Assembly (NCBI RefSeq): GCF_038632915.1 | Contig: NZ_CP152050.1 | Span: 1,209,001-1,273,000, forward strand | Reading direction: 5' to 3' | Origin: Paenisporosarcina sp. FSL H8-0542 | Lineage (GTDB): Bacteria > Bacillota > Bacilli > Bacillales_A > Planococcaceae | Length of the DNA: 64,000 bases | Part shown: piece after piece, positions 1 to 64,000 of the stretch | How positions within the stretch are numbered: position 1 is the first letter of the stretch | Layout of the letters: the number at the start of each line of letters is the position of its first letter | Position numbers and translations under genes: made by a program | Notes under the pieces: generated by a model | The model's database searches: none | Seen by the model: the letters and a program-made list of their open reading frames with translations, nothing else | Told to the model about the DNA's origin: nothing

Positions 1-909
1 AATTTTGAAAACATGCTGGCTTTGCCAGAAAGTGAATATTCCGAGAGCGTACTGGAAGTTGGGGATACATCTAAACGTATCGCTGTATTAACAGTGGACG
101 GAGTCATTCAGGATACTGGCGAGGCTACTTCACTTTTTGGAACAGCCGGTTACGATCACCAGTTTTTCATGGACCAACTGGAAATGATTAAAGAAGACGA
201 TACAATCAAAGCCGTGGTCTTGCAAGTGAATTCGCCAGGTGGCGGGGTTGTCGAGTCTGCGCAAATTTATGATAAAATTAAAGAAGTGCAAGAAGAAGTT
301 GGCATACCTTTTTACGTGTCGATGGGTAGCATGGCTGCATCAGGCGGATACTATATCTCTGCGCCTGCAGATAAAATTTTCTTGAATAAAGAAACACTGA
401 CAGGTTCCATCGGCGTCATTATGGAAAGTGTCAACTACGGCAAACTGGCTGAAAAATATGGTGTTGATTTTGTTACGATTAAAACAGGACCGTATAAAGA
501 TATTATGAGCCCAACCCGTGATATGACGGAAGATGAGCGTGCGATGCTACAGGACATGATTAATGAATCGTATGAATCATTTGTAGATATTATTGAAGAA
601 GGCCGTGGCATGACAGAAGCTGAAGTGAAGAAAGTGGCAGACGGACGCATTATGAATGGGCGTCAGGCAATTGAAGCCGGTCTTGCGGATGAATATGGAT
701 ATTTGGAAGACGTAATTGAAGCTGTTCGTAAAGACTTTGATTTAGAAGATGCAGAAGTGATTCAATATGAATACCCTCAAGGCTTCTCCAGTCTATTTTC
801 TATGAAAGCTCAATCGTTGTTAGGTGGAGACGCGGAGTCACAATTGATTGGCCGTTTACTTTCGGATTATAACGCACCTCGTATGATGTATTTATACGGT
901 GAGAAGTGA
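1..909 (+). CDS. sppA: Signal peptide peptidase SppA (5' partial)
   Basis: Membrane-anchored serine protease that degrades cleaved signal peptides and other short membrane peptides; in B. subtilis it belongs to the sigma-W envelope stress regulon (family knowledge). The frame is open to base 1, so the N-terminal anchor lies outside the window and the first visible ATG (13) is probably internal. Counting from that Met, the catalytic Ser110 lies in SMAASGGYY and the catalytic Lys162 in GPYKDIMSP, so the Ser/Lys dyad is intact. The end PRMMYLYGEK resembles the B. subtilis C terminus. The RDD gene begins 13 bases after the stop, as in the B. subtilis sppA-yteJ pair. Confidence 0.96.
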   Translation, partial: NFENMLALPESEYSESVLEVGDTSKRIAVLTVDGVIQDTGEATSLFGTAGYDHQFFMDQLEMIKEDDTIKAVVLQVNSPGGGVVESAQIYDKIKEVQEEVGIPFYVSMGSMAASGGYYISAPADKIFLNKETLTGSIGVIMESVNYGKLAEKYGVDFVTIKTGPYKDIMSPTRDMTEDERAMLQDMINESYESFVDIIEEGRGMTEAEVKKVADGRIMNGRQAIEAGLADEYGYLEDVIEAVRKDFDLEDAEVIQYEYPQGFSSLFSMKAQSLLGGDAESQLIGRLLSDYNAPRMMYLYGEK

Positions 910-922
910 GGAGGAATAGTAA

Positions 923-1516
923 ATGACTGATCGATATGATCCGAATGAACATGAATCATCAATTAAGGAAGCAGTGAATCCTGTTTCACCGAATCCAAAA
1001 TATACAGTTCAGAATAGTGAAGAGTTTATCCTGAAACCTGCTGGCTTTTGGATTCGATTCTGGGCATATTTAATAGATTTACTTGTCATTTCATCCGTTA
1101 CTTCAATTGTCATTTATCCGTTGTTCCATATATTCGGATGGGATGTTCAAGGGGCAACATGGTATGCACCGATAGGGTTCATCACAGGGTTTATTTTCTA
1201 TTTATATTTCGTACTAATGATGAAGTTTTTCAAGCAAACTGTAGGCAAAATGATTTTTGGGTTGCGTGTCATCGCATTGCAAAGCGAATCACTGTCTTTA
1301 AGCACCATTTTGTTCAGGGAATGGATTGGCCGCTTTTTCTCGGCAACAATCTTGCCATTGTACTGGTTAGTTGGTTTTACACCTAAAAAACAGGGGTTGC
1401 ATGACTTCATAGCAGATACGATGGTTATCCACGAGCAAACGTATGAAAAGAAGGTTATCACTACTTATCAACCTGTTTCCGAATCAAGTCAGTTGCAACC
1501 GCCAAATGCATTCTAG
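923..1516 (+). CDS. yteJ: RDD family membrane protein, YteJ-like
   Basis: Integral membrane protein of 197 aa of unknown biochemical role. A hydrophilic N-terminal tail (about residues 1-38) leads into an RDD domain: Arg45 in GFWIRFWAYLID with Asp52, hydrophobic segments near 47-68 and 82-104, and the late Asp161 in GLHDFIADTMV. The start is supported by a GAGGAGG sequence just upstream, overlapping the sppA stop. It is co-oriented with sppA at 13 bases and matches the B. subtilis sppA-yteJ partner by position and type; co-transcription in envelope stress is inferred from that. Confidence 0.88.
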   Translation: MTDRYDPNEHESSIKEAVNPVSPNPKYTVQNSEEFILKPAGFWIRFWAYLIDLLVISSVTSIVIYPLFHIFGWDVQGATWYAPIGFITGFIFYLYFVLMMKFFKQTVGKMIFGLRVIALQSESLSLSTILFREWIGRFFSATILPLYWLVGFTPKKQGLHDFIADTMVIHEQTYEKKVITTYQPVSESSQLQPPNAF

Positions 1517-1553
1517 TAAGATGTAGGAGTATGAAGGAAAGGGAGGCGTTATC

Positions 1554-2060
1554 ATGGCACAAATTACATTTAAGCAAAACCCAGTAACATTACTTGGCAA
1601 AGAAGTAACAGTAGGTGACACGGCGCCAAATTTCACAGTATTAGCTAACGATCTTAGCCCGGTTACATTGGCAGATTCAAAAGGGAAAACAAGATTAATC
1701 AGTGTGGTACCATCTTTGGACACAGGTACATGTGATACACAGACGCGTAAATTCAACGAAAGCGCTGCTGAACTTGGAGACGATGTTGTCATTCTGACGA
1801 TCTCGAATGATTTGCCATTCGCTCAAAAACGCTGGTGTGCAGCTGCTGGAATTGATTCAGTACAAACACTTTCCGATCACCGAGATTTATCGTTTGGTGA
1901 AGCATATGGAGTGGCAATAAAAGAATTAAGATTGTTGGCTCGTTCAATCTTTGTAGTAGATAGCAATGACAAAGTAACATATGTTGAGTATGTTTCTGAA
2001 GCAACTGAACATCCTGATTATGAAAAAGCAATTGCCGCTGTTAAAGCAGCACAAAAGTAA
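1554..2060 (+). CDS. tpx: Thiol peroxidase Tpx (atypical 2-Cys peroxiredoxin)
   Basis: Cytoplasmic peroxidase that reduces hydrogen and organic peroxides with thioredoxin as electron donor. The 168 aa length is standard. The peroxidatic Cys60 is in [11 protein letters not shown] and the resolving Cys95 is in [10 protein letters not shown], the spacing expected for Tpx. The start ATG follows a GGAGG site by 8 bases (GGGAGGCGTTATC). A strong hairpin terminator follows at once. In B. subtilis ytfI and ytfJ separate yteJ from tpx; here they are missing and tpx lies 37 bases after yteJ. Confidence 0.97.
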
Positions 2061-2066
2061 AATCCA

Positions 2067-2095
2067 GAAACCCACTCGATTATAGAGTGGGTTTC
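2067..2095 (+). terminator. Intrinsic terminator after tpx
   Basis: Perfect 11-bp stem GAAACCCACTC / GAGTGGGTTTC with a 7-base loop, 6 bases after the tpx stop. The T-tract is weak (CCCATTTGC). Confidence 0.75.
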
Positions 2096-2169
2096 CCATT
2101 TGCTCAAAAAAATATTATTATTTTGCGCCAGCATACGTGCAAGATATGTTTGTCTAAAAGGAGAACTTC

Positions 2170-3099
2170 ATGAACAGTTCGATGGAACAGTTATTTACAT
2201 TTATCGATGAACATGCAAAAAAAATGCAAACAACAGAAGACTTAACGTATATTGAGGGTGTTTTGGAATCGACAGAAATGTGGTTGGATGGTGATATAGA
2301 ACCGAAAATCCCGACCCTCCAAAAAGAAGATATCCGAAAAGCGATTCAACTTGCTATTTTAAAAGGCATGAAAGAACATGTTCAGGCACATCATCAAATG
2401 ACCCCTGATTCGCTTGGTCTGCTTGTTGGCTATTTCGTAGATCAATTGACGAAGGATAAACAGCAAGTCACGATTTTGGATCCAGCGGCAGGAACGGGCA
2501 ATTTATTATTTACTGTAATGAACTTTTTGCAGGATAAAGCCACAGCAACTGCTGTCGAAATTGATGATATGTTGATTCGTCTCGCAGCTTCTACTGGTGA
2601 CTTGTTGCAGCAACCTGTAACTCTATACCGACAAGATGCGTTACAACCTTTATTGATTGATCCATCCGATGTTGTCATAAGTGATTTGCCGGTGGGATAC
2701 TATCCCGATGATAAAACTGCTGCGGGTTATGAGTTGAAAGCGAAGGAAGGCATGTCTTTTGCACATCACTTAATGATCGAACAATCTATCAGACACACGG
2801 TTGACGGCGGATACTTAGTATTCCTTGTCCCTCAAGGGATTTTTGAATCACCACAAGCGAAAGAACTTCACGCTTATTTTGCCAACCATGCTTGGATTAA
2901 GGCAGTTGTGCAATTACCTGTGAACTTATTCAAAAATGAAGCTCATGCAAAGAGTCTATTGGTGCTCCAAAAGAAATCAGCTGACTTGAAACAGCCAAAA
3001 GAAGTGTTACTGGCAAAAGTTCCAAATATGTCAAATAAAGAAGCCATGGCTTTGTTCTTCGAAAAAGTTAAAATGTGGCATCAAGAAAATACGAACTGA
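2170..3099 (+). CDS. ytxK: Class I SAM-dependent methyltransferase YtxK
   Basis: Protein of 309 aa with an N6-adenine methylase-like Rossmann fold. SAM-binding motif I is DPAAGTGNLL (about residues 99-108). The place of the catalytic NPPF/Y tetrapeptide is taken by SDLPVGYYPDD, as in B. subtilis YtxK, so real DNA methylation activity is uncertain. It sits directly upstream of ackA, the usual Bacillales arrangement, and has an AAGGAGAA ribosome site. It is not part of a restriction system: no specificity or nuclease subunit lies nearby. The true substrate is unknown. Confidence 0.88.
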   Translation: MNSSMEQLFTFIDEHAKKMQTTEDLTYIEGVLESTEMWLDGDIEPKIPTLQKEDIRKAIQLAILKGMKEHVQAHHQMTPDSLGLLVGYFVDQLTKDKQQVTILDPAAGTGNLLFTVMNFLQDKATATAVEIDDMLIRLAASTGDLLQQPVTLYRQDALQPLLIDPSDVVISDLPVGYYPDDKTAAGYELKAKEGMSFAHHLMIEQSIRHTVDGGYLVFLVPQGIFESPQAKELHAYFANHAWIKAVVQLPVNLFKNEAHAKSLLVLQKKSADLKQPKEVLLAKVPNMSNKEAMALFFEKVKMWHQENTN

Positions 3100-3102
3100 T
3101 AG

Positions 3103-3131
3103 TTGTTCGCCTCTTTTTTCACCTGTACAAT
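3103..3131 (+). promoter_or_regulatory. Candidate sigma-A promoter for ackA
   Basis: TTGTTC and TACAAT separated by exactly 17 bases, 32 bases upstream of the ackA start and just after the ytxK stop. This suggests ackA can be expressed separately from ytxK. Confidence 0.5.
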
Positions 3132-3162
3132 GACTGTATAAGTGGAAAAGGGGCGTTTTTTT

Positions 3163-4356
3163 ATGACTAATATATTGGCAATCAATGCTGGAAGCTCATC
3201 GTTAAAATTCCAATTGCTTCAAATGCCTGAAGAACATGTTGTGGCTAAAGGATTAATCGAGCGTATCGGATTGAAAGAACCTATCTTTTCCATGACAACG
3301 AATGGGCAGAAAGTCGAATTCATCGAAAAGATTACAAATCACCAGGACGCAGTTCAATTACTCCTGCACCATCTGATAGAACAGAAAGCAGTGAATTCTC
3401 TACAGGATATCGACGGCATCGGACATCGATTGGTACATGGTGGTGAAGAGTATAGCGATTCCGTATTAATTGATGATGAAGCCCTTATAGCATTTGAAAG
3501 ACTATCGGATTTGGCACCACTCCATAATCCTGCAAACATTGCAGGTATCATCGAATTTAAAAAAGCATTACCACATGTGCCTGCCGTGGCAGTTTTTGAT
3601 ACAGCATTTCATCAGACTATGCCGGAAAGTTCTTTTTTATATTCAATTCCTTACGATTACTATAAGAAATACGGCATCAGGAAATATGGTTTTCACGGAA
3701 CTTCGCACAAATATGTAACAGGACGAGCTGCAGAATTGCTGAATCGTCCAGTAGAGACCATTCGACTGATATCCTGTCATTTAGGTAACGGAGCCAGTAT
3801 CGCGGCAATCGATGGGGGACGCTCAATTGATACATCAATGGGGTTCACACCTTTAGCGGGTGTCACGATGGGGACCCGTTCAGGAAATCTGGATCCAGCG
3901 CTTATTCCTTTCTTGATGGAAAAGACCGAAAAAAGTGCAGAAGAAGTATTGGATGTCTTGAACAAAAAGTCTGGAATGCTTGGTGTATCAGGATTTTCAA
4001 GTGATTTGCGCGACATAGAAATGGAAGCATCGAAAAATAATCCGCGTGCTCAATTAGCTCTTGACGTGTTTGCAAACCGCATTCATAAATATATCGGTTC
4101 CTACGCAGCACGCATGAATGGAGTCGACGCCATCATTTTCACGGCAGGCATCGGAGAAAACAGTGAAATAATCCGTGCAAAAGTATTAGCGGGTCTTCAA
4201 TTCATGGGCGTCTACATGGATCCAGACTTGAACAAAATTCGCGGAAAAGAAGCATTTATCAGCTTCCCACATTCCCCGGTAAAAGTCATTGTCATCCCGA
4301 CGAACGAAGAAGTAATGATTGCAAGGGATACGGTGAGATTGTCTGGTTTATTATAG
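3163..4356 (+). CDS. ackA: Acetate kinase
   Basis: Interconverts acetyl phosphate plus ADP and acetate plus ATP in overflow metabolism. From the ATG at 3163 the protein is 397 aa, the family length. Visible residues include Asn8 in NAGSSSLK, Arg89 in GHRLVHGG, Asp146 in [10 protein letters not shown], His178 in [10 protein letters not shown], Arg239 in [10 protein letters not shown] and the late TAGIGENS motif. A GTG start 21 bases upstream is also open, but the ATG has AAGGGG at a suitable distance and fits the conserved [10 protein letters not shown] start. No clear terminator follows. Confidence 0.97.
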
Positions 4357-4760
4357 GCATGTCACGAAAGTAAAATCAGGACCCAGGATGCATTGAAGGG
4401 CTACACTTCGAGGCACCTTAACCGAACAACGGAAAGAGCGAAGCAAAGTAATGCTGACACTTACTAGGTTGCATGTGAATATCGATATTCCGCAAAACGC
4501 TGCGCTTTCCGCGGGCTTGCGCCGAACAAACTCGAACTGATCGTTCGAGTGGATTTCGACACTTCGCTTTTCCCGCTGGAGTCTCCGCTGTTTTGCTCTA
4601 TATCTCGAAATAAGAAGAAATCAACTGTGATAAAAGACTTTATACGGAATGGGACAGAGGAATTAAGAGGTATATAGTTTTAAATTATTTTAAATTTTTC
4701 GGCTCCGGTGAGGTTTCGTCTCATCTCATAACCAAGGAGACTAGTGTTTTGAGACGAGTT
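4357..4760. other. Intergenic region with a dispersed repeat, no gene seen
   Basis: The 3' region of ackA. Bases 4357-4480 show nothing recognisable. Bases 4480-4607 hold a member of the dispersed palindrome-like repeat family, listed separately. Bases 4608-4760 are AT-rich without a supportable open frame. Confidence 0.6.
4480..4607 (+). repeat. Dispersed imperfect-palindrome repeat, copy 1
   Basis: Starts with GATATTCCGCAAAAC (4484-4498), continues GCTGCGCTTTCC, and ends with GGAGTCTCCGCTGTTTTGCTC followed by TATATC. Both ends match the copies near 7232 and 21177 (the latter inverted). The ends are roughly complementary (GCAAAAC...GTTTTGC), so a long cruciform or hairpin is possible. No coding frame. 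Confidence 0.65.
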
Positions 4761-4867
4761 TGATTGATAAATGTTGAGGTGCGAGCGATAAATCCTCAAG
4801 ATGATCGATAAATGTTCGATTCTGATTGATAAACTACTCAGTTTGATTGATAAATTTTTCACAATCT
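4761..4867 (-). repeat. 21-base periodic array, copy 1 (five units)
   Basis: Five GATAAA cores start at 4766, 4787, 4807, 4828 and 4849, mostly preceded by TGATT or GAGC. On the minus strand the spacings are 21, 21, 20, 21, the same order as the array at 48347-48442. The outer flank on the minus strand (4849-4867) is a perfect 19-base match to 48334-48352. The array lies just downstream of the uspA-like gene, next to its terminator. Confidence 0.8.
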
Positions 4868-4884
4868 CAAATCAATAATTCAAA

Positions 4885-4920
4885 AAACCCAAAGACTCCT
4901 GCAAAGAGCCTTTGGGTTTT
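4885..4920 (-). terminator. Intrinsic terminator of the universal stress protein gene
   Basis: 11-bp stem AAAACCCAAAG / CTTTGGGTTTT directly after the stop. On the minus strand it is followed by a T-run. Confidence 0.85.
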
Positions 4921-4925
4921 ATTGG

Positions 4926-5375
4926 TTAATCATGATCTTCAGTACGAACGACGAGTACGTCACATTTTGCTGCCCGAACGATATGTCCAGAAACGCTGCC
5001 GATTAGGAAACGTTCAACTGTGCTCAAGCCAGTCGCTCCACAAATGATAAGGTCTGCTTCCACTTTGGCTGCGACTTCTCTTGCGATCAATGTTTTAGGA
5101 GAACCGTAATCAACAAACACATTTACTTTTGTCACGCCAGCCGCTTCTGCTTGCTTCTTATAATTGCCTAGTAGTTCTTCCGCAAATGATTGTGCACGGT
5201 CTGCGATGGATCGGTCATAAGCTTCGATTGCAGCAAATGAGCGTGTATCAATAACATTAACGAGATTCAGTGTGGCGTTATTGCGTTGTGCAACTCCAAT
5301 TGATTTTTTGAAAGCCCATTCCGCTTCTTTGGAACCATCCACTGCAACTAAGATGTGATTGTATGAAAGTGTCAT
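4926..5375 (-). CDS. Universal stress protein (UspA family)
   Basis: Cytoplasmic USP-fold protein of 149 aa. Hydrophobic beta-1 MTLSYNHILVAVDGS is followed by the C-terminal nucleotide-binding pattern GATGLSTVERFLIGSVSG (G-2x-G-9x-G-S), which marks the ATP-binding type of UspA. The start has a strong AAGGAGGA site 6 bases upstream. It is monocistronic, with its own terminator. Families of this type respond to starvation and respiratory stress; which trigger applies here cannot be read from the sequence. Confidence 0.93.
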   Translation of the reverse strand: MTLSYNHILVAVDGSKEAEWAFKKSIGVAQRNNATLNLVNVIDTRSFAAIEAYDRSIADRAQSFAEELLGNYKKQAEAAGVTKVNVFVDYGSPKTLIAREVAAKVEADLIICGATGLSTVERFLIGSVSGHIVRAAKCDVLVVRTEDHD

Positions 5376-5470
5376 GTCAAATCCTCCTTCAAATTTGTCT
5401 GTCGTTAATATAGTTCTTTAAAGGAGGTGTAATTCCTGCTTTTTAACGAAAGATCTTCGACAAGTATCGT

Positions 5471-5866
5471 CTAATTTGTGACAAATGATTTATTTAGAAC
5501 AAGATAGACAATGGAACTGATGACAAAAACCATCATGCCAGGTGAGAGGTCTTTAGGAATGAGCAAGTAGGCAAAGCTCATCGTTGAAAAGGTAATAATG
5601 GATGCCGGAATTACTTTGTACAAGCCAATAAAGACCTGCAGTAACTTTTCCTCTGAAATTTAAGGAGAGCCCTAATCCATACCGCTAAAAAAGCGGCTAC
5701 CCAAGGAAGTTTGGTAACTGCCAATAGCAGGTACCAAAAAAATTCCTGCATTGACTGAAAAGGCACACGTAATAATTGCGTACTCTTTCCATGTCGATAA
5801 TTTGTGGGAAGATGGGTCAGCCTCAAGTCCATATTGTTCAAAATTGCCAGTATTTAACCTTGCCAT
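5471..5866 (-). pseudogene. Decayed small membrane-protein gene
   Basis: A 131-codon stretch in one minus-strand frame, from ATG 5866 (GGAAGG site upstream) to TAG at 5471-5473, interrupted by TAG (5672-5674) and TAA a few codons later. The N-terminal part reads MARLNTGNFEQYGLEAD and a hydrophobic AFSVNAGIFLVPAIGS; the C-terminal part reads hydrophobic again (VIPASIITFSTMSFAYLLIP, then MMVFVISSIVYLVLN). Between them the neighbouring frame reads TKLPWVAAFLAVWIRALL, as if two compensating frameshifts had occurred. I do not recognise the family. Confidence 0.55.
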
Positions 5867-6048
5867 ATTCTTTTTACACCACCTTCCTTTTTTCTGATTA
5901 GTCCAATAATATATAATTGAAATATTTTTGAAGCAAATTTCAATTATATCTGATAGAATGGATTTGCTTTCATCAGTTTTAAAAATGTCGATTCATTCGA
6001 CTTAATAACATTATTCATTTTACATAAATGACTTAGGAGGGTTTTTCA

Positions 6049-7167
6049 ATGAGAATTGGAGTGCCAACAGAAATAAAAAATAATGAAAACCGCGTAGCAA
6101 TGACGCCTGCAGGTGTTGTTAACTTATCTGTTTTCGGTCATGAAGTATTTATCGAAGCAGGAGCTGGACTTGGTTCTGGATTTACAGATGAAGCTTACTC
6201 AGATGCAGGGGCAACAATTGTTGCAACCGCAACAGAAGCTTGGTCTCAAGATATGGTCATGAAAGTAAAAGAACCAATCGCTTCTGAATATGGTTACTTC
6301 CGTGAAGGGTTAATCTTGTTCACTTACTTACATTTAGCACCTGAACCTGAATTGACTCAAGCTTTGGTCGATAATAAAGTAGTTGGAATTGCATACGAAA
6401 CTGTTCAACTTCCAAACAACTCATTGCCATTGTTAACACCAATGAGTGAAGTGGCTGGTCGCATGTCCACTCAAATTGGTGCACAATTCTTAGAGAAAAT
6501 CCATGGTGGAATGGGAATTTTACTAGGTGGAGTACCTGGTGTATCCCGTGGTAAAGTAACAATCATCGGTGGCGGTATTGCAGGAACAAACGCTGCACGT
6601 GTAGCTATAGGAATGGGCGCAGATGTGACAATCATCGATTTAAGTCCAGATCGCCTTCGCCAACTGGAAGACTTATTCGGTCGTGATGTTCAAACATTAA
6701 TCTCAAATCCATTCAACATTGCGGAATCAGTTAAAGATTCTGATCTTGTAATTGGTGCTGTATTAATTCCTGGGGCAAAAGCTCCGAAACTTGTAACAGA
6801 AGAAATGATCAAATCAATGAAACCTGGTTCAGTTGTAGTCGACATTGCTATTGACCAAGGCGGAATTTTTGAAAGTTCTGACCGTATTACAACGCATGAC
6901 CAACCAACTTATGAAAAACATGGTGTAGTTCATTACGCAGTTGCGAATATGCCGGGTGCAGTTCCACGTACATCGACAATGGCATTGACGAATGTAACAG
7001 TTCCTTATGCTGTTCAAATTGCCAACAAAGGTTATGTACAAGCTAGTTTAGATAACAGTGCGCTTCTAAAGGGTATTAACACTCTTGAAGGACATGTAAC
7101 TTATCAAGCAGTTGCTGACGCACAAGGACTTCCATACGTTGCCGTTGAACAACTATTAAATAAATAA
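6049..7167 (+). CDS. ald: Alanine dehydrogenase
   Basis: NAD-dependent enzyme that converts L-alanine to pyruvate and ammonia; in Bacillus it is needed for alanine use and normal sporulation. The 372 aa length is standard. The catalytic Lys74 is in VMKVKEPI and His95 in FTYLHLAPE; the Rossmann glycine motif [12 protein letters not shown] lies near residue 171. The start follows an AGGAGGG site and a long AT-rich leader (5867-6048) in which no clear promoter was identified. It is divergent from the broken gene and has its own terminator. Confidence 0.97.
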
Positions 7168-7171
7168 GATG

Positions 7172-7210
7172 AAGCCCCTTTTTGCTGCAAAGTGAGAAGG
7201 GGCTTTTTTG
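7172..7210 (+). terminator. Intrinsic terminator after ald
   Basis: Stem AAGCCCCTT / AAGGGGCTT followed by TTTTT, 4 bases after the stop codon. Confidence 0.9.
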
Positions 7211-7212
7211 TA

Positions 7213-7457
7213 GGCTATGTTAATTGTTGCTGTTGATATTCCGCAAAACAGCTACGCTTTCCTAGTGTGATGGTCAAGACTATTTTGCTCCTGCGGCTAC
7301 TCGTCGCAGTGATGCTCCATATCTCTTACTGTTCTCTTTGGTGAGTGTAGTGGAAGGCGGCGAAATCATGTGTTCCTGCGATTACTCGTCGGAAAGATAT
7401 TGGCCATTCGTCCAAATTGGAACAGAAATCAACATTAAAGTTTAACAGAGCCTTTTT
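7213..7457 (+). repeat. Dispersed imperfect-palindrome repeat, copy 2
   Basis: Begins GGCTATGTTAATTGTTGC right after the ald terminator. Bases 7232-7265 (GTTGATATTCCGCAAAACAG and onward) are a perfect 34-base match to the reverse complement of 21177-21210. It also contains CTCCTGCGGCTACTCGTCGC, related to a segment of the copy before pheS. No coding frame is seen between ald and the M24 peptidase gene. Confidence 0.7.
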
Positions 7458-7512
7458 GAAAATAATGATTTATTGCAACTCATCTATATAGTTGATTCTT
7501 GATTTCAAACAT

Positions 7513-7551
7513 AAAAGACCTGTATCGCTCCAAACGCGATACAGGTCTTTT
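7513..7551 (-). terminator. Terminator of the M24 peptidase gene
   Basis: Perfect 15-bp stem AAAAGACCTGTATCG / CGATACAGGTCTTTT, 18 bases beyond the minus-strand stop codon. Confidence 0.85.
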
Positions 7552-7568
7552 ATGTTTTATATAAGTAT

Positions 7569-8669
7569 TTATGCTGTCGGAATGATAACCAATTCTTTCG
7601 GGTACTTCGTAAGGACTTCGACGCCATCTTTAGTGACAACAACATCATCTTCTATACGAACGCCCGTAATATTCGGATCATAGATTCCAGGTTCAATCGT
7701 GAAGACCATGCCTTCGATTAATTCCATTTCATTATTTCCTGTTACAGAAGGGAATTCATGTACAGAAATTCCTAGACCATGTCCGAGGCGATGGGTAAAG
7801 AATTCACCGTATCCTGCTTCCGTAATCACGTCACGTGCAATCTTATCTAAATCCATCGCACGAACACCCGGTTTTACAGCATCCACTGCATCTTGCTCTG
7901 CTTTTCTTACAGTTTCATACACTTCTTTTTGAGCGTCAGATGGCTCGCCGAACGATACCGTACGGGTAATATCTGAACAGTATCCTTTGTAAATGACGCC
8001 TAAATCAAACAGGACGAAATCACCTTTTTGAATTTTACGGTCACCTGGTTTACCGTGTGGTGACGCGGTTTTTGGACCACTCAATACCATCGTATCAAAT
8101 GACATATGGGAAATTCCTTTTTTCTTCATTGCCAGTTCAATCGCTGTCAGAATTTCAAGCTCCGTTTTGCCTTCAGCAATTTCGCTGACACCCACTTCGA
8201 TTGCATAATCTGCATAAGCTGCTGCTTGACGTAAGATTTCCAATTCTTTTTCATCCTTGACCACTCGCATGGCATTCAACTGGTCGTCCAATCGCGCAAA
8301 CGATGCTTGAGGGAACAGTTCCTGAAGTGCTTCCAAGCGTTCAACCGTCATATGCGATTTTTCAATGGCAAGTTGGGAGATTGTGATTCCTTTCTTTTCG
8401 ATGGCTTCTTTTAATAGTTGCCAAGGATTGTCTGTATCCTGATGGCCTACAGTATCAAAAGACCAACCTGCTGCTTTTGAGTCAGGCACTTCCATTTTAG
8501 GACAAATCATCAACGGTTCTGCATTTTGGAATACCACAACACCCAACAAACGTTCATGGGGATTGCTGTGGAAACCCGATACGTAAAAAACGTTGTCGGG
8601 TGTCGTAATAAATGCAGCGTCTATATTATTTTGTTTTAAATACGAAGAGATTTGATTGATTTTGCTCAT
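7569..8669 (-). CDS. M24 family Xaa-Pro peptidase
   Basis: Cytosolic dimetal aminopeptidase P / prolidase-type enzyme of 366 aa that releases residues next to proline. An N-terminal creatinase-type domain (1-130) precedes the pita-bread catalytic domain. All five metal ligands are visible: Asp222 (VLFDLGV), Asp233 (YCSDITRTV), His297 (HRLGHGLG), Glu326 (FTIEPGIY) and Glu340 (VRIEDDV). It is divergent from ytkL. Whether it is a dipeptidase (PepQ-like) or an aminopeptidase P cannot be settled from sequence alone. Confidence 0.92.
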   Translation of the reverse strand: MSKINQISSYLKQNNIDAAFITTPDNVFYVSGFHSNPHERLLGVVVFQNAEPLMICPKMEVPDSKAAGWSFDTVGHQDTDNPWQLLKEAIEKKGITISQLAIEKSHMTVERLEALQELFPQASFARLDDQLNAMRVVKDEKELEILRQAAAYADYAIEVGVSEIAEGKTELEILTAIELAMKKKGISHMSFDTMVLSGPKTASPHGKPGDRKIQKGDFVLFDLGVIYKGYCSDITRTVSFGEPSDAQKEVYETVRKAEQDAVDAVKPGVRAMDLDKIARDVITEAGYGEFFTHRLGHGLGISVHEFPSVTGNNEMELIEGMVFTIEPGIYDPNITGVRIEDDVVVTKDGVEVLTKYPKELVIIPTA

Positions 8670-8776
8670 ATAAGCACTCCTTTATAACTTTCTCTCCTCT
8701 AGCATATCAAAAAAAAGGAGATTCGACATTTTTATCGTATACTTATTAAATAGCAAAATAAAGGAGGTTCAAGCTT

Positions 8777-9457
8777 ATGTATGTATCATTTCACGGACAT
8801 TCAGTTGTCAAAATAAAAACTGGTGATTATACGATATTGATTGACCCATTTATTACAGGAAATGACTTGACTGATTTAATAGCAGAAAATGAAAAGCCAA
8901 ATGTCATTTTATTGACGCACGGTCATAACGATCATGTAGGGGATACGGTAGCGATTGCAAAAGCGAATGACACGTTGGTTGTTGCTCCATTTGAACTTGC
9001 AGAGTATTTGTCTTGGCAAGGTGTGAAAACACATGCAATGCATATTGGAGGAGCAAGACAATTTGAATTCGGGAAAGTTAAATTTACTCAGGCATTCCAT
9101 GGGTCATCCTATGAAACGGAAAATCAAGAAATTATTTATACCGGAATGCCAGCAGGAATTTTATTTATGGCTGAAGGGAAAACGATCTACCATGCAGGAG
9201 ATACTGCATTATTTGGTGATATGAAATTGATTGGTGAAAGACATCCTATTGACTTGGCATTTTTACCAATAGGCGACAACTTCACGATGGGTATTGATGA
9301 CGCAGCCTATGCGGTCGAGTTATTGAAACCAAAAGCTGTCGTGCCGATTCACTTTAATACGTTCCCGCCAATCAAACAAGATCCTCAAGACTTTAAGGCA
9401 GCTGTCAAAGATGCCATGGTCCATATCCTGAATGCTGGGGACGGAGTAGAATTGTAA
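8777..9457 (+). CDS. ytkL: Metal-dependent hydrolase, UPF0173 (YtkL)
   Basis: Metallo-beta-lactamase fold protein of 226 aa. The HxHxDH signature [10 protein letters not shown] gives His48, His50, Asp52 and His53; later metal-site motifs are [10 protein letters not shown] and VPIHFNTFP. Physiological substrate unknown. The start has an AAAGGAGG site 10 bases upstream. It is followed by its own terminator and then ytoI, the neighbourhood seen in other Bacillales. Confidence 0.9.
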
Positions 9458-9460
9458 TCC

Positions 9461-9497
9461 AAAACACGGAAGTCACTGACTTCCTGTGTTTTTTTAT
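9461..9497 (+). terminator. Intrinsic terminator after ytkL
   Basis: Stem AACACGGAAGTCA / TGACTTCCTGTGTT (one bulge) followed by TTTTTTT. Confidence 0.85.
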
Positions 9498-9563
9498 TTA
9501 ATTAAAAAGACGGCTTTGTGATACACTATGAACAGAACGATTGTTTGGGAAATAGGTGAATTC

Positions 9564-10871
9564 ATGGCTACAAAACACGAACAAATATTACAATATATTG
9601 AGTCTTTACCCGTGGGAGATAAAATCTCAGTCAGACGAATAGCAAAAGAACTTCAGGTGAGTGAAGGTACTGCTTATCGTGCTATCAAAGAAGCTGAAAC
9701 TCAGCGTTATGTCAGCACGATTGAGCGGGTTGGGACTATTCGTATTGAAAAGAAAAAGAAAGAAAATATCGAACGTCTGACTTTTGCGGAAGTTGTAAAT
9801 ATTGTGGATGGCCAAGTATTGGGTGGAAAGAATGGTCTGCATAAAACGCTGACCAAGTTTGTTATTGGTGCGATGCAATTAGAGGACATGATGCGATACA
9901 CCGATGCAGGCAGTCTACTAATCGTCGGAAACCGGGCGAAAGCCCATTTTACTGCTTTGAAAGCAGGAGCGGCTGTATTGATAACGGGTGGATTTGAAGC
10001 CTCGGAGTCTTTGAAAAAAGTGGCGGACGAATTAGAATTGCCGATTATCTCCACAAGCTATGACACATTTACAGTTGCCACGATGATTAATCGTGCCATT
10101 TATGATCAATTAATTAAAAAAGAAATTTTATTCATTGAAGATATTTATGTGCCGTTTCAGGAAACCGATTTCTTGCGTGTAACCGACGACGTGAAAGCGT
10201 ATCATAACAAAAATGCACAAACAAGGCATGGAGGCTTTCCAGTGGTGGATGCCAATCAAAAAAATGTTGGCATCGTTACAGCAAGAGACGTTATAGGGAA
10301 AAATTATGGTGAATCCATCGAAAAAGTCATGACAAAAAATCCAATCACAGTCACGATGAAAACGAGTGTTGCTACTGCTGGGCATCGGATGATTTGGGAA
10401 GGCATCGACTTAATGCCGGTGGTCAATGATTCCGGCATTCTCGAAGGGGTTATCAGTCGCCAGGATGTCTTAAAAGCATTGCAGCTGGCGCAACGACAGC
10501 CGCAACATGGTGAAACGATTGATGATATTGTCAAAAATCAAATGAAAGTCCTTCAAGAAGATGAACTCGCAGTCGAGTTTACCGTGACGCCGCAAATGAC
10601 GAATCAATTTGGGGCCATTTCATATGGGGCATTTACCACCCTGTTGGCTGAAGCGGGCAATTACGCGATGAAAAACAGAAAACGTGGAGATAGTGTCGCT
10701 GAGAACATGACGATTTATTTTATCAAACCTGTTCAGATGGATAGTGTGTTGACGGTACGTCCTCGAATATTGGACATGAGTCGGAAGTTTGTGAAAATGG
10801 AGTTTGATGTGTTCCATGGTACTCTTTTAGTCGGGAAGGCTATGATGATGTTCCAGTTGCTTGAAAGATAG
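9564..10871 (+). CDS. ytoI: DRTGG/CBS domain regulator YtoI
   Basis: Protein of 435 aa with, in order, an N-terminal winged helix (about 1-60, with VSEGTAYRAIKEAE), a DRTGG domain (70-180), a CBS pair (about 190-305, adenine nucleotide-sensing fold) and a C-terminal hotdog domain (about 310-435). The arrangement matches B. subtilis YtoI, a predicted nucleotide- or acyl-CoA-sensing regulator of unknown targets. The ATG at 9564 is chosen over one 36 bases upstream because MATKHEQIL is the conserved start and AGGTGA precedes it. Confidence 0.9.
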   Translation: MATKHEQILQYIESLPVGDKISVRRIAKELQVSEGTAYRAIKEAETQRYVSTIERVGTIRIEKKKKENIERLTFAEVVNIVDGQVLGGKNGLHKTLTKFVIGAMQLEDMMRYTDAGSLLIVGNRAKAHFTALKAGAAVLITGGFEASESLKKVADELELPIISTSYDTFTVATMINRAIYDQLIKKEILFIEDIYVPFQETDFLRVTDDVKAYHNKNAQTRHGGFPVVDANQKNVGIVTARDVIGKNYGESIEKVMTKNPITVTMKTSVATAGHRMIWEGIDLMPVVNDSGILEGVISRQDVLKALQLAQRQPQHGETIDDIVKNQMKVLQEDELAVEFTVTPQMTNQFGAISYGAFTTLLAEAGNYAMKNRKRGDSVAENMTIYFIKPVQMDSVLTVRPRILDMSRKFVKMEFDVFHGTLLVGKAMMMFQLLER

Positions 10872-10895
10872 GGTCAAACCTCAGAATGGCAATAA

Positions 10896-10925
10896 AAAAA
10901 GTGATGCTGGACAGCATCACTTTTT
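10896..10925. terminator. Shared terminator between ytoI and ytpI
   Basis: Perfect stem AAAAAGTGATGCT / AGCATCACTTTTT with a 4-base loop between convergent genes. It has T-runs on both strands and overlaps the ytpI stop codon. Confidence 0.88.
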
Positions 10926-11225
10926 GTTCAAATTAAATTCTTCTTCTACAAATTGACCGTAATGTTTGGCCACACGATAATAATTAACCATGGTGAACAA
11001 ACCAATAACAATAAATAACCCTGAGATAACATACGTTAATGTTGTGGGAAATAAGAATAATTGGTTAAGACCAAAGAAAAATAACAAGCTACCAAGTGCT
11101 ATTAAAGCACGATTCGAATACCACTTTTTGGCAATCGGTAACTCACTGCGAAATTGCTTCGTTTTAAAATAAAAATAAAACGCAAATGAAATTACAATCA
11201 GAAATATAAATACAGCATTTATCAT
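10917..11225 (-). CDS. ytpI: YtpI-like membrane protein
   Basis: Protein of 102 aa with three hydrophobic segments (about 1-18, 40-58 and 64-86) and no known function. The start at 11225 is chosen because AGGAGG lies 6 bases upstream; a longer frame to 11321 has no ribosome site and would overlap the divergent nrnA start. Position between ytoI and nrnA matches B. subtilis ytpI. Confidence 0.82.
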   Translation of the reverse strand: MINAVFIFLIVISFAFYFYFKTKQFRSELPIAKKWYSNRALIALGSLLFFFGLNQLFLFPTTLTYVISGLFIVIGLFTMVNYYRVAKHYGQFVEEEFNLNKK

Positions 11226-11319
11226 CGTAAACCTCCTGTTATTAAATGAAACTGTCATTATTGTATCGACATTTTTACAGAATTGCGAATGGTATTCACG
11301 AAAGGTCGGAGGGAAAATC

Positions 11320-12255
11320 ATGAAACGTCAAATCATTGACACAATATCGGCTTACGAAACAATCATTATTCATCGGCACGTTAGACCAGATCCCGATGCT
11401 TACGGATCTTCAGTTGGCTTAAAAGAAATTCTCAAAGCAAGTTACCCTGACAAGAAGGTGTATGTTACAGGGGAACATGATGAAACATTAAGCTTTCTTG
11501 CCGAGCCTGACCAAGTGAGTGATGCCCAATTTGAAGGTGCACTTATTATCGTAACAGATACAGCAAATACAGAACGAATTGATGATCAACGATACCTATC
11601 GGGTGCTTTTCTAATCAAAATCGATCATCACCCGAATGATGATGCCTACGGTGATTTATTATGGGTCAATACGCAAGCAAGTTCTGCAAGTGAAATGATT
11701 TATGATCTTTACGAAGAAGGCAAGACTAGTGCAAATTGGCAAATGTCTGATGCAGCCGCACGTGTTCTATTTGCAGGAATCGTCGGAGATACCGGACGAT
11801 TTATGTTCTCAAGTACAAGTCAAAAGACTTTTGACACGGCAGGCGAATTAATCAAATATAATTTTGATCGTACTGAATTATTTAATGGCATGTACGAAGT
11901 GGAACGTAATCTATTGCATTTACAAGGTCATATTTACCAGCACTTCGTCATGAATGACAACGGGGCGGCTTACGTTAAACTACCGCTTGAAACGTTGAAA
12001 GAATTCGGTGTGACTGCAAGCGAAACATCGTTACTTGTCGGTTCTCTTGGCAACGTAAAAGGAATTAAAGCGTGGATAATATTCATCGAAGAAGAGGATC
12101 AAATTCGAGTGCGACTTCGCTCTAAAGGTCCTATAATCAATGAATTGGCCAAGCAGTATGGTGGCGGTGGGCATCCGCTTGCTGCAGGAGCATCAATCTA
12201 TTCCTGGAAAGATGCTGATGAAGTAATTGCTAAACTAAACAAATTATGTGAGTAA
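11320..12255 (+). CDS. nrnA: Bifunctional oligoribonuclease / pAp phosphatase NrnA
   Basis: DHH/DHHA1 phosphoesterase of 311 aa that degrades nanoRNAs and dephosphorylates 3'-phosphoadenosine-5'-phosphate. Metal ligands His20, Asp24 and Asp26 are in HVRPDPDAYGS; the DHH motif is IDHHPNDDAYG; the DHHA1 RNA-binding motif GGGGHPLAAGA is near the C terminus. The start is preceded by CGGAGGG. dnaE follows after 20 bases, so the two are probably co-transcribed. Confidence 0.95.
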   Translation: MKRQIIDTISAYETIIIHRHVRPDPDAYGSSVGLKEILKASYPDKKVYVTGEHDETLSFLAEPDQVSDAQFEGALIIVTDTANTERIDDQRYLSGAFLIKIDHHPNDDAYGDLLWVNTQASSASEMIYDLYEEGKTSANWQMSDAAARVLFAGIVGDTGRFMFSSTSQKTFDTAGELIKYNFDRTELFNGMYEVERNLLHLQGHIYQHFVMNDNGAAYVKLPLETLKEFGVTASETSLLVGSLGNVKGIKAWIIFIEEEDQIRVRLRSKGPIINELAKQYGGGGHPLAAGASIYSWKDADEVIAKLNKLCE

Positions 12256-12275
12256 GTTGAAAGGGGGAAGGACCA

Positions 12276-15200
12276 ATGTACCCAGTGTATCCACAAGTAG
12301 GGACATCTGCAGATTTACTTAATAGCACGATTCGCTTGGAAGCATTGATTCCTTTCCTTCAAAAACAACAGGCGACTTCGGTAGCCATTACCAATAGACG
12401 GTTATACGGTGTGATGCCGTTTTATCAAGCTGTCAAGAAAGCCGGTTTACATCCAGTAATCGGTTTAACTTGTCTTATTGAACTGACTGACGAGACACTT
12501 GTTGAAGTCCAACTGTATGCCAAGACCAACCTGGGCTATCAGAACTTATTGAAAATCAGTAGCGCACTAGAAGTCAAAGCACTTTCTGCACTGCCATTAA
12601 AATGGCTCCGTGCTTATAAAGAAGACTGTTTTGTAGTTGTACAGCTTTCCAAAATCGCAGTGCTAGAAACAGTTGAATCCATATTGGATGCCTTAAAGGA
12701 TTGCTTAGGTTCTGGTCTGCTGGTTGGAATAGAACGACCAGGTGGACGTATTGCTGACAGTGAAAATGAAATGGTTGGAAATTGTATCGAAAGACAAATC
12801 CCATTAATTGCAACTCATCAGGCAAATTATGTTTCTCAAAGTGATGCCTTTGCGTATGAAGTGGCTCAAGCCATTGCGAACGGTGTGAAGCTTAGTGACG
12901 CACAGCGAGTGAAACCAAAGCACGAGCATCACTATTTGCCAACTCGAGAACAATGGATCGAATGGTTTGCCGATCAGCCAGAGTGGCTGGAAGAAGCAGA
13001 ACGACTACTAAAAAGCTGTTTTGTTGAAATTGTCACTGATCAATACCATATGCCAAAATTCCCGGTACCTGAAAATGTGTCGACACATGATGTTTTGCGT
13101 GAAAAATGTATGACCGGCCTTAGTCAGCGCTTGGCAACATTTGATGAGTCATATAAAGAGCGTCTCGAAATGGAACTGAATGTAATTAATCAAATGGGCT
13201 ATGCAGATTATTTTTTAATTGTGGCAGACTTTATGGAGTATGCGAAAAACAATCAAATATTGACTGGTCCCGGTCGTGGATCTTCTGCTAGTTCCCTCGT
13301 TGCGTATTCGTTATTTATTACACACGTCGATCCTCTTCAATTCGGCTTATTATTTGAACGTTTCCTGAATCCTGAACGAATCACAATGCCGGACATTGAT
13401 ATCGATTTTGCCGATCACCGAAGACATGAAGTCATCCAGTATGTCGCTGAAAAATATGGACATACCCACGTGGCCCAAATTGTAACATATGGAACTTTGT
13501 CGGCAAAAGCAGCTGCTAGAGACGTGGCACGTGTCTTTGGATTTGATAGTTCTGTTCTAGAGATGATATCCAAACAACTGCCGAATAAACCCGGCATTTC
13601 ATTTGAAGAGGCAGTGAACAGCTCTGAAAACCTGAAAAAATGGATTGACATGGACCGTACACATCAAAAATGGTTTGACACCGTTAAGGAGCTCGAAGGC
13701 TTGCCTAGAAACGCATCAACTCATGCGGCAGGAGTTGTCTTATCACCTGTTCCATTGGTAGAGCTACTGCCGATTGAAGCAGGACAAGACGGCATTTATT
13801 TAACCCAATGGCCAATGAAAGAAGTGGAACAGAGTGGGTTGCTTAAAATGGATTTTCTCGGATTAAGAAACTTAACCATTTTAGAGAGAATCCGTACCAT
13901 GATCTGGTTCGATCAACATAAGTGGCTTGATTTCGAAAAAATCCCGCTTCATCACGAAGGAACGTTCAAGCTCCTTCAACAGGGGGATACGACCGGGGTT
14001 TTCCAATTGGAATCAGATGGAATGAGACAAGCCCTCCGTGATATCCGGCCGACTCATTTCCTGGATATTGTGGCAGTCAACGCCCTGTATCGTCCAGGTC
14101 CATTGGATAATATTCCAACGTATAAACGCAGAAAACACCGGGAAGAGAAGACGACATATGTCCACCCGATGCTTGAGCCAATATTGAAAGAAACGCATGG
14201 CGTAATTGTTTACCAGGAACAGATCATGCAAATTTCTTCTAAAATGGCTGGATTTACATTTGGCGAATCCGATATTTTAAGACGTGCAGTAAGTAAGAAA
14301 AATCGACAAGTATTGGATGAGCAGCGCCAACAGTTTGTAGAACGGGCACAGAAAAATCAATTTACTGAGCGAGAAGCAAATGAAGTGTATGATCTGATTG
14401 TCAGATTTGCAGATTATGGATTTCCGAAAAGTCATGCAGTAGCCTATAGCATGATTTCCTATCAGATGGCCTATTTAAAAGTTCAATATCCTGCTTACTT
14501 TTACGCATCGTTATTGACAGCATCAATGGGTAACCATGAAAAAATCATGCGCCTAATTCAAGAAGTCAAACAGCATAATATTGCCTTACTTCCTCCGTCC
14601 ATACATAGAAGCGGGTTGACGTTCCAAGTAGAAAATGGTGCGATTCGATTTGGATTGTCTGCAGTTAAAGGAGTTTCCAATATCTTTTTACGGGACTTGT
14701 TGCAAAAACGAAAACAAGCGCATCCACTGTGGCAAGACATTTTCGAACTTGCCGTCAGTTTATCGGCAGAGCAGTTTTCACGTAAACAAATAGAGCCTTT
14801 AATTAAAGCGGGTGCTCTTGATGGCTTCGGTCAAGATCGAGCGACACTGCTTGCAACTCTTGATGCGGCAGTACAATACGCGGAACTCGTCAGACCGAAA
14901 GCAGAACAGGATTTATTTGATGGAGACGTCACGACATTCGGAAAGCCCAAGTATGTGAAAAACTCGGACATGCCGGAAATGCTGAAACTTCAGTTTGAAA
15001 GGGAAACGCTTGGATTGTATATGTCCAATCACCCGGTAGAAAGATTGAAAAAAGAAATGACCATTAATGCAACTCCAATTCAAGAAATCAAATATGCACG
15101 TAATGGTCGGGCGGTGGTCATTGTCGGCATGATTGAAGAAATCCGTAGAATTCGCACCAAAAAAGGTGAGTCTATGGCATTTGTAACCGTGCAGGATGAG

Positions 15201-15356
15201 ACGTCAGATATTTCATGTACGGTATTTCCGAAAGACTATGCTTCTCACAATCTTGTCATTAAAGAACAGCATGTTTTAGAAATCGAAGGCACTGTGGAAT
15301 GGCGGCAAGGTAAGCCACAAATCATTGTGAAAAATATGCAAACGCTGTCGAAATGA
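12276..15356 (+). CDS. dnaE: DNA polymerase III alpha subunit DnaE
   Basis: The low-GC Gram-positive DnaE replicase (1026 aa), which extends RNA primers before PolC takes over. The palm carries Asp373 and Asp375 in PDIDIDF and Asp526 in LLKMDFLGLR, so polymerase activity is expected. The N-terminal PHP domain has lost the usual metal residues: PQVGTSADLLNS replaces the family's VHSGYS-type motif, TNRRLYG replaces TDDHxxYG, and THQANY replaces the GDVHY region. It ends soon after the OB fold (WRQGKPQIIVKNM), leaving it about 90 aa shorter than B. subtilis DnaE (1115 aa). The start follows GGGGGAAGG. Confidence 0.94.
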   Translation: MYPVYPQVGTSADLLNSTIRLEALIPFLQKQQATSVAITNRRLYGVMPFYQAVKKAGLHPVIGLTCLIELTDETLVEVQLYAKTNLGYQNLLKISSALEVKALSALPLKWLRAYKEDCFVVVQLSKIAVLETVESILDALKDCLGSGLLVGIERPGGRIADSENEMVGNCIERQIPLIATHQANYVSQSDAFAYEVAQAIANGVKLSDAQRVKPKHEHHYLPTREQWIEWFADQPEWLEEAERLLKSCFVEIVTDQYHMPKFPVPENVSTHDVLREKCMTGLSQRLATFDESYKERLEMELNVINQMGYADYFLIVADFMEYAKNNQILTGPGRGSSASSLVAYSLFITHVDPLQFGLLFERFLNPERITMPDIDIDFADHRRHEVIQYVAEKYGHTHVAQIVTYGTLSAKAAARDVARVFGFDSSVLEMISKQLPNKPGISFEEAVNSSENLKKWIDMDRTHQKWFDTVKELEGLPRNASTHAAGVVLSPVPLVELLPIEAGQDGIYLTQWPMKEVEQSGLLKMDFLGLRNLTILERIRTMIWFDQHKWLDFEKIPLHHEGTFKLLQQGDTTGVFQLESDGMRQALRDIRPTHFLDIVAVNALYRPGPLDNIPTYKRRKHREEKTTYVHPMLEPILKETHGVIVYQEQIMQISSKMAGFTFGESDILRRAVSKKNRQVLDEQRQQFVERAQKNQFTEREANEVYDLIVRFADYGFPKSHAVAYSMISYQMAYLKVQYPAYFYASLLTASMGNHEKIMRLIQEVKQHNIALLPPSIHRSGLTFQVENGAIRFGLSAVKGVSNIFLRDLLQKRKQAHPLWQDIFELAVSLSAEQFSRKQIEPLIKAGALDGFGQDRATLLATLDAAVQYAELVRPKAEQDLFDGDVTTFGKPKYVKNSDMPEMLKLQFERETLGLYMSNHPVERLKKEMTINATPIQEIKYARNGRAVVIVGMIEEIRRIRTKKGESMAFVTVQDETSDISCTVFPKDYASHNLVIKEQHVLEIEGTVEWRQGKPQIIVKNMQTLSK

Positions 15357-15389
15357 CGACCTAACGTTAATCCTTTAGGTCGTTTTTTG
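15356..15389 (+). terminator. Intrinsic terminator after dnaE
   Basis: Stem ACGACCTAA / TTAGGTCGT followed by TTTTT, overlapping the dnaE stop codon. Confidence 0.9.
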
Positions 15390-15468
15390 TGTTTATTCTG
15401 TAGATTTTTCTAAATCACTCATGCTTAAACATTTTGATTATTCCGGAATGTGATTTTTGAATTTGCCA

Positions 15469-15497
15469 TTGCATGGATGACAATTTTTTTGTATGAT
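15469..15497 (+). promoter_or_regulatory. Sigma-A promoter of the gntR-accDA operon
   Basis: TTGCAT and TATGAT with exactly 17 bases between them. The predicted transcription start falls within or just before the palindromic operator at 15508-15522. Confidence 0.7.
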
Positions 15498-15507
15498 AGG
15501 TTCATTG

Positions 15508-15522
15508 AGTGGTCAGACCACT
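15508..15522 (+). promoter_or_regulatory. GntR/FadR-type operator
   Basis: Perfect 15-base palindrome AGTGGTCAGACCACT. Its core TGGTCAGACCA fits the FadR-subfamily pattern TNGTNNNACNA. Its location just downstream of the -10 box implies repression of the operon, probably by the product of the adjacent gene. Confidence 0.75.
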
Positions 15523-15552
15523 TTGAAAATTATGGAAGGTCGAGGGCGTTTT

Positions 15553-16200
15553 ATGACAAATCAAACGACAAAAATGTATTTGCAAATCGTTCGTGAACTT
15601 CGACTTCTTATTCAATCGGAAAACATACGACCTGGGGGGAAACTTCCATCTGAACGTGAATTGGCGGAACGACTTCAAGTAGGGAGATCGACCGTTCGAG
15701 AAGCACTGCGCAGTCTGGAGCTATTAGGATTAATTGAAACTAAACGTGGAGAAGGTACTTTTCTGACAGATTTTCGAAAGCACAAATTAGTTGAAGTCTT
15801 GTCGACGTTTATTTTGCAAGATTCGAAATCCATTGAGGATATTCATGTTACGCGTGAAATACACGAAAAAGAAGCCATCCGCATAGTCGCAGGATCTCCT
15901 ATTCTGAATAAACTGCCGGTATGGGCGAGTTTACTCAAACAACTGCAAGAAGTAGGAACCATTGTGCGCGAGGATATGATTCGGGAAATACTCATTTCAA
16001 GTAATAATCGATTGTCACTGAAAATGTGGTTTCTTTTGAAGCAATATGGAGAAGAACCATACCAAGGACACTCTGAAATTGAAGAAAATAATTACATTCA
16101 ACAATTATTGACAGCCATTATAGATGGGAAAATTGATGAAGCGATTCGCTCATATACTGCTTGGACAAGATGGTTAACACAAGGGAGAGAAACCACATGA
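15553..16200 (+). CDS. GntR/FadR-family regulator of the acc operon
   Basis: Transcription factor of 215 aa with an N-terminal winged helix ([20 protein letters not shown], then [15 protein letters not shown]) and a helical C-terminal domain resembling FCD but without the usual metal-binding histidines. The start at 15553 has an AGGTCGAGGG site and gives the typical GntR lead-in; an upstream ATG at 15493 would place coding sequence over the operator. Its stop overlaps the accD start (ATGA), so it is translationally coupled to acetyl-CoA carboxylase. Likely an autoregulating sensor of a fatty-acid or acyl-CoA metabolite (inference). Confidence 0.88.
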
Positions 16201-17057
16201 TTCGTGATATATTTTCAAGAAATCGTAAAAATAAATATGTAACGATTCCTTCAAATGCATCAAAAACAGATGTTCCAGAAGGTTTAATGACAAAATGTCC
16301 GGAATGTAAACATATCGGGTTGACGAAAGACATAATCAAAAATAAAAAAGTTTGTCCAGCTTGTGATCATCATTACAAAATGACGGCTCATGAACGTGTA
16401 GCAATTTTCTTGGATGAAGAAACATTTGTATCCATGGACGATCATTTGGCAACAGTCAATCCACTTAAATTCCCAGGGTACACGGATAAAATTAAGTCGG
16501 ATAGTGAGAAAACAGGATTGAACGAAGCTGTCTTGACTGGTACAGGAATGTTGAACGGACGTAAAATCGTTGTAGCTATTATGGATGCGCATTTCCGCAT
16601 GGGTTCGATGGGATCTGTAGTGGGTGAAAAAATCACCCGAGCTATTGAAGAAGCAACGAAGCAAGAAGTGCCTTTTATTATTTTCACAGCCAGCGGTGGA
16701 GCCCGCATGCAAGAAGGCGTACTTTCGCTTATGCAAATGGCAAAAACAAGCGTGGCGCTAAATCGACATAGCGAAAAAGGACAACTATTTATTTCCATCC
16801 TGACACATCCTACAACGGGTGGGGTATCTGCAAGTTTTGCGTCGATTGGGGACATCAATTTAGCTGAACCTAAAGCTTTGATTGGATTTGCAGGCCGACG
16901 TGTTATTGAACAAACTGTACGGGAAAAACTACCTGAAAATTTCCAGACGGCTGAGTTTTTATTGGCACATGGACAATTGGATGCAGTGGTCCATCGTTCT
17001 TCGATGAAAGAAACCGTATCTACACTAGTGAAGCTTCATTCGAAAGGAGGCAACTAA
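16197..17057 (+). CDS. accD: Acetyl-CoA carboxylase carboxyltransferase subunit beta
   Basis: Transfers CO2 from carboxybiotin to acetyl-CoA together with AccA, giving malonyl-CoA for fatty acid synthesis. From the ATG at 16197 it is 286 aa. The Zn ribbon cysteines Cys34, Cys37, Cys53 and Cys56 (CPEC...CPAC) are intact, followed by the crotonase-like carboxyltransferase core with [12 protein letters not shown] and [11 protein letters not shown]. The start overlaps the regulator's stop, with AGGGAGAG upstream. accA follows after 1 base. Confidence 0.97.
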
Positions 17058-17058
17058 T

Positions 17059-18012
17059 ATGGTAAAGACTCTTCCTTTTGAAGAACCCGTTATTCAATTA
17101 CGTGATAAAATCAGTGAGTTAAAAGAATTCACTTCAAATGCTGAAGTTGATTTATCGACAGAAATTCAGCAATTAGAAGATCGCCTTCAAAAACTGGAAA
17201 CAGATATTTATGACAACATGCAACCGTGGGACCGTGTTCAAGTCGCAAGACATCCAGAACGTCCAACGACATTGGATTATATTCGTGAAATTTTCACGGA
17301 CTTTATTGAACTTCACGGAGACCGTTCGTACGGAGATGATGAAGCCATTGTCGGAGGCATTGCAGCGTTTAATGGATGCCCGATTACTGTAATCGGGCAT
17401 CAACGGGGCAAAGATACGAAAGAGAATATCCGCCGCAATTTTGGAATGCCGCACCCGGAAGGTTATCGGAAAGCATTACGATTGATGAAGCAAGCAGAGA
17501 AGTTCAATCGGCCCATTATTTGTTTTATTGATACAAAAGGAGCTTATCCCGGAAAAGCTGCAGAAGAGCGCGGACAAAGCGAAGCGATTGCAAGAAATCT
17601 TCTCGAGATGGCCGGGCTAAAAGTGCCTGTCATAAGTGTAGTGATTGGAGAAGGTGGAAGTGGCGGTGCATTGGCTTTAGGAGTTGCAAACCACGTTCAT
17701 ATGCTCGAAAACTCCACTTACTCTGTTATTTCGCCTGAAGGGGCAGCATCGATTTTATGGAAAGATTCTGCTCTGGCTAAACAAGCGGCGGAAGCAATGA
17801 AAATCACGGCACCCGATTTAAAACAAATGGGCATTGTTGATGAAATCATTCAAGAAGCAGTTGGTGGCGCACATCGTGATCCAAAGCAACAAGCCATCTA
17901 TATGAAAGAAGCACTTCAACGTTCAATAGATTCACTCAGCAAACTGAGTAAAGAAGAATTGGTCGATAATCGTTATGAGAAATTCAAATCCATCGGGGAA
18001 TTTGCTGAATGA
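17059..18012 (+). CDS. accA: Acetyl-CoA carboxylase carboxyltransferase subunit alpha
   Basis: Partner of AccD in the carboxyltransferase heterotetramer. Length 317 aa. An N-terminal helical region (1-75) precedes the crotonase core with [18 protein letters not shown] and [12 protein letters not shown], the oxyanion-hole glycines of the family. AAAGGAGG lies just upstream and the spacing to accD is one base, so stoichiometric translation is expected. A terminator closes the operon. Confidence 0.97.
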
Positions 18013-18042
18013 GGATGCGTATATCGCATCCTTATTTTTTTT
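18012..18042 (+). terminator. Intrinsic terminator after accA
   Basis: Stem AGGATGCG / CGCATCCT followed by a run of eight T (after TA), overlapping the stop codon. Confidence 0.85.
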
Positions 18043-18071
18043 CACTGACAATGAGCGTTCAAACATGTTAA

Positions 18072-19067
<996 letters not shown>

Positions 19068-19088
19068 TGTAATGGAGAGGATACAACA

Positions 19089-20852
19089 ATGAGAAAAACA
19101 AAAATCGTATGTACAATCGGACCAGCCAGTGAATCACCTGAAATGCTTGAAAAATTAATCGAAGCAGGGATGAACGTCGCTCGCTTGAACTTTTCACATG
19201 GAAATCATGAAGAGCACGGAGAACGTATTAAGCGTATTCGTGAAGCGTCAAAGAAAACCGGGAAAATCGTCGGTATTCTTTTGGATACAAAAGGCCCTGA
19301 AATTCGCACGCATCAAATGGAAAACGATGCGATCGAATTGGAATCAGGTCAATCTTTAGCGATTTCAATGACTGAAGTGTTAGGGACAAAAGACATGTTT
19401 TCTATCACCTATGACCGCTTAATTGAAGATGTAAGTGAAGGCTCTGTCATCTTACTCGATGATGGATTAATTGAACTTCGCGTTTCTAGTGTAGATCAAA
19501 CTGAAGGCTTGATTCATACTGTTGTGTATAATGCCGGAACGTTGAAAAATAAAAAAGGCGTTAACGTACCAGGTGTTTCTGTACAACTGCCAGGAATAAC
19601 TGACAAAGATGCTCAAGATATATTATTTGGTATTGAACAAGACGTTGATTTCATTGCTGCATCATTTGTGCGTCGTGCAAAAGATGTCATGGAAATTCGC
19701 GAATTGCTTGAGAACAATGATGGTGGGCATATTCAGATCATCCCGAAAATCGAGAACCAGGAAGGCGTCGATAATATTGATGACATCCTGTTGGTATCGG
19801 ACGGACTAATGGTTGCTCGCGGAGATTTAGGCGTTGAAATTCCTGCCGAAGAAGTGCCTTTGGTTCAAAAAAGCTTAATTGGTAAATGTAATGAAGCGGG
19901 TAAACCAGTCATTACAGCAACACAGATGTTGGATTCCATGCAACGTAATCCCCGCCCGACTCGTGCGGAAGCGAGTGATGTAGCAAACGCAATCTTTGAT
20001 GGAACAGATGCAATCATGCTATCGGGTGAAACTGCAGCAGGAATGTATCCGGTTGAGTCCGTCAAGACCATGGATAAAATCGCTATCCGTACGGAAGATG
20101 CATTGGACTATCGTGCAATTGTTTCTGCAAAGAGTAAAAGCAAAGATGTCACAATGACGGATGCAATCGGTCAAGCAGTTGCCCATACATCCATAAACTT
20201 AAAAGCAAAAGCAATTATTGCACCTACTGAAAGTGGCCATACAGCGAAAATGATTTCGAAGTATCGTCAAGGTGCATCAATCATTGCTGTAACTTCTACT
20301 GAACGACCATCACGTAAATTGACTCTTGTGTGGGGCGTTTATCCGATTGTTGGTGAAAAAGTAGGTTCAACTGACGAGATTCTGGATCTTTCAGTGGAAG
20401 AAAGTTTAAAACATAATTACGTAAAACATGGTGACCTTGTTATCATTACGGCAGGTGTACCAGTCGGTGAAGCAGGAACAACAAACTTGATGAAAGTTCA
20501 TGTAATTGGTGATATTGTGGCTAAAGGACAAGGCATTGGTAAATCTGTTGCATTCGGACATACGGTTGTTGCGAATAATGCAGATGACTTAGCAAATATT
20601 GATACAACCGATTCGATTATCGTTACCATTGGTTCAGATCGTGATATGATGCCGGCCATTAATAAATGTGCTGGACTTATTACGGAAGAAGGTGGCTTGA
20701 CAAGTCATGCGGCAGTAGTGGGTCTAAGTCTTGGGATTCCGGTAATTGTAGGGGTCAAAGATGCCACTAAATTAATTGTAAACGGTCAGGATGTCACGAT
20801 GGACGCTGAATCAGGTGTCATCTATCATGGGCATGCGAGTAGTGTCCTGTAA
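19089..20852 (+). CDS. pyk: Pyruvate kinase
   Basis: Converts PEP and ADP to pyruvate and ATP. The 587 aa length includes the extra C-terminal PEP-utilising/phosphohistidine-like domain typical of Bacillus pyruvate kinases (about 475-587), with [20 protein letters not shown]. Core motifs [11 protein letters not shown] and [12 protein letters not shown] are present. It is co-transcribed with pfkA by spacing, and has a GGAGAGG-like site and a strong terminator. Confidence 0.97.
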
Positions 20853-20869
20853 GTGAACCTAATAAAAAA

Positions 20870-20902
20870 GCCTCAACACTGGAGTGTTGGGGCAATTTTT
20901 TT
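20870..20902 (+). terminator. Intrinsic terminator after pyk
   Basis: Stem GCCTCAACACT / AGTGTTGGGGC (with G-U pairs) followed by a T-run. Confidence 0.85.
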
Positions 20903-21012
20903 AAAGTGAATCGTAAGAAATAAAAAGTTGAAGCTTTATGAAACGATGTTAATGAGATCAAGGGGAAAGATGCCTACTTTTTTAAGAGGCTATGTGATGT
21001 TTCGTTTTGTTT

Positions 21013-21240
21013 TTAATAATCAGTGATATGTAGCAAAACAGCGAAGACTCCTGAGGGAAAGCGAGACAGTCGAGATCCCGCAGAAGCGAACATAGGTGCG
21101 AAGGTTAAGTACGCCACCTCGTGTGGAAACCTTCTTGGCCAACATCCTGTTGGCCCGAGGAGACTCGGCGGTCGCCCTAGGAAAGCGTAGCTGTTTTGCG
21201 GAATATCAACAACATTTAACAGACCTTTAATAATAATCAC
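21013..21240 (-). repeat. Dispersed imperfect-palindrome repeat, copy 3 (longest)
   Basis: On the minus strand it runs from GTTGTTGATATTCCGCAAAA through GAGTCTCCTCGG and GTTTCCACACGAGGTGG to GGAGTCTTCGCTGTTTTGC. Bases 21177-21210 are a perfect inverted match to 7232-7265. The two ends are complementary (GCAAAACAGC / GCTGTTTTGC), with an inner hairpin GGCCAACAGGATGTTGGCC. Located between pyk and fxsA; no coding frame is supportable there, and bases 20903-21012 show nothing else. Confidence 0.75.
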
Positions 21241-21296
21241 AAATCAAATCTTAAGTAATCGGCAGAAAAAAGAAACGAAATAAGGGGATGTTCGAA

Positions 21297-21680
21297 ATGA
21301 AATGGTTGGCATTAATCTTTATCGTAGTTCCTGCACTGGAAATTGGGATTTTATTGTGGTCCGGTAAGACATTTGGATTGATACCTACCATCATGATTAT
21401 TCTCAGCACAGGAATACTCGGAGCTTACCTGGCTAAAAAGCAAGGATTGAAAGCAATCAGGGATGTCCAAGTTCAGATGAAGAATTTTCAAGCTCCAGGA
21501 GATGCCATGGTAAATGCTTTGTTCGTGTTTGCAGGTGGTCTTTTATTATTATCTCCAGGATTTGTGACAGATCTATTTGGATTTTTATTTTTGTTTTCTC
21601 CGACCAGACAGTTATTTAAACCAATTGTTTATAAATGGATTAAGTCGAAAATGAAAAAAGGACAAATCATTGTGATGTAA
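21297..21680 (+). CDS. fxsA: FxsA family membrane protein
   Basis: Small integral membrane protein of 127 aa. Hydrophobic segments at about 2-20, 24-42 and 66-90 enclose the family pattern PALEIGILL and GLLLLSPGFVTDLFG. E. coli FxsA interferes with phage T7 exclusion by the F plasmid; the native role is unknown. The ATG at 21297 is preferred because AAGGGGA lies about 9 bases upstream; an ATG at 21288 would abut it. Its 3' end overlaps convergent ytvI by 14 bases. Confidence 0.88.
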   Translation: MKWLALIFIVVPALEIGILLWSGKTFGLIPTIMIILSTGILGAYLAKKQGLKAIRDVQVQMKNFQAPGDAMVNALFVFAGGLLLLSPGFVTDLFGFLFLFSPTRQLFKPIVYKWIKSKMKKGQIIVM

Positions 21681-22626
21681 ACCAATGATGTTTACTGAAA
21701 TGAACGGCTGCAAGCAATAAGAAAGGGCTTAGTAATATCCCGGGTATGCCGAACAGCAACAAAGAACATGCGCTGATGAAAAATACATGCACAGCTCTAA
21801 TGTGCATGGTGTTTGCCCACAAGTAAGACTCGAGTAATTGACGTGTCAATAAAATAAATGCATAGAGCAAGAGAATGATAATCCCGAGGGTCGTTTGCTT
21901 CGTTAAAATGAAGAAAGCAGCCATCGGGATTAATATTATGCCTGTCCCTAAAAAGGGCATTAAATCAGCAAAAGAAATCAGGAAAGCCAGTCCTATAGGA
22001 GACGAGAATTTCAGGACATAAAACCCGACCATTAATTGAACGAACGTCATCAGGAATAACTTAATTTCCACAATCGTAAATTTCTCGAAAAGCTTGGTTG
22101 CTTTTAAAAATAATGGTTTAATTGTCTGTCTCGTCTTGGAGGGGATATAGATGAAGAACCATGTTCTTGATTTCAAAGATTCCTGCAAGGCAAAAAACAA
22201 GGCTACTAAAAAGACAAAGGTTTCAACAAATTGTGCTGGCAGATGCTGAATAAATAATGATATTTTTTTAAGTAAGTTTTCACTGACCATGGATAGGGCT
22301 TCAATGACTGATTGCCAATTTGTTTTGTTCTCCTTCATGAACACCTGCAATTCTTCCAAGTGAAATCTAAATGGATAAAGTATTTCAAGGAGTTCTCTTA
22401 CCATCAAAGTACAACCCAAAATAATTGATCCAAGCAAGGCACTTTCGAATAACAATACGGTTATCCAACGGGGTAAACGGGTAATTTTATGTATCCACTT
22501 CACAATTGGGTGTAGAAAATAAGCGAGTAATATGGCAATGGTAACAGGATAAATCAGCCAGGTAATGAGTAAAATGAATGCAACCGGAAACCATTTTTTC
22601 ATGAATGCAACTATGTTTTCATACAC
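21667..22626 (-). CDS. ytvI: AI-2E family transporter YtvI
   Basis: Multi-pass membrane protein of 319 aa with about seven hydrophobic segments and the family's C-terminal pair of helices around FGIPGILLSPF. Family members include the E. coli AI-2 exporter and Na+/H+ antiporters; the cargo here is unknown. The start is GTG at 22626, with GGAGGTGG 6 bases upstream. It is divergent from citZ and overlaps fxsA at the 3' end. Confidence 0.85.
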   Translation of the reverse strand: MYENIVAFMKKWFPVAFILLITWLIYPVTIAILLAYFLHPIVKWIHKITRLPRWITVLLFESALLGSIILGCTLMVRELLEILYPFRFHLEELQVFMKENKTNWQSVIEALSMVSENLLKKISLFIQHLPAQFVETFVFLVALFFALQESLKSRTWFFIYIPSKTRQTIKPLFLKATKLFEKFTIVEIKLFLMTFVQLMVGFYVLKFSSPIGLAFLISFADLMPFLGTGIILIPMAAFFILTKQTTLGIIILLLYAFILLTRQLLESYLWANTMHIRAVHVFFISACSLLLFGIPGILLSPFLLLAAVHFSKHHWFTSQ

Positions 22627-22751
22627 TTTTCCACCTCCAAATGCAGTGTGTATAGCTGTTATGTTTATTTATATCGTTTAGACAGAATATTTCTGCTTTG
22701 TGACAAGATATCATGAATTTTGCGAAAGTTATCGAAAATCGAGCGTTTTCA

Positions 22752-22780
22752 TTCACAAAGACGTCAAAATTGATTATAAT
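22752..22780 (+). promoter_or_regulatory. Sigma-A promoter of citZ
   Basis: TTCACA and TATAAT with exactly 17 bases between them, about 110 bases upstream of the citZ start. Confidence 0.7.
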
Positions 22781-22828
22781 GTCAATGTAAGCCATATAAA
22801 TAAAAGGTTCATATTGAGCAGATGAGCC

Positions 22829-22862
22829 ATCATTCTGCGTTTTTTTGTGTGGAATGATGGAT
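22829..22862 (+). promoter_or_regulatory. Hairpin in the citZ leader
   Basis: CCATCATTC / GAATGATGG stem with a T-rich loop, 27 bases before the citZ start. It is not a standard terminator because the T-run is in the loop. It could influence mRNA stability or translation; role unknown. Confidence 0.45.
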
Positions 22863-22888
22863 TTTAAAAACAAGAAGGAGCGATATAC

Positions 22889-24004
22889 ATGACATCAACA
22901 AAAGGTCTTGAAGGAGTGGTAGCTACTCAATCCGCTATCAGTTCAATCATTGATGACACACTTACATACGTTGGCTATGATATTGATGACTTGGCAGATC
23001 ACGCAAGTTTTGAAGAAGTAATCTACTTGCTATGGCACCAACGCCTGCCAAAAGTTGAAGAATTAGCTGAATTGAAACAACAACTTGCGGATAATATGGC
23101 AGTACCTCAAGAGGTATTGAACCATTTCAAAACGTATCCAATTGATAAAGTTCACCCAATGACGGCTCTTCGTACAGCGGTATCTATGCTTGGATTGTAT
23201 GATGAAAAAGCTGAAGATATGTCTGAAGAAGCTAACTACTTGAAAGCAATTCAGCTTCAAGCTAAGATGTCTACTTTAGTATCTGCATTTGCTCGCGTTC
23301 GAAAAGGACAAGAACCAATCGCACCTAAGAGCGACTTAAGTTTTGCTGCTAACTTCCTATACATGCTTAATGGCGAAATCCCTGAAGCAATCGAAGAAGA
23401 AGCTTTCAACAAAGCTTTAGTATTACATGCTGACCATGAGTTGAATGCTTCAACATTTACAGCTCGCGTTTGTGTAGCGACACTTTCAGATGTTTATTCA
23501 GGTGTTGTTGCAGCACTTGGTGCTCTTAAAGGACCTCTACACGGTGGAGCGAACGAGCAAGTAATGAAAATGTTGATGGAAATTGGGTCAGTTGAAAATG
23601 TTGATTCATATATCAACGAGAAGCTTGCTAACAAAGAAAAAATCATGGGCTTCGGTCACCGCGTATACCGCAAAGGTGATCCACGTGCGAAACACTTACG
23701 TGAAATGTCTCAAAAATTAACAAAACTACGTGGAGAAGAGAAATGGTACGACATGTCAATTAAAATTGACGATATTGTAACAGGTCAAAAAAATCTTCCA
23801 CCAAATGTTGATTTCTATTCAGCTTCTGTTTATCATTCATTGAATATCGATCATGACTTATTTACACCAATTTTTGCTGTATCACGTGTTTCTGGCTGGT
23901 TAGCTCACATTTTAGAACAATATTCTAATAACCGTCTAATCCGTCCACGTGCTGAATATACAGGACCTGGTATGCAAAAATATGTACCAGTGAACGAGCG
24001 TTAA
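22889..24004 (+). CDS. citZ: Citrate synthase II
   Basis: Condenses oxaloacetate and acetyl-CoA at entry to the TCA cycle. Length 371 aa, type I dimeric bacterial form. The catalytic triad is visible as His218 (LHGGANE), His257 (GFGHRVY) and Asp308 (NVDFYSA); HADHELNAST is at 180-189. AGAAGGAGCG precedes the ATG. It heads a citZ-icd-mdh block as in B. subtilis, but with longer intergenic gaps (134 and 219 bases). Confidence 0.97.
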   Translation: MTSTKGLEGVVATQSAISSIIDDTLTYVGYDIDDLADHASFEEVIYLLWHQRLPKVEELAELKQQLADNMAVPQEVLNHFKTYPIDKVHPMTALRTAVSMLGLYDEKAEDMSEEANYLKAIQLQAKMSTLVSAFARVRKGQEPIAPKSDLSFAANFLYMLNGEIPEAIEEEAFNKALVLHADHELNASTFTARVCVATLSDVYSGVVAALGALKGPLHGGANEQVMKMLMEIGSVENVDSYINEKLANKEKIMGFGHRVYRKGDPRAKHLREMSQKLTKLRGEEKWYDMSIKIDDIVTGQKNLPPNVDFYSASVYHSLNIDHDLFTPIFAVSRVSGWLAHILEQYSNNRLIRPRAEYTGPGMQKYVPVNER

Positions 24005-24026
24005 TTTTTTAAAATTACACATATGA

Positions 24027-24105
24027 AGGGCTGTACTTTAAAGAGCGACGTTCAGAAAATGACATTCATGTTACTTTCTGCACTTCCTTAAAAAGTGCTA
24101 GCCCT
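24027..24105 (+). ncRNA. Candidate structured RNA between citZ and icd
   Basis: Closing helix AGGGCT (24027-24032) / AGCCCT (24100-24105) encloses CAGAAA (24053-24058) / TTTCTG (24075-24080) and CACTT (24081-24085) / AAGTG (24093-24097), giving a possible multi-branch fold 34 bases before the icd start. No known riboswitch class was recognised; pairing was read by eye only. Confidence 0.35.
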
Positions 24106-24138
24106 ATGATTGATTATGCCTATAGGAGGAAAATTATT

Positions 24139-25407
24139 ATGACAAACGGTGGCAAAATTACAGTTGAAAATGGCGTTTTAAACGTACCTAACAATCCAAT
24201 CATTCCTTATATCGAAGGTGACGGAATCGGTCCTGATATCTGGGCAGCTTCAGAGCGTGTATTAGAAGCAGCGGTAGAAAAAGCTTATAACGGTGAAAAA
24301 TCAATCGTCTGGAAAGAAGTATTAGCTGGACAAAAAGCATTCGACAAAACGGGTGAATGGTTGCCAGAAGAAACTTTAGACGTAATCCGTGAATACTTAA
24401 TCGCAATCAAAGGACCTCTTACGACTCCAGTTGGCGGCGGTATTCGTTCTTTAAACGTTGCTTTGCGTCAAGAATTGGATTTATATACTTGCCTACGTCC
24501 AGTTCGTTACTTCGACGGAGTACCTTCACCGGTTAAACGTCCTGAAGATACAGATATGGTTATTTTCCGTGAAAACACTGAAGATATCTATGCAGGTATC
24601 GAGTTTGCTAAAGGTTCTGATGAAGTGAAAAAAATCATCGAATTCTTACAAAATGAAATGGGTACTAAAAACATCCGTTTCCCTGAAACTTCTGGTATCG
24701 GGATCAAACCAGTGTCTGAAGAAGGAACTAAACGTTTGGTGCGTGCTGCATTAAACTACATCATCAAAGAAGGCCGCGAGTCATTAACACTTGTTCACAA
24801 AGGGAACATCATGAAGTTCACTGAAGGAGCTTTCAAAACTTGGGGCTATGAAGTGGCAGAACAAGAATTTGCTGACAAAACATTCACTTGGAATCAATAC
24901 GATCAAATTAAAGCTGATCAAGGTACAGAAGCTGCGAACAAAGCACAAGAAGAAGCATTAGCTGCTGGTAAAATTCTTGTGAAAGATTCAATCGCTGATA
25001 TCTTCCTACAACAAATCTTGACTCGTCCAAGCGAATTTGATGTTGTTGCAACAATGAACTTGAACGGTGACTACATTTCTGATGCACTAGCTGCACAAGT
25101 TGGTGGTATCGGTATCGCTCCAGGAGCAAACATTAACTATTTGACAGGTCATGCTATTTTCGAAGCGACTCATGGTACAGCTCCTAAATACGCTGGTCTT
25201 GATAAAGTAAACCCATCTTCAGTTATCCTTTCAGGTGTATTAATGCTTGAACACCTTGGCTGGAATGAAGCGGCTAAATTAGTTATGGACTCTATGGAAA
25301 AAACAATTTCTTCTAAAGTTGTAACTTACGACTTCGCTCGTTTAATGGATGGTGCAACTGAAGTTAAATGTTCTGAGTTCGCTGACGAATTAATCAAAAA
25401 TCTTTAA
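24139..25407 (+). CDS. icd: Isocitrate dehydrogenase (NADP+)
   Basis: Oxidative decarboxylation of isocitrate to 2-oxoglutarate. From ATG 24139 (AGGAGGAAA upstream) it is 422 aa, against 423 in B. subtilis. Ser104 in [12 protein letters not shown] is the substrate-binding serine that E. coli phosphorylates. [12 protein letters not shown] and [15 protein letters not shown] are intact. An upstream ATG at 24106 would add an unconserved tail across the ribosome site. Confidence 0.97.
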
Positions 25408-25518
25408 GAGAAAAGTGTAGAAGCCTACTCAAGCTTAGGTGCGAGCTGAGCTTCGGAGCTAGACATTACGATTAGCGACTTCACTCAATCAATTGCATAG
25501 TAAAACACTATTTTTAGA

Positions 25519-25545
25519 AAGAGGGCCTAGGCCCTCTTTTTTATA
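25519..25545 (+). terminator. Intrinsic terminator after icd
   Basis: Perfect palindrome AAGAGGGCCTAGGCCCTCTT followed by TTTT, 110 bases after icd and 80 bases before mdh. It could limit read-through into mdh. Confidence 0.8.
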
Positions 25546-25626
25546 CAAAGCTTTGTTATATAGTACTGTTGATTTTTAATCATTAGTTTCATTTAAAAGA
25601 GCTTTATACAAAAGGAGAGTTTTCTG

Positions 25627-26565
25627 ATGACATTGAAACGTAAAAAGATTTCAGTAATCGGTTCTGGATTTACAGGTGCGACAACGGCATTCCTATTAGC
25701 TCAAAAAGAACTAGGAGACGTTGTAATAGTTGATATTCCACAAATGGAAAACCCAACTAAAGGGAAAGCGTTAGATATGTTGGAAGCTGGTCCTGTTCAA
25801 GGATTTGATGCAAACATTATCGGCACTTCTAGCTATGAAGATACGAAAGACTCAGATATCGTTATCATCACCGCTGGAATTGCTCGTAAGCCTGGTATGA
25901 GCCGTGACGATTTGGTCCAAACAAACCAAAAAGTCATGAAGATTGTTACGGGTGAAATCATTAAACATTCTCCAAACACAACGATTATTGTATTAACTAA
26001 TCCAGTTGATGCAATGACTTACACTGTATACAAAGAATCTGGTTTCCCTAAAGAGCGCGTTATTGGCCAATCTGGAGTACTCGATTCAGCACGTTTCCGT
26101 ACTTTCGTTGCTCAGGAATTAAACATGTCCGTTAAAGACATCACAGGTTTCGTTCTAGGTGGCCACGGTGACGATATGGTACCATTGGTACGCTACTCAT
26201 ATGCTGGAGGAATTCCATTGGAAACATTGATTCCTGCAGATCGTTTGGCTGAAATAGTGGAACGCACGCGTAAAGGTGGAGCAGAAATCGTCAACCTTCT
26301 TGGAAACGGTTCTGCATACTATGCACCCGCTGCTTCTATAGTTGAAATGGCTGTGGCAATCCTAAAAGATCAACGTCGTGTATTGCCATCAATAGCTTAC
26401 CTGGAAGGCGAATATGGTTTAGAAGGTATTTACCTTGGCGTTCCGACAATTTTAGGTGCTGGTGGTATTGAACAGATTATCGAACTTGATTTAACAGAAT
26501 CTGAAAAAGCTGAATTGGAAAAATCAGCTGCTTCAGTACGTACCGTTATGGATATTCTTGTGTAA
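25627..26565 (+). CDS. mdh: Malate dehydrogenase
   Basis: NAD-dependent oxidation of malate to oxaloacetate, LDH-like MDH type. Length 312 aa. [10 protein letters not shown] (NAD loop) and Asp36 (IVDIPQ) fix NAD preference; the catalytic pair is Asp153 (GVLDSARF) and His180 (LGGHGDDMV), and substrate Arg87 is in [17 protein letters not shown] upstream of the ATG, terminator right after the stop. Confidence 0.97.
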
Positions 26566-26588
26566 TTAACGAAAAGCTTCAAATAAGA

Positions 26589-26620
26589 ATCGAGCGGGAT
26601 TTCCCCGCTCGATTTTTTTG
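26589..26620 (+). terminator. Intrinsic terminator after mdh
   Basis: Stem ATCGAGCGGG / CCCGCTCGAT followed by TTTTTT. Confidence 0.92.
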
Positions 26621-26675
26621 GTAGGTATTGATACTATGTTAATGTAGAGATAACAGGAACAGAGGGGGACATCAC

Positions 26676-27152
26676 ATGTTATTGGGGAAAAAACGTAAAC
26701 TCGGCAGAAAAGTAGAAGAAATGTCAGTTGGAGAAAAATTAAAGCTGACTGAAAAGATCGAAGATAAAGATTTACTATTATATTTAGGATTAACGAACGA
26801 TGGAAACCCATTGTATATTCAACATGATTTCGCTTCACAAACGGTTTTTGAAAAACCGATAGTACCTGCTATTATGCTGACGGGCATTGTTACATCAGCC
26901 GTTTCAAAGTATTTGCCTGGTCCAGGATCACACATCGTGGAACAGCATTTAACTTTTCCAAAACCGGTTTACCATTACGCAACAATTGATTTCTTACTTC
27001 AAGTGATTTCTGTGAATGTCGAAAAAAACTTAGTTGAAATTGAAGTAACTGCAACAAATGAAGAGGGTGAGACAGTGATTGAAGGCAAAATTACGTCTAC
27101 CCCTCCACGTTTGGAAAACAAATTAACAGCACAATCAATGGATAATTTCTAG
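26676..27152 (+). CDS. MaoC/PhaJ-like hotdog protein
   Basis: Hotdog-fold protein of 158 aa resembling (R)-specific enoyl-CoA hydratases: overhang motif VPAIMLTGIVTSAV and the strand LPGPGSHIVEQHLTFPKPV. The catalytic signature reads TNDGNPLYIQHDFA: the Asp and NP are kept, but the position of the catalytic His (NPxH in PhaJ) is Tyr, so classical hydratase activity is doubtful. GAGGGGG precedes the ATG. It lies between mdh and phoP, where B. subtilis has no gene. Confidence 0.82.
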   Translation: MLLGKKRKLGRKVEEMSVGEKLKLTEKIEDKDLLLYLGLTNDGNPLYIQHDFASQTVFEKPIVPAIMLTGIVTSAVSKYLPGPGSHIVEQHLTFPKPVYHYATIDFLLQVISVNVEKNLVEIEVTATNEEGETVIEGKITSTPPRLENKLTAQSMDNF

Positions 27153-27206
27153 AGAGCTCTTTCGGTTTAAGATGGGGGTTTTAAATCGAAGGTGGAGGCC
27201 AAAAAC

Positions 27207-27920
27207 ATGTCAAAGAAAATTCTCGTAGTAGATGATGAAAGTTCAATCGCAACTTTACTTCAATATAATTTGGAACAAGCAGGTTTTGTTGTTGAGACGG
27301 CGAGTGATGGCCAAGAAGGTTATGATGCTGTTTTAGAAAAAAAACCAGATTTAATTATACTTGATCTTATGTTGCCCAAAATGGATGGCATGGAAGTTTG
27401 CAAAGCCTTGCGCCTTCAAAAAATCAATACGCCCATCATCATGCTAACAGCTAAAGATGATGAGTTTGATAAAGTGCTGGGTCTTGAATTGGGTGCGGAT
27501 GACTATATGACCAAACCATTTAGTCCGAGAGAAGTAACCGCACGTGTCAAAGCAGTCTTAAGGAGATTTACTGCGTCAGTTGATGAAACGTCGCAAAAAG
27601 GAAATGACCAAGGTTTTGAATTTGGTCCATTACGTGTGTATCCCGAACGTTTTGAAGTATTTTTAAGTGAGGATACTTTGGACTTTACTCCGAAAGAATT
27701 TGAACTGCTTGTATATCTGATGGAAAACAAAAATCGAGTGCTGACACGTGACCAATTGTTAAGTGCCGTCTGGAATTATGATTTTGCAGGCGACACTCGC
27801 ATCGTTGACGTTCACATCAGTCATTTACGGGATAAAATTGAAGACAATAGCCGTAAACCTATATTTATTAAAACGATTAGGGGACTGGGGTATAAATTTG
27901 AGGAGCCAAAAACGGTATGA
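27207..27920 (+). CDS. phoP: Phosphate response regulator PhoP
   Basis: OmpR-class response regulator of 237 aa. Receiver domain with phospho-acceptor Asp53 (IILDLMLPKMDG), Thr81 (MLTAKDD) and Lys in YMTKPFSPRE; C-terminal winged helix with DFTPKEFELLVYL and RIVDVHISHLRDKI. The ATG at 27207 is chosen over the GTG at 27192 because GGTGGAGG lies in between. It overlaps phoR by ATGA. Assignment as PhoP rests on the mdh-phoP-phoR-polA context. Confidence 0.92.
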   Translation: MSKKILVVDDESSIATLLQYNLEQAGFVVETASDGQEGYDAVLEKKPDLIILDLMLPKMDGMEVCKALRLQKINTPIIMLTAKDDEFDKVLGLELGADDYMTKPFSPREVTARVKAVLRRFTASVDETSQKGNDQGFEFGPLRVYPERFEVFLSEDTLDFTPKEFELLVYLMENKNRVLTRDQLLSAVWNYDFAGDTRIVDVHISHLRDKIEDNSRKPIFIKTIRGLGYKFEEPKTV

Positions 27921-29455
27921 AATCCCTCCACGGAAAAATCGTCATGTCATTTACACTTTTGGTAGGTTCGATTTTAGCTGGCTTGGGTATTATCATCAGT
28001 CAGCTTTTTCCTGTTTACGTGGAGGAATCTGTTCGAAGCAATTCGATTGAAAAAGTAGAGGAAATTTCACGGATTATTGAACAATCAAATGGTGAGATCA
28101 ATGACTCACAAAAAGCGGAAATTACGGACGTGCTCTCAAGTGACCGTATTAGCAGTGACTTTATTGATACTCGGCAACAACTTTGGAAAACCATAGTGAT
28201 AGTCTTGCTAGGAGCATTTGTCATTGCCATTATATTTTCGTATCGATTGACGAAACGCTACGCACGACCAATTGATAATGTGACCGAAGTTGCCATTGAG
28301 CTTGCCAAAGGCAATTATCGGGCGAGGGCATACGAAGACGACTTTGCAACCACGGCGCAGCTCGGCACTTCCATCAATATCTTGGCAAGGAATTTGCAGG
28401 AATTGTTCAAAGTACGAGAAATGGAAAAGGAACGATTAAAAACACTTATTGAAAATATGGGCAGTGCCTTAATGATGATCGACCGGGAAGGTCAAATCAG
28501 TATTGTCAACAAGACTTTTGTTGATCAGTTTGAATTCAGCGCACAAGATGTTCAGGATGAACTTTTTAAAAGAGTGGACTTACCTGATGAATTGAAAAAG
28601 TTCATCGACTACGTCTTTTTAATGGAATCTTCTTCACGTAAGCAAATGGCAATCGTCATCCAGCAGGAAATACGCCATATGGAAGTTTATGGTGCCCCAG
28701 TTATCGGTGAACATGGTCGATGGCTAGGTGTTGTTATCGTCATGCATGACATTTCCGATCTTGTGCGTCTTGAGCAAATCAGGAAAGATTTCGTGGCGAA
28801 CGTTTCCCACGAACTGCGAACACCGATTACATCGATTAAAGGTTTTTCGGAAACGTTATTGGATGGGGCCATGAATGACGAAAAGACGTTACTTTCTTTT
28901 TTGGAAATCATCCATAAAGAAAGCAATCGTCTGCAAATGTTAATTCAAGACCTATTGGAACTTTCGAAAATTGAGCAACATGGGTTCTCCGTAGAGTTTG
29001 CTCAAACGAACTTACGTGAAGTCATGAGGCGTGCTGCTGAGATGACAAGTCCTCGTCTTGATGAGAAACGCATGACGTTTATCTCAAACATAAATCATGA
29101 GATCATTGTGGATGGGGACATGAACCGTTTGATTCAAGTGGTTATGAATTTACTGACAAATGCCATTACTTATTCGCCGGAAAACACAACTGTTCATTTA
29201 TCCCTTCATGAAAGTGAAACTCATGGAATCATTATCATTCGAGATGAAGGGATGGGGATGGATAAAAAAGAAATCCCACGTATCTTTGAGCGTTTTTATC
29301 GAATTGATCGTGCGAGAAGTCGAAATTCTGGTGGTACCGGTTTGGGACTAGCTATAGTCAAGCATCTAATCGAGGCTCATCATGGACGAATTTTTGTTGA
29401 AAGCGAACCTGGAGTAGGCACGCAATTTAAGATTCTCATTCCGAAAAAACAATAA
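27917..29455 (+). CDS. phoR: Phosphate sensor histidine kinase PhoR
   Basis: Membrane kinase of 512 aa. TM1 at about 9-33, a short extracellular loop (34-91), TM2 92-109, HAMP 110-163, PAS about 174-280, HisKA with phospho-acceptor His298 (NVSHELRTPITSIKGF), and HATPase_c with NAITYSPEN, RDEGMGMD and GGTGLGLAIVKHL. It is shorter than B. subtilis PhoR (579 aa), mainly in the extracellular sensor. Translationally coupled to phoP (ATGA overlap). Confidence 0.93.
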   Translation: MKSLHGKIVMSFTLLVGSILAGLGIIISQLFPVYVEESVRSNSIEKVEEISRIIEQSNGEINDSQKAEITDVLSSDRISSDFIDTRQQLWKTIVIVLLGAFVIAIIFSYRLTKRYARPIDNVTEVAIELAKGNYRARAYEDDFATTAQLGTSINILARNLQELFKVREMEKERLKTLIENMGSALMMIDREGQISIVNKTFVDQFEFSAQDVQDELFKRVDLPDELKKFIDYVFLMESSSRKQMAIVIQQEIRHMEVYGAPVIGEHGRWLGVVIVMHDISDLVRLEQIRKDFVANVSHELRTPITSIKGFSETLLDGAMNDEKTLLSFLEIIHKESNRLQMLIQDLLELSKIEQHGFSVEFAQTNLREVMRRAAEMTSPRLDEKRMTFISNINHEIIVDGDMNRLIQVVMNLLTNAITYSPENTTVHLSLHESETHGIIIIRDEGMGMDKKEIPRIFERFYRIDRARSRNSGGTGLGLAIVKHLIEAHHGRIFVESEPGVGTQFKILIPKKQ

Positions 29456-29548
29456 ACTTAACAAGTTCTTTACAAGCTCTACACAGTGGATTCATAATGC
29501 TTTGTTAAGATATTTATGAAACCCCCTATTACCGCATTTGGCAGGAAA

Positions 29549-29576
29549 AAGAACCCTATTTCAAGGGTTCTTTTTT
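29549..29576 (+). terminator. Intrinsic terminator after phoR
   Basis: Stem AAGAACCC / GGGTTCTT followed by a T-run, about 95 bases after the stop. Confidence 0.75.
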
Positions 29577-29660
29577 CATGTGTAAAAAATTGTTCATTTC
29601 GTTTCGAATGGGTGATTGGGATCGAGGGTCCTGAAAAATTCCAATGAAAAGTAAACTTTA

Positions 29661-29686
29661 TGAAACTTTATATTGAGCTAATCGTA
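29661..29686 (+). promoter_or_regulatory. ECF sigma-W-like promoter of hflKC
   Basis: TGAAAC and CGTA separated by exactly 16 bases, the canonical Bacillus sigma-W spacing, 36 bases before the hflK start. No sigma-A pair of similar quality was seen here. Confidence 0.55.
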
Positions 29687-29721
29687 GAAATAATGAGTGA
29701 AAAGAAAAGAGGGATACATAG

Positions 29722-30681
29722 ATGAGTGTTAAGCGCATTTTAACGACTGCATCTTTGGCTTTGGGTGGAATCATTGCACTTATTGCCATATTAACTACAT
29801 GGTATACAGTGGATGAGTCGGAGCAAGCGGTCGTCATTACATTTGGGAAAGCAGAGGAGCCAATACTAGATTCTGGATTGCATTTCAAATTGCCATGGCC
29901 CATGCAAAAAGTAGAAATTCTATCGAAGGAGACATTCAGTCTGCGATTCGGCTACAAGCAATCAGAAGATGGAGAAATTGATTCATACGATAACGAAACA
30001 AAAATGATTACAGGGGATGAAAACATTGTATTAACTGACTTGGTTGTACAGTGGAAAATCACAGACCCTGGAAAGTATTTATTTAATTCAGAAGCCCCAC
30101 AGGAAATTTTGCATGATGCCACTTCAGCATCTATCCGTTCAATCATCGGGAGTTCGATGATTGATGAAGCTTTAACATCAGGAAAAGCAGATATTGAAGC
30201 TCAAACGAGGGACTTACTTGCTACGCTTATCGAAAAATATGATATTGGTATTTCCATTTTAGGTGTAAAACTTCAAGATGTAGAATTGCCGAATGCAGAG
30301 GTCCGTTCTGCTTTTACAGCCGTAACCGATGCGCGTGAAACGAAAAACACGAAAACAAATGAAGCGAAGAAATATCAAAATCAGCGTGAAAGTGAAGCAA
30401 TTGGTGAGATTGCTGCCATTAAGTCCCGTGCTGAAGGACAACGCACAGCTCGTATTCAGCAGGCAACAGGTGAAGTAGCCGTCTTCAATAAGCTTTATGC
30501 AGAGTATCGAAACAATCAGGAAATCACAAGACAACGATTAGTCATTGAGACATTGGAGTCGGTCTTGCCGAATGCTCAAATTTACATCATGAATGATTCA
30601 GGTGAAACGGTGAAGTACTTGCCATTACAACAGCCTACACAAGTTCCACCAGTTACAACTGAGCAAGGAGGCGGCAAATAA
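29722..30681 (+). CDS. hflK: SPFH-family membrane protein HflK
   Basis: SPFH/band-7 protein of 319 aa that, with HflC, forms a membrane complex modulating FtsH protease in other bacteria. N-terminal TM at about 10-28 (LALGGIIALIAILTTWY), band-7 domain with AVVITFGKAEEPILDSGLHF and MITGDENIVLTDLVVQWKIT, then a long charged helix (EAKKYQNQRESEAIGEIAA). Assigned HflK rather than HflC by the ITGDENIV motif. Start preceded by AAGAGGG; its stop overlaps the hflC ATG (TAATG). B. subtilis lacks hflKC between phoR and polA. Confidence 0.9.
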   Translation: MSVKRILTTASLALGGIIALIAILTTWYTVDESEQAVVITFGKAEEPILDSGLHFKLPWPMQKVEILSKETFSLRFGYKQSEDGEIDSYDNETKMITGDENIVLTDLVVQWKITDPGKYLFNSEAPQEILHDATSASIRSIIGSSMIDEALTSGKADIEAQTRDLLATLIEKYDIGISILGVKLQDVELPNAEVRSAFTAVTDARETKNTKTNEAKKYQNQRESEAIGEIAAIKSRAEGQRTARIQQATGEVAVFNKLYAEYRNNQEITRQRLVIETLESVLPNAQIYIMNDSGETVKYLPLQQPTQVPPVTTEQGGGK

Positions 30682-31664
30682 TGGACACGAACAAACCGAA
30701 CCCATTCGCAAGCCTGGAACAAAAGTTCAATGAACAATTCAATAATAAAAATAAAATAACAAAAACACGAGAGCCTATAAATCTAAAAAAACATATGAAG
30801 ACCATTATTACATTAACCATCGTATTTGCCGTTCTAATTATCCTGCTCGCTAATATATATGTTGTTAAAGAAAATGAGTACCGTGTTGTTCGCCAATTTG
30901 GTGAAGTGGTGGATATTCGATTTGAGCCTGGAATTTATATGAAAATCCCGTTTGTCCAAAGTGTCTCTACTTTGCCGCGTTATCAGATGACGTATAACGT
31001 TTCGGAAGCGGAAATCAATACTAAGGATAAAAAGCGAATTATCATTGATAACTACGCTGTATGGCGTATTAGCGATCCTAAAGCCATGATTACGAGTGCA
31101 GGAACGTTGTTGAATGCAGAAGCGCGAATGGAAGAGTTTATATACTCTGTCGTACGGACAGAACTTGGACAGCTGAACTATGATGAAATCATCAATGATG
31201 AAAACACATCGAGAGGCAGCTTGAATGACCGCGTGACTGCACGCGTAAATGAGTTACTGAAAGACGATGATTACGGAGTAGAAGTAATTGATGTCCGAAT
31301 GAAGCGTACGGACCTCCCACCAGAAAACGAACAATCCGTTTATACACGCATGATTTCCGAACGCCAATCCATAGCACAGAAGTACTTGTCTGAGGGGGAT
31401 GCAGATAAGCGTACAATTGAAGCTTCTACAGATCGCAAAGTACAGGAAATGGTTGCAATTGCCCAAAAAGAAGCATCCATCATTGCGGCTGAAGGTGAAT
31501 CGGAAGCGGCCAAGATTTATAATCAATCTTTCTCGAAAGACCCTGAATTTTATGCTTTATATCGAACATTAGAATCCTACAAGAAAACAATAGGTGATGA
31601 TACAATGATTATTTTGCCATCGGATTCTCCTTATGCAAAAATTCTTTCAGGTTACTTGGAATAG
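30681..31664 (+). CDS. hflC: SPFH-family membrane protein HflC
   Basis: Partner of HflK, 327 aa. A cytoplasmic tail of about 36 residues precedes a TM (about 37-58, IITLTIVFAVLIILLANIY), followed by the band-7 domain (NEYRVVRQFGEVVDIRFEPG) and a helical stretch with EKYLSE-like repeats (AQKYLSEGDADKRTIEASTD). Coupled to hflK through a one-base overlap. The ribosome site GGAGGCGG lies inside the hflK 3' end. Confidence 0.9.
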   Translation: MDTNKPNPFASLEQKFNEQFNNKNKITKTREPINLKKHMKTIITLTIVFAVLIILLANIYVVKENEYRVVRQFGEVVDIRFEPGIYMKIPFVQSVSTLPRYQMTYNVSEAEINTKDKKRIIIDNYAVWRISDPKAMITSAGTLLNAEARMEEFIYSVVRTELGQLNYDEIINDENTSRGSLNDRVTARVNELLKDDDYGVEVIDVRMKRTDLPPENEQSVYTRMISERQSIAQKYLSEGDADKRTIEASTDRKVQEMVAIAQKEASIIAAEGESEAAKIYNQSFSKDPEFYALYRTLESYKKTIGDDTMIILPSDSPYAKILSGYLE

Positions 31665-31728
31665 ATTATTAGGAGTGACATTTCATAAGCTGTATTTGAA
31701 AAACCAATAACACTGTTTATTTCAATGG

Positions 31729-31787
31729 ACGTCATTTTCCTTTCATCTTGCCAACATGGTAATATGAAGGAAGATGACGTTTTTTTA
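31729..31787 (+). terminator. Long hairpin between hflC and polA
   Basis: ACGTCATTTTCCTTTCAT (31729-31746) pairs with ATGAAGGAAGATGACGT (31764-31780), one bulge, then seven T. It looks like the hflKC terminator but ends only 20 bases before the polA start, so any polA transcript starting upstream must pass it. Confidence 0.8.
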
Positions 31788-31807
31788 CGTAGAGGAGTGG
31801 AAAATCT

Positions 31808-34435
31808 GTGAGCAAAAATAAAGTTTTATTATTAGATGGAAATAGCTTAGCGTATCGAGCATTTTTCGCTCTCCCATTACTGACGAATGAACATGGGATC
31901 CACACAAATTCAGTATATGGTTTTACAATGATGCTACAAAAAATATTGGATGAAGAACAACCAACACATATGCTTGTGGCATTTGATGCAGGGAAAACCA
32001 CATTTAGGCACACGACTTTCGGTGAGTATAAGGGTGGCCGTCAAAAAACACCACCAGAGCTTTCTGAACAGTTTCCATATTTGCGAAAACTATTAAGCGC
32101 ATATCAAATCCCGCAATATGAGCTTCCGATGTATGAAGCGGATGACATAATCGGGACGTTGAGCAAACAGGCTGAAGCAAAGGGAGAAGAAGTGATTATT
32201 GTTTCGGGTGATAAAGACCTTACACAGCTTTCTTCGGACTCGACGACTGTCTATATCACACGTAAAGGCATGACTGATATCGAGAAGTATACACCTGAGC
32301 ACATACTGGAAAAGTATGGCTTAACCCCTGATCAAATCATTGATATGAAAGGATTAATGGGGGACGCATCAGATAATATTCCAGGAGTTCCTGGTGTTGG
32401 TGAAAAGACAGCAATCAAACTATTACTTGAACATCACTCGGTTAATGGTGTGTACGAAGGCCTTGATAGTGTCAAAGGAGCAAAATTAAAAGAAAAACTG
32501 GTGGCCAATGAAGAACAGGCAAAAATGAGTAAAGTGTTGGCAACCATTGAAACACAAGCTCCAATCACTATTTCTTTAGAAGATTTGTCCTATAATGGTC
32601 CCAATATGGATGAGGTCATTAAAATTTGGCAGGAGCTGGCCTTCAAATCTCTATTAGAAAAAACAACCTATTCACAAGTGGAAGAAACGAAAGCAGATAT
32701 TTCCTTCATGCACTTATCAGAAATTACGACAGATCAACTTTCAGAAGAAATGGCTGTTCATCTGGAATTGTATGACGAGCAGTATCATACAGCTGATATG
32801 TTGGGTGTCGCTCTTGTTGATGACAAAAATGCGTTTTTTATGAAAGTTGAGGATGCGTTTGCATGTGAATCATTCCGTACCTGGCTGGCTGATGAGTCGA
32901 AAAAGAAACAATTGGTAGATTCCAAAGCGGCACTTGCAGCTTTCCATCGCAATGGGGTACTGCTCGATGGTGTTGAATTCGACTTTGTTCTTGCTGCCTA
33001 TATTGTAAATCCAGGTATTACATCTGATGATGTAGCTGTGTTATCACGGGAGTTTGGTTACAGTGAAGTATTAACGAATGAGCAAGTGTATGGCAAAGGT
33101 GCTAAGAAATCAGTTCCTAGCGACGCCGAACTAGGAGAACATGTAGTTAGAAAAGCAATGGCCGTATGGAAACTGCGTAAAGTGATGGATGATCAGCTGA
33201 AAGAAAACGAGCAATATGAACTTTATCATGATTTGGAATTACCATTAGCTACAATCCTCGGGAAGATGGAGTCAGATGGTGTGAAAGTCGATCGTCAAAC
33301 ACTGGTGGATATCGGTGAGGATTTAGCCGGGAAGTTGACGGAGATTGAACAAACCATTTATCATGCAGCAGGTGAAAACTTCAATATTAATTCACCGAAA
33401 CAACTAGGTGTGATCTTGTTTGAAAAACTTGGGCTTCCACCTCTTAAAAAAACGAAGACAGGATACTCAACGGCCGCAGACGTTTTGGAGAAATTGGAAG
33501 GGAAGCATGAAGTCATTTCCCATATCCTTTTGTATCGTCAGTTGGGCAAATTGCAGTCGACGTATATTGAAGGATTGTTGAAAGAAATTCACAAGGACGA
33601 CGGCAAAATTCATACGAGATACCAGCAAGCATTGACGCAAACAGGCCGTTTGAGTTCTACGAATCCAAACTTACAGAACATTCCGGTGCGCTTGGAAGAA
33701 GGCCGGAAAATCAGAAAGGCATTTGTCCCATCCCAACCAGATTGGATTTTATTTGCGGCTGACTACTCTCAAATTGAGTTACGCGTTTTAGCACATATGT
33801 CTGATGACGAAGAGCTGATTGAAGCTTTCCAAAATGACCTGGACATTCATACTAAAACCGCAATGGATGTTTTCCATGTTGAAGCAGATGCCGTGACGTC
33901 AGATATGCGTCGCGCAGCTAAAGCAGTAAACTTCGGTATTGTTTACGGAATAAGTGACTACGGACTTTCTCAAAGCTTATCGATTTCCCGTAAAGAAGCG
34001 GCTGAGTTTATCGAGCGTTACCTGGAAAGCTTCCCAGGTGTGAAAACTTACATGGATGAAATTGTACTAGAAGCGAAGCAAAAGGGATTTGTCACGACCA
34101 TTTTAAATAGAAGAAGGTACTTACCGGATATTATTAGCTCAAACTTTAACTTACGCGGCTTTGCTGAGCGCACGGCGATGAATACGCCGATCCAGGGAAG
34201 TGCTGCGGATATAATCAAAAAAGCAATGATAGATATGGCTGATCGTTTACAGAAAGAAAACTTGCAAGCGAAAATGCTTCTTCAAGTGCACGATGAATTG
34301 ATTTTTGAAGCTCCTCAAGAAGAAATTGCGATTTTAGAAAAAATCGTACCTGAAGTAATGGAACACGCTATTGAATTAAAAGTGCCACTTAAAGTAGATT
34401 ATGCATATGGTCCGACTTGGTACGATACGAAGTAA
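31808..34435 (+). CDS. polA: DNA polymerase I
   Basis: Repair and Okazaki-fragment polymerase of 875 aa. GTG start with AGAGGAGTGG upstream. 5' nuclease domain about 1-290 (LLLDGNSLAYRAFFALP; VSGDKDLTQL), degenerate 3'-5' exonuclease domain (about 300-470: VHLELYDEQY has no DxE motif, so no proofreading is expected, as in other Bacillus Pol I), and polymerase domain with AADYSQIELRVLAHMSDD (motif A) and QVHDELIFEAP (motif C). mutM follows after 15 bases. Confidence 0.97.
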   Translation: MSKNKVLLLDGNSLAYRAFFALPLLTNEHGIHTNSVYGFTMMLQKILDEEQPTHMLVAFDAGKTTFRHTTFGEYKGGRQKTPPELSEQFPYLRKLLSAYQIPQYELPMYEADDIIGTLSKQAEAKGEEVIIVSGDKDLTQLSSDSTTVYITRKGMTDIEKYTPEHILEKYGLTPDQIIDMKGLMGDASDNIPGVPGVGEKTAIKLLLEHHSVNGVYEGLDSVKGAKLKEKLVANEEQAKMSKVLATIETQAPITISLEDLSYNGPNMDEVIKIWQELAFKSLLEKTTYSQVEETKADISFMHLSEITTDQLSEEMAVHLELYDEQYHTADMLGVALVDDKNAFFMKVEDAFACESFRTWLADESKKKQLVDSKAALAAFHRNGVLLDGVEFDFVLAAYIVNPGITSDDVAVLSREFGYSEVLTNEQVYGKGAKKSVPSDAELGEHVVRKAMAVWKLRKVMDDQLKENEQYELYHDLELPLATILGKMESDGVKVDRQTLVDIGEDLAGKLTEIEQTIYHAAGENFNINSPKQLGVILFEKLGLPPLKKTKTGYSTAADVLEKLEGKHEVISHILLYRQLGKLQSTYIEGLLKEIHKDDGKIHTRYQQALTQTGRLSSTNPNLQNIPVRLEEGRKIRKAFVPSQPDWILFAADYSQIELRVLAHMSDDEELIEAFQNDLDIHTKTAMDVFHVEADAVTSDMRRAAKAVNFGIVYGISDYGLSQSLSISRKEAAEFIERYLESFPGVKTYMDEIVLEAKQKGFVTTILNRRRYLPDIISSNFNLRGFAERTAMNTPIQGSAADIIKKAMIDMADRLQKENLQAKMLLQVHDELIFEAPQEEIAILEKIVPEVMEHAIELKVPLKVDYAYGPTWYDTK

Positions 34436-34450
34436 GGGGGCAAAATCATC

Positions 34451-35323
34451 ATGCCTGAATTACCTGAAGTAGAGGGAGTCGTTAACTCCCTCAAACCGGT
34501 AGCTACCGGGAAGACCATTGAATCTGTTAAACTATCCGCCGTTCTAGAGGTTTCAAGACAGGCGGGAAAACAAGCCATTGTTAAAGGCTCAGAGCTTAAA
34601 CACTTCAAGCAAGCACTCGAAAATGCTCAAATCACTCAGATCGTAAGAAGGTCTAAATATATTTATTTTCACTTACTAAAAGATCAACAAGATTTACTAT
34701 TAGTAAATCATTTGGGAATGACCGGTGCATGGTTTTATGTCCAGGAAACTGCAGACATCACAGAAGATAAGTTCAGAAAACATATTCATGTCGTATTAAC
34801 ATTAGATGACGGCATGCTTTTGGTATATGCAGACATTCGGAGATTCGGCGAAATGCGTTTACTGGATTCAGAAGATCAATTTCCTCCATTATTGTTAATG
34901 GCACCCGAACCATTTGCGGAGTCCGCATTAAATCATTTTATTGATATGTCCTCGCTCTCTAAGTATCAAAATAAGTCCATAAAAGAAACAATCATGGATG
35001 GACAAGTTATTTCTGGATGTGGCAACATCTATGCCACTGAAGCTTTATTTCGAATGCAAATACATCCGGGCAGAAAAGTGAAGCGTATTAGTCAAAAAAG
35101 ACTTATTCTCCTTTTTCAAACGATTGTCGATGTGTTGAACGAAAGCATATCTGCAGGAGGAAGCTCCATTTCAGATTATCGGAATATTAATGGGGAAGCA
35201 GGGGCCATGCAAAATCGCTTGTCCATGTATGGCAAGAAACAATGCCCTAATTGCTTGATTCCTACAAAACAAGTTGTACTTGGAGGACGAAACTCTTGGT
35301 ATTGTCCTTCGTGTCAACGATAG
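34451..35323 (+). CDS. mutM: Formamidopyrimidine-DNA glycosylase
   Basis: Base-excision glycosylase/AP lyase for 8-oxoguanine and FaPy lesions; 290 aa. After Met removal the catalytic Pro2-Glu3 are in MPELPEVEGVVNSL (most relatives read PELPEVET). The Zn finger CPNC...CPSC at the extreme C terminus is intact, and the helix-two-turn-helix motif SGCGNIYATEALF is present. It is part of the polA-mutM-coaE repair cluster. Confidence 0.95.
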   Translation: MPELPEVEGVVNSLKPVATGKTIESVKLSAVLEVSRQAGKQAIVKGSELKHFKQALENAQITQIVRRSKYIYFHLLKDQQDLLLVNHLGMTGAWFYVQETADITEDKFRKHIHVVLTLDDGMLLVYADIRRFGEMRLLDSEDQFPPLLLMAPEPFAESALNHFIDMSSLSKYQNKSIKETIMDGQVISGCGNIYATEALFRMQIHPGRKVKRISQKRLILLFQTIVDVLNESISAGGSSISDYRNINGEAGAMQNRLSMYGKKQCPNCLIPTKQVVLGGRNSWYCPSCQR

Positions 35324-35338
35324 AAGGATGGACAATAG

Positions 35339-35929
35339 ATGATTATTGGATTAACAGGAAGTATTGCGAGTGGAAAAAGTACAATTTCAGCAATGTTAAA
35401 AGAAAAAGGCTATCCCATTATTGATGCGGATCTTGTAGCTCGAGTGGTCGTAGAACCTGGTACCGTAACATTGTCAGACATTGAATGCATATTTGGCAAA
35501 GGGGTAATGAATGAGGATGGCACATTAAACCGAGAAGCACTGGGGCAGCTCATTTTTCATGATCCAGCAAAAAGGAAACAGCTCAACGATTTGATGCATC
35601 CAGCCATTCGTGCAGAAATGCTGCGACAGAGAGATGAACTTTTTGAGAGTGGGGAAGAAACGTTGATTATGGATATCCCGCTTCTTTTTGAAAGTCGACT
35701 CCAACATTTTGTTGATAAAATACTGGTTGTCTCCGTAAAGGAAGAGATACAGCTACAGAGATTGATGCAGCGTAATTCGTTGTCTGAGGAAGAAGCTAAG
35801 GCAAGAATTCAGTCCCAATTACCACTTTCCGAAAAAGAAAACGGTGCGGATGCGGTCATATATAATAATGGGTCAATCGAACAATCAAAAGTTCAATTAG
35901 AGCGTATACTAGCTGAGTGGGACGTATAA
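35339..35929 (+). CDS. coaE: Dephospho-CoA kinase
   Basis: Last step of coenzyme A synthesis; 196 aa. P-loop GLTGSIASGKST at the N terminus, DADLVAR substrate motif and LIMDIPLLFES near residue 100. Start 15 bases after mutM with AGAAGGATGG upstream. As in B. subtilis it follows mutM; the intervening ytaF gene of that species is absent here. Confidence 0.95.
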   Translation: MIIGLTGSIASGKSTISAMLKEKGYPIIDADLVARVVVEPGTVTLSDIECIFGKGVMNEDGTLNREALGQLIFHDPAKRKQLNDLMHPAIRAEMLRQRDELFESGEETLIMDIPLLFESRLQHFVDKILVVSVKEEIQLQRLMQRNSLSEEEAKARIQSQLPLSEKENGADAVIYNNGSIEQSKVQLERILAEWDV

Positions 35930-35994
35930 TGTCCCACTTTCTGAAAAATAGAACATTTCTACATTGCTAACAAAGTGTTTAACTTAGTTTAAAA

Positions 35995-36005
35995 TGTGTT
36001 ATACT
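35995..36005 (+). promoter_or_regulatory. CcpN-like operator upstream of gapB
   Basis: TGTGTTATACT fits the CcpN pattern TRTGHYATAYW at every position and overlaps a possible -10 box (TATACT), 50 bases before the start. CcpN represses gapB on glucose in B. subtilis. Confidence 0.5.
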
Positions 36006-36055
36006 AATTTCAGGTAAAAGATTAACAGTATAACATACTTGTAGGAGGATTTTTT

Positions 36056-37078
36056 ATGTCAGCTTCTATCGCTATTAATGGATTTGGCCGTATTGGTCGT
36101 ATGGTATTTCGCCAGGCAATTCTTCAAGATGATTTAAACGTGGTGGCAATTAATGCAAGTTATCCTGCTGAAACGTTAGCACATTTGATTAAGTATGACA
36201 CAAATCATGGAACGTTTTCTGGTGACATTGTCATAGAAGAAAGCGCTTTAATTGTAAATGGTAAGCGAGTTCAACTTGTAAGTGACCGTGACCCATTGAA
36301 GTTACCATGGAAAGAAATGAACATTGATATCGTTATCGAGGCAACTGGAAAATTTAATGACCGCGAAAAAGCGGCATTGCATTTACAAGCTGGAGCTAAG
36401 AAAGTAATTTTGACTGCTCCTGGTAAAAATGAAGACGTAACAATCGTTATGGGTGTAAATGATAATCAATTGAATATTGAAAAACATGACATCATTTCAA
36501 ATGCCAGCTGTACAACAAACTGTCTTGCGCCAGTTGCGAAAGTATTGAATGACACGTTTGGCATCGAAAACGGTCTTATGACGACTATCCATGCGTATAC
36601 AAATGATCAAAAGAACTTAGATAATCCACATAAAGATTTACGTCGTGCCCGTGCATGTGCACAGTCTATCATCCCGACATCTACAGGAGCAGCGAAAGCA
36701 TTGTCATTGGTTTTACCTGAATTGAAAGGTAAACTTCATGGTTTGTCTCTTCGCGTACCAACTCCAAATGTGTCATTAGTGGATCTTGTTGTAGATTTAC
36801 AAACTGATGTGACGGCAGAAGAAGTAAATGCAGCATTTATTGAAGCTTCAAAAGGTTCAATGAAAGGGGTTCTTGGATTTACTAAAGAACCACTTGTGTC
36901 GATTGACTTCAATTCAAACCCACATTCAGCGATCATTGACGGTTTAACGACAATGGTAATGGGAACACGTAAGGTAAAAGTTCTGGCTTGGTATGATAAT
37001 GAATGGGGCTACTCAGCACGTGTAGTAGATTTGACGAAAAAAGTAGGCGCAGCACTAAAAGATACAGTAATTGCCTAA
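36056..37078 (+). CDS. gapB: Glyceraldehyde-3-phosphate dehydrogenase, GapB-type
   Basis: Gluconeogenic GAPDH of 340 aa. NAD(P) loop INGFGRIGRMVFRQ, the adenine-loop segment NASYPAE (lacking the NAD-specific Asp of GapA), catalytic Cys in SNASCTTNCLAP and WYDNEWGYSARV near the end. The loop and the coaE-gapB-speD context support GapB, which prefers NADP, over GapA. GTAGGAGG precedes the ATG; a strong terminator follows. Confidence 0.92.
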   Translation: MSASIAINGFGRIGRMVFRQAILQDDLNVVAINASYPAETLAHLIKYDTNHGTFSGDIVIEESALIVNGKRVQLVSDRDPLKLPWKEMNIDIVIEATGKFNDREKAALHLQAGAKKVILTAPGKNEDVTIVMGVNDNQLNIEKHDIISNASCTTNCLAPVAKVLNDTFGIENGLMTTIHAYTNDQKNLDNPHKDLRRARACAQSIIPTSTGAAKALSLVLPELKGKLHGLSLRVPTPNVSLVDLVVDLQTDVTAEEVNAAFIEASKGSMKGVLGFTKEPLVSIDFNSNPHSAIIDGLTTMVMGTRKVKVLAWYDNEWGYSARVVDLTKKVGAALKDTVIA

Positions 37079-37084
37079 TAAAAT

Positions 37085-37128
37085 ATTCCTCCCTACATGC
37101 TTTCAAAAGTAGGGAGGAATTATTTTTT
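37085..37128 (+). terminator. Intrinsic terminator after gapB
   Basis: 12-bp stem ATTCCTCCCTAC / GTAGGGAGGAAT followed by a T-run. Confidence 0.9.
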
Positions 37129-37301
37129 TCTCGAACACTTGCATTGTGTGAGATTACAACATATAATGTGAATCGTGTACTTTTATTGTACCAACTGACT
37201 GCTTAAAGGGTTAGGACCTCTCTGGACTAACTTTCCCCCGTGGTAGTCGACTTTGATGATTCAACAAACTATAAAAAACTTATCAAAGGGGGAAACGAAC
37301 C

Positions 37302-37685
37302 ATGGAAACAATGGGGCGTCATGTTATCGCAGAACTATGGGAGTGCGAATTTGACAAATTGAACGATGAAACATACATCGAGCGGACGTTTGTAGAGGCA
37401 GCACTTAAATCAGGAGCAGAAGTACGTGAAGTAGCATTCCACAAATTTGCACCACAAGGTGTAAGTGGAGTCGTGATCATTTCTGAATCACACTTAACTA
37501 TCCACAGCTTCCCAGAACACGGTTACGCAAGTATTGATGTATATACATGCGGCGATTTAGATCCAACAATTGCTGCTAAATATATTGCTGATGCACTTGG
37601 ATCTCAGACTCGTGAAATGACAGAAATTCCACGTGGAATGGGTCCTGTTATTGCGGGTAAAGCGCGCGTAACAGCACATGCATAA
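37302..37685 (+). CDS. speD: S-adenosylmethionine decarboxylase proenzyme
   Basis: Pyruvoyl enzyme that makes decarboxylated SAM for spermidine synthesis; 127 aa, the short bacterial SpeH-type form. Self-cleavage at Glu62-Ser63 in [15 protein letters not shown] generates the pyruvoyl group; His68 (processing) and Cys83 (VYTCGD, proton donor) are present. AAAGGGGG upstream of the ATG. Monocistronic by its flanking terminators. Confidence 0.96.
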
Positions 37686-37701
37686 CAACTAAACTGAGTA
37701 G

Positions 37702-37728
37702 GCAGAGGGAGAAATTCCTCTGCTTTTT
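37702..37728 (+). terminator. Intrinsic terminator after speD
   Basis: Stem GCAGAGG / CCTCTGC followed by TTTTT. Confidence 0.82.
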
Positions 37729-37797
37729 CGATTTTAATGGACTTTTTTTGATATAATAGGAACACTAAACGAATGACGAAATTCAGGAGATAAAACT

Positions 37798-38268
37798 ATG
37801 AGATGTCCAGCTTGCCAATTTAATGGAACGCGGGTCGTGGATTCACGACCGGTAGACGATAATAAAGCGATCCGCAGAAGAAGAGAATGTGAAGACTGTG
37901 GTTTTCGTTTTACTACTTTCGAAAAAGTAGAAGAAATGCCGTTGATAGTAGTGAAAAAAGGTGGGTCACGCGAAGAATTCAGCCACGAAAAAGTATTGAG
38001 AGGCCTGATTCGCGCATGTGAAAAACGCCCTGTGACGCTTGAATCTCTTGAAAATGTCGTATTCTCAATTGAGAAAGATTTACGTCGAATCGGCAATTCC
38101 GAAGTGAAGTCAGAGGATGTTGGCGAAATGGTCATGGATCGTCTGGCAACCATCGATGAAGTAGCATACGTGCGCTTTGCGTCCGTATATCGACAATTTA
38201 AAGACATTAATGTGTTTATAGATGAATTAAAAGACTTGTTGAAGAAAAGTCCAGAAGACAAAAAATAA
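37798..38268 (+). CDS. nrdR: Transcriptional repressor NrdR
   Basis: Zn-ribbon/ATP-cone repressor of ribonucleotide reductase genes; 156 aa. Zn ligands Cys3, Cys6, Cys31 and Cys34 (CPAC...CEDC), then an ATP cone (about 49-139: [20 protein letters not shown]). It stands first in an nrdR-dnaB-dnaI cluster with a 21-base gap to dnaB, tying dNTP supply to replication initiation. Confidence 0.96.
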
Positions 38269-38289
38269 GGGACAGGAGGACGATGTTGC

Positions 38290-39684
38290 GTGCAACTATT
38301 ATTTAAAGAACTTCAGCCGGTAGATAGCTTCATCATCCAAATGCCCAATATACTGACGGACAAGGATCGCCAGCTAGTGACGATGTTGTATAAACCTATC
38401 ATTGGTTCAGATGCGATGAGTTTGTATTGTACATTATGGGCAGAATCAGAGTGCGAAACAACTGAACAATTGACACACTATTATTTAATGGATGTGTTGA
38501 ATATGTCGTTAAAGAAAATATTTGATGCCCGTGTGTCACTCGAAGCCATTGGACTGATGAAAACGTGGAAAAAAGATGCTGACGATAAACGTCTGTTCAT
38601 TTATGAGGTAGTAGCACCCCTGGATGCAGCTTCGTTCTTCAGTGAACCGATTTTGGCCACATCTTTATATAGCGTCATACACGAAAAAGCGTATATACGT
38701 ATAAGAGAGCGCTTCGTTAAAAAGCAACCAAACTTAAACGGGTATGAGAATGTATCGCGTGACCTGCAGGACGTTTTTAAAAGCAACCATGATTACAATA
38801 AACTGGGGCATATATTTGAACCAGGGCAAATAGAGCAAACTTCCGAACGGCCGAAGAAGATTCCATTCTATTCGATGGATTTTGATTTTGATTTATTGAA
38901 ATCAGGGTTATCTGAAGTCATGATTCCTTCCAGTGTATTAACTTTATCTGTAAAGGAACTGATTGCAAAAGTAGCTTTTCTATACTCGTTAAATGCAATC
39001 GATATGCAAAAAGTGTTGATGATGGCTATTGATGATCAAAATCGCATTACGGAAGAACGTTTGAAAAAAACAGCAGCTGATTATTACAAGCTCTCTATTT
39101 CTTCTAAACCTCCAAGGTTGATGCCTAAGGCTGGTGTGCAGCGTGAAGTGGTTTCTCAGGAAGTGAAACTTTCCAAAGATCAATCACTTATTAAATATCT
39201 CGAAGAAACGCCACCACTGGAAGTGTTAAGAGATTTATCGAACGGTAAGGAGCCTTTGCCTGTAGAAGTTGATTTAGCCAATGAACTTATATTTAAATAT
39301 GGTTTTCCACCCGCAGTCGTCAATGTCTTATTACAATTCGTTCTAATCCGAGCGAAAATGAAACTGAACAAAAATTATGTGCACAAAATTGCAGCGCACT
39401 GGCAACGTGAAAACATTTCGACATGCGAACAGGCAATTGAAATTTCACGAAAAGAACATGACCAGTATATGGATTGGCAAAATTCATCAAAGACAACTTC
39501 ATATAAGCGAAAAAATGTGCGCGATGAAAAAGTGCCGGAATGGTTCTATAAAGCGAAAGAAAATCGTTCAACGAAAAAAACGGTTGAAAATGAAGTGACA
39601 GAAGATTGGGAAGCAAAAAAACAGCAATTGCTTGAAAAACTCGGTGTAACAGAGGGGCAGGCGAAAACGAATGGAACCAATTAG
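38290..39684 (+). CDS. dnaB: Replication initiation/membrane attachment protein DnaB
   Basis: Firmicutes helicase-loading accessory protein of 464 aa (unrelated to E. coli DnaB helicase). DnaD/DnaB-like N-terminal winged helix (about 1-110) and a C-terminal DnaD-like helical domain with the YYKLS and W...I motifs near 330-400, followed by a charged tail (KKTVENEVTEDWEAKKQQLL). GTG start with AGGAGG upstream. It overlaps dnaI by 14 bases, so the two loader components are coupled. Confidence 0.93.
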   Translation: MQLLFKELQPVDSFIIQMPNILTDKDRQLVTMLYKPIIGSDAMSLYCTLWAESECETTEQLTHYYLMDVLNMSLKKIFDARVSLEAIGLMKTWKKDADDKRLFIYEVVAPLDAASFFSEPILATSLYSVIHEKAYIRIRERFVKKQPNLNGYENVSRDLQDVFKSNHDYNKLGHIFEPGQIEQTSERPKKIPFYSMDFDFDLLKSGLSEVMIPSSVLTLSVKELIAKVAFLYSLNAIDMQKVLMMAIDDQNRITEERLKKTAADYYKLSISSKPPRLMPKAGVQREVVSQEVKLSKDQSLIKYLEETPPLEVLRDLSNGKEPLPVEVDLANELIFKYGFPPAVVNVLLQFVLIRAKMKLNKNYVHKIAAHWQRENISTCEQAIEISRKEHDQYMDWQNSSKTTSYKRKNVRDEKVPEWFYKAKENRSTKKTVENEVTEDWEAKKQQLLEKLGVTEGQAKTNGTN

Positions 39685-40612
39685 TGAAACGTTAAAACGC
39701 GTCGTGAATGCACCTGAATTTTCGAAGCGTTATGAAAAAATGAAAAATGAAATTCTTGAAGATCGTGGAGTTCAAGCGTTTTTATCGGAGAATGCAGAGC
39801 TTGTCAACAAAGATATGGTTGATCGTGGACTCGGGAAACTATATGAATATACTTCTCAAAATCATGACTGTGAAACCTGTGAAAATGTGGCCAGCTGCCA
39901 GAATGTCATGAAAGGCTACGTGCCGAAATTGACAATAGTCCGCGGATCTATAGACCTTGATTATGCAAGATGCAGACAAAAAACGATTGAAGATGAACGT
40001 CGTCAAGTGTCTGCAATGATTTCGAGCATGCATATGCCAAAGGATGTGTTGCAGGCAACACTTGCGACCGTTACATACGATCATAATACCCGTGTGAATC
40101 TTGGTACGGCAGCAAATGCATTTATGGAAGAAGTCAAAACGACAGGGAATTTACCTTCAAAAGGCTTTTATATCTTTGGCGAATTTGGCGTTGGTAAATC
40201 CTATGTATTAGGCGCCATGGCAAATGAACTTGCTGAACAGAAAATAAAAACAGTTCTTGTATACGTGCCGGAATTTTTACGTGAAATGAAACACGCCATA
40301 CAGGATCAGTCGCTACAGGAAAAAGTGGACTATGTAAAGAAAGCACCTGTACTTATGCTCGACGATTTAGGAGCTGAAACATTATCCAGCTGGACGAGAG
40401 ACGAAATCCTTGGGACTGTGTTGCATTATCGTATGGCAGAGAACTTACCAACTTTCATTACATCGAACTTTGACTATGACGCACTCGAAGAGCATTTAGC
40501 GTACTCTGGAAAAGGCGAACGGGAACTAGTGAAAGCAGCGCGAATCATGGAACGTATACGTTCGATAACAATTCCGATGCGACTGAGCGGGAAAAATAGA
40601 CGAGATGGATAA
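39671..40612 (+). CDS. dnaI: Primosomal protein DnaI (helicase loader)
   Basis: AAA+ ATPase of 313 aa that loads the replicative helicase. N-terminal helicase-binding domain with a Zn-binding cluster (Cys67, Cys70, Cys76, Cys101), Walker A FGEFGVGKSY (Gly170 to Ser177), Walker B VLMLDDLGAE and sensor ITSNFDYD. ATG lies inside the dnaB 3' end. A terminator follows. Confidence 0.95.
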   Translation: MEPISETLKRVVNAPEFSKRYEKMKNEILEDRGVQAFLSENAELVNKDMVDRGLGKLYEYTSQNHDCETCENVASCQNVMKGYVPKLTIVRGSIDLDYARCRQKTIEDERRQVSAMISSMHMPKDVLQATLATVTYDHNTRVNLGTAANAFMEEVKTTGNLPSKGFYIFGEFGVGKSYVLGAMANELAEQKIKTVLVYVPEFLREMKHAIQDQSLQEKVDYVKKAPVLMLDDLGAETLSSWTRDEILGTVLHYRMAENLPTFITSNFDYDALEEHLAYSGKGERELVKAARIMERIRSITIPMRLSGKNRRDG

Positions 40613-40623
40613 AGAAAAGTGTG

Positions 40624-40656
40624 ACTACCTGGACTGTTTCAGTCTGGTAGTTTTTT
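40624..40656 (+). terminator. Intrinsic terminator after dnaI
   Basis: Bulged stem ACTACCTGGACTG / AGTCTGGTAGT followed by TTTTTT. The next 240 bases (to the iron-transporter promoter) show no gene or recognised element. Confidence 0.8.
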
Positions 40657-40892
40657 TATGGGGAAATGTAAATGACAGAAGACTTGCATCTTAAACCAGA
40701 CATAAAATCCAACTGAAAATGAGAAATAATATTTTTTTTATTTTCTGCTCTATTAAATGGTGTGGTTGTTTTTACGCTTGCTGGTTCGTGCGCGGAAAGG
40801 GCAAAGTTTCCTTTTTGTAAAATCAACCTTGATAGTTAATAAATCCCTTATTTTTAGAATAATAGAAATATTAAACGCTATGTAGAGGGTGA

Positions 40893-40920
40893 TTGACATT
40901 CTCAATTACATGTCTATAAT
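40893..40920 (+). promoter_or_regulatory. Sigma-A promoter of the iron transporter operon
   Basis: Consensus TTGACA and TATAAT with 16 bases between, 57 bases before the GTG start. Confidence 0.75.
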
Positions 40921-40926
40921 TGAGAG

Positions 40927-40941
40927 TGAGAATCGTTTTCA
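40927..40941 (+). promoter_or_regulatory. Fur box
   Basis: TGAGAATCGTTTTCA matches the 7-1-7 Fur pattern TGATAATNATTATCA at 12 of 14 defined positions. It sits just downstream of the -10 box, where Fur-Fe2+ would block transcription. Confidence 0.7.
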
Positions 40942-40976
40942 ATGGTTCACTACATATACAAAGGGAGAGACATTCA

Positions 40977-42053
40977 GTGAAAAAAGCATTATTTATTGTT
41001 TTAGCTTTTGCTCTAGTCGTATTATCTGCATGTGGCAACGATACTACTTCTAAGGATACAAAGAACAAAGCAACAAAAGAAACAAACGAAACAAACGAAA
41101 GCAAAGAAGTAAACCTATACACAGCTCGTCACTATGATGTAGACGACCAACTCTACAAAAAATTCGAAGAAGAAACTGGCATCAAAGTAAATGTAATCAA
41201 AGGTGAAGCTGACGAATTACTTGAGCGTATTAAACGCGAAGGTGATGCAACTGAGGCAGATTTATTCTTGACTGCCGATGCTGGACGTTTATACCGTGCA
41301 AAAGAGGATGGGTTACTGCAAGCGGTATCAAGTGATGTTCTGGATGAACAAGTTCCAGCCAACTTCCAAGATAAAGATCAAATGTGGTACGGTTTAACGA
41401 AACGTGCTCGTGTCATTGTCTACAACAAAGAAACAGTGAAACCTGAAGAATTATCAACATATGAAGCGTTGACTGAAGACCAATGGAAAGGTCGCGTCTT
41501 GATTCGTGGCTCTGAAAATGTGTATAATCAATCTTTGTTAGCTTCTTTCATTGAAATCAATGGTGAAGAGAAAGCAAAAGAGTGGGCTGCAGGATTAGTA
41601 TCGAACTTTGCACGTGATCCTGAAGGTGGAGACCGTGATCAAGCGAAAGCAATTGCTGCAGGTGTTGGCGATGTAGCAATCATGAACACTTACTACTTTG
41701 GTCAAATGCTGAACTCTGAAGATCCAGAAGAAGTTAAAGTTGCAGAAGGCTTAGGCTTGTTCTTCCCTAACCAAGAAACGACAGGTACTCATGTTAACGT
41801 AAGTGGTGCCGGAGTTGTAAAAAATGCGAAGAACAAAGACAATGCGATCAAATTACTTGAGTTCCTATCATCTCCTGAATCTCAAGGAACATTTGCCGAA
41901 GCAAATTATGAATACCCAGTAAATGAATCAGTTGAACCGACTGAATTACTTAAATCATGGGGCGAATTCAAAGAACAAGATATTCCATTATCTGCTCTTG
42001 GTGACAACAATGCAAAATCAATTTTAATCTTCAACGAAGTTGGTTGGAAATAA
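40977..42053 (+). CDS. Iron(III) ABC transporter substrate-binding lipoprotein
   Basis: Extracytoplasmic ferric-binding lipoprotein of the FbpA/FutA type, 358 aa. GTG start at 40977 with AAGGGAGAG upstream. Signal peptide with lipobox LSAC, lipidated Cys19, then a Lys/Thr/Glu-rich linker and the binding core (VNLYTARHYDVDDQLYKKF; NTYYFGQML carries the adjacent Tyr ligands typical of ferric FBPs). A Fur box precedes it, and permease and ATPase genes follow. Iron specificity rests on these features; thiamine or phosphonate types are less likely. Confidence 0.88.
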   Translation: MKKALFIVLAFALVVLSACGNDTTSKDTKNKATKETNETNESKEVNLYTARHYDVDDQLYKKFEEETGIKVNVIKGEADELLERIKREGDATEADLFLTADAGRLYRAKEDGLLQAVSSDVLDEQVPANFQDKDQMWYGLTKRARVIVYNKETVKPEELSTYEALTEDQWKGRVLIRGSENVYNQSLLASFIEINGEEKAKEWAAGLVSNFARDPEGGDRDQAKAIAAGVGDVAIMNTYYFGQMLNSEDPEEVKVAEGLGLFFPNQETTGTHVNVSGAGVVKNAKNKDNAIKLLEFLSSPESQGTFAEANYEYPVNESVEPTELLKSWGEFKEQDIPLSALGDNNAKSILIFNEVGWK

Positions 42054-42065
42054 ACAAATCAAATG

Positions 42066-42097
42066 CCCTTGTTACGTTCAAACGTAACAAGGGATTT
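42066..42097 (+). terminator. Hairpin between binding-protein and permease genes
   Basis: Perfect 11-bp stem CCCTTGTTACG / CGTAACAAGGG with a short T-tract (ATTTCTT). Probably attenuates, giving more binding protein than permease. Confidence 0.75.
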
Positions 42098-42126
42098 CTT
42101 GCGATTGGATAAGAGGTGTTGGTGAC

Positions 42127-43758
42127 GTGCAAAGAAGATTGGCTAGTGTGAATATGTGGACGGTAGCAGCGGCAATCATTATGATTCTCCTGTTTTTACC
42201 GAATTTAACGATTGTAATGGGCGTTTTTTCTCCAGCCAATGAAAACTGGGCACATATGAAAGAATTTGTTCTAGGCTCTTTCATTAAAACCTCACTGATT
42301 TTAATTAGCACTACCGCTATACTAACGATATTCATAGGGTTGAGTCTGGCATGGTTGATTGCGCAATATCAATTCCCTTTGAGAAAATTTCTAAAATGGG
42401 CTCTTATTTTGCCTCTATCCATCCCACCTTTTATTGGTGCATATACATACCACGGGATTGTCAATTACACAGGAGTAATACAAAAGACTCTAAGAGATCG
42501 ATTCGATATGGAGCTGAATCCTTCATTTTTTGACATCATGAATCTGCCCGGAGCAATTTTTATTTATACGATGTTTTTATATCCTTATGTTTATACAATT
42601 ACCCGAATATTCTTATCCCAGCAATCTGCTTCATTGATTGAAAGTGCAAGAGTGCTCGGAAAAGGTCCTTGGCGTACGTTTTTCCAAGTCGTCATTCCGA
42701 TTTCAAGGGTTTCCATTATTGGTGGAGCAAGTTTAGTTGTGCTGGAAGTGTTAAATGATTATGGTGTGGTGAAATACTTTGGCATCCAGACATTTACGAC
42801 GGCAATATTTCAAACTTGGTTTGGTTTAGGTGATATTGAATCATCAATTAAACTTGCCGCATCCCTTATGGGGTTTGTCATCTTGATTCTATTGATTGAA
42901 AAAATATTGCGTGGAAGAAGGCAATACAGTTATTCCACCACAAAAGTACGGCCATTGCCACTTATTCAGTTGAGAGGCATGAAAGCGTTTCTTGCAACTG
43001 GTTACGGGTTGTTGATATTAAGTCTAGGATTCTTCATTCCAATAGCCCAGCTGATTGATTGGATGCTCCTGACATTTGGGACAATCCCGATGGATGAATT
43101 TCTGACTTACGTTAAGAACTCAGTAACAGTAGCAGGCATCAGTGCATTTGTGATAATTGTTTTCGCTTTGATTGTCGGAAACTTCAGTCGTTTGGTACAT
43201 AGCAAAGTAGCGAAACTGTTTCCTAAGTTAACAATTCTCGGTTACTCTATACCAGGAGCGGTGATTTCCGTAGCAGTTGTTACTGCATTTATTGCACTCG
43301 ATCGTTTTCTTGCACCTTTGTATCAAATGCTCGGTGTTGGGACAACACTTGTTCTAAGTGTAAGTTTAACGATGTTGATTTCCGCCTATATCATCCGATT
43401 CTTTGCAATTGGTTATAATTCCATTGAATCTGGATACGATAAAATTGGAACAGACTTTAGGGACGCTTCAAGACTTCTAGGTGTCGGGCCGACAAAAACG
43501 TTTTTCAAAGTAGATGTACCGATGCTGAAAGGCGCAATTATCAGCGGATATATTTTAGTTTTCATTGATATATTAAAAGAAATACCTTTAACGTTAATAT
43601 TACGTCCATTCAATTTTGATACGCTTTCAACAAAAGCATTCCAATATGCAAGTGATGAAAAAATTATGGAAGCTTCACAAGCTTCGTTATTAATTGTCGG
43701 TATTAGTGCCCTTGCCATTGTTATTTTCTATAAGTTTCTCGAAAAGGAGCCTGATTGA
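42127..43758 (+). CDS. Iron(III) ABC transporter permease (two-module)
   Basis: Integral membrane protein of 543 aa with about 12 TM segments in two BPD_transp_1 modules, the FbpB layout. Each module has an EAA-type loop: ESARVLGKGPWRTFFQVVIP and DASRLLGVGPTKTFFKVDVP. The GTG start at 42127 follows a weak AGAGGTG site. The ATPase gene begins 1 base after the stop. Confidence 0.88.
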   Translation: MQRRLASVNMWTVAAAIIMILLFLPNLTIVMGVFSPANENWAHMKEFVLGSFIKTSLILISTTAILTIFIGLSLAWLIAQYQFPLRKFLKWALILPLSIPPFIGAYTYHGIVNYTGVIQKTLRDRFDMELNPSFFDIMNLPGAIFIYTMFLYPYVYTITRIFLSQQSASLIESARVLGKGPWRTFFQVVIPISRVSIIGGASLVVLEVLNDYGVVKYFGIQTFTTAIFQTWFGLGDIESSIKLAASLMGFVILILLIEKILRGRRQYSYSTTKVRPLPLIQLRGMKAFLATGYGLLILSLGFFIPIAQLIDWMLLTFGTIPMDEFLTYVKNSVTVAGISAFVIIVFALIVGNFSRLVHSKVAKLFPKLTILGYSIPGAVISVAVVTAFIALDRFLAPLYQMLGVGTTLVLSVSLTMLISAYIIRFFAIGYNSIESGYDKIGTDFRDASRLLGVGPTKTFFKVDVPMLKGAIISGYILVFIDILKEIPLTLILRPFNFDTLSTKAFQYASDEKIMEASQASLLIVGISALAIVIFYKFLEKEPD

Positions 43759-43759
43759 C

Positions 43760-44503
43760 ATGTTTATTTCCATTCAAAATGTTTGTTTCAAATATCCAAA
43801 TACAAATCGCTCTGCACTAGACCAGTTTTCAATGAATATTGAAAAAGGGGAAGTCATCTCAATATTAGGTCGAAGCGGCAGTGGAAAAAGCACGATACTG
43901 CGTCTCCTAGCTGGACTTGAAAAGCCAACTCAAGGTACATTGACGATTCAGGATGAAGTGATTTTCGATAACAAAACATTTCTGCAACCTGAGAAGCGAG
44001 GCATAGGAATGGTGTTTCAGGATTATGCGCTGTTTCCCCATATGACGGTTGGAGAGAATATCATATTCGGTTTATTTAAAATGAAAAAAGCTGAAAAGAA
44101 AAAACGCCTCGCGGAAGTTCTTGAATTAGTTGAACTTCAGGATTATGAGAAACGTTATCCGCATCAACTTAGTGGAGGTCAACAACAACGTGTGGCGATT
44201 GCAAGGGCTATTGCGCCAAACCCACACTTGATTTTATTGGATGAGCCTTTCAGTAATTTAGATGCAGAACTGCAAGTGAAAATTCGTAAAGACTTACGTG
44301 AAATTATTAAAAAAGCAAATATTACGTCCATCTTCGTCACACATGACGAAAATGATGCCCATGCATTAGCGGATCGTATCGTTAAGCTGAAAGATGGTTG
44401 CATTGATTTAATCGGTCGCCCTTGTGATTTGCTTGGGATTCATCCCCATCCAACGCCACAATTCGTACCGGAACAAGAAGCCCGAGAATTAATGAGTGTA
44501 TAA
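43760..44503 (+). CDS. Iron(III) ABC transporter ATP-binding protein
   Basis: ABC ATPase of 247 aa. Walker A GRSGSGKST, signature LSGGQQQRVAIARA, Walker B LILLDEPFSN and switch His in FVTHDENDA. ATG 43760 preferred over an upstream start that lies inside the permease gene; AAAAGGAG is just upstream. It lacks the long C-terminal regulatory domain of FbpC/PotA-type ATPases (about 350 aa), so it is a short form. Confidence 0.9.
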   Translation: MFISIQNVCFKYPNTNRSALDQFSMNIEKGEVISILGRSGSGKSTILRLLAGLEKPTQGTLTIQDEVIFDNKTFLQPEKRGIGMVFQDYALFPHMTVGENIIFGLFKMKKAEKKKRLAEVLELVELQDYEKRYPHQLSGGQQQRVAIARAIAPNPHLILLDEPFSNLDAELQVKIRKDLREIIKKANITSIFVTHDENDAHALADRIVKLKDGCIDLIGRPCDLLGIHPHPTPQFVPEQEARELMSV

Positions 44504-44517
44504 TTTTAAATTTTCAG

Positions 44518-44546
44518 TTGCATTTGATTTCATGCAAGAGTAAAAT
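44518..44546 (+). promoter_or_regulatory. Sigma-A promoter of thrS
   Basis: TTGCAT and TAAAAT with exactly 17 bases between, immediately upstream of the T-box leader and just after the ABC ATPase stop. Confidence 0.55.
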
Positions 44547-44547
44547 G

Positions 44548-44812
44548 TCAACATAAGAATAAAGAAATGCCAAGAAGAGGACAATACTTGTCTGTACGAC
44601 TTTTTAGAGAGAGAAGCCCTGGCTGAAAGCTTCTTAAGTACGACACTCAATTTACCACCTCGGAGCAGCAACAGTGAAATCTTAGTAACTGTTGACGGTA
44701 ACGGCCCGTTAGCCGGCTCAAAGCTTCATCTTTTTAGTCCTGGACTGAAGAGAAGGAAGAAGGGTGGAACCACGAACTCAAACCTCGTCCCTTTCATAGG
44801 ACGGGGTTTTTT
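44548..44812 (+). promoter_or_regulatory. T-box riboswitch (Thr) upstream of thrS
   Basis: Leader with the T-box core AGGGTGGAACCACG (44761-44774), a stem I region containing GCTGAAAGC, and a candidate ACC (Thr) specifier in TTTACCACCTCGG (44651-44663). It ends in a terminator ACCTCGTCC / GGACGGGGT plus seven T (44782-44812). Uncharged tRNA-Thr binding is expected to favour the antiterminator and thrS expression. Confidence 0.92.
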
Positions 44813-44852
44813 TGTGTTCAATTTTAATAATAAAAACGAAGGAGTGGGGTAA

Positions 44853-46775
44853 ATGTCAGAAACAATTCAACTGAAATTTCCAGACGGCGCGATAAAGGAG
44901 TTCCCAAAAGGCACGACAACCGAAGATGTTGCAGCATCAATCAGTCCCGGCCTTCGTAAAAAAGCGTTGGCTGGTCAACTGGATAACCAACTTGTAGACT
45001 TGAAAGCGCCACTTGAGCAAGATGGTGCAATTGCCATTGTTACTGCAGGCTCAGATGAAGCGCTGGAAGTGTTGCGTCATAGTACAGCTCACTTATTGGC
45101 TCAAGCAGTAAAGCGTCTTTTCAAAGATGTGAAATTAGGCGTAGGCCCAGTAATTGAAAATGGATTCTATTACGATATCGATTCACCACAACCAATTACT
45201 GCAGAAGATTTGACGGCTATTGAAAAAGAAATGAAGAAAATCATCAATGAAAATCTTGAAATTGTACGTCACAACGTGTCTCGTGCAGAAGCATTTGACA
45301 AGTTTAAAGAGGATGAATATAAAATTGAGTTGTTGGAAGCAATTGCTGAAGATGATCAAGTATCCATTTACGAACAAGGTGAATTTTTCGACTTATGCCG
45401 TGGGGTACACGTTCCGTCTACTGGTAAGTTAAAAGAATTTAAATTACTAAGTATTGCAGGTGCATATTGGAGAGGTAACAGCGACAATAAAATGTTGCAA
45501 CGCATCTACGGAACAGCTTTCTTCACAAAAGAAGAATTGGCTGCACATCTGAAAATGCTTGAAGAAGCGAGAGAGCGTGACCACCGTAAAATCGGGAAAG
45601 AACTTAATTTATTCATGAACTCACAAAAAGTAGGTCAAGGACTGCCGATGTGGTTACCTAAAGGTGCAACAATCCGCCGCATCATCGAACGCTATATTGT
45701 CGATAAAGAAGTGAAGCTTGGTTACGATCATGTCTACACGCCAGTAATGGGCAGTGTGGAACTGTACAAAACAAGCGGACACTGGGATCATTATCAAGAC
45801 GATATGTTCCCGGTAATGAGTATGGACAATGAAGATCTAGTATTGCGTCCGATGAACTGCCCTCATCATATGATGATTTTCAAAAATGGCATTCATTCAT
45901 ACCGTAACCTGCCTATGCGCATTGCTGAGCTTGGTACAATGCATCGTTATGAAATGTCAGGTGCTTTGAGTGGTCTTCAGCGTGTACGAGGAATGACATT
46001 GAATGATGCGCATATCTTCGTCCGCCCAGATCAAATCAAAGATGAGTTCAAGCGTGTCGTTCAATTGATTATTGGTGTTTACAAAGATTTTGATATTAAT
46101 GATTACTCATACCGTTTGTCTTACCGTGATCCAGAAGATAAAGAAAAGTACTATGATGACGATGATATGTGGAACAAAGCACAAAGCATGCTGAAAGAAG
46201 CAATGGATGAGTTAAACTTGGACTACTACGAAGCTGATGGCGAAGCGGCGTTCTATGGCCCTAAATTGGATGTAATGGTCAAAACTGCAATAGGTAAAGA
46301 GGAAACGTTATCCACTGTTCAACTTGACTTCTTATTGCCTGAGAAATTTGATCTATCCTATATCGGTGAAGACGGCAAACAACATCGCCCGGTTGTCATC
46401 CACCGTGGAGTAGTATCAACTATGGAACGTTTCGTTGCTTTCCTTATCGAGGAGTATAAAGGTGCATTCCCGACTTGGCTGGCACCGGTTCAAGTTCAAG
46501 TCATCCCGGTTTCTAATGAGGTCCACTTCGATTATGCAAAAGGCGTTATCGAAAAACTCCAGGCAGCAGGCTTGCGAGTTGAGATGGACGAACGCGATGA
46601 AAAACTTGGCTACAAGATTCGTGAAGCACAGATGCAGAAGATTCCATACATGCTAGTCCTAGGTGACAAGGAGCTGGAAAGCGGCTTCGTGAATGTGCGC
46701 AAGTACGGTGAGCAGAATTCGGAAAGCATTCCATTTGACGAGTTCCTTTCACGCATTCAACAAGAAATTAACTAA
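44853..46775 (+). CDS. thrS: Threonyl-tRNA synthetase
   Basis: Class II synthetase of 640 aa. TGS domain (1-61), editing domain with [15 protein letters not shown], catalytic core with [12 protein letters not shown] (Zn ligand Cys) and C-terminal anticodon-binding domain. GAAGGAGTGG upstream of the ATG; expression controlled by the T-box leader. Confidence 0.98.
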
Positions 46776-46780
46776 AGCTG

Positions 46781-46809
46781 TTGACAACGATTTTTGTCTA
46801 TGGTATTGT
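46781..46809 (+). promoter_or_regulatory. Sigma-A promoter of infC-rpmI-rplT
   Basis: Consensus TTGACA and TATTGT with exactly 17 bases between, 6 bases after the thrS stop. Confidence 0.6.
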
Positions 46810-46844
46810 TATTAAGGTTAATGAATACAAAGTTTGTGGTATAA

Positions 46845-46985
46845 GAAGAGGCTGCCCGCTTCTCACCTGATTGACACTAGATGTAGTTGACAGGTCGGCA
46901 CACGATTGAACGTAACGTACAGCGTTGTACTTGCATATATCGGCGGGCGGACATCTACTTATGTAAATGTCCGCTCGTTTTTTTA
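46845..46985 (+). promoter_or_regulatory. L20-type ribosomal protein leader
   Basis: Structured leader before infC-rpmI-rplT, ending in a terminator hairpin (CGGGCGGACAT / ATGTCCGCTCG, 46944-46977, then seven T). In B. subtilis L20 binds the matching leader and promotes termination. Assigned from position and architecture; the L20-binding site was not traced base by base. Confidence 0.7.
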
Positions 46986-47078
46986 TTGGTCCGGAACGGC
47001 GTAACCGATTTATTGAGCATTTCGATAAACGATATGCCCAAACCATGTATTCGCGACACTACCTGGAGGTGGATTACT

Positions 47079-47597
47079 ATTAGCAAAGACATGTATGTAA
47101 ACGATGGCATTCGCGCTCGTGAACTTCGTATTATCGATCAAAATGGTGATCAATTAGGAGTTAAAACGCGTTTTGAAGCGTTAGAAATTGCCGCTCGTGT
47201 TAATTTGGATCTTGTCCTTGTGGCCCCTCAAGCCAAGCCACCAGTCGCTCGTATCATGGACTATGGTAAATTCAAATTTGAGCAGCAAAAGAAAGATCGT
47301 GAGACTCGTAAAAATCAAAAGATTATCGTATTGAAAGAGGTTCGTTTGAGCCCAACAATCGATGAACATGATTTCCAAACGAAATTACGAAATGCAATCA
47401 AGTTCCTTGAAAAAGGAGACAAAGTCAAAGCTTCTATCCGTTTTAAAGGCCGTGCAATTACGCACAAAGAGATTGGTCAACGCGTGTTAGATCGTTTTGC
47501 AGAAGCTTGTGCTGAAGTATCGACGGTTGAACAAAAACCGAAGATGGAAGGCCGTAGCATGTTCTTGGTTCTTCAACCGAAGAACGAGAAAAAGTAA
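47079..47597 (+). CDS. infC: Translation initiation factor IF-3
   Basis: Prevents premature 50S joining and proofreads start codons; 172 aa. The start is ATT at 47079, in frame with [20 protein letters not shown] and placed 7 bases after GGAGGTGG. An AUU start is a known hallmark of infC that lets IF3 repress its own translation. An upstream ATG frame (46887) would run through the L20 leader and is rejected. The C-terminal domain ends [11 protein letters not shown]. Confidence 0.94.
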
Positions 47598-47627
47598 GAT
47601 TGACGAACAGTTTAGGAGGAATTCGAC

Positions 47628-47828
47628 ATGCCAAAAATGAAAACTCACCGCGGCGCGGCTAAGCGTTTTAAAAAGACTGGTTCTGGAAAAATAAGACGTG
47701 CATCTGCATACCGCAGTCACTTATTCGCAAATAAGTCTACTAAAGCTAAACGTAAGTTACGTAAAGGTGGACTAGTTTCTTCTGGTGACTACAAACGCAT
47801 CAAATCACTTATCGCTTACATGAAGTAA
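47628..47828 (+). CDS. rpmI: 50S ribosomal protein L35
   Basis: Small basic ribosomal protein of 66 aa with the family start [20 protein letters not shown]. Ribosome site AGGAGG. Thirty bases after infC, 51 bases before rplT, in the conserved infC-rpmI-rplT operon. Confidence 0.98.
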
Positions 47829-47879
47829 GTTAATACTCGAAACTTAAACATTCGAAATAAAAGCAGGAGGTAATGTATT

Positions 47880-48239
47880 ATGCCACGCGTAAAAGGCGGA
47901 ACAGTGACGCGCCAGCGTCGTAAAAAAGTTATAAAATTAGCAAAAGGTTATTATGGTGCTAAAAAATTACTATATAAAGTAGCAAACCAAGCAGTTATGA
48001 AATCAGGTAACTATGCTTACCGTGACCGTCGTAACAAAAAACGTGACTTCCGTAAATTATGGATCACACGTATCAATGCAGCAGCTCGCATGAATGGTCT
48101 TTCTTACAGCCGTTTAATGCACGGTTTGAAATTAGCTGGTATTGAAGTTAACCGTAAAATGTTAGCTGACCTAGCTGTTACAGACGCAGCAGCATTCACA
48201 CAATTAGCAGAAGCTGCTAAAAAATCAATGAACAAGTAA
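47880..48239 (+). CDS. rplT: 50S ribosomal protein L20
   Basis: Assembly-initiating ribosomal protein of 119 aa ([20 protein letters not shown]). Long basic N-terminal extension followed by the globular domain ending [19 protein letters not shown] upstream. Its product is expected to bind the operon leader at 46845-46985. Confidence 0.98.
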
Positions 48240-48254
48240 TTTTACTTATTCAAA

Positions 48255-48285
48255 AGGCTGATGGATTTTCCATCAGTCTTTTTTT
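48255..48285 (+). terminator. Intrinsic terminator after rplT
   Basis: Stem AGGCTGATGG / CCATCAGTCT followed by TTTTTTT. Confidence 0.9.
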
Positions 48286-48333
48286 ATACTAATTCATACA
48301 TAGTAATTTTGAGGTTCTGAAGATAATGGGAAT

Positions 48334-48442
48334 AGATTGTGAAAAATTTATCGTTCAAACTGAGAGATTTATCGCTCAAACTAAGGTATTTGTCGATCAA
48401 AATATGAATTTATCGCTCAAACTGAAGCGTTTATCGTTCAAA
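48334..48442 (+). repeat. 21-base periodic array, copy 2 (five units)
   Basis: Five units TTTATCGYTCAAA-like start at 48347, 48368, 48389, 48409 and 48430 (spacings 21, 21, 20, 21). It is the inverted homologue of 4761-4867: AGATTGTGAAAAATTTATC (48334-48352) is identical to the reverse complement of 4849-4867, and TCAAACTGAG follows in both. It lies between the rplT terminator and ysdA. Confidence 0.8.
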
Positions 48443-48505
48443 GTGTCCTCAGAGGCAACTACTTGTTGAGACTAATCACGTCAATCTATTAGGGGGAATT
48501 TTAGT

Positions 48506-48787
48506 ATGCATCTCATACTTATCGGGTTTTTCATTGTCATGTCCATCGTTTCGTTTTTTACTATGGGTCATGATAAAACAGCAGCACAAGCGCATAAACG
48601 CAGAGTGCCAGAACGCACTCTATGGAACCTTGCGATACTTGGCGGTGGCGTAGGAGCGTACCTAGGAATGATTCTCTATCGCCATAAGACAAAACATATG
48701 TCCTTCCGAATTGGCTTTACATTACTGGCGATTCTACAGGTAGCTTTAATCATCTGGGCTGCTCCATTGTTGAAAGAGTGGTCATGA
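48506..48787 (+). CDS. ysdA: DUF1294 family membrane protein YsdA
   Basis: Membrane protein of 93 aa with four hydrophobic stretches (about 2-19, 43-62, 71-88 being clearest) and the DUF1294 pattern MGHDKTAAQAHKRRVPERTLW. Function unknown. GGGGGAA precedes the ATG. Position between rplT and ysdB matches B. subtilis ysdA. Confidence 0.85.
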   Translation: MHLILIGFFIVMSIVSFFTMGHDKTAAQAHKRRVPERTLWNLAILGGGVGAYLGMILYRHKTKHMSFRIGFTLLAILQVALIIWAAPLLKEWS

Positions 48788-48804
48788 AAAAAAGCAGATA
48801 TTGG

Positions 48805-48924
48805 ATGATTCGCGAATAGAGTCCTCAGTCCACGCATAGATTCGTTGTGAACGCGAATAGAGCAGTGAAAAGCGCGAATAGGAACTTTACAAGCGAGAAT
48901 AGGACCTCATATTACGCGAATACC
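48805..48924 (+). repeat. 21-base periodic array, copy 3 (six units)
   Basis: Six CGCGAATAG-like units start at about 48811, 48832 (variant CGCATAG), 48852, 48873, 48894 (variant CGAGAATAG) and 48915, again 20-21 bases apart. The core differs from the other two arrays, but the period is the same. It lies between ysdA and the ysdB terminator. Confidence 0.72.
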
Positions 48925-48958
48925 TTCAAAAATCTCATAATCCAATAACTAAATCAAA

Positions 48959-48990
48959 AAACCCGACACTAATTTTTCGTGTCGGGTTTC
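48959..48990 (-). terminator. Intrinsic terminator of ysdB
   Basis: Stem AAACCCGACAC / GTGTCGGGTTT, followed on the minus strand by a T-run (TTTTTTGATTT). Confidence 0.85.
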
Positions 48991-48993
48991 TTC

Positions 48994-49380
48994 TTATTGG
49001 TTTTTCATCAATTTTTCGATTGGATTTTTCCAGCTGATATCCGCTTCTGGGTAGTTCATCAAGATTTCTTTTTCCAGGAATAAAAAATCGTCCCGTGTAA
49101 AGCCTTGCAGTTTCATTGTATCTTTGACCCAGACAAATATGGACACAACTTCGAATGCATCACCAGTAGTGCCAAGATATTTTTCGCCCTCAAACAGTGC
49201 CCCTTTAAATGAAATGAAGAAATTTTTCCTCACATTTTTCACATCATCGTAAAAATAGTAAGCACCCTTTTCGTAAGCGTCATCAAGTTTTCGCTTGGGA
49301 TCCATTAAGTAAATAATTCCACGGTAAAACAAATAGACAACAAGTGCGAGTATAAGAAATCGGATCAATACGATGATCAT
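48994..49380 (-). CDS. ysdB: YsdB-like sigma-W regulon membrane protein
   Basis: Protein of 128 aa with one N-terminal TM (about 2-25, IIVLIRFLILALVVYLFYRG) and a soluble domain of unknown function. In B. subtilis ysdB is a sigma-W gene. Here the upstream sequence has a matching ECF-type promoter. The start has GGGAGG 8 bases upstream. It is convergent to ysdA and divergent from the dUTPase gene. Confidence 0.82.
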   Translation of the reverse strand: MIIVLIRFLILALVVYLFYRGIIYLMDPKRKLDDAYEKGAYYFYDDVKNVRKNFFISFKGALFEGEKYLGTTGDAFEVVSIFVWVKDTMKLQGFTRDDFLFLEKEILMNYPEADISWKNPIEKLMKNQ

Positions 49381-49416
49381 AATGGAACCTCCCTTTGGGC
49401 AGACGTGTTACTATGG

Positions 49417-49445
49417 TATACGGATGAACAAATACTTTGGTTTCA
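49417..49445 (-). promoter_or_regulatory. ECF sigma-W-like promoter of ysdB
   Basis: On the minus strand TGAAAC (49445-49440) and CGTATA (49422-49417) are separated by 17 bases. The -10 lies 37 bases from the ysdB ATG. B. subtilis ysdB is known to be sigma-W controlled. Confidence 0.6.
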
Positions 49446-49479
49446 AGATTGTTCAAATTTTTTTCTGGAGGTATTTGAT

Positions 49480-49965
49480 ATGGAATTACAGCAGTTATTT
49501 ACGATGCAAAAAGCTCTCGACAGATATATTCAATCGGAGAAGAATATATCTCATGATGTATTTCTTGAAAAAGGGTTAGCGTTATTAGTTGAACTCGCTG
49601 AATTGGCGAATGAAACACGTTGCTTCAAATTTTGGAGTGCAAAAGGGCCATCAGATAAGGAAACGATTTTGGAAGAATACGTAGATTCCATTCATTTCTT
49701 ACTGTCTCTCGGCATTGAAAAACAATTGGACGATTTAGATAGTTGGCCAGTTGAGGAAAAAGCAGGTTCTCTGACTCATTTATTTCTAAATACCCATGCA
49801 TCTATTCAACAATTTCTCCATGAACCAACCAGACCGCTATATGAAGATGTGTGGAAATGGTATGGAGCCGTTGGATCATCACTAGGTTTTACACATCTTC
49901 AAATCGTAAAAGCATATATTGACAAGAATGAAAAAAATTACGAACGTCAACGCTCTGGTTATTAA
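49480..49965 (+). CDS. dUTP diphosphatase (all-alpha, dimeric type)
   Basis: All-alpha NTP pyrophosphohydrolase of 161 aa that hydrolyses dUTP to dUMP and pyrophosphate, keeping uracil out of DNA. Mg-binding helices are visible: LVELAELANETR (Glu38, Glu41) and EEYVDSIHF (Glu66, Asp69). ATG 49480 is chosen for its GGAGGT site 9 bases upstream and conserved MELQQLF start; a longer frame from 49405 would cross the ysdB promoter. Confidence 0.85.
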   Translation: MELQQLFTMQKALDRYIQSEKNISHDVFLEKGLALLVELAELANETRCFKFWSAKGPSDKETILEEYVDSIHFLLSLGIEKQLDDLDSWPVEEKAGSLTHLFLNTHASIQQFLHEPTRPLYEDVWKWYGAVGSSLGFTHLQIVKAYIDKNEKNYERQRSGY

Positions 49966-50036
49966 AGAATATTTTGAAAACTGAATACGTTTCCATTATA
50001 ATAATATAGTTAGAGCATATTTAGGAGGACGAAATA

Positions 50037-51125
50037 ATGACGAAACTTGATGAAACACTTACAATGCTGAAAGATTTAACAGACGCAAAGGCCATACCTG
50101 GGAATGAACGTGAAGCACGAGATGTTATGAGAAGATACATCGAGCCATTTGCTGACCGAATGGATTCAGATAATCTGGGTAGCTTAATTGCAGAAAAAGT
50201 AGGCGACGCGGAAGGCCCGAAAATCATGGTTGCCGGTCACTTGGATGAAGTCGGATTCATGATCACTCAAATTGATGATAAAGGTTTCTTAAAGTTCCAA
50301 ACCGTTGGTGGCTGGTGGTCACAAGTTATGCTTGCTCAACGTGTAACAATTGTGACGCGTAAAGGTGAATCTATTACTGGTGTCATTGGATCGAAACCAC
50401 CACATATCTTATCACCTGAAGCACGCAATAAACCGGTTGATATCAAAGACATGTTTATTGATATCGGTGCCTCTTCGAAAGAAGAAGCTATGGAGTGGGG
50501 CGTATTGCCAGGAGATATGGTAACACCATATTTCGAATTCTCTGTTATGAACAATGAAAAAATGCTTCTGGCAAAAGCGTGGGATAACCGTATTGGTTGT
50601 GCAATCGCAATTGATGTTCTTAAGGCATTAAAAGATGAGAAACATCCAAACATTGTATATGGTGTGGGAGCTGCCCAAGAAGAAGTTGGATTACGTGGAG
50701 CACGCACAGCAGCCGCGAAAATCAAGCCGGATATTGGTTTTGCAGTTGACGTCGGTATTGCTGGTGATACGCCAGGGATTACAGCAAAAGAATCTACAAG
50801 CAAAATGGGAGCAGGTCCACAATTGGTATTGTTTGATGCTTCAATGGTTTCTCACAAAGGACTTCGCGATCTAGTGGTAGATACTGCCGAAGAAAATAAT
50901 ATTCCTTATCAGTTTGAATCTATTCCTGGAGGCGGAACAGATGCCGGAGCGATTCATTTGACAGCGAACGGTGTTCCTTCATTGGCCATTGGGATCGCAA
51001 CTCGCTATATTCATTCTCATGCAGGTATTTTACACCGTGATGATTATGAAAATGCAGTCAAACTGATTGTCGCGGTAATCAAAAAACTAGATCGTGACAC
51101 AGTGAACAAAATTATCTTCGACTAA
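50037..51125 (+). CDS. ysdC: M42 family glutamyl aminopeptidase YsdC
   Basis: Cytosolic dizinc aminopeptidase/glucanase-fold enzyme of 362 aa. Metal and catalytic residues: His68 and Asp70 (AGHLDEVGF), bridging Asp in AWDNRIGC, Glu pair in [11 protein letters not shown], Asp in AVDVGIAGD and His in HSHAGIL. TTAGGAGGA upstream of the ATG. Same order ysdA-ysdB-ysdC as B. subtilis, with the dUTPase gene inserted. Confidence 0.93.
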
Positions 51126-51137
51126 TAAGGAAATCAG

Positions 51138-51164
51138 AAAGCATCGCTGAGGCGATGCTTTTTT
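51138..51164 (+). terminator. Intrinsic terminator after ysdC
   Basis: Stem AAAGCATCGC / GCGATGCTTT followed by TTT. Confidence 0.9.
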
Positions 51165-51228
51165 GATACTCTTGGTATTTTATGCATGATAGATTGTTGT
51201 CATATCAATCATTAATTGAAAGGTGAAG

Positions 51229-51430
51229 GCGTAGTCCAAGTGGCTGCGCTTTTATTTATGTCCCATATATTTTGACGTGAGAAATTATTGAAAAAATCTA
51301 TTTTGTTTTCCAATCTACCTAGAGCATTTTTCTATCACTTAATATGTTATAGATGTAAGGGAAAACGGATTGAGTGGAAACGCGTAACGGAGTCTACTAA
51401 CAATCCAAACGGAAGGAGGTGAAATTAATA
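51229..51430 (+). promoter_or_regulatory. Leader of the first Cys-rich paralogue
   Basis: Non-coding leader duplicated at 52248-52446. It contains a hairpin (GCGTAGTC / GGCTGCGC, then TTTT), the conserved blocks TTTTCCAATCT and CCTAGAGCA, and AATATGTTATAGATGTAAGG before an AAGGAGGTG ribosome site. No promoter class was identified with confidence. Confidence 0.5.
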
Positions 51431-52081
51431 ATGGGATATAGCAAAAAGACATGGGTAAAAATAGAGGGCTGTGACTGTTTCAAATGTCGTGAAGCAGAAA
51501 GCAAAGAAAAATGTGAAAAAAACCACGATTGGGATAAAAAAGATGAATGTAAATGTGCTAAGTGTGGTGATGTTAACATCCATGTAGTATGCAAAGAAGA
51601 AGATCACGATAAGAAGGATCACGATGAGAAAAAGAAAGACGACTGTGAAAAATGCACAGGTAAAACAGACAAAGTAGAGTTCCAATCAGACACATCATTT
51701 TTAGACGATGAAATTTTCGAAGAACCGATCCAAGTACTTCAGGTTTCTTTCAACAAAATATGTGAAGGTGACAAGGTTTGGTTGAGTGGAATTGTTGGTT
51801 TTGATAATGACACAGTTGTTTGTGGTAATGATGTTGCTGTGATTAAATTAACAATTGTAAGAACAACTGCGTCAGGAAGTGAGCGTATCATCTACAGACA
51901 AACTTTTGAAATCGATCAACCTGGACATGACGATCTTACTCAAGTGCCATTTGCACATGTGGAATTCGAATCAAATGAAAACAAAAATGTAACTTATACA
52001 GTTTTCGTACAACGCCTGAATGATAACAGAGATGTATTTTTATTCGGACAAAACACATTGGCTGCTCTAAGAATTAACTAG
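51431..52081 (+). CDS. Cys-rich two-domain protein of unknown function, paralogue 1
   Basis: Protein of 216 aa that I do not recognise. The N-terminal domain (1-78) is rich in Cys, His, Lys and Asp: GCDCFKCREAE, then CKCAKCGD, a charged linker of HDKK-type repeats (58-70), and CEKC; 10 of 12 cysteines lie here (14, 16, 19, 28, 40, 42, 45, 54, 72, 75). The C-terminal domain (about 80-216) looks beta-rich (VQLQVSF, VWLSGIVGF, VAVIKLTIVR, ending NTLAALRIN). No signal peptide or TM. Metal binding is plausible; a spore or surface role is only a guess. AAGGAGG lies 11 bases upstream. Confidence 0.8.
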   Translation: MGYSKKTWVKIEGCDCFKCREAESKEKCEKNHDWDKKDECKCAKCGDVNIHVVCKEEDHDKKDHDEKKKDDCEKCTGKTDKVEFQSDTSFLDDEIFEEPIQVLQVSFNKICEGDKVWLSGIVGFDNDTVVCGNDVAVIKLTIVRTTASGSERIIYRQTFEIDQPGHDDLTQVPFAHVEFESNENKNVTYTVFVQRLNDNRDVFLFGQNTLAALRIN

Positions 52082-52104
52082 TTCACGAAATGGATGTAAA
52101 TTTG

Positions 52105-52130
52105 AAGTGTCTTATGAAAATAAGACACTT
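52105..52130 (+). terminator. Hairpin after paralogue 1
   Basis: Perfect 10-bp stem AAGTGTCTTA / TAAGACACTT followed by TATTTTATT. The same hairpin recurs after paralogue 2. Confidence 0.8.
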
Positions 52131-52186
52131 TATTTTATTATTAAATAATAAATTTAACTTATAATTATAAATATTCACATATAATT

Positions 52187-52227
52187 ATAACAAAGTGTGA
52201 ATATTTATGAAATTACTAGCACTATAT
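52187..52227 (+). pseudogene. Relic of the argF start region
   Basis: Bases 52197-52217 (GTGAATATTTATGAAATTACT) match the argF start at 53225-53245 exactly, including the ATG (52207). The frame reads MKLLALY then stop, versus MKLLEFVNL in argF, and the GGAG ribosome site is lost (AAAGT). It marks the right-hand end of the tandem duplication. Confidence 0.7.
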
Positions 52228-52249
52228 TAATACTATAAATAGAGTGGAG

Positions 52250-52274
52250 CGTAGTCCAAGTGACTACGTTTTTT
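52250..52274 (+). terminator. Terminator-like hairpin in the second leader
   Basis: CGTAGTC / GACTACG stem followed by seven T. It is the homologue of the weaker hairpin at 51229-51250. It may stop read-through from paralogue 1. The rest of the leader to 52446 matches the first leader. Confidence 0.7.
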
Positions 52275-52446
52275 TATGTCCAAAAAATATGATATGAGAA
52301 ACGATAGAAAAAACTATTAGTTTTCCAATCTGCCTAGAGCAACTTTCTCTCTTTTAATATGTTATAGATGTAAGGCAAATACGGATTGAGAGAAACCGAA
52401 ACATGGATTCTAGTATCGATCCAAAAGGAAGGAGGTGCAATCAAAT

Positions 52447-53091
52447 ATGAAATATAACAAAAAGACGTGGGAAAAAATAGAGGGCTGTGACTGTTTCAAA
52501 TGTCGTGAAGCAGAGACGAAAGTAGAATGGTGTGACCATAAACACGACTGGGATAAGAAGGAATGTCCTAAGTGTGGTGATGTTAACATTAAAGTAGTAT
52601 GCGAGAAAGACAATCACGATAAGAAAGACGATCACGATAAGAAAAAACACGACTGTGAAAAATGCACAGGCAAAACAGACAAAGTAGAATTCCAATCAGA
52701 TACATCAGTTTTAGACGATGAAATATTCGAAGAACCGATTCAAGTACTTCAGGTTTCATTCAAAAAAATCTGTAAAGATGACAAAGTTTGGTTTAGCGGA
52801 ATTGTTGGTTTTGACAATGACACATGTGTTTATGGTAATGATGTTGCTGTAATTAAGTTAACAATTGTAAGAACATCTGAGTCAGGTAGCGAACGTACGA
52901 TTTACAGACAAATTTTCGAAATTGATCAACCTGGACATGATGATCGTACTCAAGTGCCATTTGCACATGTGGAATTCGAATCAAATGAAAACAAAAATGT
53001 AACTTATACAGTTTTCGTACAACGCCTGAATGATAACAGAGATGTATTTTTATTCGGACAAAACACATTGGCTGCTCTAAGAATTAACTAG
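52447..53091 (+). CDS. Cys-rich two-domain protein of unknown function, paralogue 2
   Basis: Protein of 214 aa, tandem duplicate of the previous gene. Same architecture: MKYNKKTWEKIEGCDCFKC start, Cys/His/Asp/Lys-rich domain (cysteines 14, 16, 19, 29, 40, 43, 52, 70, 73; linker HDKKDDHDKKKHDC), then the beta-rich domain. Differences are concentrated in the N-terminal half; the last 147 bases (52948-53094) are identical in DNA to 51938-52084. AAGGAGGTG upstream. Function unknown. Confidence 0.8.
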   Translation: MKYNKKTWEKIEGCDCFKCREAETKVEWCDHKHDWDKKECPKCGDVNIKVVCEKDNHDKKDDHDKKKHDCEKCTGKTDKVEFQSDTSVLDDEIFEEPIQVLQVSFKKICKDDKVWFSGIVGFDNDTCVYGNDVAVIKLTIVRTSESGSERTIYRQIFEIDQPGHDDRTQVPFAHVEFESNENKNVTYTVFVQRLNDNRDVFLFGQNTLAALRIN

Positions 53092-53118
53092 TTCGCAGTA
53101 TCGGTGTAAAGAAAGTTA

Positions 53119-53149
53119 AAGTGTCTTATGAAAATAAGGCACTTTTTTT
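53119..53149 (+). terminator. Terminator after paralogue 2
   Basis: Stem AAGTGTCTTA / TAAGGCACTT (one G-U pair) followed by TTTTT. Confidence 0.85.
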
Positions 53150-53234
53150 GAATTAATTAATAAATATTCACTTGTAATTATAAATATTCAAATATATAAT
53201 AACTATACATAATTATAACGAGGAGTGAATATTT

Positions 53235-54200
53235 ATGAAATTACTTGAATTCGTAAATCTTGAAGTAGTGGAAAGTGTGAAAAATAAAGACTTGTTAACA
53301 TGGCTCGACTATACTTCAATGGAAGTAAAACAATTGTTGGAACTAGCAACCAATCTGAAGAAGTTGGCTAAAAACAACGTGCACCCTCCACTACTGGCAG
53401 GAAAGACGGTAGGGCTCATATTTGAAAAACACTCAACCAGAACGCGTATTTCATTTGAAGTTGGAATCAATCAATTAGGTGGTCATGCAATGTATATGCA
53501 TGCAAGAGACTTGCAAATCGGACGTGGGGAGCCTATTTCAGATACTGGAAAAGTATTATCGGGTTACATGGACGGCATTATGATTCGTGCCCATTCACAT
53601 AAAATGGTCGAAGAATTAGCTGAAGCTGCGAGTATTCCTGTCATCAATGGCTTAACAGATCTATTCCATCCCTGCCAGGCTTTAGCCGATGTCCTGACGA
53701 TTCATGAAGTGAAAGGCTATTTAGCAGGTTTAAAACTTGCTTACGTGGGGGACGGGAATAATGTAGCACATTCTCTCGTTATTGCGTGTGCTCATTTAGG
53801 AATTGATGTATCCATTGCAACTCCTAAAGGTTTTGAAATTGATTCCACGATTCTTAACAAGGCTCAAAAACTAGCCGCTTCAAATGGTTCAAGCATCCTG
53901 GCGACTAACAATCCAATTGAATCTGTATCAGGTGCGGATGTCATTTATACAGATGTCTGGACCAGTATGGGGCAAGAAGAAGAGACAGCCGCGCGACTTG
54001 ATGCTTTCAAAGAGTATCAAATTAATGAAGATCTCGTGAAACACGCTAAAACGGATTATTTATTCTTGCACTGCTTGCCCGCGCATCGTGAGGAAGAAGT
54101 CGCAACATCTATCATCGATGGTCCGCATTCAGTTGTATTTGAACAAGCAGAAAATCGACTCCATGCTCAAAAAGCCATATTAGCATCGATTCTGTCATAA
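53235..54200 (+). CDS. argF: Ornithine carbamoyltransferase
   Basis: Makes citrulline from ornithine and carbamoyl phosphate in arginine synthesis; 321 aa. Carbamoyl-phosphate motif STRTRISFE, ornithine-side motifs FHPCQALAD and HCLPAHREEEV, so anabolic/catabolic OTCase chemistry is intact. CGAGGAG lies 6 bases upstream. It stands alone, without other arg genes. TGAATATTTATGA overlapping the start and nearby AAATATTCA half-sites resemble ArgR/AhrC boxes, a weak indication of arginine control. Confidence 0.93.
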   Translation: MKLLEFVNLEVVESVKNKDLLTWLDYTSMEVKQLLELATNLKKLAKNNVHPPLLAGKTVGLIFEKHSTRTRISFEVGINQLGGHAMYMHARDLQIGRGEPISDTGKVLSGYMDGIMIRAHSHKMVEELAEAASIPVINGLTDLFHPCQALADVLTIHEVKGYLAGLKLAYVGDGNNVAHSLVIACAHLGIDVSIATPKGFEIDSTILNKAQKLAASNGSSILATNNPIESVSGADVIYTDVWTSMGQEEETAARLDAFKEYQINEDLVKHAKTDYLFLHCLPAHREEEVATSIIDGPHSVVFEQAENRLHAQKAILASILS

Positions 54201-54209
54201 AGTAGAAAA

Positions 54210-54239
54210 GCTCCTGATTAATTTTTCAGGAGTTTTTTT
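54210..54239 (+). terminator. Intrinsic terminator after argF
   Basis: Stem CTCCTGA / TCAGGAG followed by TTTTTTT. Confidence 0.87.
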
Positions 54240-54284
54240 ATGGAAAAAATTACATTAAATTTGTTAATAATACTTTACTTAATG

Positions 54285-54313
54285 TTAACAATAGTTTACA
54301 TTGTGAATATAAT
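54285..54313 (+). promoter_or_regulatory. Sigma-A promoter of the XRE cassette
   Basis: TTAACA and TATAAT with exactly 17 bases between, 25 bases upstream of the XRE gene. The surrounding AT-rich dyads could hold its operator. Confidence 0.6.
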
Positions 54314-54337
54314 ACTTAACATGAAGAGGTGGAAGGT

Positions 54338-54547
54338 ATGCTCCATAACCGAGTCAAAGAGCTTCGTGCCCGTTTTGGTTTTTCGCAAGGTGAACTGGGT
54401 GAAAGGGTGGGCGTTACACGACAAACCATTGGATTTATCGAAAAAGGAGATTTTTCACCATCGATAACATTGGCATTAAAACTGGCACGAGAGTTTGAAA
54501 TTACTGTAGACCAATTATTTTGGTTAGAAGGGAAGAAACCATTATGA
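54338..54547 (+). CDS. XRE/Cro-type helix-turn-helix regulator
   Basis: Compact repressor of 69 aa, essentially one HTH domain: FSQGELGERVGVTRQTIGFI with the Cro/CI pattern, ending in DQLFWLEGKKPL. This YozG/YgzD-type protein commonly precedes small membrane-protein genes it regulates. ATG 54338 has GAGGTGG upstream. It overlaps the next gene by ATGA. Confidence 0.88.
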   Translation: MLHNRVKELRARFGFSQGELGERVGVTRQTIGFIEKGDFSPSITLALKLAREFEITVDQLFWLEGKKPL

Positions 54548-55044
54548 AAAAAGATTTACGCGTGCAGTATCCTTTATGGCAAATGGCGTTTATTGTGTTG
54601 TTTGGTTTTATAGCATTTAGTTTAACAGGTGCCTCCACAGAGCTATACAAAACATCTGAAGAATTCAGTTTTTCCGTAGAGCTCGATGCATTGGAATCAT
54701 TTTTATTGTTGGGTGCTCTTTTTATTACAGTTTTGATGATCACAATTTTTTCGATGAAAATCTCTAAACATAACAAGCAAAATCCATCTCAAAAACTATC
54801 ACTGTGGCAGATTCGACCATTGGAATACTTGGAGCAAGATGAAGGCATGATGTACATTACGAGAAGAGCTGCACAAAAAGTTTATACATTCTTTGTGTGG
54901 GCACTGCCGCTTTTGGCAACGATTTTCCTAGTATTTGAATTATCTAGATTCTGGATGATTTTCGGTATATTGATCTTGGCGTGGATGCAATATTTAATTT
55001 ATTACATTGAAGTACGAAAACATTTGGCGGAGGGGGAAGAATAA
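54544..55044 (+). CDS. Four-helix membrane protein of unknown function
   Basis: Protein of 166 aa with hydrophobic segments near 12-31, 52-70, 111-131 and 135-155 and short charged loops. No family identified; it resembles membrane partners of XRE regulators (DUF3169/DUF2178-type arrangement). It starts inside the XRE stop codon (ATGA) and its stop overlaps the next ATG (TAATG), so the three genes form one tightly coupled unit. Confidence 0.75.
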   Translation: MKKDLRVQYPLWQMAFIVLFGFIAFSLTGASTELYKTSEEFSFSVELDALESFLLLGALFITVLMITIFSMKISKHNKQNPSQKLSLWQIRPLEYLEQDEGMMYITRRAAQKVYTFFVWALPLLATIFLVFELSRFWMIFGILILAWMQYLIYYIEVRKHLAEGEE

Positions 55045-55490
55045 TGTGGGAATATTTATTAGTGTTTTTAGGGGCGGCCATTCCATGGCTTGAAATGGCC
55101 GTGGTAATTCCACTAGGTATCATAACGGGATTAAATCCTTTTTGGGTAGTAGTCATTGGCTTTATCGGGAATATGGTAACGGTCTTGGCATTAATCATCG
55201 GATACAATAAATTTAAAATATGGTTAGCGAAAAGACGCGAGGGAAAAGTACAGAAAGAATCCAAGCGCAGTGAACGTGCAAAAAGGATTTGGAATAAATA
55301 TGGGCTACCTGGAATGTTGTTGCTTGGCCCCATACTGATTGGGACCCACATTGCTGCATTTATCGCGATGACATTGGGTGGGAGCAAAAAACAGACGACC
55401 ATATGGTCTGCTATCAGCATTGCTGTGTGGGCATTGGTATTCGGAATATTAACAGCACTCGGCTTTGATTTCTTTGTCCGGGAAATATAA
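55044..55490 (+). CDS. Small multidrug export-type membrane protein
   Basis: Protein of 148 aa matching the small multi-drug export family by pattern: AAIPWLEMAVVIPLGI at the N terminus, hydrophobic segments near 3-24, 32-52, 86-108 and 118-142, and a lysine/arginine-rich loop (54-80). Actual export activity is unproven for the family. Coupled to the preceding gene by a one-base overlap. Confidence 0.8.
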   Translation: MWEYLLVFLGAAIPWLEMAVVIPLGIITGLNPFWVVVIGFIGNMVTVLALIIGYNKFKIWLAKRREGKVQKESKRSERAKRIWNKYGLPGMLLLGPILIGTHIAAFIAMTLGGSKKQTTIWSAISIAVWALVFGILTALGFDFFVREI

Positions 55491-55495
55491 ATGAA

Positions 55496-55522
55496 AAAGT
55501 CTCCGTGCAATACGGAGACTTT
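55496..55522. terminator. Shared terminator between the XRE operon and sspI
   Basis: Perfect 11-bp stem AAAGTCTCCGT / ACGGAGACTTT between convergent genes, with T/A-rich flanks on both strands. Confidence 0.85.
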
Positions 55523-55524
55523 AC

Positions 55525-55734
55525 TTATCCTTGGAAAGATTGTTCCAAGTGTCTTAATACTGATTCTTTTTCAGGTTCACCAGCTGTTTTCCACCATTTT
55601 TCAAAAAACACACCAAGTCCAGGAAGTAAATGTTCTTCGCCACGTTTGATGGCATCTTCAACTACTTCACGAATTTCTGTAGCACTATTGCCAACCATGT
55701 TGGCGGTGATTGCATCTCGAATTTGAAAGTTCAT
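55525..55734 (-). CDS. sspI: Small acid-soluble spore protein SspI
   Basis: Minor SASP of 69 aa made in the forespore. Family pattern LRDAI-like start (MNFQIRDAITANMVGN), GEEHLLPGLGVFFEKWW and a C-terminal VLRHLEQ. Strong GAGGAGGAG ribosome site. Position next to ysgA-pheS matches B. subtilis. It is the best evidence in the window that the organism sporulates. Confidence 0.93.
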   Translation of the reverse strand: MNFQIRDAITANMVGNSATEIREVVEDAIKRGEEHLLPGLGVFFEKWWKTAGEPEKESVLRHLEQSFQG

Positions 55735-55766
55735 AATCTCTCCTCCTCACACCTCATTTTGTCCGC

Positions 55767-55797
55767 TACTATCGCCACTTATACATGAATTTGATAC
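55767..55797 (-). promoter_or_regulatory. Candidate sigma-G promoter of sspI
   Basis: Minus strand GTATC (-35 region) and GATAGTA (-10 region, versus CATACTA consensus) with 18 bases between them. The match is partial. Confidence 0.3.
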
Positions 55798-55827
55798 ACT
55801 TAAAAGAAAAAGGCGGTCGTACAATCG

Positions 55828-56598
55828 ATGAAACGTATTGAATCATCACAAAACTCACAAGTGAAACATTGGAAAAAGCTTGTTTCCGTTCGAAAAGAAC
55901 GTGATAAATCTGGAGAATTTTTAGTCGAAGGCTTCCATTTGGTTGAAGAGGCATTAAAAAACAAGTCGAATGTGTTAGCCATGATTGTAAGAGAAGGAAC
56001 AACAATTCCAACTGGCTGGAATGTAGATGATGTAGACATTATTGAAGTCACAATGGATATTGCGAAAGAAATTGCCGAAACAGAGCACTCACAAGGAATA
56101 TACGCATATTGTAGTCAACAAGTGGCAACAGAGGAGCAACAACAAACTTGGAAAAAACTTCTCTTTATTGATGCTGTTCAAGATCCAGGGAATGTCGGGA
56201 CAATGATTCGCACAGCTGATGCTGCCGGAATGGATGCCGTCGTTTTAGGAAAAGGATCGGCAGACGCTTATAATCCGAAAACGGTTCGTTCCGGTCAAGG
56301 TTCGCACTTTCATATTCCGATAGTCAAAGGCGATTTATCTCAATGGGTTCAAATCTGCAAGGAGCAGGAAATACCTGTGTATGGTACATCATTGGACGAA
56401 TCAGTACTATATAACCAAGTGAAACCTCAAGCGCGATTTGCATTGATTATGGGCAATGAAGGAAGCGGGCTTTCGCCAGAACTTCTTGTTCAAACAGATA
56501 CGAATTTGAAAATTCCATTGCTAGGACAAGCTGAATCATTAAACGTAGCGGTCGCGACAGGTATTCTTTTATACACATTAATTCCTCAATCAAATTGA
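55828..56598 (+). CDS. ysgA: TrmH/SpoU family RNA methyltransferase YsgA
   Basis: SPOUT-fold 2'-O-methyltransferase of 256 aa acting on rRNA or tRNA. N-terminal substrate-binding domain (EFLVEGFHLVEEAL) and C-terminal knot with motifs DPGNVGTMIRTADAAG, IMGNEGSGLSPE and IPLLGQAESLNVAVATG. AAGGCGGT upstream of the ATG. Directly precedes the pheST T-box, as in B. subtilis ysgA-pheS. The methylated nucleotide is not inferable. Confidence 0.9.
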   Translation: MKRIESSQNSQVKHWKKLVSVRKERDKSGEFLVEGFHLVEEALKNKSNVLAMIVREGTTIPTGWNVDDVDIIEVTMDIAKEIAETEHSQGIYAYCSQQVATEEQQQTWKKLLFIDAVQDPGNVGTMIRTADAAGMDAVVLGKGSADAYNPKTVRSGQGSHFHIPIVKGDLSQWVQICKEQEIPVYGTSLDESVLYNQVKPQARFALIMGNEGSGLSPELLVQTDTNLKIPLLGQAESLNVAVATGILLYTLIPQSN

Positions 56599-56601
56599 AT
56601 G

Positions 56602-56630
56602 TTGATGAAACCGTAATTCGAGCGTATAAT
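56602..56630 (+). promoter_or_regulatory. Sigma-A promoter of pheST
   Basis: TTGATG and TATAAT with exactly 17 bases between, 3 bases after the ysgA stop and just before the T-box. Confidence 0.65.
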
Positions 56631-56647
56631 AGTAACTAATTTGATAC

Positions 56648-56903
56648 ATTCAAAAGCTGTGACCGGGAAGAGTACATGAAACCCTTTATTTCAGGAAGTT
56701 TGCACCGAGACTGTGAGTGCAAATAGTAAAGATTCATCGAAGTTCACCCCGTTAGCTGCCATCAGGACCAGCAATTGCTGTAAAGGTGCGCCGGTGAAGA
56801 GCCGTTAATTCAATGAAGTGATTACGTCTGGATACTCAGCGTAGTAATCAGGGTGGTACCGCGAAAATGTTCCTCGTCCCTTTTTTAGGGGCGGGGTTTT
56901 TTT
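56648..56903 (+). promoter_or_regulatory. T-box riboswitch (Phe) upstream of pheS
   Basis: T-box core AGGGTGGTACCGCG (56850-56863), candidate TTC (Phe) specifier in GAAGTTCACCCC (56743-56745), and terminator CCTCGTCCC / GGGGCGGGG plus seven T (56872-56903). Responds to uncharged tRNA-Phe. Confidence 0.9.
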
Positions 56904-56911
56904 ATTTTTGG

Positions 56912-57100
56912 CTATGTTAATGAATGTTGTTGATGTTGAAAAACGAAAGAGTGCATTTGCGCCTTGCATGAAAAGGAACGAAGGTTTAAAACGCCACGTC
57001 CTACTCCTGCGGTTACTCGTTGCAAAATAATTTTGTGGCAACCCCTTCTTTGCGGGACATGCGGCTAGCGCAAATGTAAGATAAACAACAGTATTATTAA
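56912..57100 (+). repeat. Dispersed imperfect-palindrome repeat, copy 4, in the pheST leader
   Basis: Starts GGCTATGTTAATG-TTGTTGAT like copy 2 and contains CTCCTGCGGTTACTCGTTGC, close to CTCCTGCGGCTACTCGTCGC there. Outer arms CATTTGCGC / GCGCAAATG are complementary. It lies between the T-box terminator and the pheS ribosome site, so it is transcribed in the antiterminated mRNA. Confidence 0.6.
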
Positions 57101-57133
57101 ACATTGCTTTACTTCTTGGAAGGAGATGTACAC

Positions 57134-58171
57134 ATGCAAGAACAATTACAACAATTGAAAGACGAAGCGATCGGCAAAATTCAAGCCGCTTCAACTGTGA
57201 AAGAACTGCAAGACGTACGTGTTGCGTATTTAGGGAAAAAAGGACCGATTACCGATTTGTTAAAAGGGATGGGTAAACTTCCGGCTGAAGAACGTCCGCA
57301 AATGGGTGCCTTGGTCAATGTAGTCCGTGAAGAAGTAACCGCTGTACTCGATGAGCGCCTAGTTATTTTAGAAGACGCTGCCATTCAACAACAACTTGAA
57401 AATGAATCAATTGATGTGACATTGCCGGGTCGTCCAGTGAAAACAGGAAATCATCATCCACTTACACGTGTCGTGGAAGAAATCGAAGACCTGTTCATCA
57501 ATATGGGCTATGAAATTGCTGAAGGACCTGAAGTAGAAAAAGACTACTACAATTTCGAAGCATTGAACTTGCCAAAAGGGCATCCTGCTCGTGATATGCA
57601 AGATTCATTCTACATTTCGGAAGATATTTTACTGCGTACCCATACATCCCCAGTGCAAGCACGCACAATGGAAGCAAAAGGTGGAGAACCCATCAAAATT
57701 ATTTGTCCTGGTAAAGTGTATCGACGTGATAATGATGACGCGACGCATTCACACCAATTCACGCAAATCGAAGGACTTGTGATTGGCGAAAACATTCGTA
57801 TGAGTGATTTAAAAGGAACGTTATCAGTATTTGCGAAGAAAATGTTTGGAGACGATCGTGAAATTCGTCTGCGTCCAAGTTTCTTCCCGTTCACTGAGCC
57901 TTCGGTTGAAATGGACATTTCTTGTTTCAAATGTGGCGGCAGTGGCTGTAATGTTTGTAAAAAAACAGGCTGGATTGAAATTTTAGGTGCCGGTATGGTA
58001 CATCCAAATGTATTGGAAATGGCAGGATACGATTCAAAACGTCTGTCAGGATTTGCATTTGGTATGGGACCAGAACGCATTGCGATGTTGAAATATGGAG
58101 TGGAAGACATTCGTCATTTCTATACAAATGATGTGCGATTCGTATCGCAATTCCACCGGACGGAAGTGTAA
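57134..58171 (+). CDS. pheS: Phenylalanyl-tRNA synthetase alpha subunit
   Basis: Catalytic class II subunit of 345 aa. N-terminal coiled coil (1-80), core with [43 protein letters not shown] and [17 protein letters not shown] 57134 with GGAAGGAGA 8 bases upstream; an upstream in-frame start at 57104 adds a nonconserved tail. pheT starts 12 bases after the stop. Confidence 0.97.
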
Positions 58172-58183
58172 GGAGGAGATCAC

Positions 58184-60595
58184 ATGCTCGTTTCTACAAA
58201 ATGGCTAGCAGATTATATTGATACTAAAGGGTTGGCTCCGGCTGAACTCGCTGAAAAAATTACTCGTTCAGGAATCGAAGTGGACGCAGTTATCGACCGC
58301 TCACATGGCATGATAAACGTAGTTGTAGGTCATGTATTGGAATGCGGCAAGCATCCTGAAGCGGATAAATTATCGATTTGCCAAGTGGATGTCGGAGAAG
58401 AAGTGACACAAATTATTTGTGGCGCACCGAATATCGCAGCAGGTCAAAAAGTAATTGTTGCACGTCCTGGCGCTATATTACCTGGCGGCATGAAAATCAA
58501 AAAAGCGAAGCTTCGTGGCGAAGAATCGAACGGGATGATTTGTTCCCTTCAAGAACTTGCGATTGAAGGGAAACTTGTACCTAAAAAGTATGCTGAAGGA
58601 ATATACGTTTTACCTGCAGGTATACAAGCTGGTGCAGATGCACTTGAAATTTTAGGATTAAACGATACGGTACTTGAATTAGGCTTGACGCCTAACCGTG
58701 CTGATGCGATGAGCATGCTTGGTGTAGCGTATGAAGTCGGTGCCATTCTTTCTGAAGATATGAAATATCCTGAAATCAACTATGCTTCGTCAAGTGAAGC
58801 AGCAGAAAACGTCTTGAAACTTCACGTAGAAGATGTAGATGCAAACCCGATGTACGTGGCAAAAGTAGTCAAAAATGTTGTCATCGGCGAATCGCCATTA
58901 TGGTTACAACAACGCTTGATGGCTGCAGGTGTACGACCTCATAACAACGTTGTGGACGTAACGAACTACGTCTTAATGGAATATGGTCAACCGCTTCATG
59001 CATTTGATTACGACCGTTTACAAACTGGAGAAATCGTTGTCAGAGCAGCACATGCAGGCGAAAAAATTACCACTTTGGATGACCAAGAGCGTGAATTACA
59101 AGCTCATCATTTAGTCATCACAAATGGTCAAGAACCAGTGGCACTCGCAGGTGTTATGGGTGGGGCAAACTCAGAAGTACATGAAGGCACGACAACAGTG
59201 GTTATTGAGTCAGCTTATTTCAAACCAGCTTCTGTCCGTCAAACTTCAAAAGATCACAACCTACGTAGTGATGCGAGTTCTCGCTTTGAAAAAGGCGTGG
59301 ATCCTAACCGTGTGGAAGCAGCTGCAGAAAGAGCTGCCCAACTGATTGCCGAACTTGCAGGAGGAGAAGTGCTGCAAGGAAGTGTGAAATTTGATGAGCT
59401 GGATAAATCTCAAAAAGAAGTCATCGTATCACCTGACTTTATTAACAATCGTTTAGGAATGAAAATTTCTTTAGAAGAAATGACGTCAATTTTAAACCGT
59501 CTGAAATTTGATTTCGAAGCAGCGAATGGATTGCTTTATATTAAAGCACCAACTCGTCGCCAGGATATTCAAATAGAAGAAGATATCGTGGAAGAAATTG
59601 CGCGTATCTACGGATATGATGATATTCCGATGACCTTGCCTGAAGGTGAATCAACACCGGGTGGTTTAACACCTTATCAAGCACAACGTCGCTTAGTTCG
59701 CAACTTCCTTGAAGGTGCAGGCTTGCATCAAGCAATTACGTATTCATTGACTTCAAAAGAACTTGCACAGCGATTTGCACTTGAAACGGCTCCAGTAACA
59801 GAATTGTTGATGCCGATGAGCGAAGATCGCAGCACTCTGCGTCAGTCATTAATTCCGCATTTATTGGAAGCAGCAAGCTACAACGTTGCGCGTAAAGCTG
59901 ATTCGGTGACATTGTTTGAAACGGGTTCAGTGTTCCTTGGTGAAACAGCAGAAGGACTTCCATCTGAAGAAGAGCATGTGGCGGCAGTAATGACTGGCAA
60001 ATGGCTTGACCATAGCTGGCAAGGCGAACGCAAAACAGTCGATTTCTTTGTATTAAAGGGAATCATTGAAGGGCTATTTGCGAAGCTAGGATTAGAAAAA
60101 CATGTATCATTTGAGCAAGCTCAAGTGGATGGATTACATCCAGGGCGAACTGCGTCAGTGAAGTTGGCAGATGAAGTGATTGGTGTTGTCGGTCAATTGC
60201 ACCCAACCGAACAAAAGAAACGTGATTTGAAAGAAACGTATGTAATGGAATTGAACATGGCGAAAATACTGAATTTCGCATTAGAGCCATTATTGTATAC
60301 ACCAGTACCACGTTTCCCATCCATTTCACGTGATATCGCTTTAGTCGTAAATCGCACGCAAGCTGCAGGCAAATTACAACAGATTATCCGTGCAGCTGGT
60401 GGGAAGTTATTGAAAGATATCCGCGTCTTCGATTTATACGAAGGAGAGAAAATGGAACCAGGTCATAAATCGGTTGCATTCTCACTAACTTACGAAGATC
60501 CAGAACGTACATTAACAGATGAAGAAGTCGTGAAGGCTCATTCGAAAGTGCTAAAAGCACTTGAAGAAGAAGGCAACGCACAACTTCGAGGATAA
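58184..60595 (+). CDS. pheT: Phenylalanyl-tRNA synthetase beta subunit
   Basis: 803 aa partner of PheS; carries an N-terminal tRNA-binding OB domain (about 40-150), B3/B4 editing region, B5 DNA-binding-like domain (about 410-475), class II-like core and a C-terminal ferredoxin-fold anticodon-binding domain (about 708-801: VPRFPSISRDIALVV). AAGGAGGAG upstream. pheST is one T-box-controlled operon. Confidence 0.97.
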   Translation: MLVSTKWLADYIDTKGLAPAELAEKITRSGIEVDAVIDRSHGMINVVVGHVLECGKHPEADKLSICQVDVGEEVTQIICGAPNIAAGQKVIVARPGAILPGGMKIKKAKLRGEESNGMICSLQELAIEGKLVPKKYAEGIYVLPAGIQAGADALEILGLNDTVLELGLTPNRADAMSMLGVAYEVGAILSEDMKYPEINYASSSEAAENVLKLHVEDVDANPMYVAKVVKNVVIGESPLWLQQRLMAAGVRPHNNVVDVTNYVLMEYGQPLHAFDYDRLQTGEIVVRAAHAGEKITTLDDQERELQAHHLVITNGQEPVALAGVMGGANSEVHEGTTTVVIESAYFKPASVRQTSKDHNLRSDASSRFEKGVDPNRVEAAAERAAQLIAELAGGEVLQGSVKFDELDKSQKEVIVSPDFINNRLGMKISLEEMTSILNRLKFDFEAANGLLYIKAPTRRQDIQIEEDIVEEIARIYGYDDIPMTLPEGESTPGGLTPYQAQRRLVRNFLEGAGLHQAITYSLTSKELAQRFALETAPVTELLMPMSEDRSTLRQSLIPHLLEAASYNVARKADSVTLFETGSVFLGETAEGLPSEEEHVAAVMTGKWLDHSWQGERKTVDFFVLKGIIEGLFAKLGLEKHVSFEQAQVDGLHPGRTASVKLADEVIGVVGQLHPTEQKKRDLKETYVMELNMAKILNFALEPLLYTPVPRFPSISRDIALVVNRTQAAGKLQQIIRAAGGKLLKDIRVFDLYEGEKMEPGHKSVAFSLTYEDPERTLTDEEVVKAHSKVLKALEEEGNAQLRG

Positions 60596-60599
60596 AATA

Positions 60600-60645
60600 A
60601 AGGCTATTTCCACTTACCAATTGGTGAATGGGAATAGCCTTTTCA
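60600..60645 (+). terminator. Intrinsic terminator after pheT
   Basis: Outer stem AAGGCTATT / AATAGCCTT with inner palindrome TTACCAATTGGTGAA, followed by TTT. Confidence 0.85.
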
Positions 60646-60713
60646 TTTTGGCAATGCTTTACTCTACGACAGATTTTATCCTTTGTAAAAACCAAGTACA
60701 TATGTAGGAAACA

Positions 60714-60748
60714 AAACAATCCACCCCGTATATAGAGGTGGATTGTTT
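60714..60748 (-). terminator. Intrinsic terminator of rnhC
   Basis: 12-bp stem AAACAATCCACC / GGTGGATTGTTT just after the minus-strand stop. Confidence 0.85.
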
Positions 60749-60752
60749 GCTC

Positions 60753-61691
60753 TTATTGTCTTCTTTTCTTGTTAGCAATAGCCAGTGCTTTACCTGTGTT
60801 GGCGAAATGTTTTTTCGTAATGGATGAAAGAAATTCCTCGCCATTGCTCAAGTAAATTCGGGCAGCGACTTCATCCACTTTCGAACTCGCACCTTTTGGA
60901 ATAGTCACTCCTGCTTTTAAACTGAGCTTATCCATTTCCTCCAAAAAGGCGACACGCGCCAATATGGAAGCGGCTGCCACAGATACATGTAATTGTTCAG
61001 CTTTTGTTGAGAAAAGCACATTCTCACGAATGATTTCTTTTTCTGCTTTCACATGATTGTAGTAAATGCCACGTTCGGCAAATTGGTCGATTAAAATGAA
61101 CTCTGGTTTTTCAGGAGCTATTTTTGAGAGCACATGCTTCAACGCCTGATTGTGCAACAAGGCTTTTATTTTCCCTTGTGACCAGCCTTTTGCTTGGACG
61201 GTATTGTACTTCTCATTGCCCAGAATCAATATGCTGTGTGTCAGTGTGCTTTTTAAGTCGGGTGCTATTTTCCGCATGAGGTCATCTGTTAGCATTTTGG
61301 AATCCTTTACACCAAGGAAATGAATAAGTTCGATTTTATCAGCAGGCACGTAACATGCGGCAACCGTCATAGGGCCAAAGAAATCACCGGTTCCCGTTTC
61401 GTCAGAACCAATAACAGATTTTAAAGCAAAACCTTCAGGTAGAGTATCTCCTTTTGCGGAACTCACTTTTTTACCTGCCTTCTCCTCTAATGTTCCCCAG
61501 CGCATCGCTTCGCGTGTAGAACCACTCCCTTGAAACAATACTTTGCCAGATTTATAGGCTGTGATGGAGGTGTCTGGTAGTTTTGCTGCGAAGACGACAC
61601 CTGGTGCGTTTCGCTCAATTCTATTATTTGCATAATGAGTAAAAACTTCTTTTAATTGTATAGGAGATAGTTGCAACACTTCGTTCGACAT
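60753..61691 (-). CDS. rnhC: Ribonuclease HIII
   Basis: Cleaves the RNA strand of RNA-DNA hybrids; 312 aa. N-terminal TBP-like DUF3378 domain (about 1-85: SPIQLKEVFTHYAN, YKSGKVLFQGSG), then the RNase H fold with Asp-Glu in GSDETGTGDFFGP, Asp in GVKDSKML and Asp in ILIDQFAERG. Residues start at ATG 61691, which has AAAGGAAA at proper spacing; a GTG two codons upstream is also possible. Divergent from zapA, as in B. subtilis. Confidence 0.93.
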   Translation of the reverse strand: MSNEVLQLSPIQLKEVFTHYANNRIERNAPGVVFAAKLPDTSITAYKSGKVLFQGSGSTREAMRWGTLEEKAGKKVSSAKGDTLPEGFALKSVIGSDETGTGDFFGPMTVAACYVPADKIELIHFLGVKDSKMLTDDLMRKIAPDLKSTLTHSILILGNEKYNTVQAKGWSQGKIKALLHNQALKHVLSKIAPEKPEFILIDQFAERGIYYNHVKAEKEIIRENVLFSTKAEQLHVSVAAASILARVAFLEEMDKLSLKAGVTIPKGASSKVDEVAARIYLSNGEEFLSSITKKHFANTGKALAIANKKRRQ

Positions 61692-61781
61692 GAACACTTT
61701 CCTTTCTTTGGCTACTTATTCACATGTGCAGGTATTTCATGGTATGATAATTTATAGGATTTTTGATGAGGAGGGTAACCT

Positions 61782-62042
61782 TTGTCAGAGCAACATAAAA
61801 TACGAGTTTCAGTAGATATATATGGTCAAACGTATAAAATGCTAGGTTCGGAAACTAGCGGTCATATGCGTCTGGTTGCCTCTATGGTTGACGATAAAAT
61901 GCGAGAAATCAATTCGCACAATCCCTCATTAGATAGTTCTAAGTTGGCTGTTCTTACAGCGGTCAATACAGTCCATGAATATGTTAAATTAAAAGAACAA
62001 GTAGAACAACTAGAAGAAGAAATCAAAAGGTTAAAGGGTTGA
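61782..62042 (+). CDS. zapA: Cell division protein ZapA
   Basis: FtsZ-ring stabiliser of 86 aa. Family start [20 protein letters not shown], followed by a C-terminal coiled coil (about 50-86). TTG start with GAGGAGGG upstream; no better ATG exists. cvpA follows after 4 bases. Confidence 0.92.
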
Positions 62043-62046
62043 ATAC

Positions 62047-62586
62047 ATGTTAGATATACTGATTATAGTTTTATTAGCAGCAGGATTATTTGTAGGTGCA
62101 AAACGAGGATTAATCGTCCAATTGATTCATATGACTGGATTCATTATTGCACTCATCGTTGCCTACTCCTATTATAAACCACTCGCTGAAAAATTTGTGT
62201 TGTGGATTCCATATCCTACTGTCGACTCGAGTTCAAGGCTGACATTTGCAATCGACAAATTGGATCTGGATCAGACGTTTTATCAATTAATTGCATTTGC
62301 ACTCATCTTTTTTGTCGTGAAATTTGCATTACAACTAGTTGCATCCATGTTTGATTTCCTTTCTTACTTACCGGTACTGGGATTCATCAGCAGGATTGCA
62401 GGTGCAATTTTAGGCTTTATCGAATTCTACATATTGTTGTTTATCGTAATGTACGTCATTGCATTATTGCCGATAGACCCGTTCCAAAATTTGATCGAGA
62501 ATTCAAATTTAGCGGAGTCCATGCTTAAAAGTACGCCAATTTTATCAGAGACGGTTAAAAACTGGTGGTACATCTATACTGAATAA
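62047..62586 (+). CDS. CvpA family membrane protein
   Basis: Protein of 179 aa with four hydrophobic segments (about 2-20, 24-45, 75-100, 112-140), matching the CvpA/colicin V production family (B. subtilis YshB). Biochemical role unknown. It is paired with zapA upstream and polX downstream as in B. subtilis. Its own terminator follows. Confidence 0.88.
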   Translation: MLDILIIVLLAAGLFVGAKRGLIVQLIHMTGFIIALIVAYSYYKPLAEKFVLWIPYPTVDSSSRLTFAIDKLDLDQTFYQLIAFALIFFVVKFALQLVASMFDFLSYLPVLGFISRIAGAILGFIEFYILLFIVMYVIALLPIDPFQNLIENSNLAESMLKSTPILSETVKNWWYIYTE

Positions 62587-62589
62587 GTG

Positions 62590-62618
62590 ACTTCTCTCTT
62601 CTCGAGAGAAGTTTTTTT
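62590..62618 (+). terminator. Intrinsic terminator after cvpA
   Basis: Stem CTTCTCTC / GAGAGAAG followed by TTTTTTT. Confidence 0.88.
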
Positions 62619-62752
62619 AAAGCGTCAGAATCTTGCTTTGCCTGTGAGTATTCATAACCGATAAATTCGTATTTAATACAAAACTCATTCTGCTATTTCA
62701 CGGTCATATAATTGCCCGTGAAAATCAAATTATCAGGGACGAGGGAAGATAT

Positions 62753-64000
62753 ATGAATAAGAAAATCATCATTCGAACGTTGGAAAAAATCGCTTTATAT
62801 ATGGAGCTTAAAGGAGAAAATCCTTTTAAAGTATCGGCTTTCCGAAAAGCAGCACAAGCCCTTGAACTGGATGCAAGAAGTTTGGCTGAAATGGACGATG
62901 TCACGAAAATAAAAGGCATCGGAAAAGGCACAGCTGCTGTTATCGAAGAATTGATTGAAACGGGGAAATCGACTGTACTGGAAGAGTTGGAATCTTCGGT
63001 CCCAAGTGGACTCTTACCTTTATTGAAATTGCCTGGTCTCGGTGGAAAAAAAAATAGCCAAGCTGTACCAGGAACTAGGGGTAGATTCTGCTGAGTCTTT
63101 AAAGCAAGCCTGTGACGAAGGGAAAGTCCAGTCACTTGCCGGATTTGGAGCAAAAACGGAAGAGAAAATCCTGAAAGAACTTGAACAGTTCAATTCTAGA
63201 CAGGACCGTTTGCCAATTTGGCGTTTGGAATCAGCCGTGTCAATAATCGAAGCAGTATTAAGTGGAATTAAACAAATTGATAAATTCTCTGTGGCTGGCA
63301 GTTTCAGACGTGTAAAAGAAACAAGTAAAGATTTAGATTTTATCATTGCTACCTCAGATGTGGTTACTGTTCGGGAAACTTTATTGAAAGCATTGCCCGT
63401 ATCTGAAATTATCGCAGCTGGAGATACCAAAGTATCCGTTACGCTTGATTATGAAGAAATGATCGATGTGGATTTTCGATTGGTTGAACCTGCTGCATAT
63501 ACCACTGCGTTACACCATTTTACTGGATCGAAAGATCATAATGTGAAGTTGCGTCAAATCGCTAAAGCACAAGGAAAGAAAATTAGTGAGTATGGAGTGG
63601 AGCAAGAAGATGGCTCGAATCAAACTTTTGAGTCTGAAGAAGATTTTTTTGCCCATTTTGGCCTTCCTTATTTTCCGCCACCAGTACGGGAAGATTCCCG
63701 AGAGTTTGACCGACAAGATGAATTGGAAACACTTATTCAAGTGAATGATATTCGATCCGATTTGCATATGCACACAACGTGGTCAGATGGTGCACATTCA
63801 TTGAGTGAAATGGTTGAAGCTTGCCTTGCAAAAGGATACACACATGTTGCCATCACCGATCATTCTCATTACTTGCGTGTAGCAAATGGGTTGTCTGCTG
63901 ATCGGTTGCGTCAGCAAATGGCTGAAATTAAAGAAATTCAAAAGTCATTTCCTGATATTAAATTGTTGGCTGGTACCGAAATGGATATACTGCCTGACGG
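62753..64000 (+). pseudogene. polX: DNA polymerase/3'-5' exonuclease PolX, frameshifted and 3' partial
   Basis: Family X repair polymerase with a C-terminal PHP nuclease. The frame from ATG 62753 encodes the N-terminal 8-kDa-like domain up to LLPLLKLPGLGGKK, then shifts at a run of nine A (63046-63054) and stops at 63094. With eight A the frame continues without stop to the window end, as IAKLYQELGVDSAESLK. That part carries the polymerase Asp pair in SKDLDFIIA, Asp in MIDVDFRLV, and PHP motifs SDLHMHTTWSDGAH and AITDHSHYL. Either a real mutation, a sequencing error, or slippage-dependent expression. GAGGGAAG upstream of the ATG. Confidence 0.88.

Follow-up and report, generated by a model that had tools for sequence, protein, structure and literature searches.

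The window, i.e., the whole stretch of 64,000 nucleotides analyzed here, belongs to a Paenisporosarcina-type genome of 3.63 Mb (G000) and carries two Cys-rich open reading frames between an M42-family aminopeptidase gene and argF. The two are arranged as tandem units of approximately 1 kb, each comprised of a promoter-leader, the Cys-rich gene, a terminator, and the promoter and start of argF. The locus is almost identical to that of Paenisporosarcina sp. HGH0030 (L011, genome G006), and a search of the rest of the G000 genome recovered no further copies of the Cys-rich gene beyond the window pair. The features are listed below by window position.

50037..51125 (+): M42-family (glutamyl-aminopeptidase-like) aminopeptidase; NCBIfam TIGR03107, E 2.9e-98, below the family cut-off
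51229..51253 (+): terminator-like hairpin GCGTAGTCC..GGCTGCGC-TTTT, left edge of unit 1; repeated, with homologous hairpins in relatives
51319..51430 (+): copy 1 promoter region and 5'UTR; conserved core TTAATATGTTATAGATGTAAG (51339-51359), GGATTG..CAATCC stem, GGAGGTG ribosome site
51431..52081 (+): Cys-rich gene, copy 1; product of 216 aa with a CDCxxC head, a Lys/Asp/His linker, and a predicted jelly-roll domain at the C-terminus
51936..52084 (+): putative gene-conversion tract; zero paralog-specific differences between copies 1 and 2 in a four-way alignment
52103..52132 (+): copy 1 intrinsic terminator
52141..52230 (+): argF ghost (promoter region, ribosome site, first codons); its dead frame MKLLALY* opens with the ATG at 52207
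52246..52272 (+): terminator-like hairpin, left edge of unit 2
52333..52446 (+): copy 2 promoter region and 5'UTR; core at 52354-52374
52447..53091 (+): Cys-rich gene, copy 2; product of 214 aa
53118..53145 (+): copy 2 intrinsic terminator
53172..53200 (+): functional-looking argF promoter TTGTAA-17-TATAAT, by consensus match only
53235..54200 (+): argF, ornithine carbamoyltransferase; NCBIfam TIGR00658, E 2.1e-129, above the cut-off

Synteny in the relatives G004, G001, G008, and HGH0030 marks the aminopeptidase as the constant left neighbor. The left-edge hairpin (51229..51253) has homologs in G004 and G001 and a weaker one in G008, and the argF promoter is kept 5' of argF in G004, G001, G007, and G005. 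Between the aminopeptidase terminator and this second hairpin (51150-51228), TAGATTGTTGTCATATCA is conserved with G004 and may represent a small RNA or regulatory site. Within the argF promoter region (53160-53245) and the ghost (52150-52217), TGAATATTTAT/AATATTCA half-sites resemble ArgR operators (ARG boxes); one such half-site, which extends over the argF start codon, recurs in the ghost.

Tandem duplication and the argF ghost

The initial annotation interpreted this locus as a tandem duplication that copied the start of argF along with the Cys-rich gene. The leader, gene, and 3' hairpin are indeed present twice, aligning in register at a spacing of about 1010-1028 nt, and the two encoded proteins share 85% identity. 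The 21-base match between 52197-52217 and 53225-53245 is exact and, scored against 1000 dinucleotide shuffles, exceeds them all (42 versus a maximum of 35); the ghost frame after copy 1 reads MKLLALY*, which upholds the dead argF start. The segment from the hairpin to the argF start is likewise homologous (52136-52196 versus 53150-53224; score 67 versus a shuffle maximum of 57). Homology is thus unbroken from the terminator into argF, and the non-homologous segment that the annotation had named as counter-evidence is not present.

At the left edge, homology between the units ends at the hairpin, with none found further left. The second leader is a repeat, as claimed, with one refinement: the beginning of the supposed leader (52246-52272, homologous to 51229-51253) is a terminator-like hairpin, and the conserved promoter/5'UTR portion is limited to 51319-51430 and 52333-52446. 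A transcript initiated at the argF ghost would meet the hairpin at 52246-52272 ahead of copy 2.

HGH0030 features the same two-copy layout. Its ghost keeps CTAGAA and encodes the frame MKLLELFEYYK*, matching argF one codon further (MKLLE) than the ghost of the window; its ghost promoter region has lost 20 nt, as expected of non-functional sequence. Both the unbroken homology and this longer ghost support a duplicated unit that ran from the leader to a few codons into argF. The ancestral order of a single Cys-rich gene followed by argF is also borne out, since the single-copy allele sought among relatives occurs in G004 as aminopeptidase, gene, argF, with the gene at L013 2836-3483(-) directly before argF, which runs from 2696(-). 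Overall, the observation is confirmed and its interpretation as a duplication supported, and tandem duplication itself is an ordinary event.

Identity is 85% between the window copies but 53% with the G004 copy, which places the duplication later than the G004 split. It is not recent: synonymous divergence between copies amounts to 0.36 across the gene and rises to 0.71 in the N-terminal part, compared with 0.94 when argF of the window is set against that of G004. Both copies are intact in two strains (the window strain and HGH0030) and dN/dS between them is about 0.2 (0.075/0.356); the nonsynonymous divergence of 0.075 points to retention of both under purifying selection. In a four-way alignment of two copies from two strains, paralog-specific differences occur throughout but are wholly absent from the final ~148 bp of coding sequence (51936-52084). 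Identity between copies reaches 98.8% at 51921-52081, falling to 88.3% in the adjacent upstream sequence and to 80.7% in the adjacent downstream sequence; outside the tract, the copies are 15-20% divergent. The simplest reading is a partial gene conversion that would have homogenized the last ~150 bp before the two strains split.

The Cys-rich protein, its C-terminal domain, and its leader

Pfam and NCBIfam searches returned no match for the window proteins. They contain CDCxxC, CxxC, and HDKK motifs; the number of cysteines varies from 6 to 12 among orthologs, and only C14, C16, C19, and C28 of the GCDC..C head are invariant. No signal peptide is apparent on inspection of either window protein. 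The C-terminal ~140 residues form a domain unannotated in Pfam and NCBIfam that is present in 28 of 399 genomes and 18 of 145 sampled Bacilli genera. Iterated searches led from copy 1 to Gln-rich proteins of a sister genus (G166/G217; E 6.5e-9), then to a protein of G175 that combines Cys with GPP-collagen (E 3.3e-5), and then to long GATGAT collagen-like and short Cys/His/Asp-rich proteins (E to 8e-32). The domain often caps collagen-like, spore-type proteins. An apparent sequence similarity to LlaJI.R1 (6c5d, E 0.004) faded when a better profile was used and was dropped. Searches for mobile carriers found no phage with the Cys-rich gene and one plasmid record with the C-terminal domain only; on this 6.4-kb plasmid (CP062264.1, L053:2917-3363) the domain is a stand-alone gene beside a Spo0E-like gene. 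The plasmid is labeled Brevibacterium, a doubtful host for a spore-former gene.

Given 21 diverse sequences of this domain only, AlphaFold2 returned an all-beta model (pLDDT 92.3, pTM 0.87), a confidently predicted TNF/C1q-type jelly roll. Modeling the whole protein on 7 close sequences gave no usable structure (pLDDT 41.6). In a Foldseek search, viral capsid jelly rolls gave the best E-values among the matches listed; the closest small-domain PDB neighbors among the 50 matches listed are the TNF-like lectins BC2L-C and PLTL (TM about 0.6-0.66), and no BclA structure is among those 50. Using spoIVA as marker, carriage of the Cys-rich gene or the domain is restricted to spore formers among the 34 carrier genomes tested (34/34, versus 268/399 in the class sample); the probability that all 28 class matches fall in spoIVA-positive genomes is 9e-6, uncorrected for ancestry.

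Several known spore-surface systems invite comparison. BclA and F-BclA are collagen-like exosporium glycoproteins whose C-terminal TNF/C1q jelly roll is displayed as the BclA tip (PMC11952670). The window proteins resemble them in the predicted C-terminal fold, and the same domain caps collagen repeats in relatives; however, they have no collagen Gly-X-Y repeat or PF01391 match and carry a Cys-rich head instead, and a Pfam sequence search found no match of the jelly roll to BclA_C (PF18573). CsxA, ExsY, and CotY are Cys-rich, self-assembling exosporium or coat proteins for which disulfide cross-linking has been proposed (PMC7333573). Supposed disulfide cross-linking by a Cys-rich spore-former protein is the common trait, whereas Pfam and NCBIfam reveal no sequence relation and the cysteines of the window proteins belong to a head that is joined to a jelly roll. 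Finally, the model matches the S-type Bacillus endospore appendage subunit Ena2A (9i0y; E 5e-5, TM about 0.5); F-ENA subunits are marked by DUF4183 (PF13799) and an N-terminal hook, and no sequence match to DUF4183 or another Ena family was found in the window proteins.

Within the genus, the leader core TTAATATGTTATAGATGTAAG, allowing up to 3 mismatches, occurs only upstream of the Cys-rich gene. The three-mismatch match in G008 marks the orthologous locus, and its reading as a chance match was dropped. Each of the nine leaders tested is predicted to form a 5'UTR stem ahead of its strong ribosome site (z-scores -0.5 to -2.8), and inspection revealed one compensatory change (G-C to A-U in G004); single-sequence folds were used because RNAalifold on a MAFFT leader alignment misaligned the stem. 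This stem may stabilize the messenger. An Rfam search of the leader had no match, and the core contains no clean sigma-E or sigma-K match. The sigma-K -10 consensus is CATAnnnTA; AATATGTTA is one base off this element, and a clear -35 AC was not seen.

Relocation, a second duplication, and exchanged C-terminal domains

The initial annotation had also named two copies at distant loci as evidence against a tandem duplication. G003 does carry a pair at another locus, away from argF, but its copies are mutually adjacent, 1 kb apart; its own aminopeptidase and argF lie directly adjacent elsewhere. Each copy is preceded by the decayed 3' end of an M42 aminopeptidase gene and a terminator (ghosts at L014:2470-2640 and 3500-3720; scores 50-109 versus shuffle maxima of 37-47). 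Adjacent copies, each with an M42 ghost, indicate a separate, independent tandem duplication of a unit from the aminopeptidase-argF site. Because these ghosts match the G004 aminopeptidase better than that of G003 itself, the unit may have been acquired laterally from another lineage. Near the pair lies a cotH gene. In the protein tree, G003 and G004 are poorly placed due to their long branches.

The jelly roll is the C-terminal domain in G000, G004, HGH0030, and the relocated G003 pair. G007 (L023:2487-3200(-)) and G008 (L032:1006-1431(-)) encode the same leader and Cys-rich head followed by an unrelated domain of ~85 residues, which is 50% identical between them, also stands alone in G166, and has no Pfam match. 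In G007, a jelly-roll fragment IEVAMNDICDVTYTVEVK persists past the stop codon, with 0 of 1000 shuffles reaching its score against G004; its survival indicates that the jelly roll was replaced and that the domain was not different from the outset. The G001 gene consists of head-motif repeats only, and a by-eye candidate for a jelly-roll remnant 3' of it was not significant. In G008, an 81% complete assembly, argF is missing at the locus and was not found elsewhere in the assembly. G005 has argF without the Cys-rich gene, and the gap holds what by eye is transposase-like debris. A DUF7852 gene lies near the Cys-rich gene of G007 (L023:4115-4861(-)), and in G437 (L072) DUF7852 is fused to collagen repeats and the same jelly roll; together, these associations make DUF7852 a probable spore-surface domain as well.

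Proposed role and alternative explanations

We consider it probable that one gene was tandem-duplicated in place, from the terminator-like hairpin to approximately codon 5 of argF, that both copies were kept and partly converted, and that the product resides on the spore surface, its Cys-rich head serving for cross-linking and its tail forming a TNF/C1q-like jelly roll. The ancestral single gene would have been located between the M42 aminopeptidase and argF, and the duplication would have yielded two complete copies, separately promoted and terminated, with a dead argF start between them. From sequence and structural model, the protein is most likely a mother-cell-made coat or exosporium protein. 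Late in sporulation, the conserved leader would drive expression of both genes in the mother cell. The GCDCxxC head could then cross-link into the coat or exosporium via disulfides, and the jelly roll, probably trimeric, would be displayed outward. A spore role is suggested by the occurrence of the domain in collagen-like spore-type proteins, its co-occurrence with spoIVA, the predicted jelly-roll fold, and the cotH and DUF7852 context; the lack of an apparent signal peptide fits spore assembly from the mother-cell side.

An origin other than duplication in place would produce an identical layout: a fragment of a related strain that spanned the leader, gene, and argF start could have integrated by a single, Campbell-type crossover, with two diverged alleles side by side and an equivalent ghost as the outcome. 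The 15-20% divergence outside the conversion tract is compatible with such an event, as is the G003 unit, which indicates that the gene moves between sites and whose M42 ghost is closer to the G004 gene. Yet no donor allele was found that resembles one of the copies more than the two resemble one another, and at 85% their mutual identity far exceeds that with G004 (53%) or G003. We therefore regard integration as unlikely and favor duplication in place.

The nature of the product is open to similar scrutiny. Its CDCxxC, CxxC, and HDKK motifs could belong to a soluble, Cys/His/Asp-rich metal-binding or redox protein of vegetative cells, but we rate this as quite improbable: cysteine number drifts between 6 and 12 in orthologs around just four invariant positions (C14, C16, C19, C28), and the C-terminal domain is the one found on collagen-like spore-type proteins and, among the carriers tested, is restricted to spoIVA genomes. 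A part in arginine regulation, through position and a shared argF control region, seems very improbable. The gene does adjoin argF in five genomes, and the argF promoter region was duplicated along with it; nevertheless, it has its own promoter-leader and terminator, it lies away from argF in G003, G005 retains argF without it, it stays at the locus in the incomplete G008 assembly in which argF was not found, and the ghost promoter is partly deleted in HGH0030. A spore-surface protein encoded by a gene duplicated in place remains the preferred reading.

Beyond the window strain, we raise as a tentative and somewhat doubtful suggestion that the M42-aminopeptidase/argF interval of Paenisporosarcina is a spore-surface diversification site, where the C-terminal domain on display is swapped against an unchanging leader and Cys-rich anchoring head, and where copies multiply, relocate, and become homogenized by gene conversion. 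The history of the gene is unusually legible, as two independent duplications each left a fragment of a different neighbor (the argF start versus the aminopeptidase end). The unannotated jelly-roll family and the domain swap are of more interest than the duplication itself: the domain occurs in at least 18 Bacilli genera, is absent from Pfam and NCBIfam, and links Cys-rich and collagen-like spore-surface proteins, and at this single chromosomal locus the displayed domain has been exchanged while the head stayed constant.
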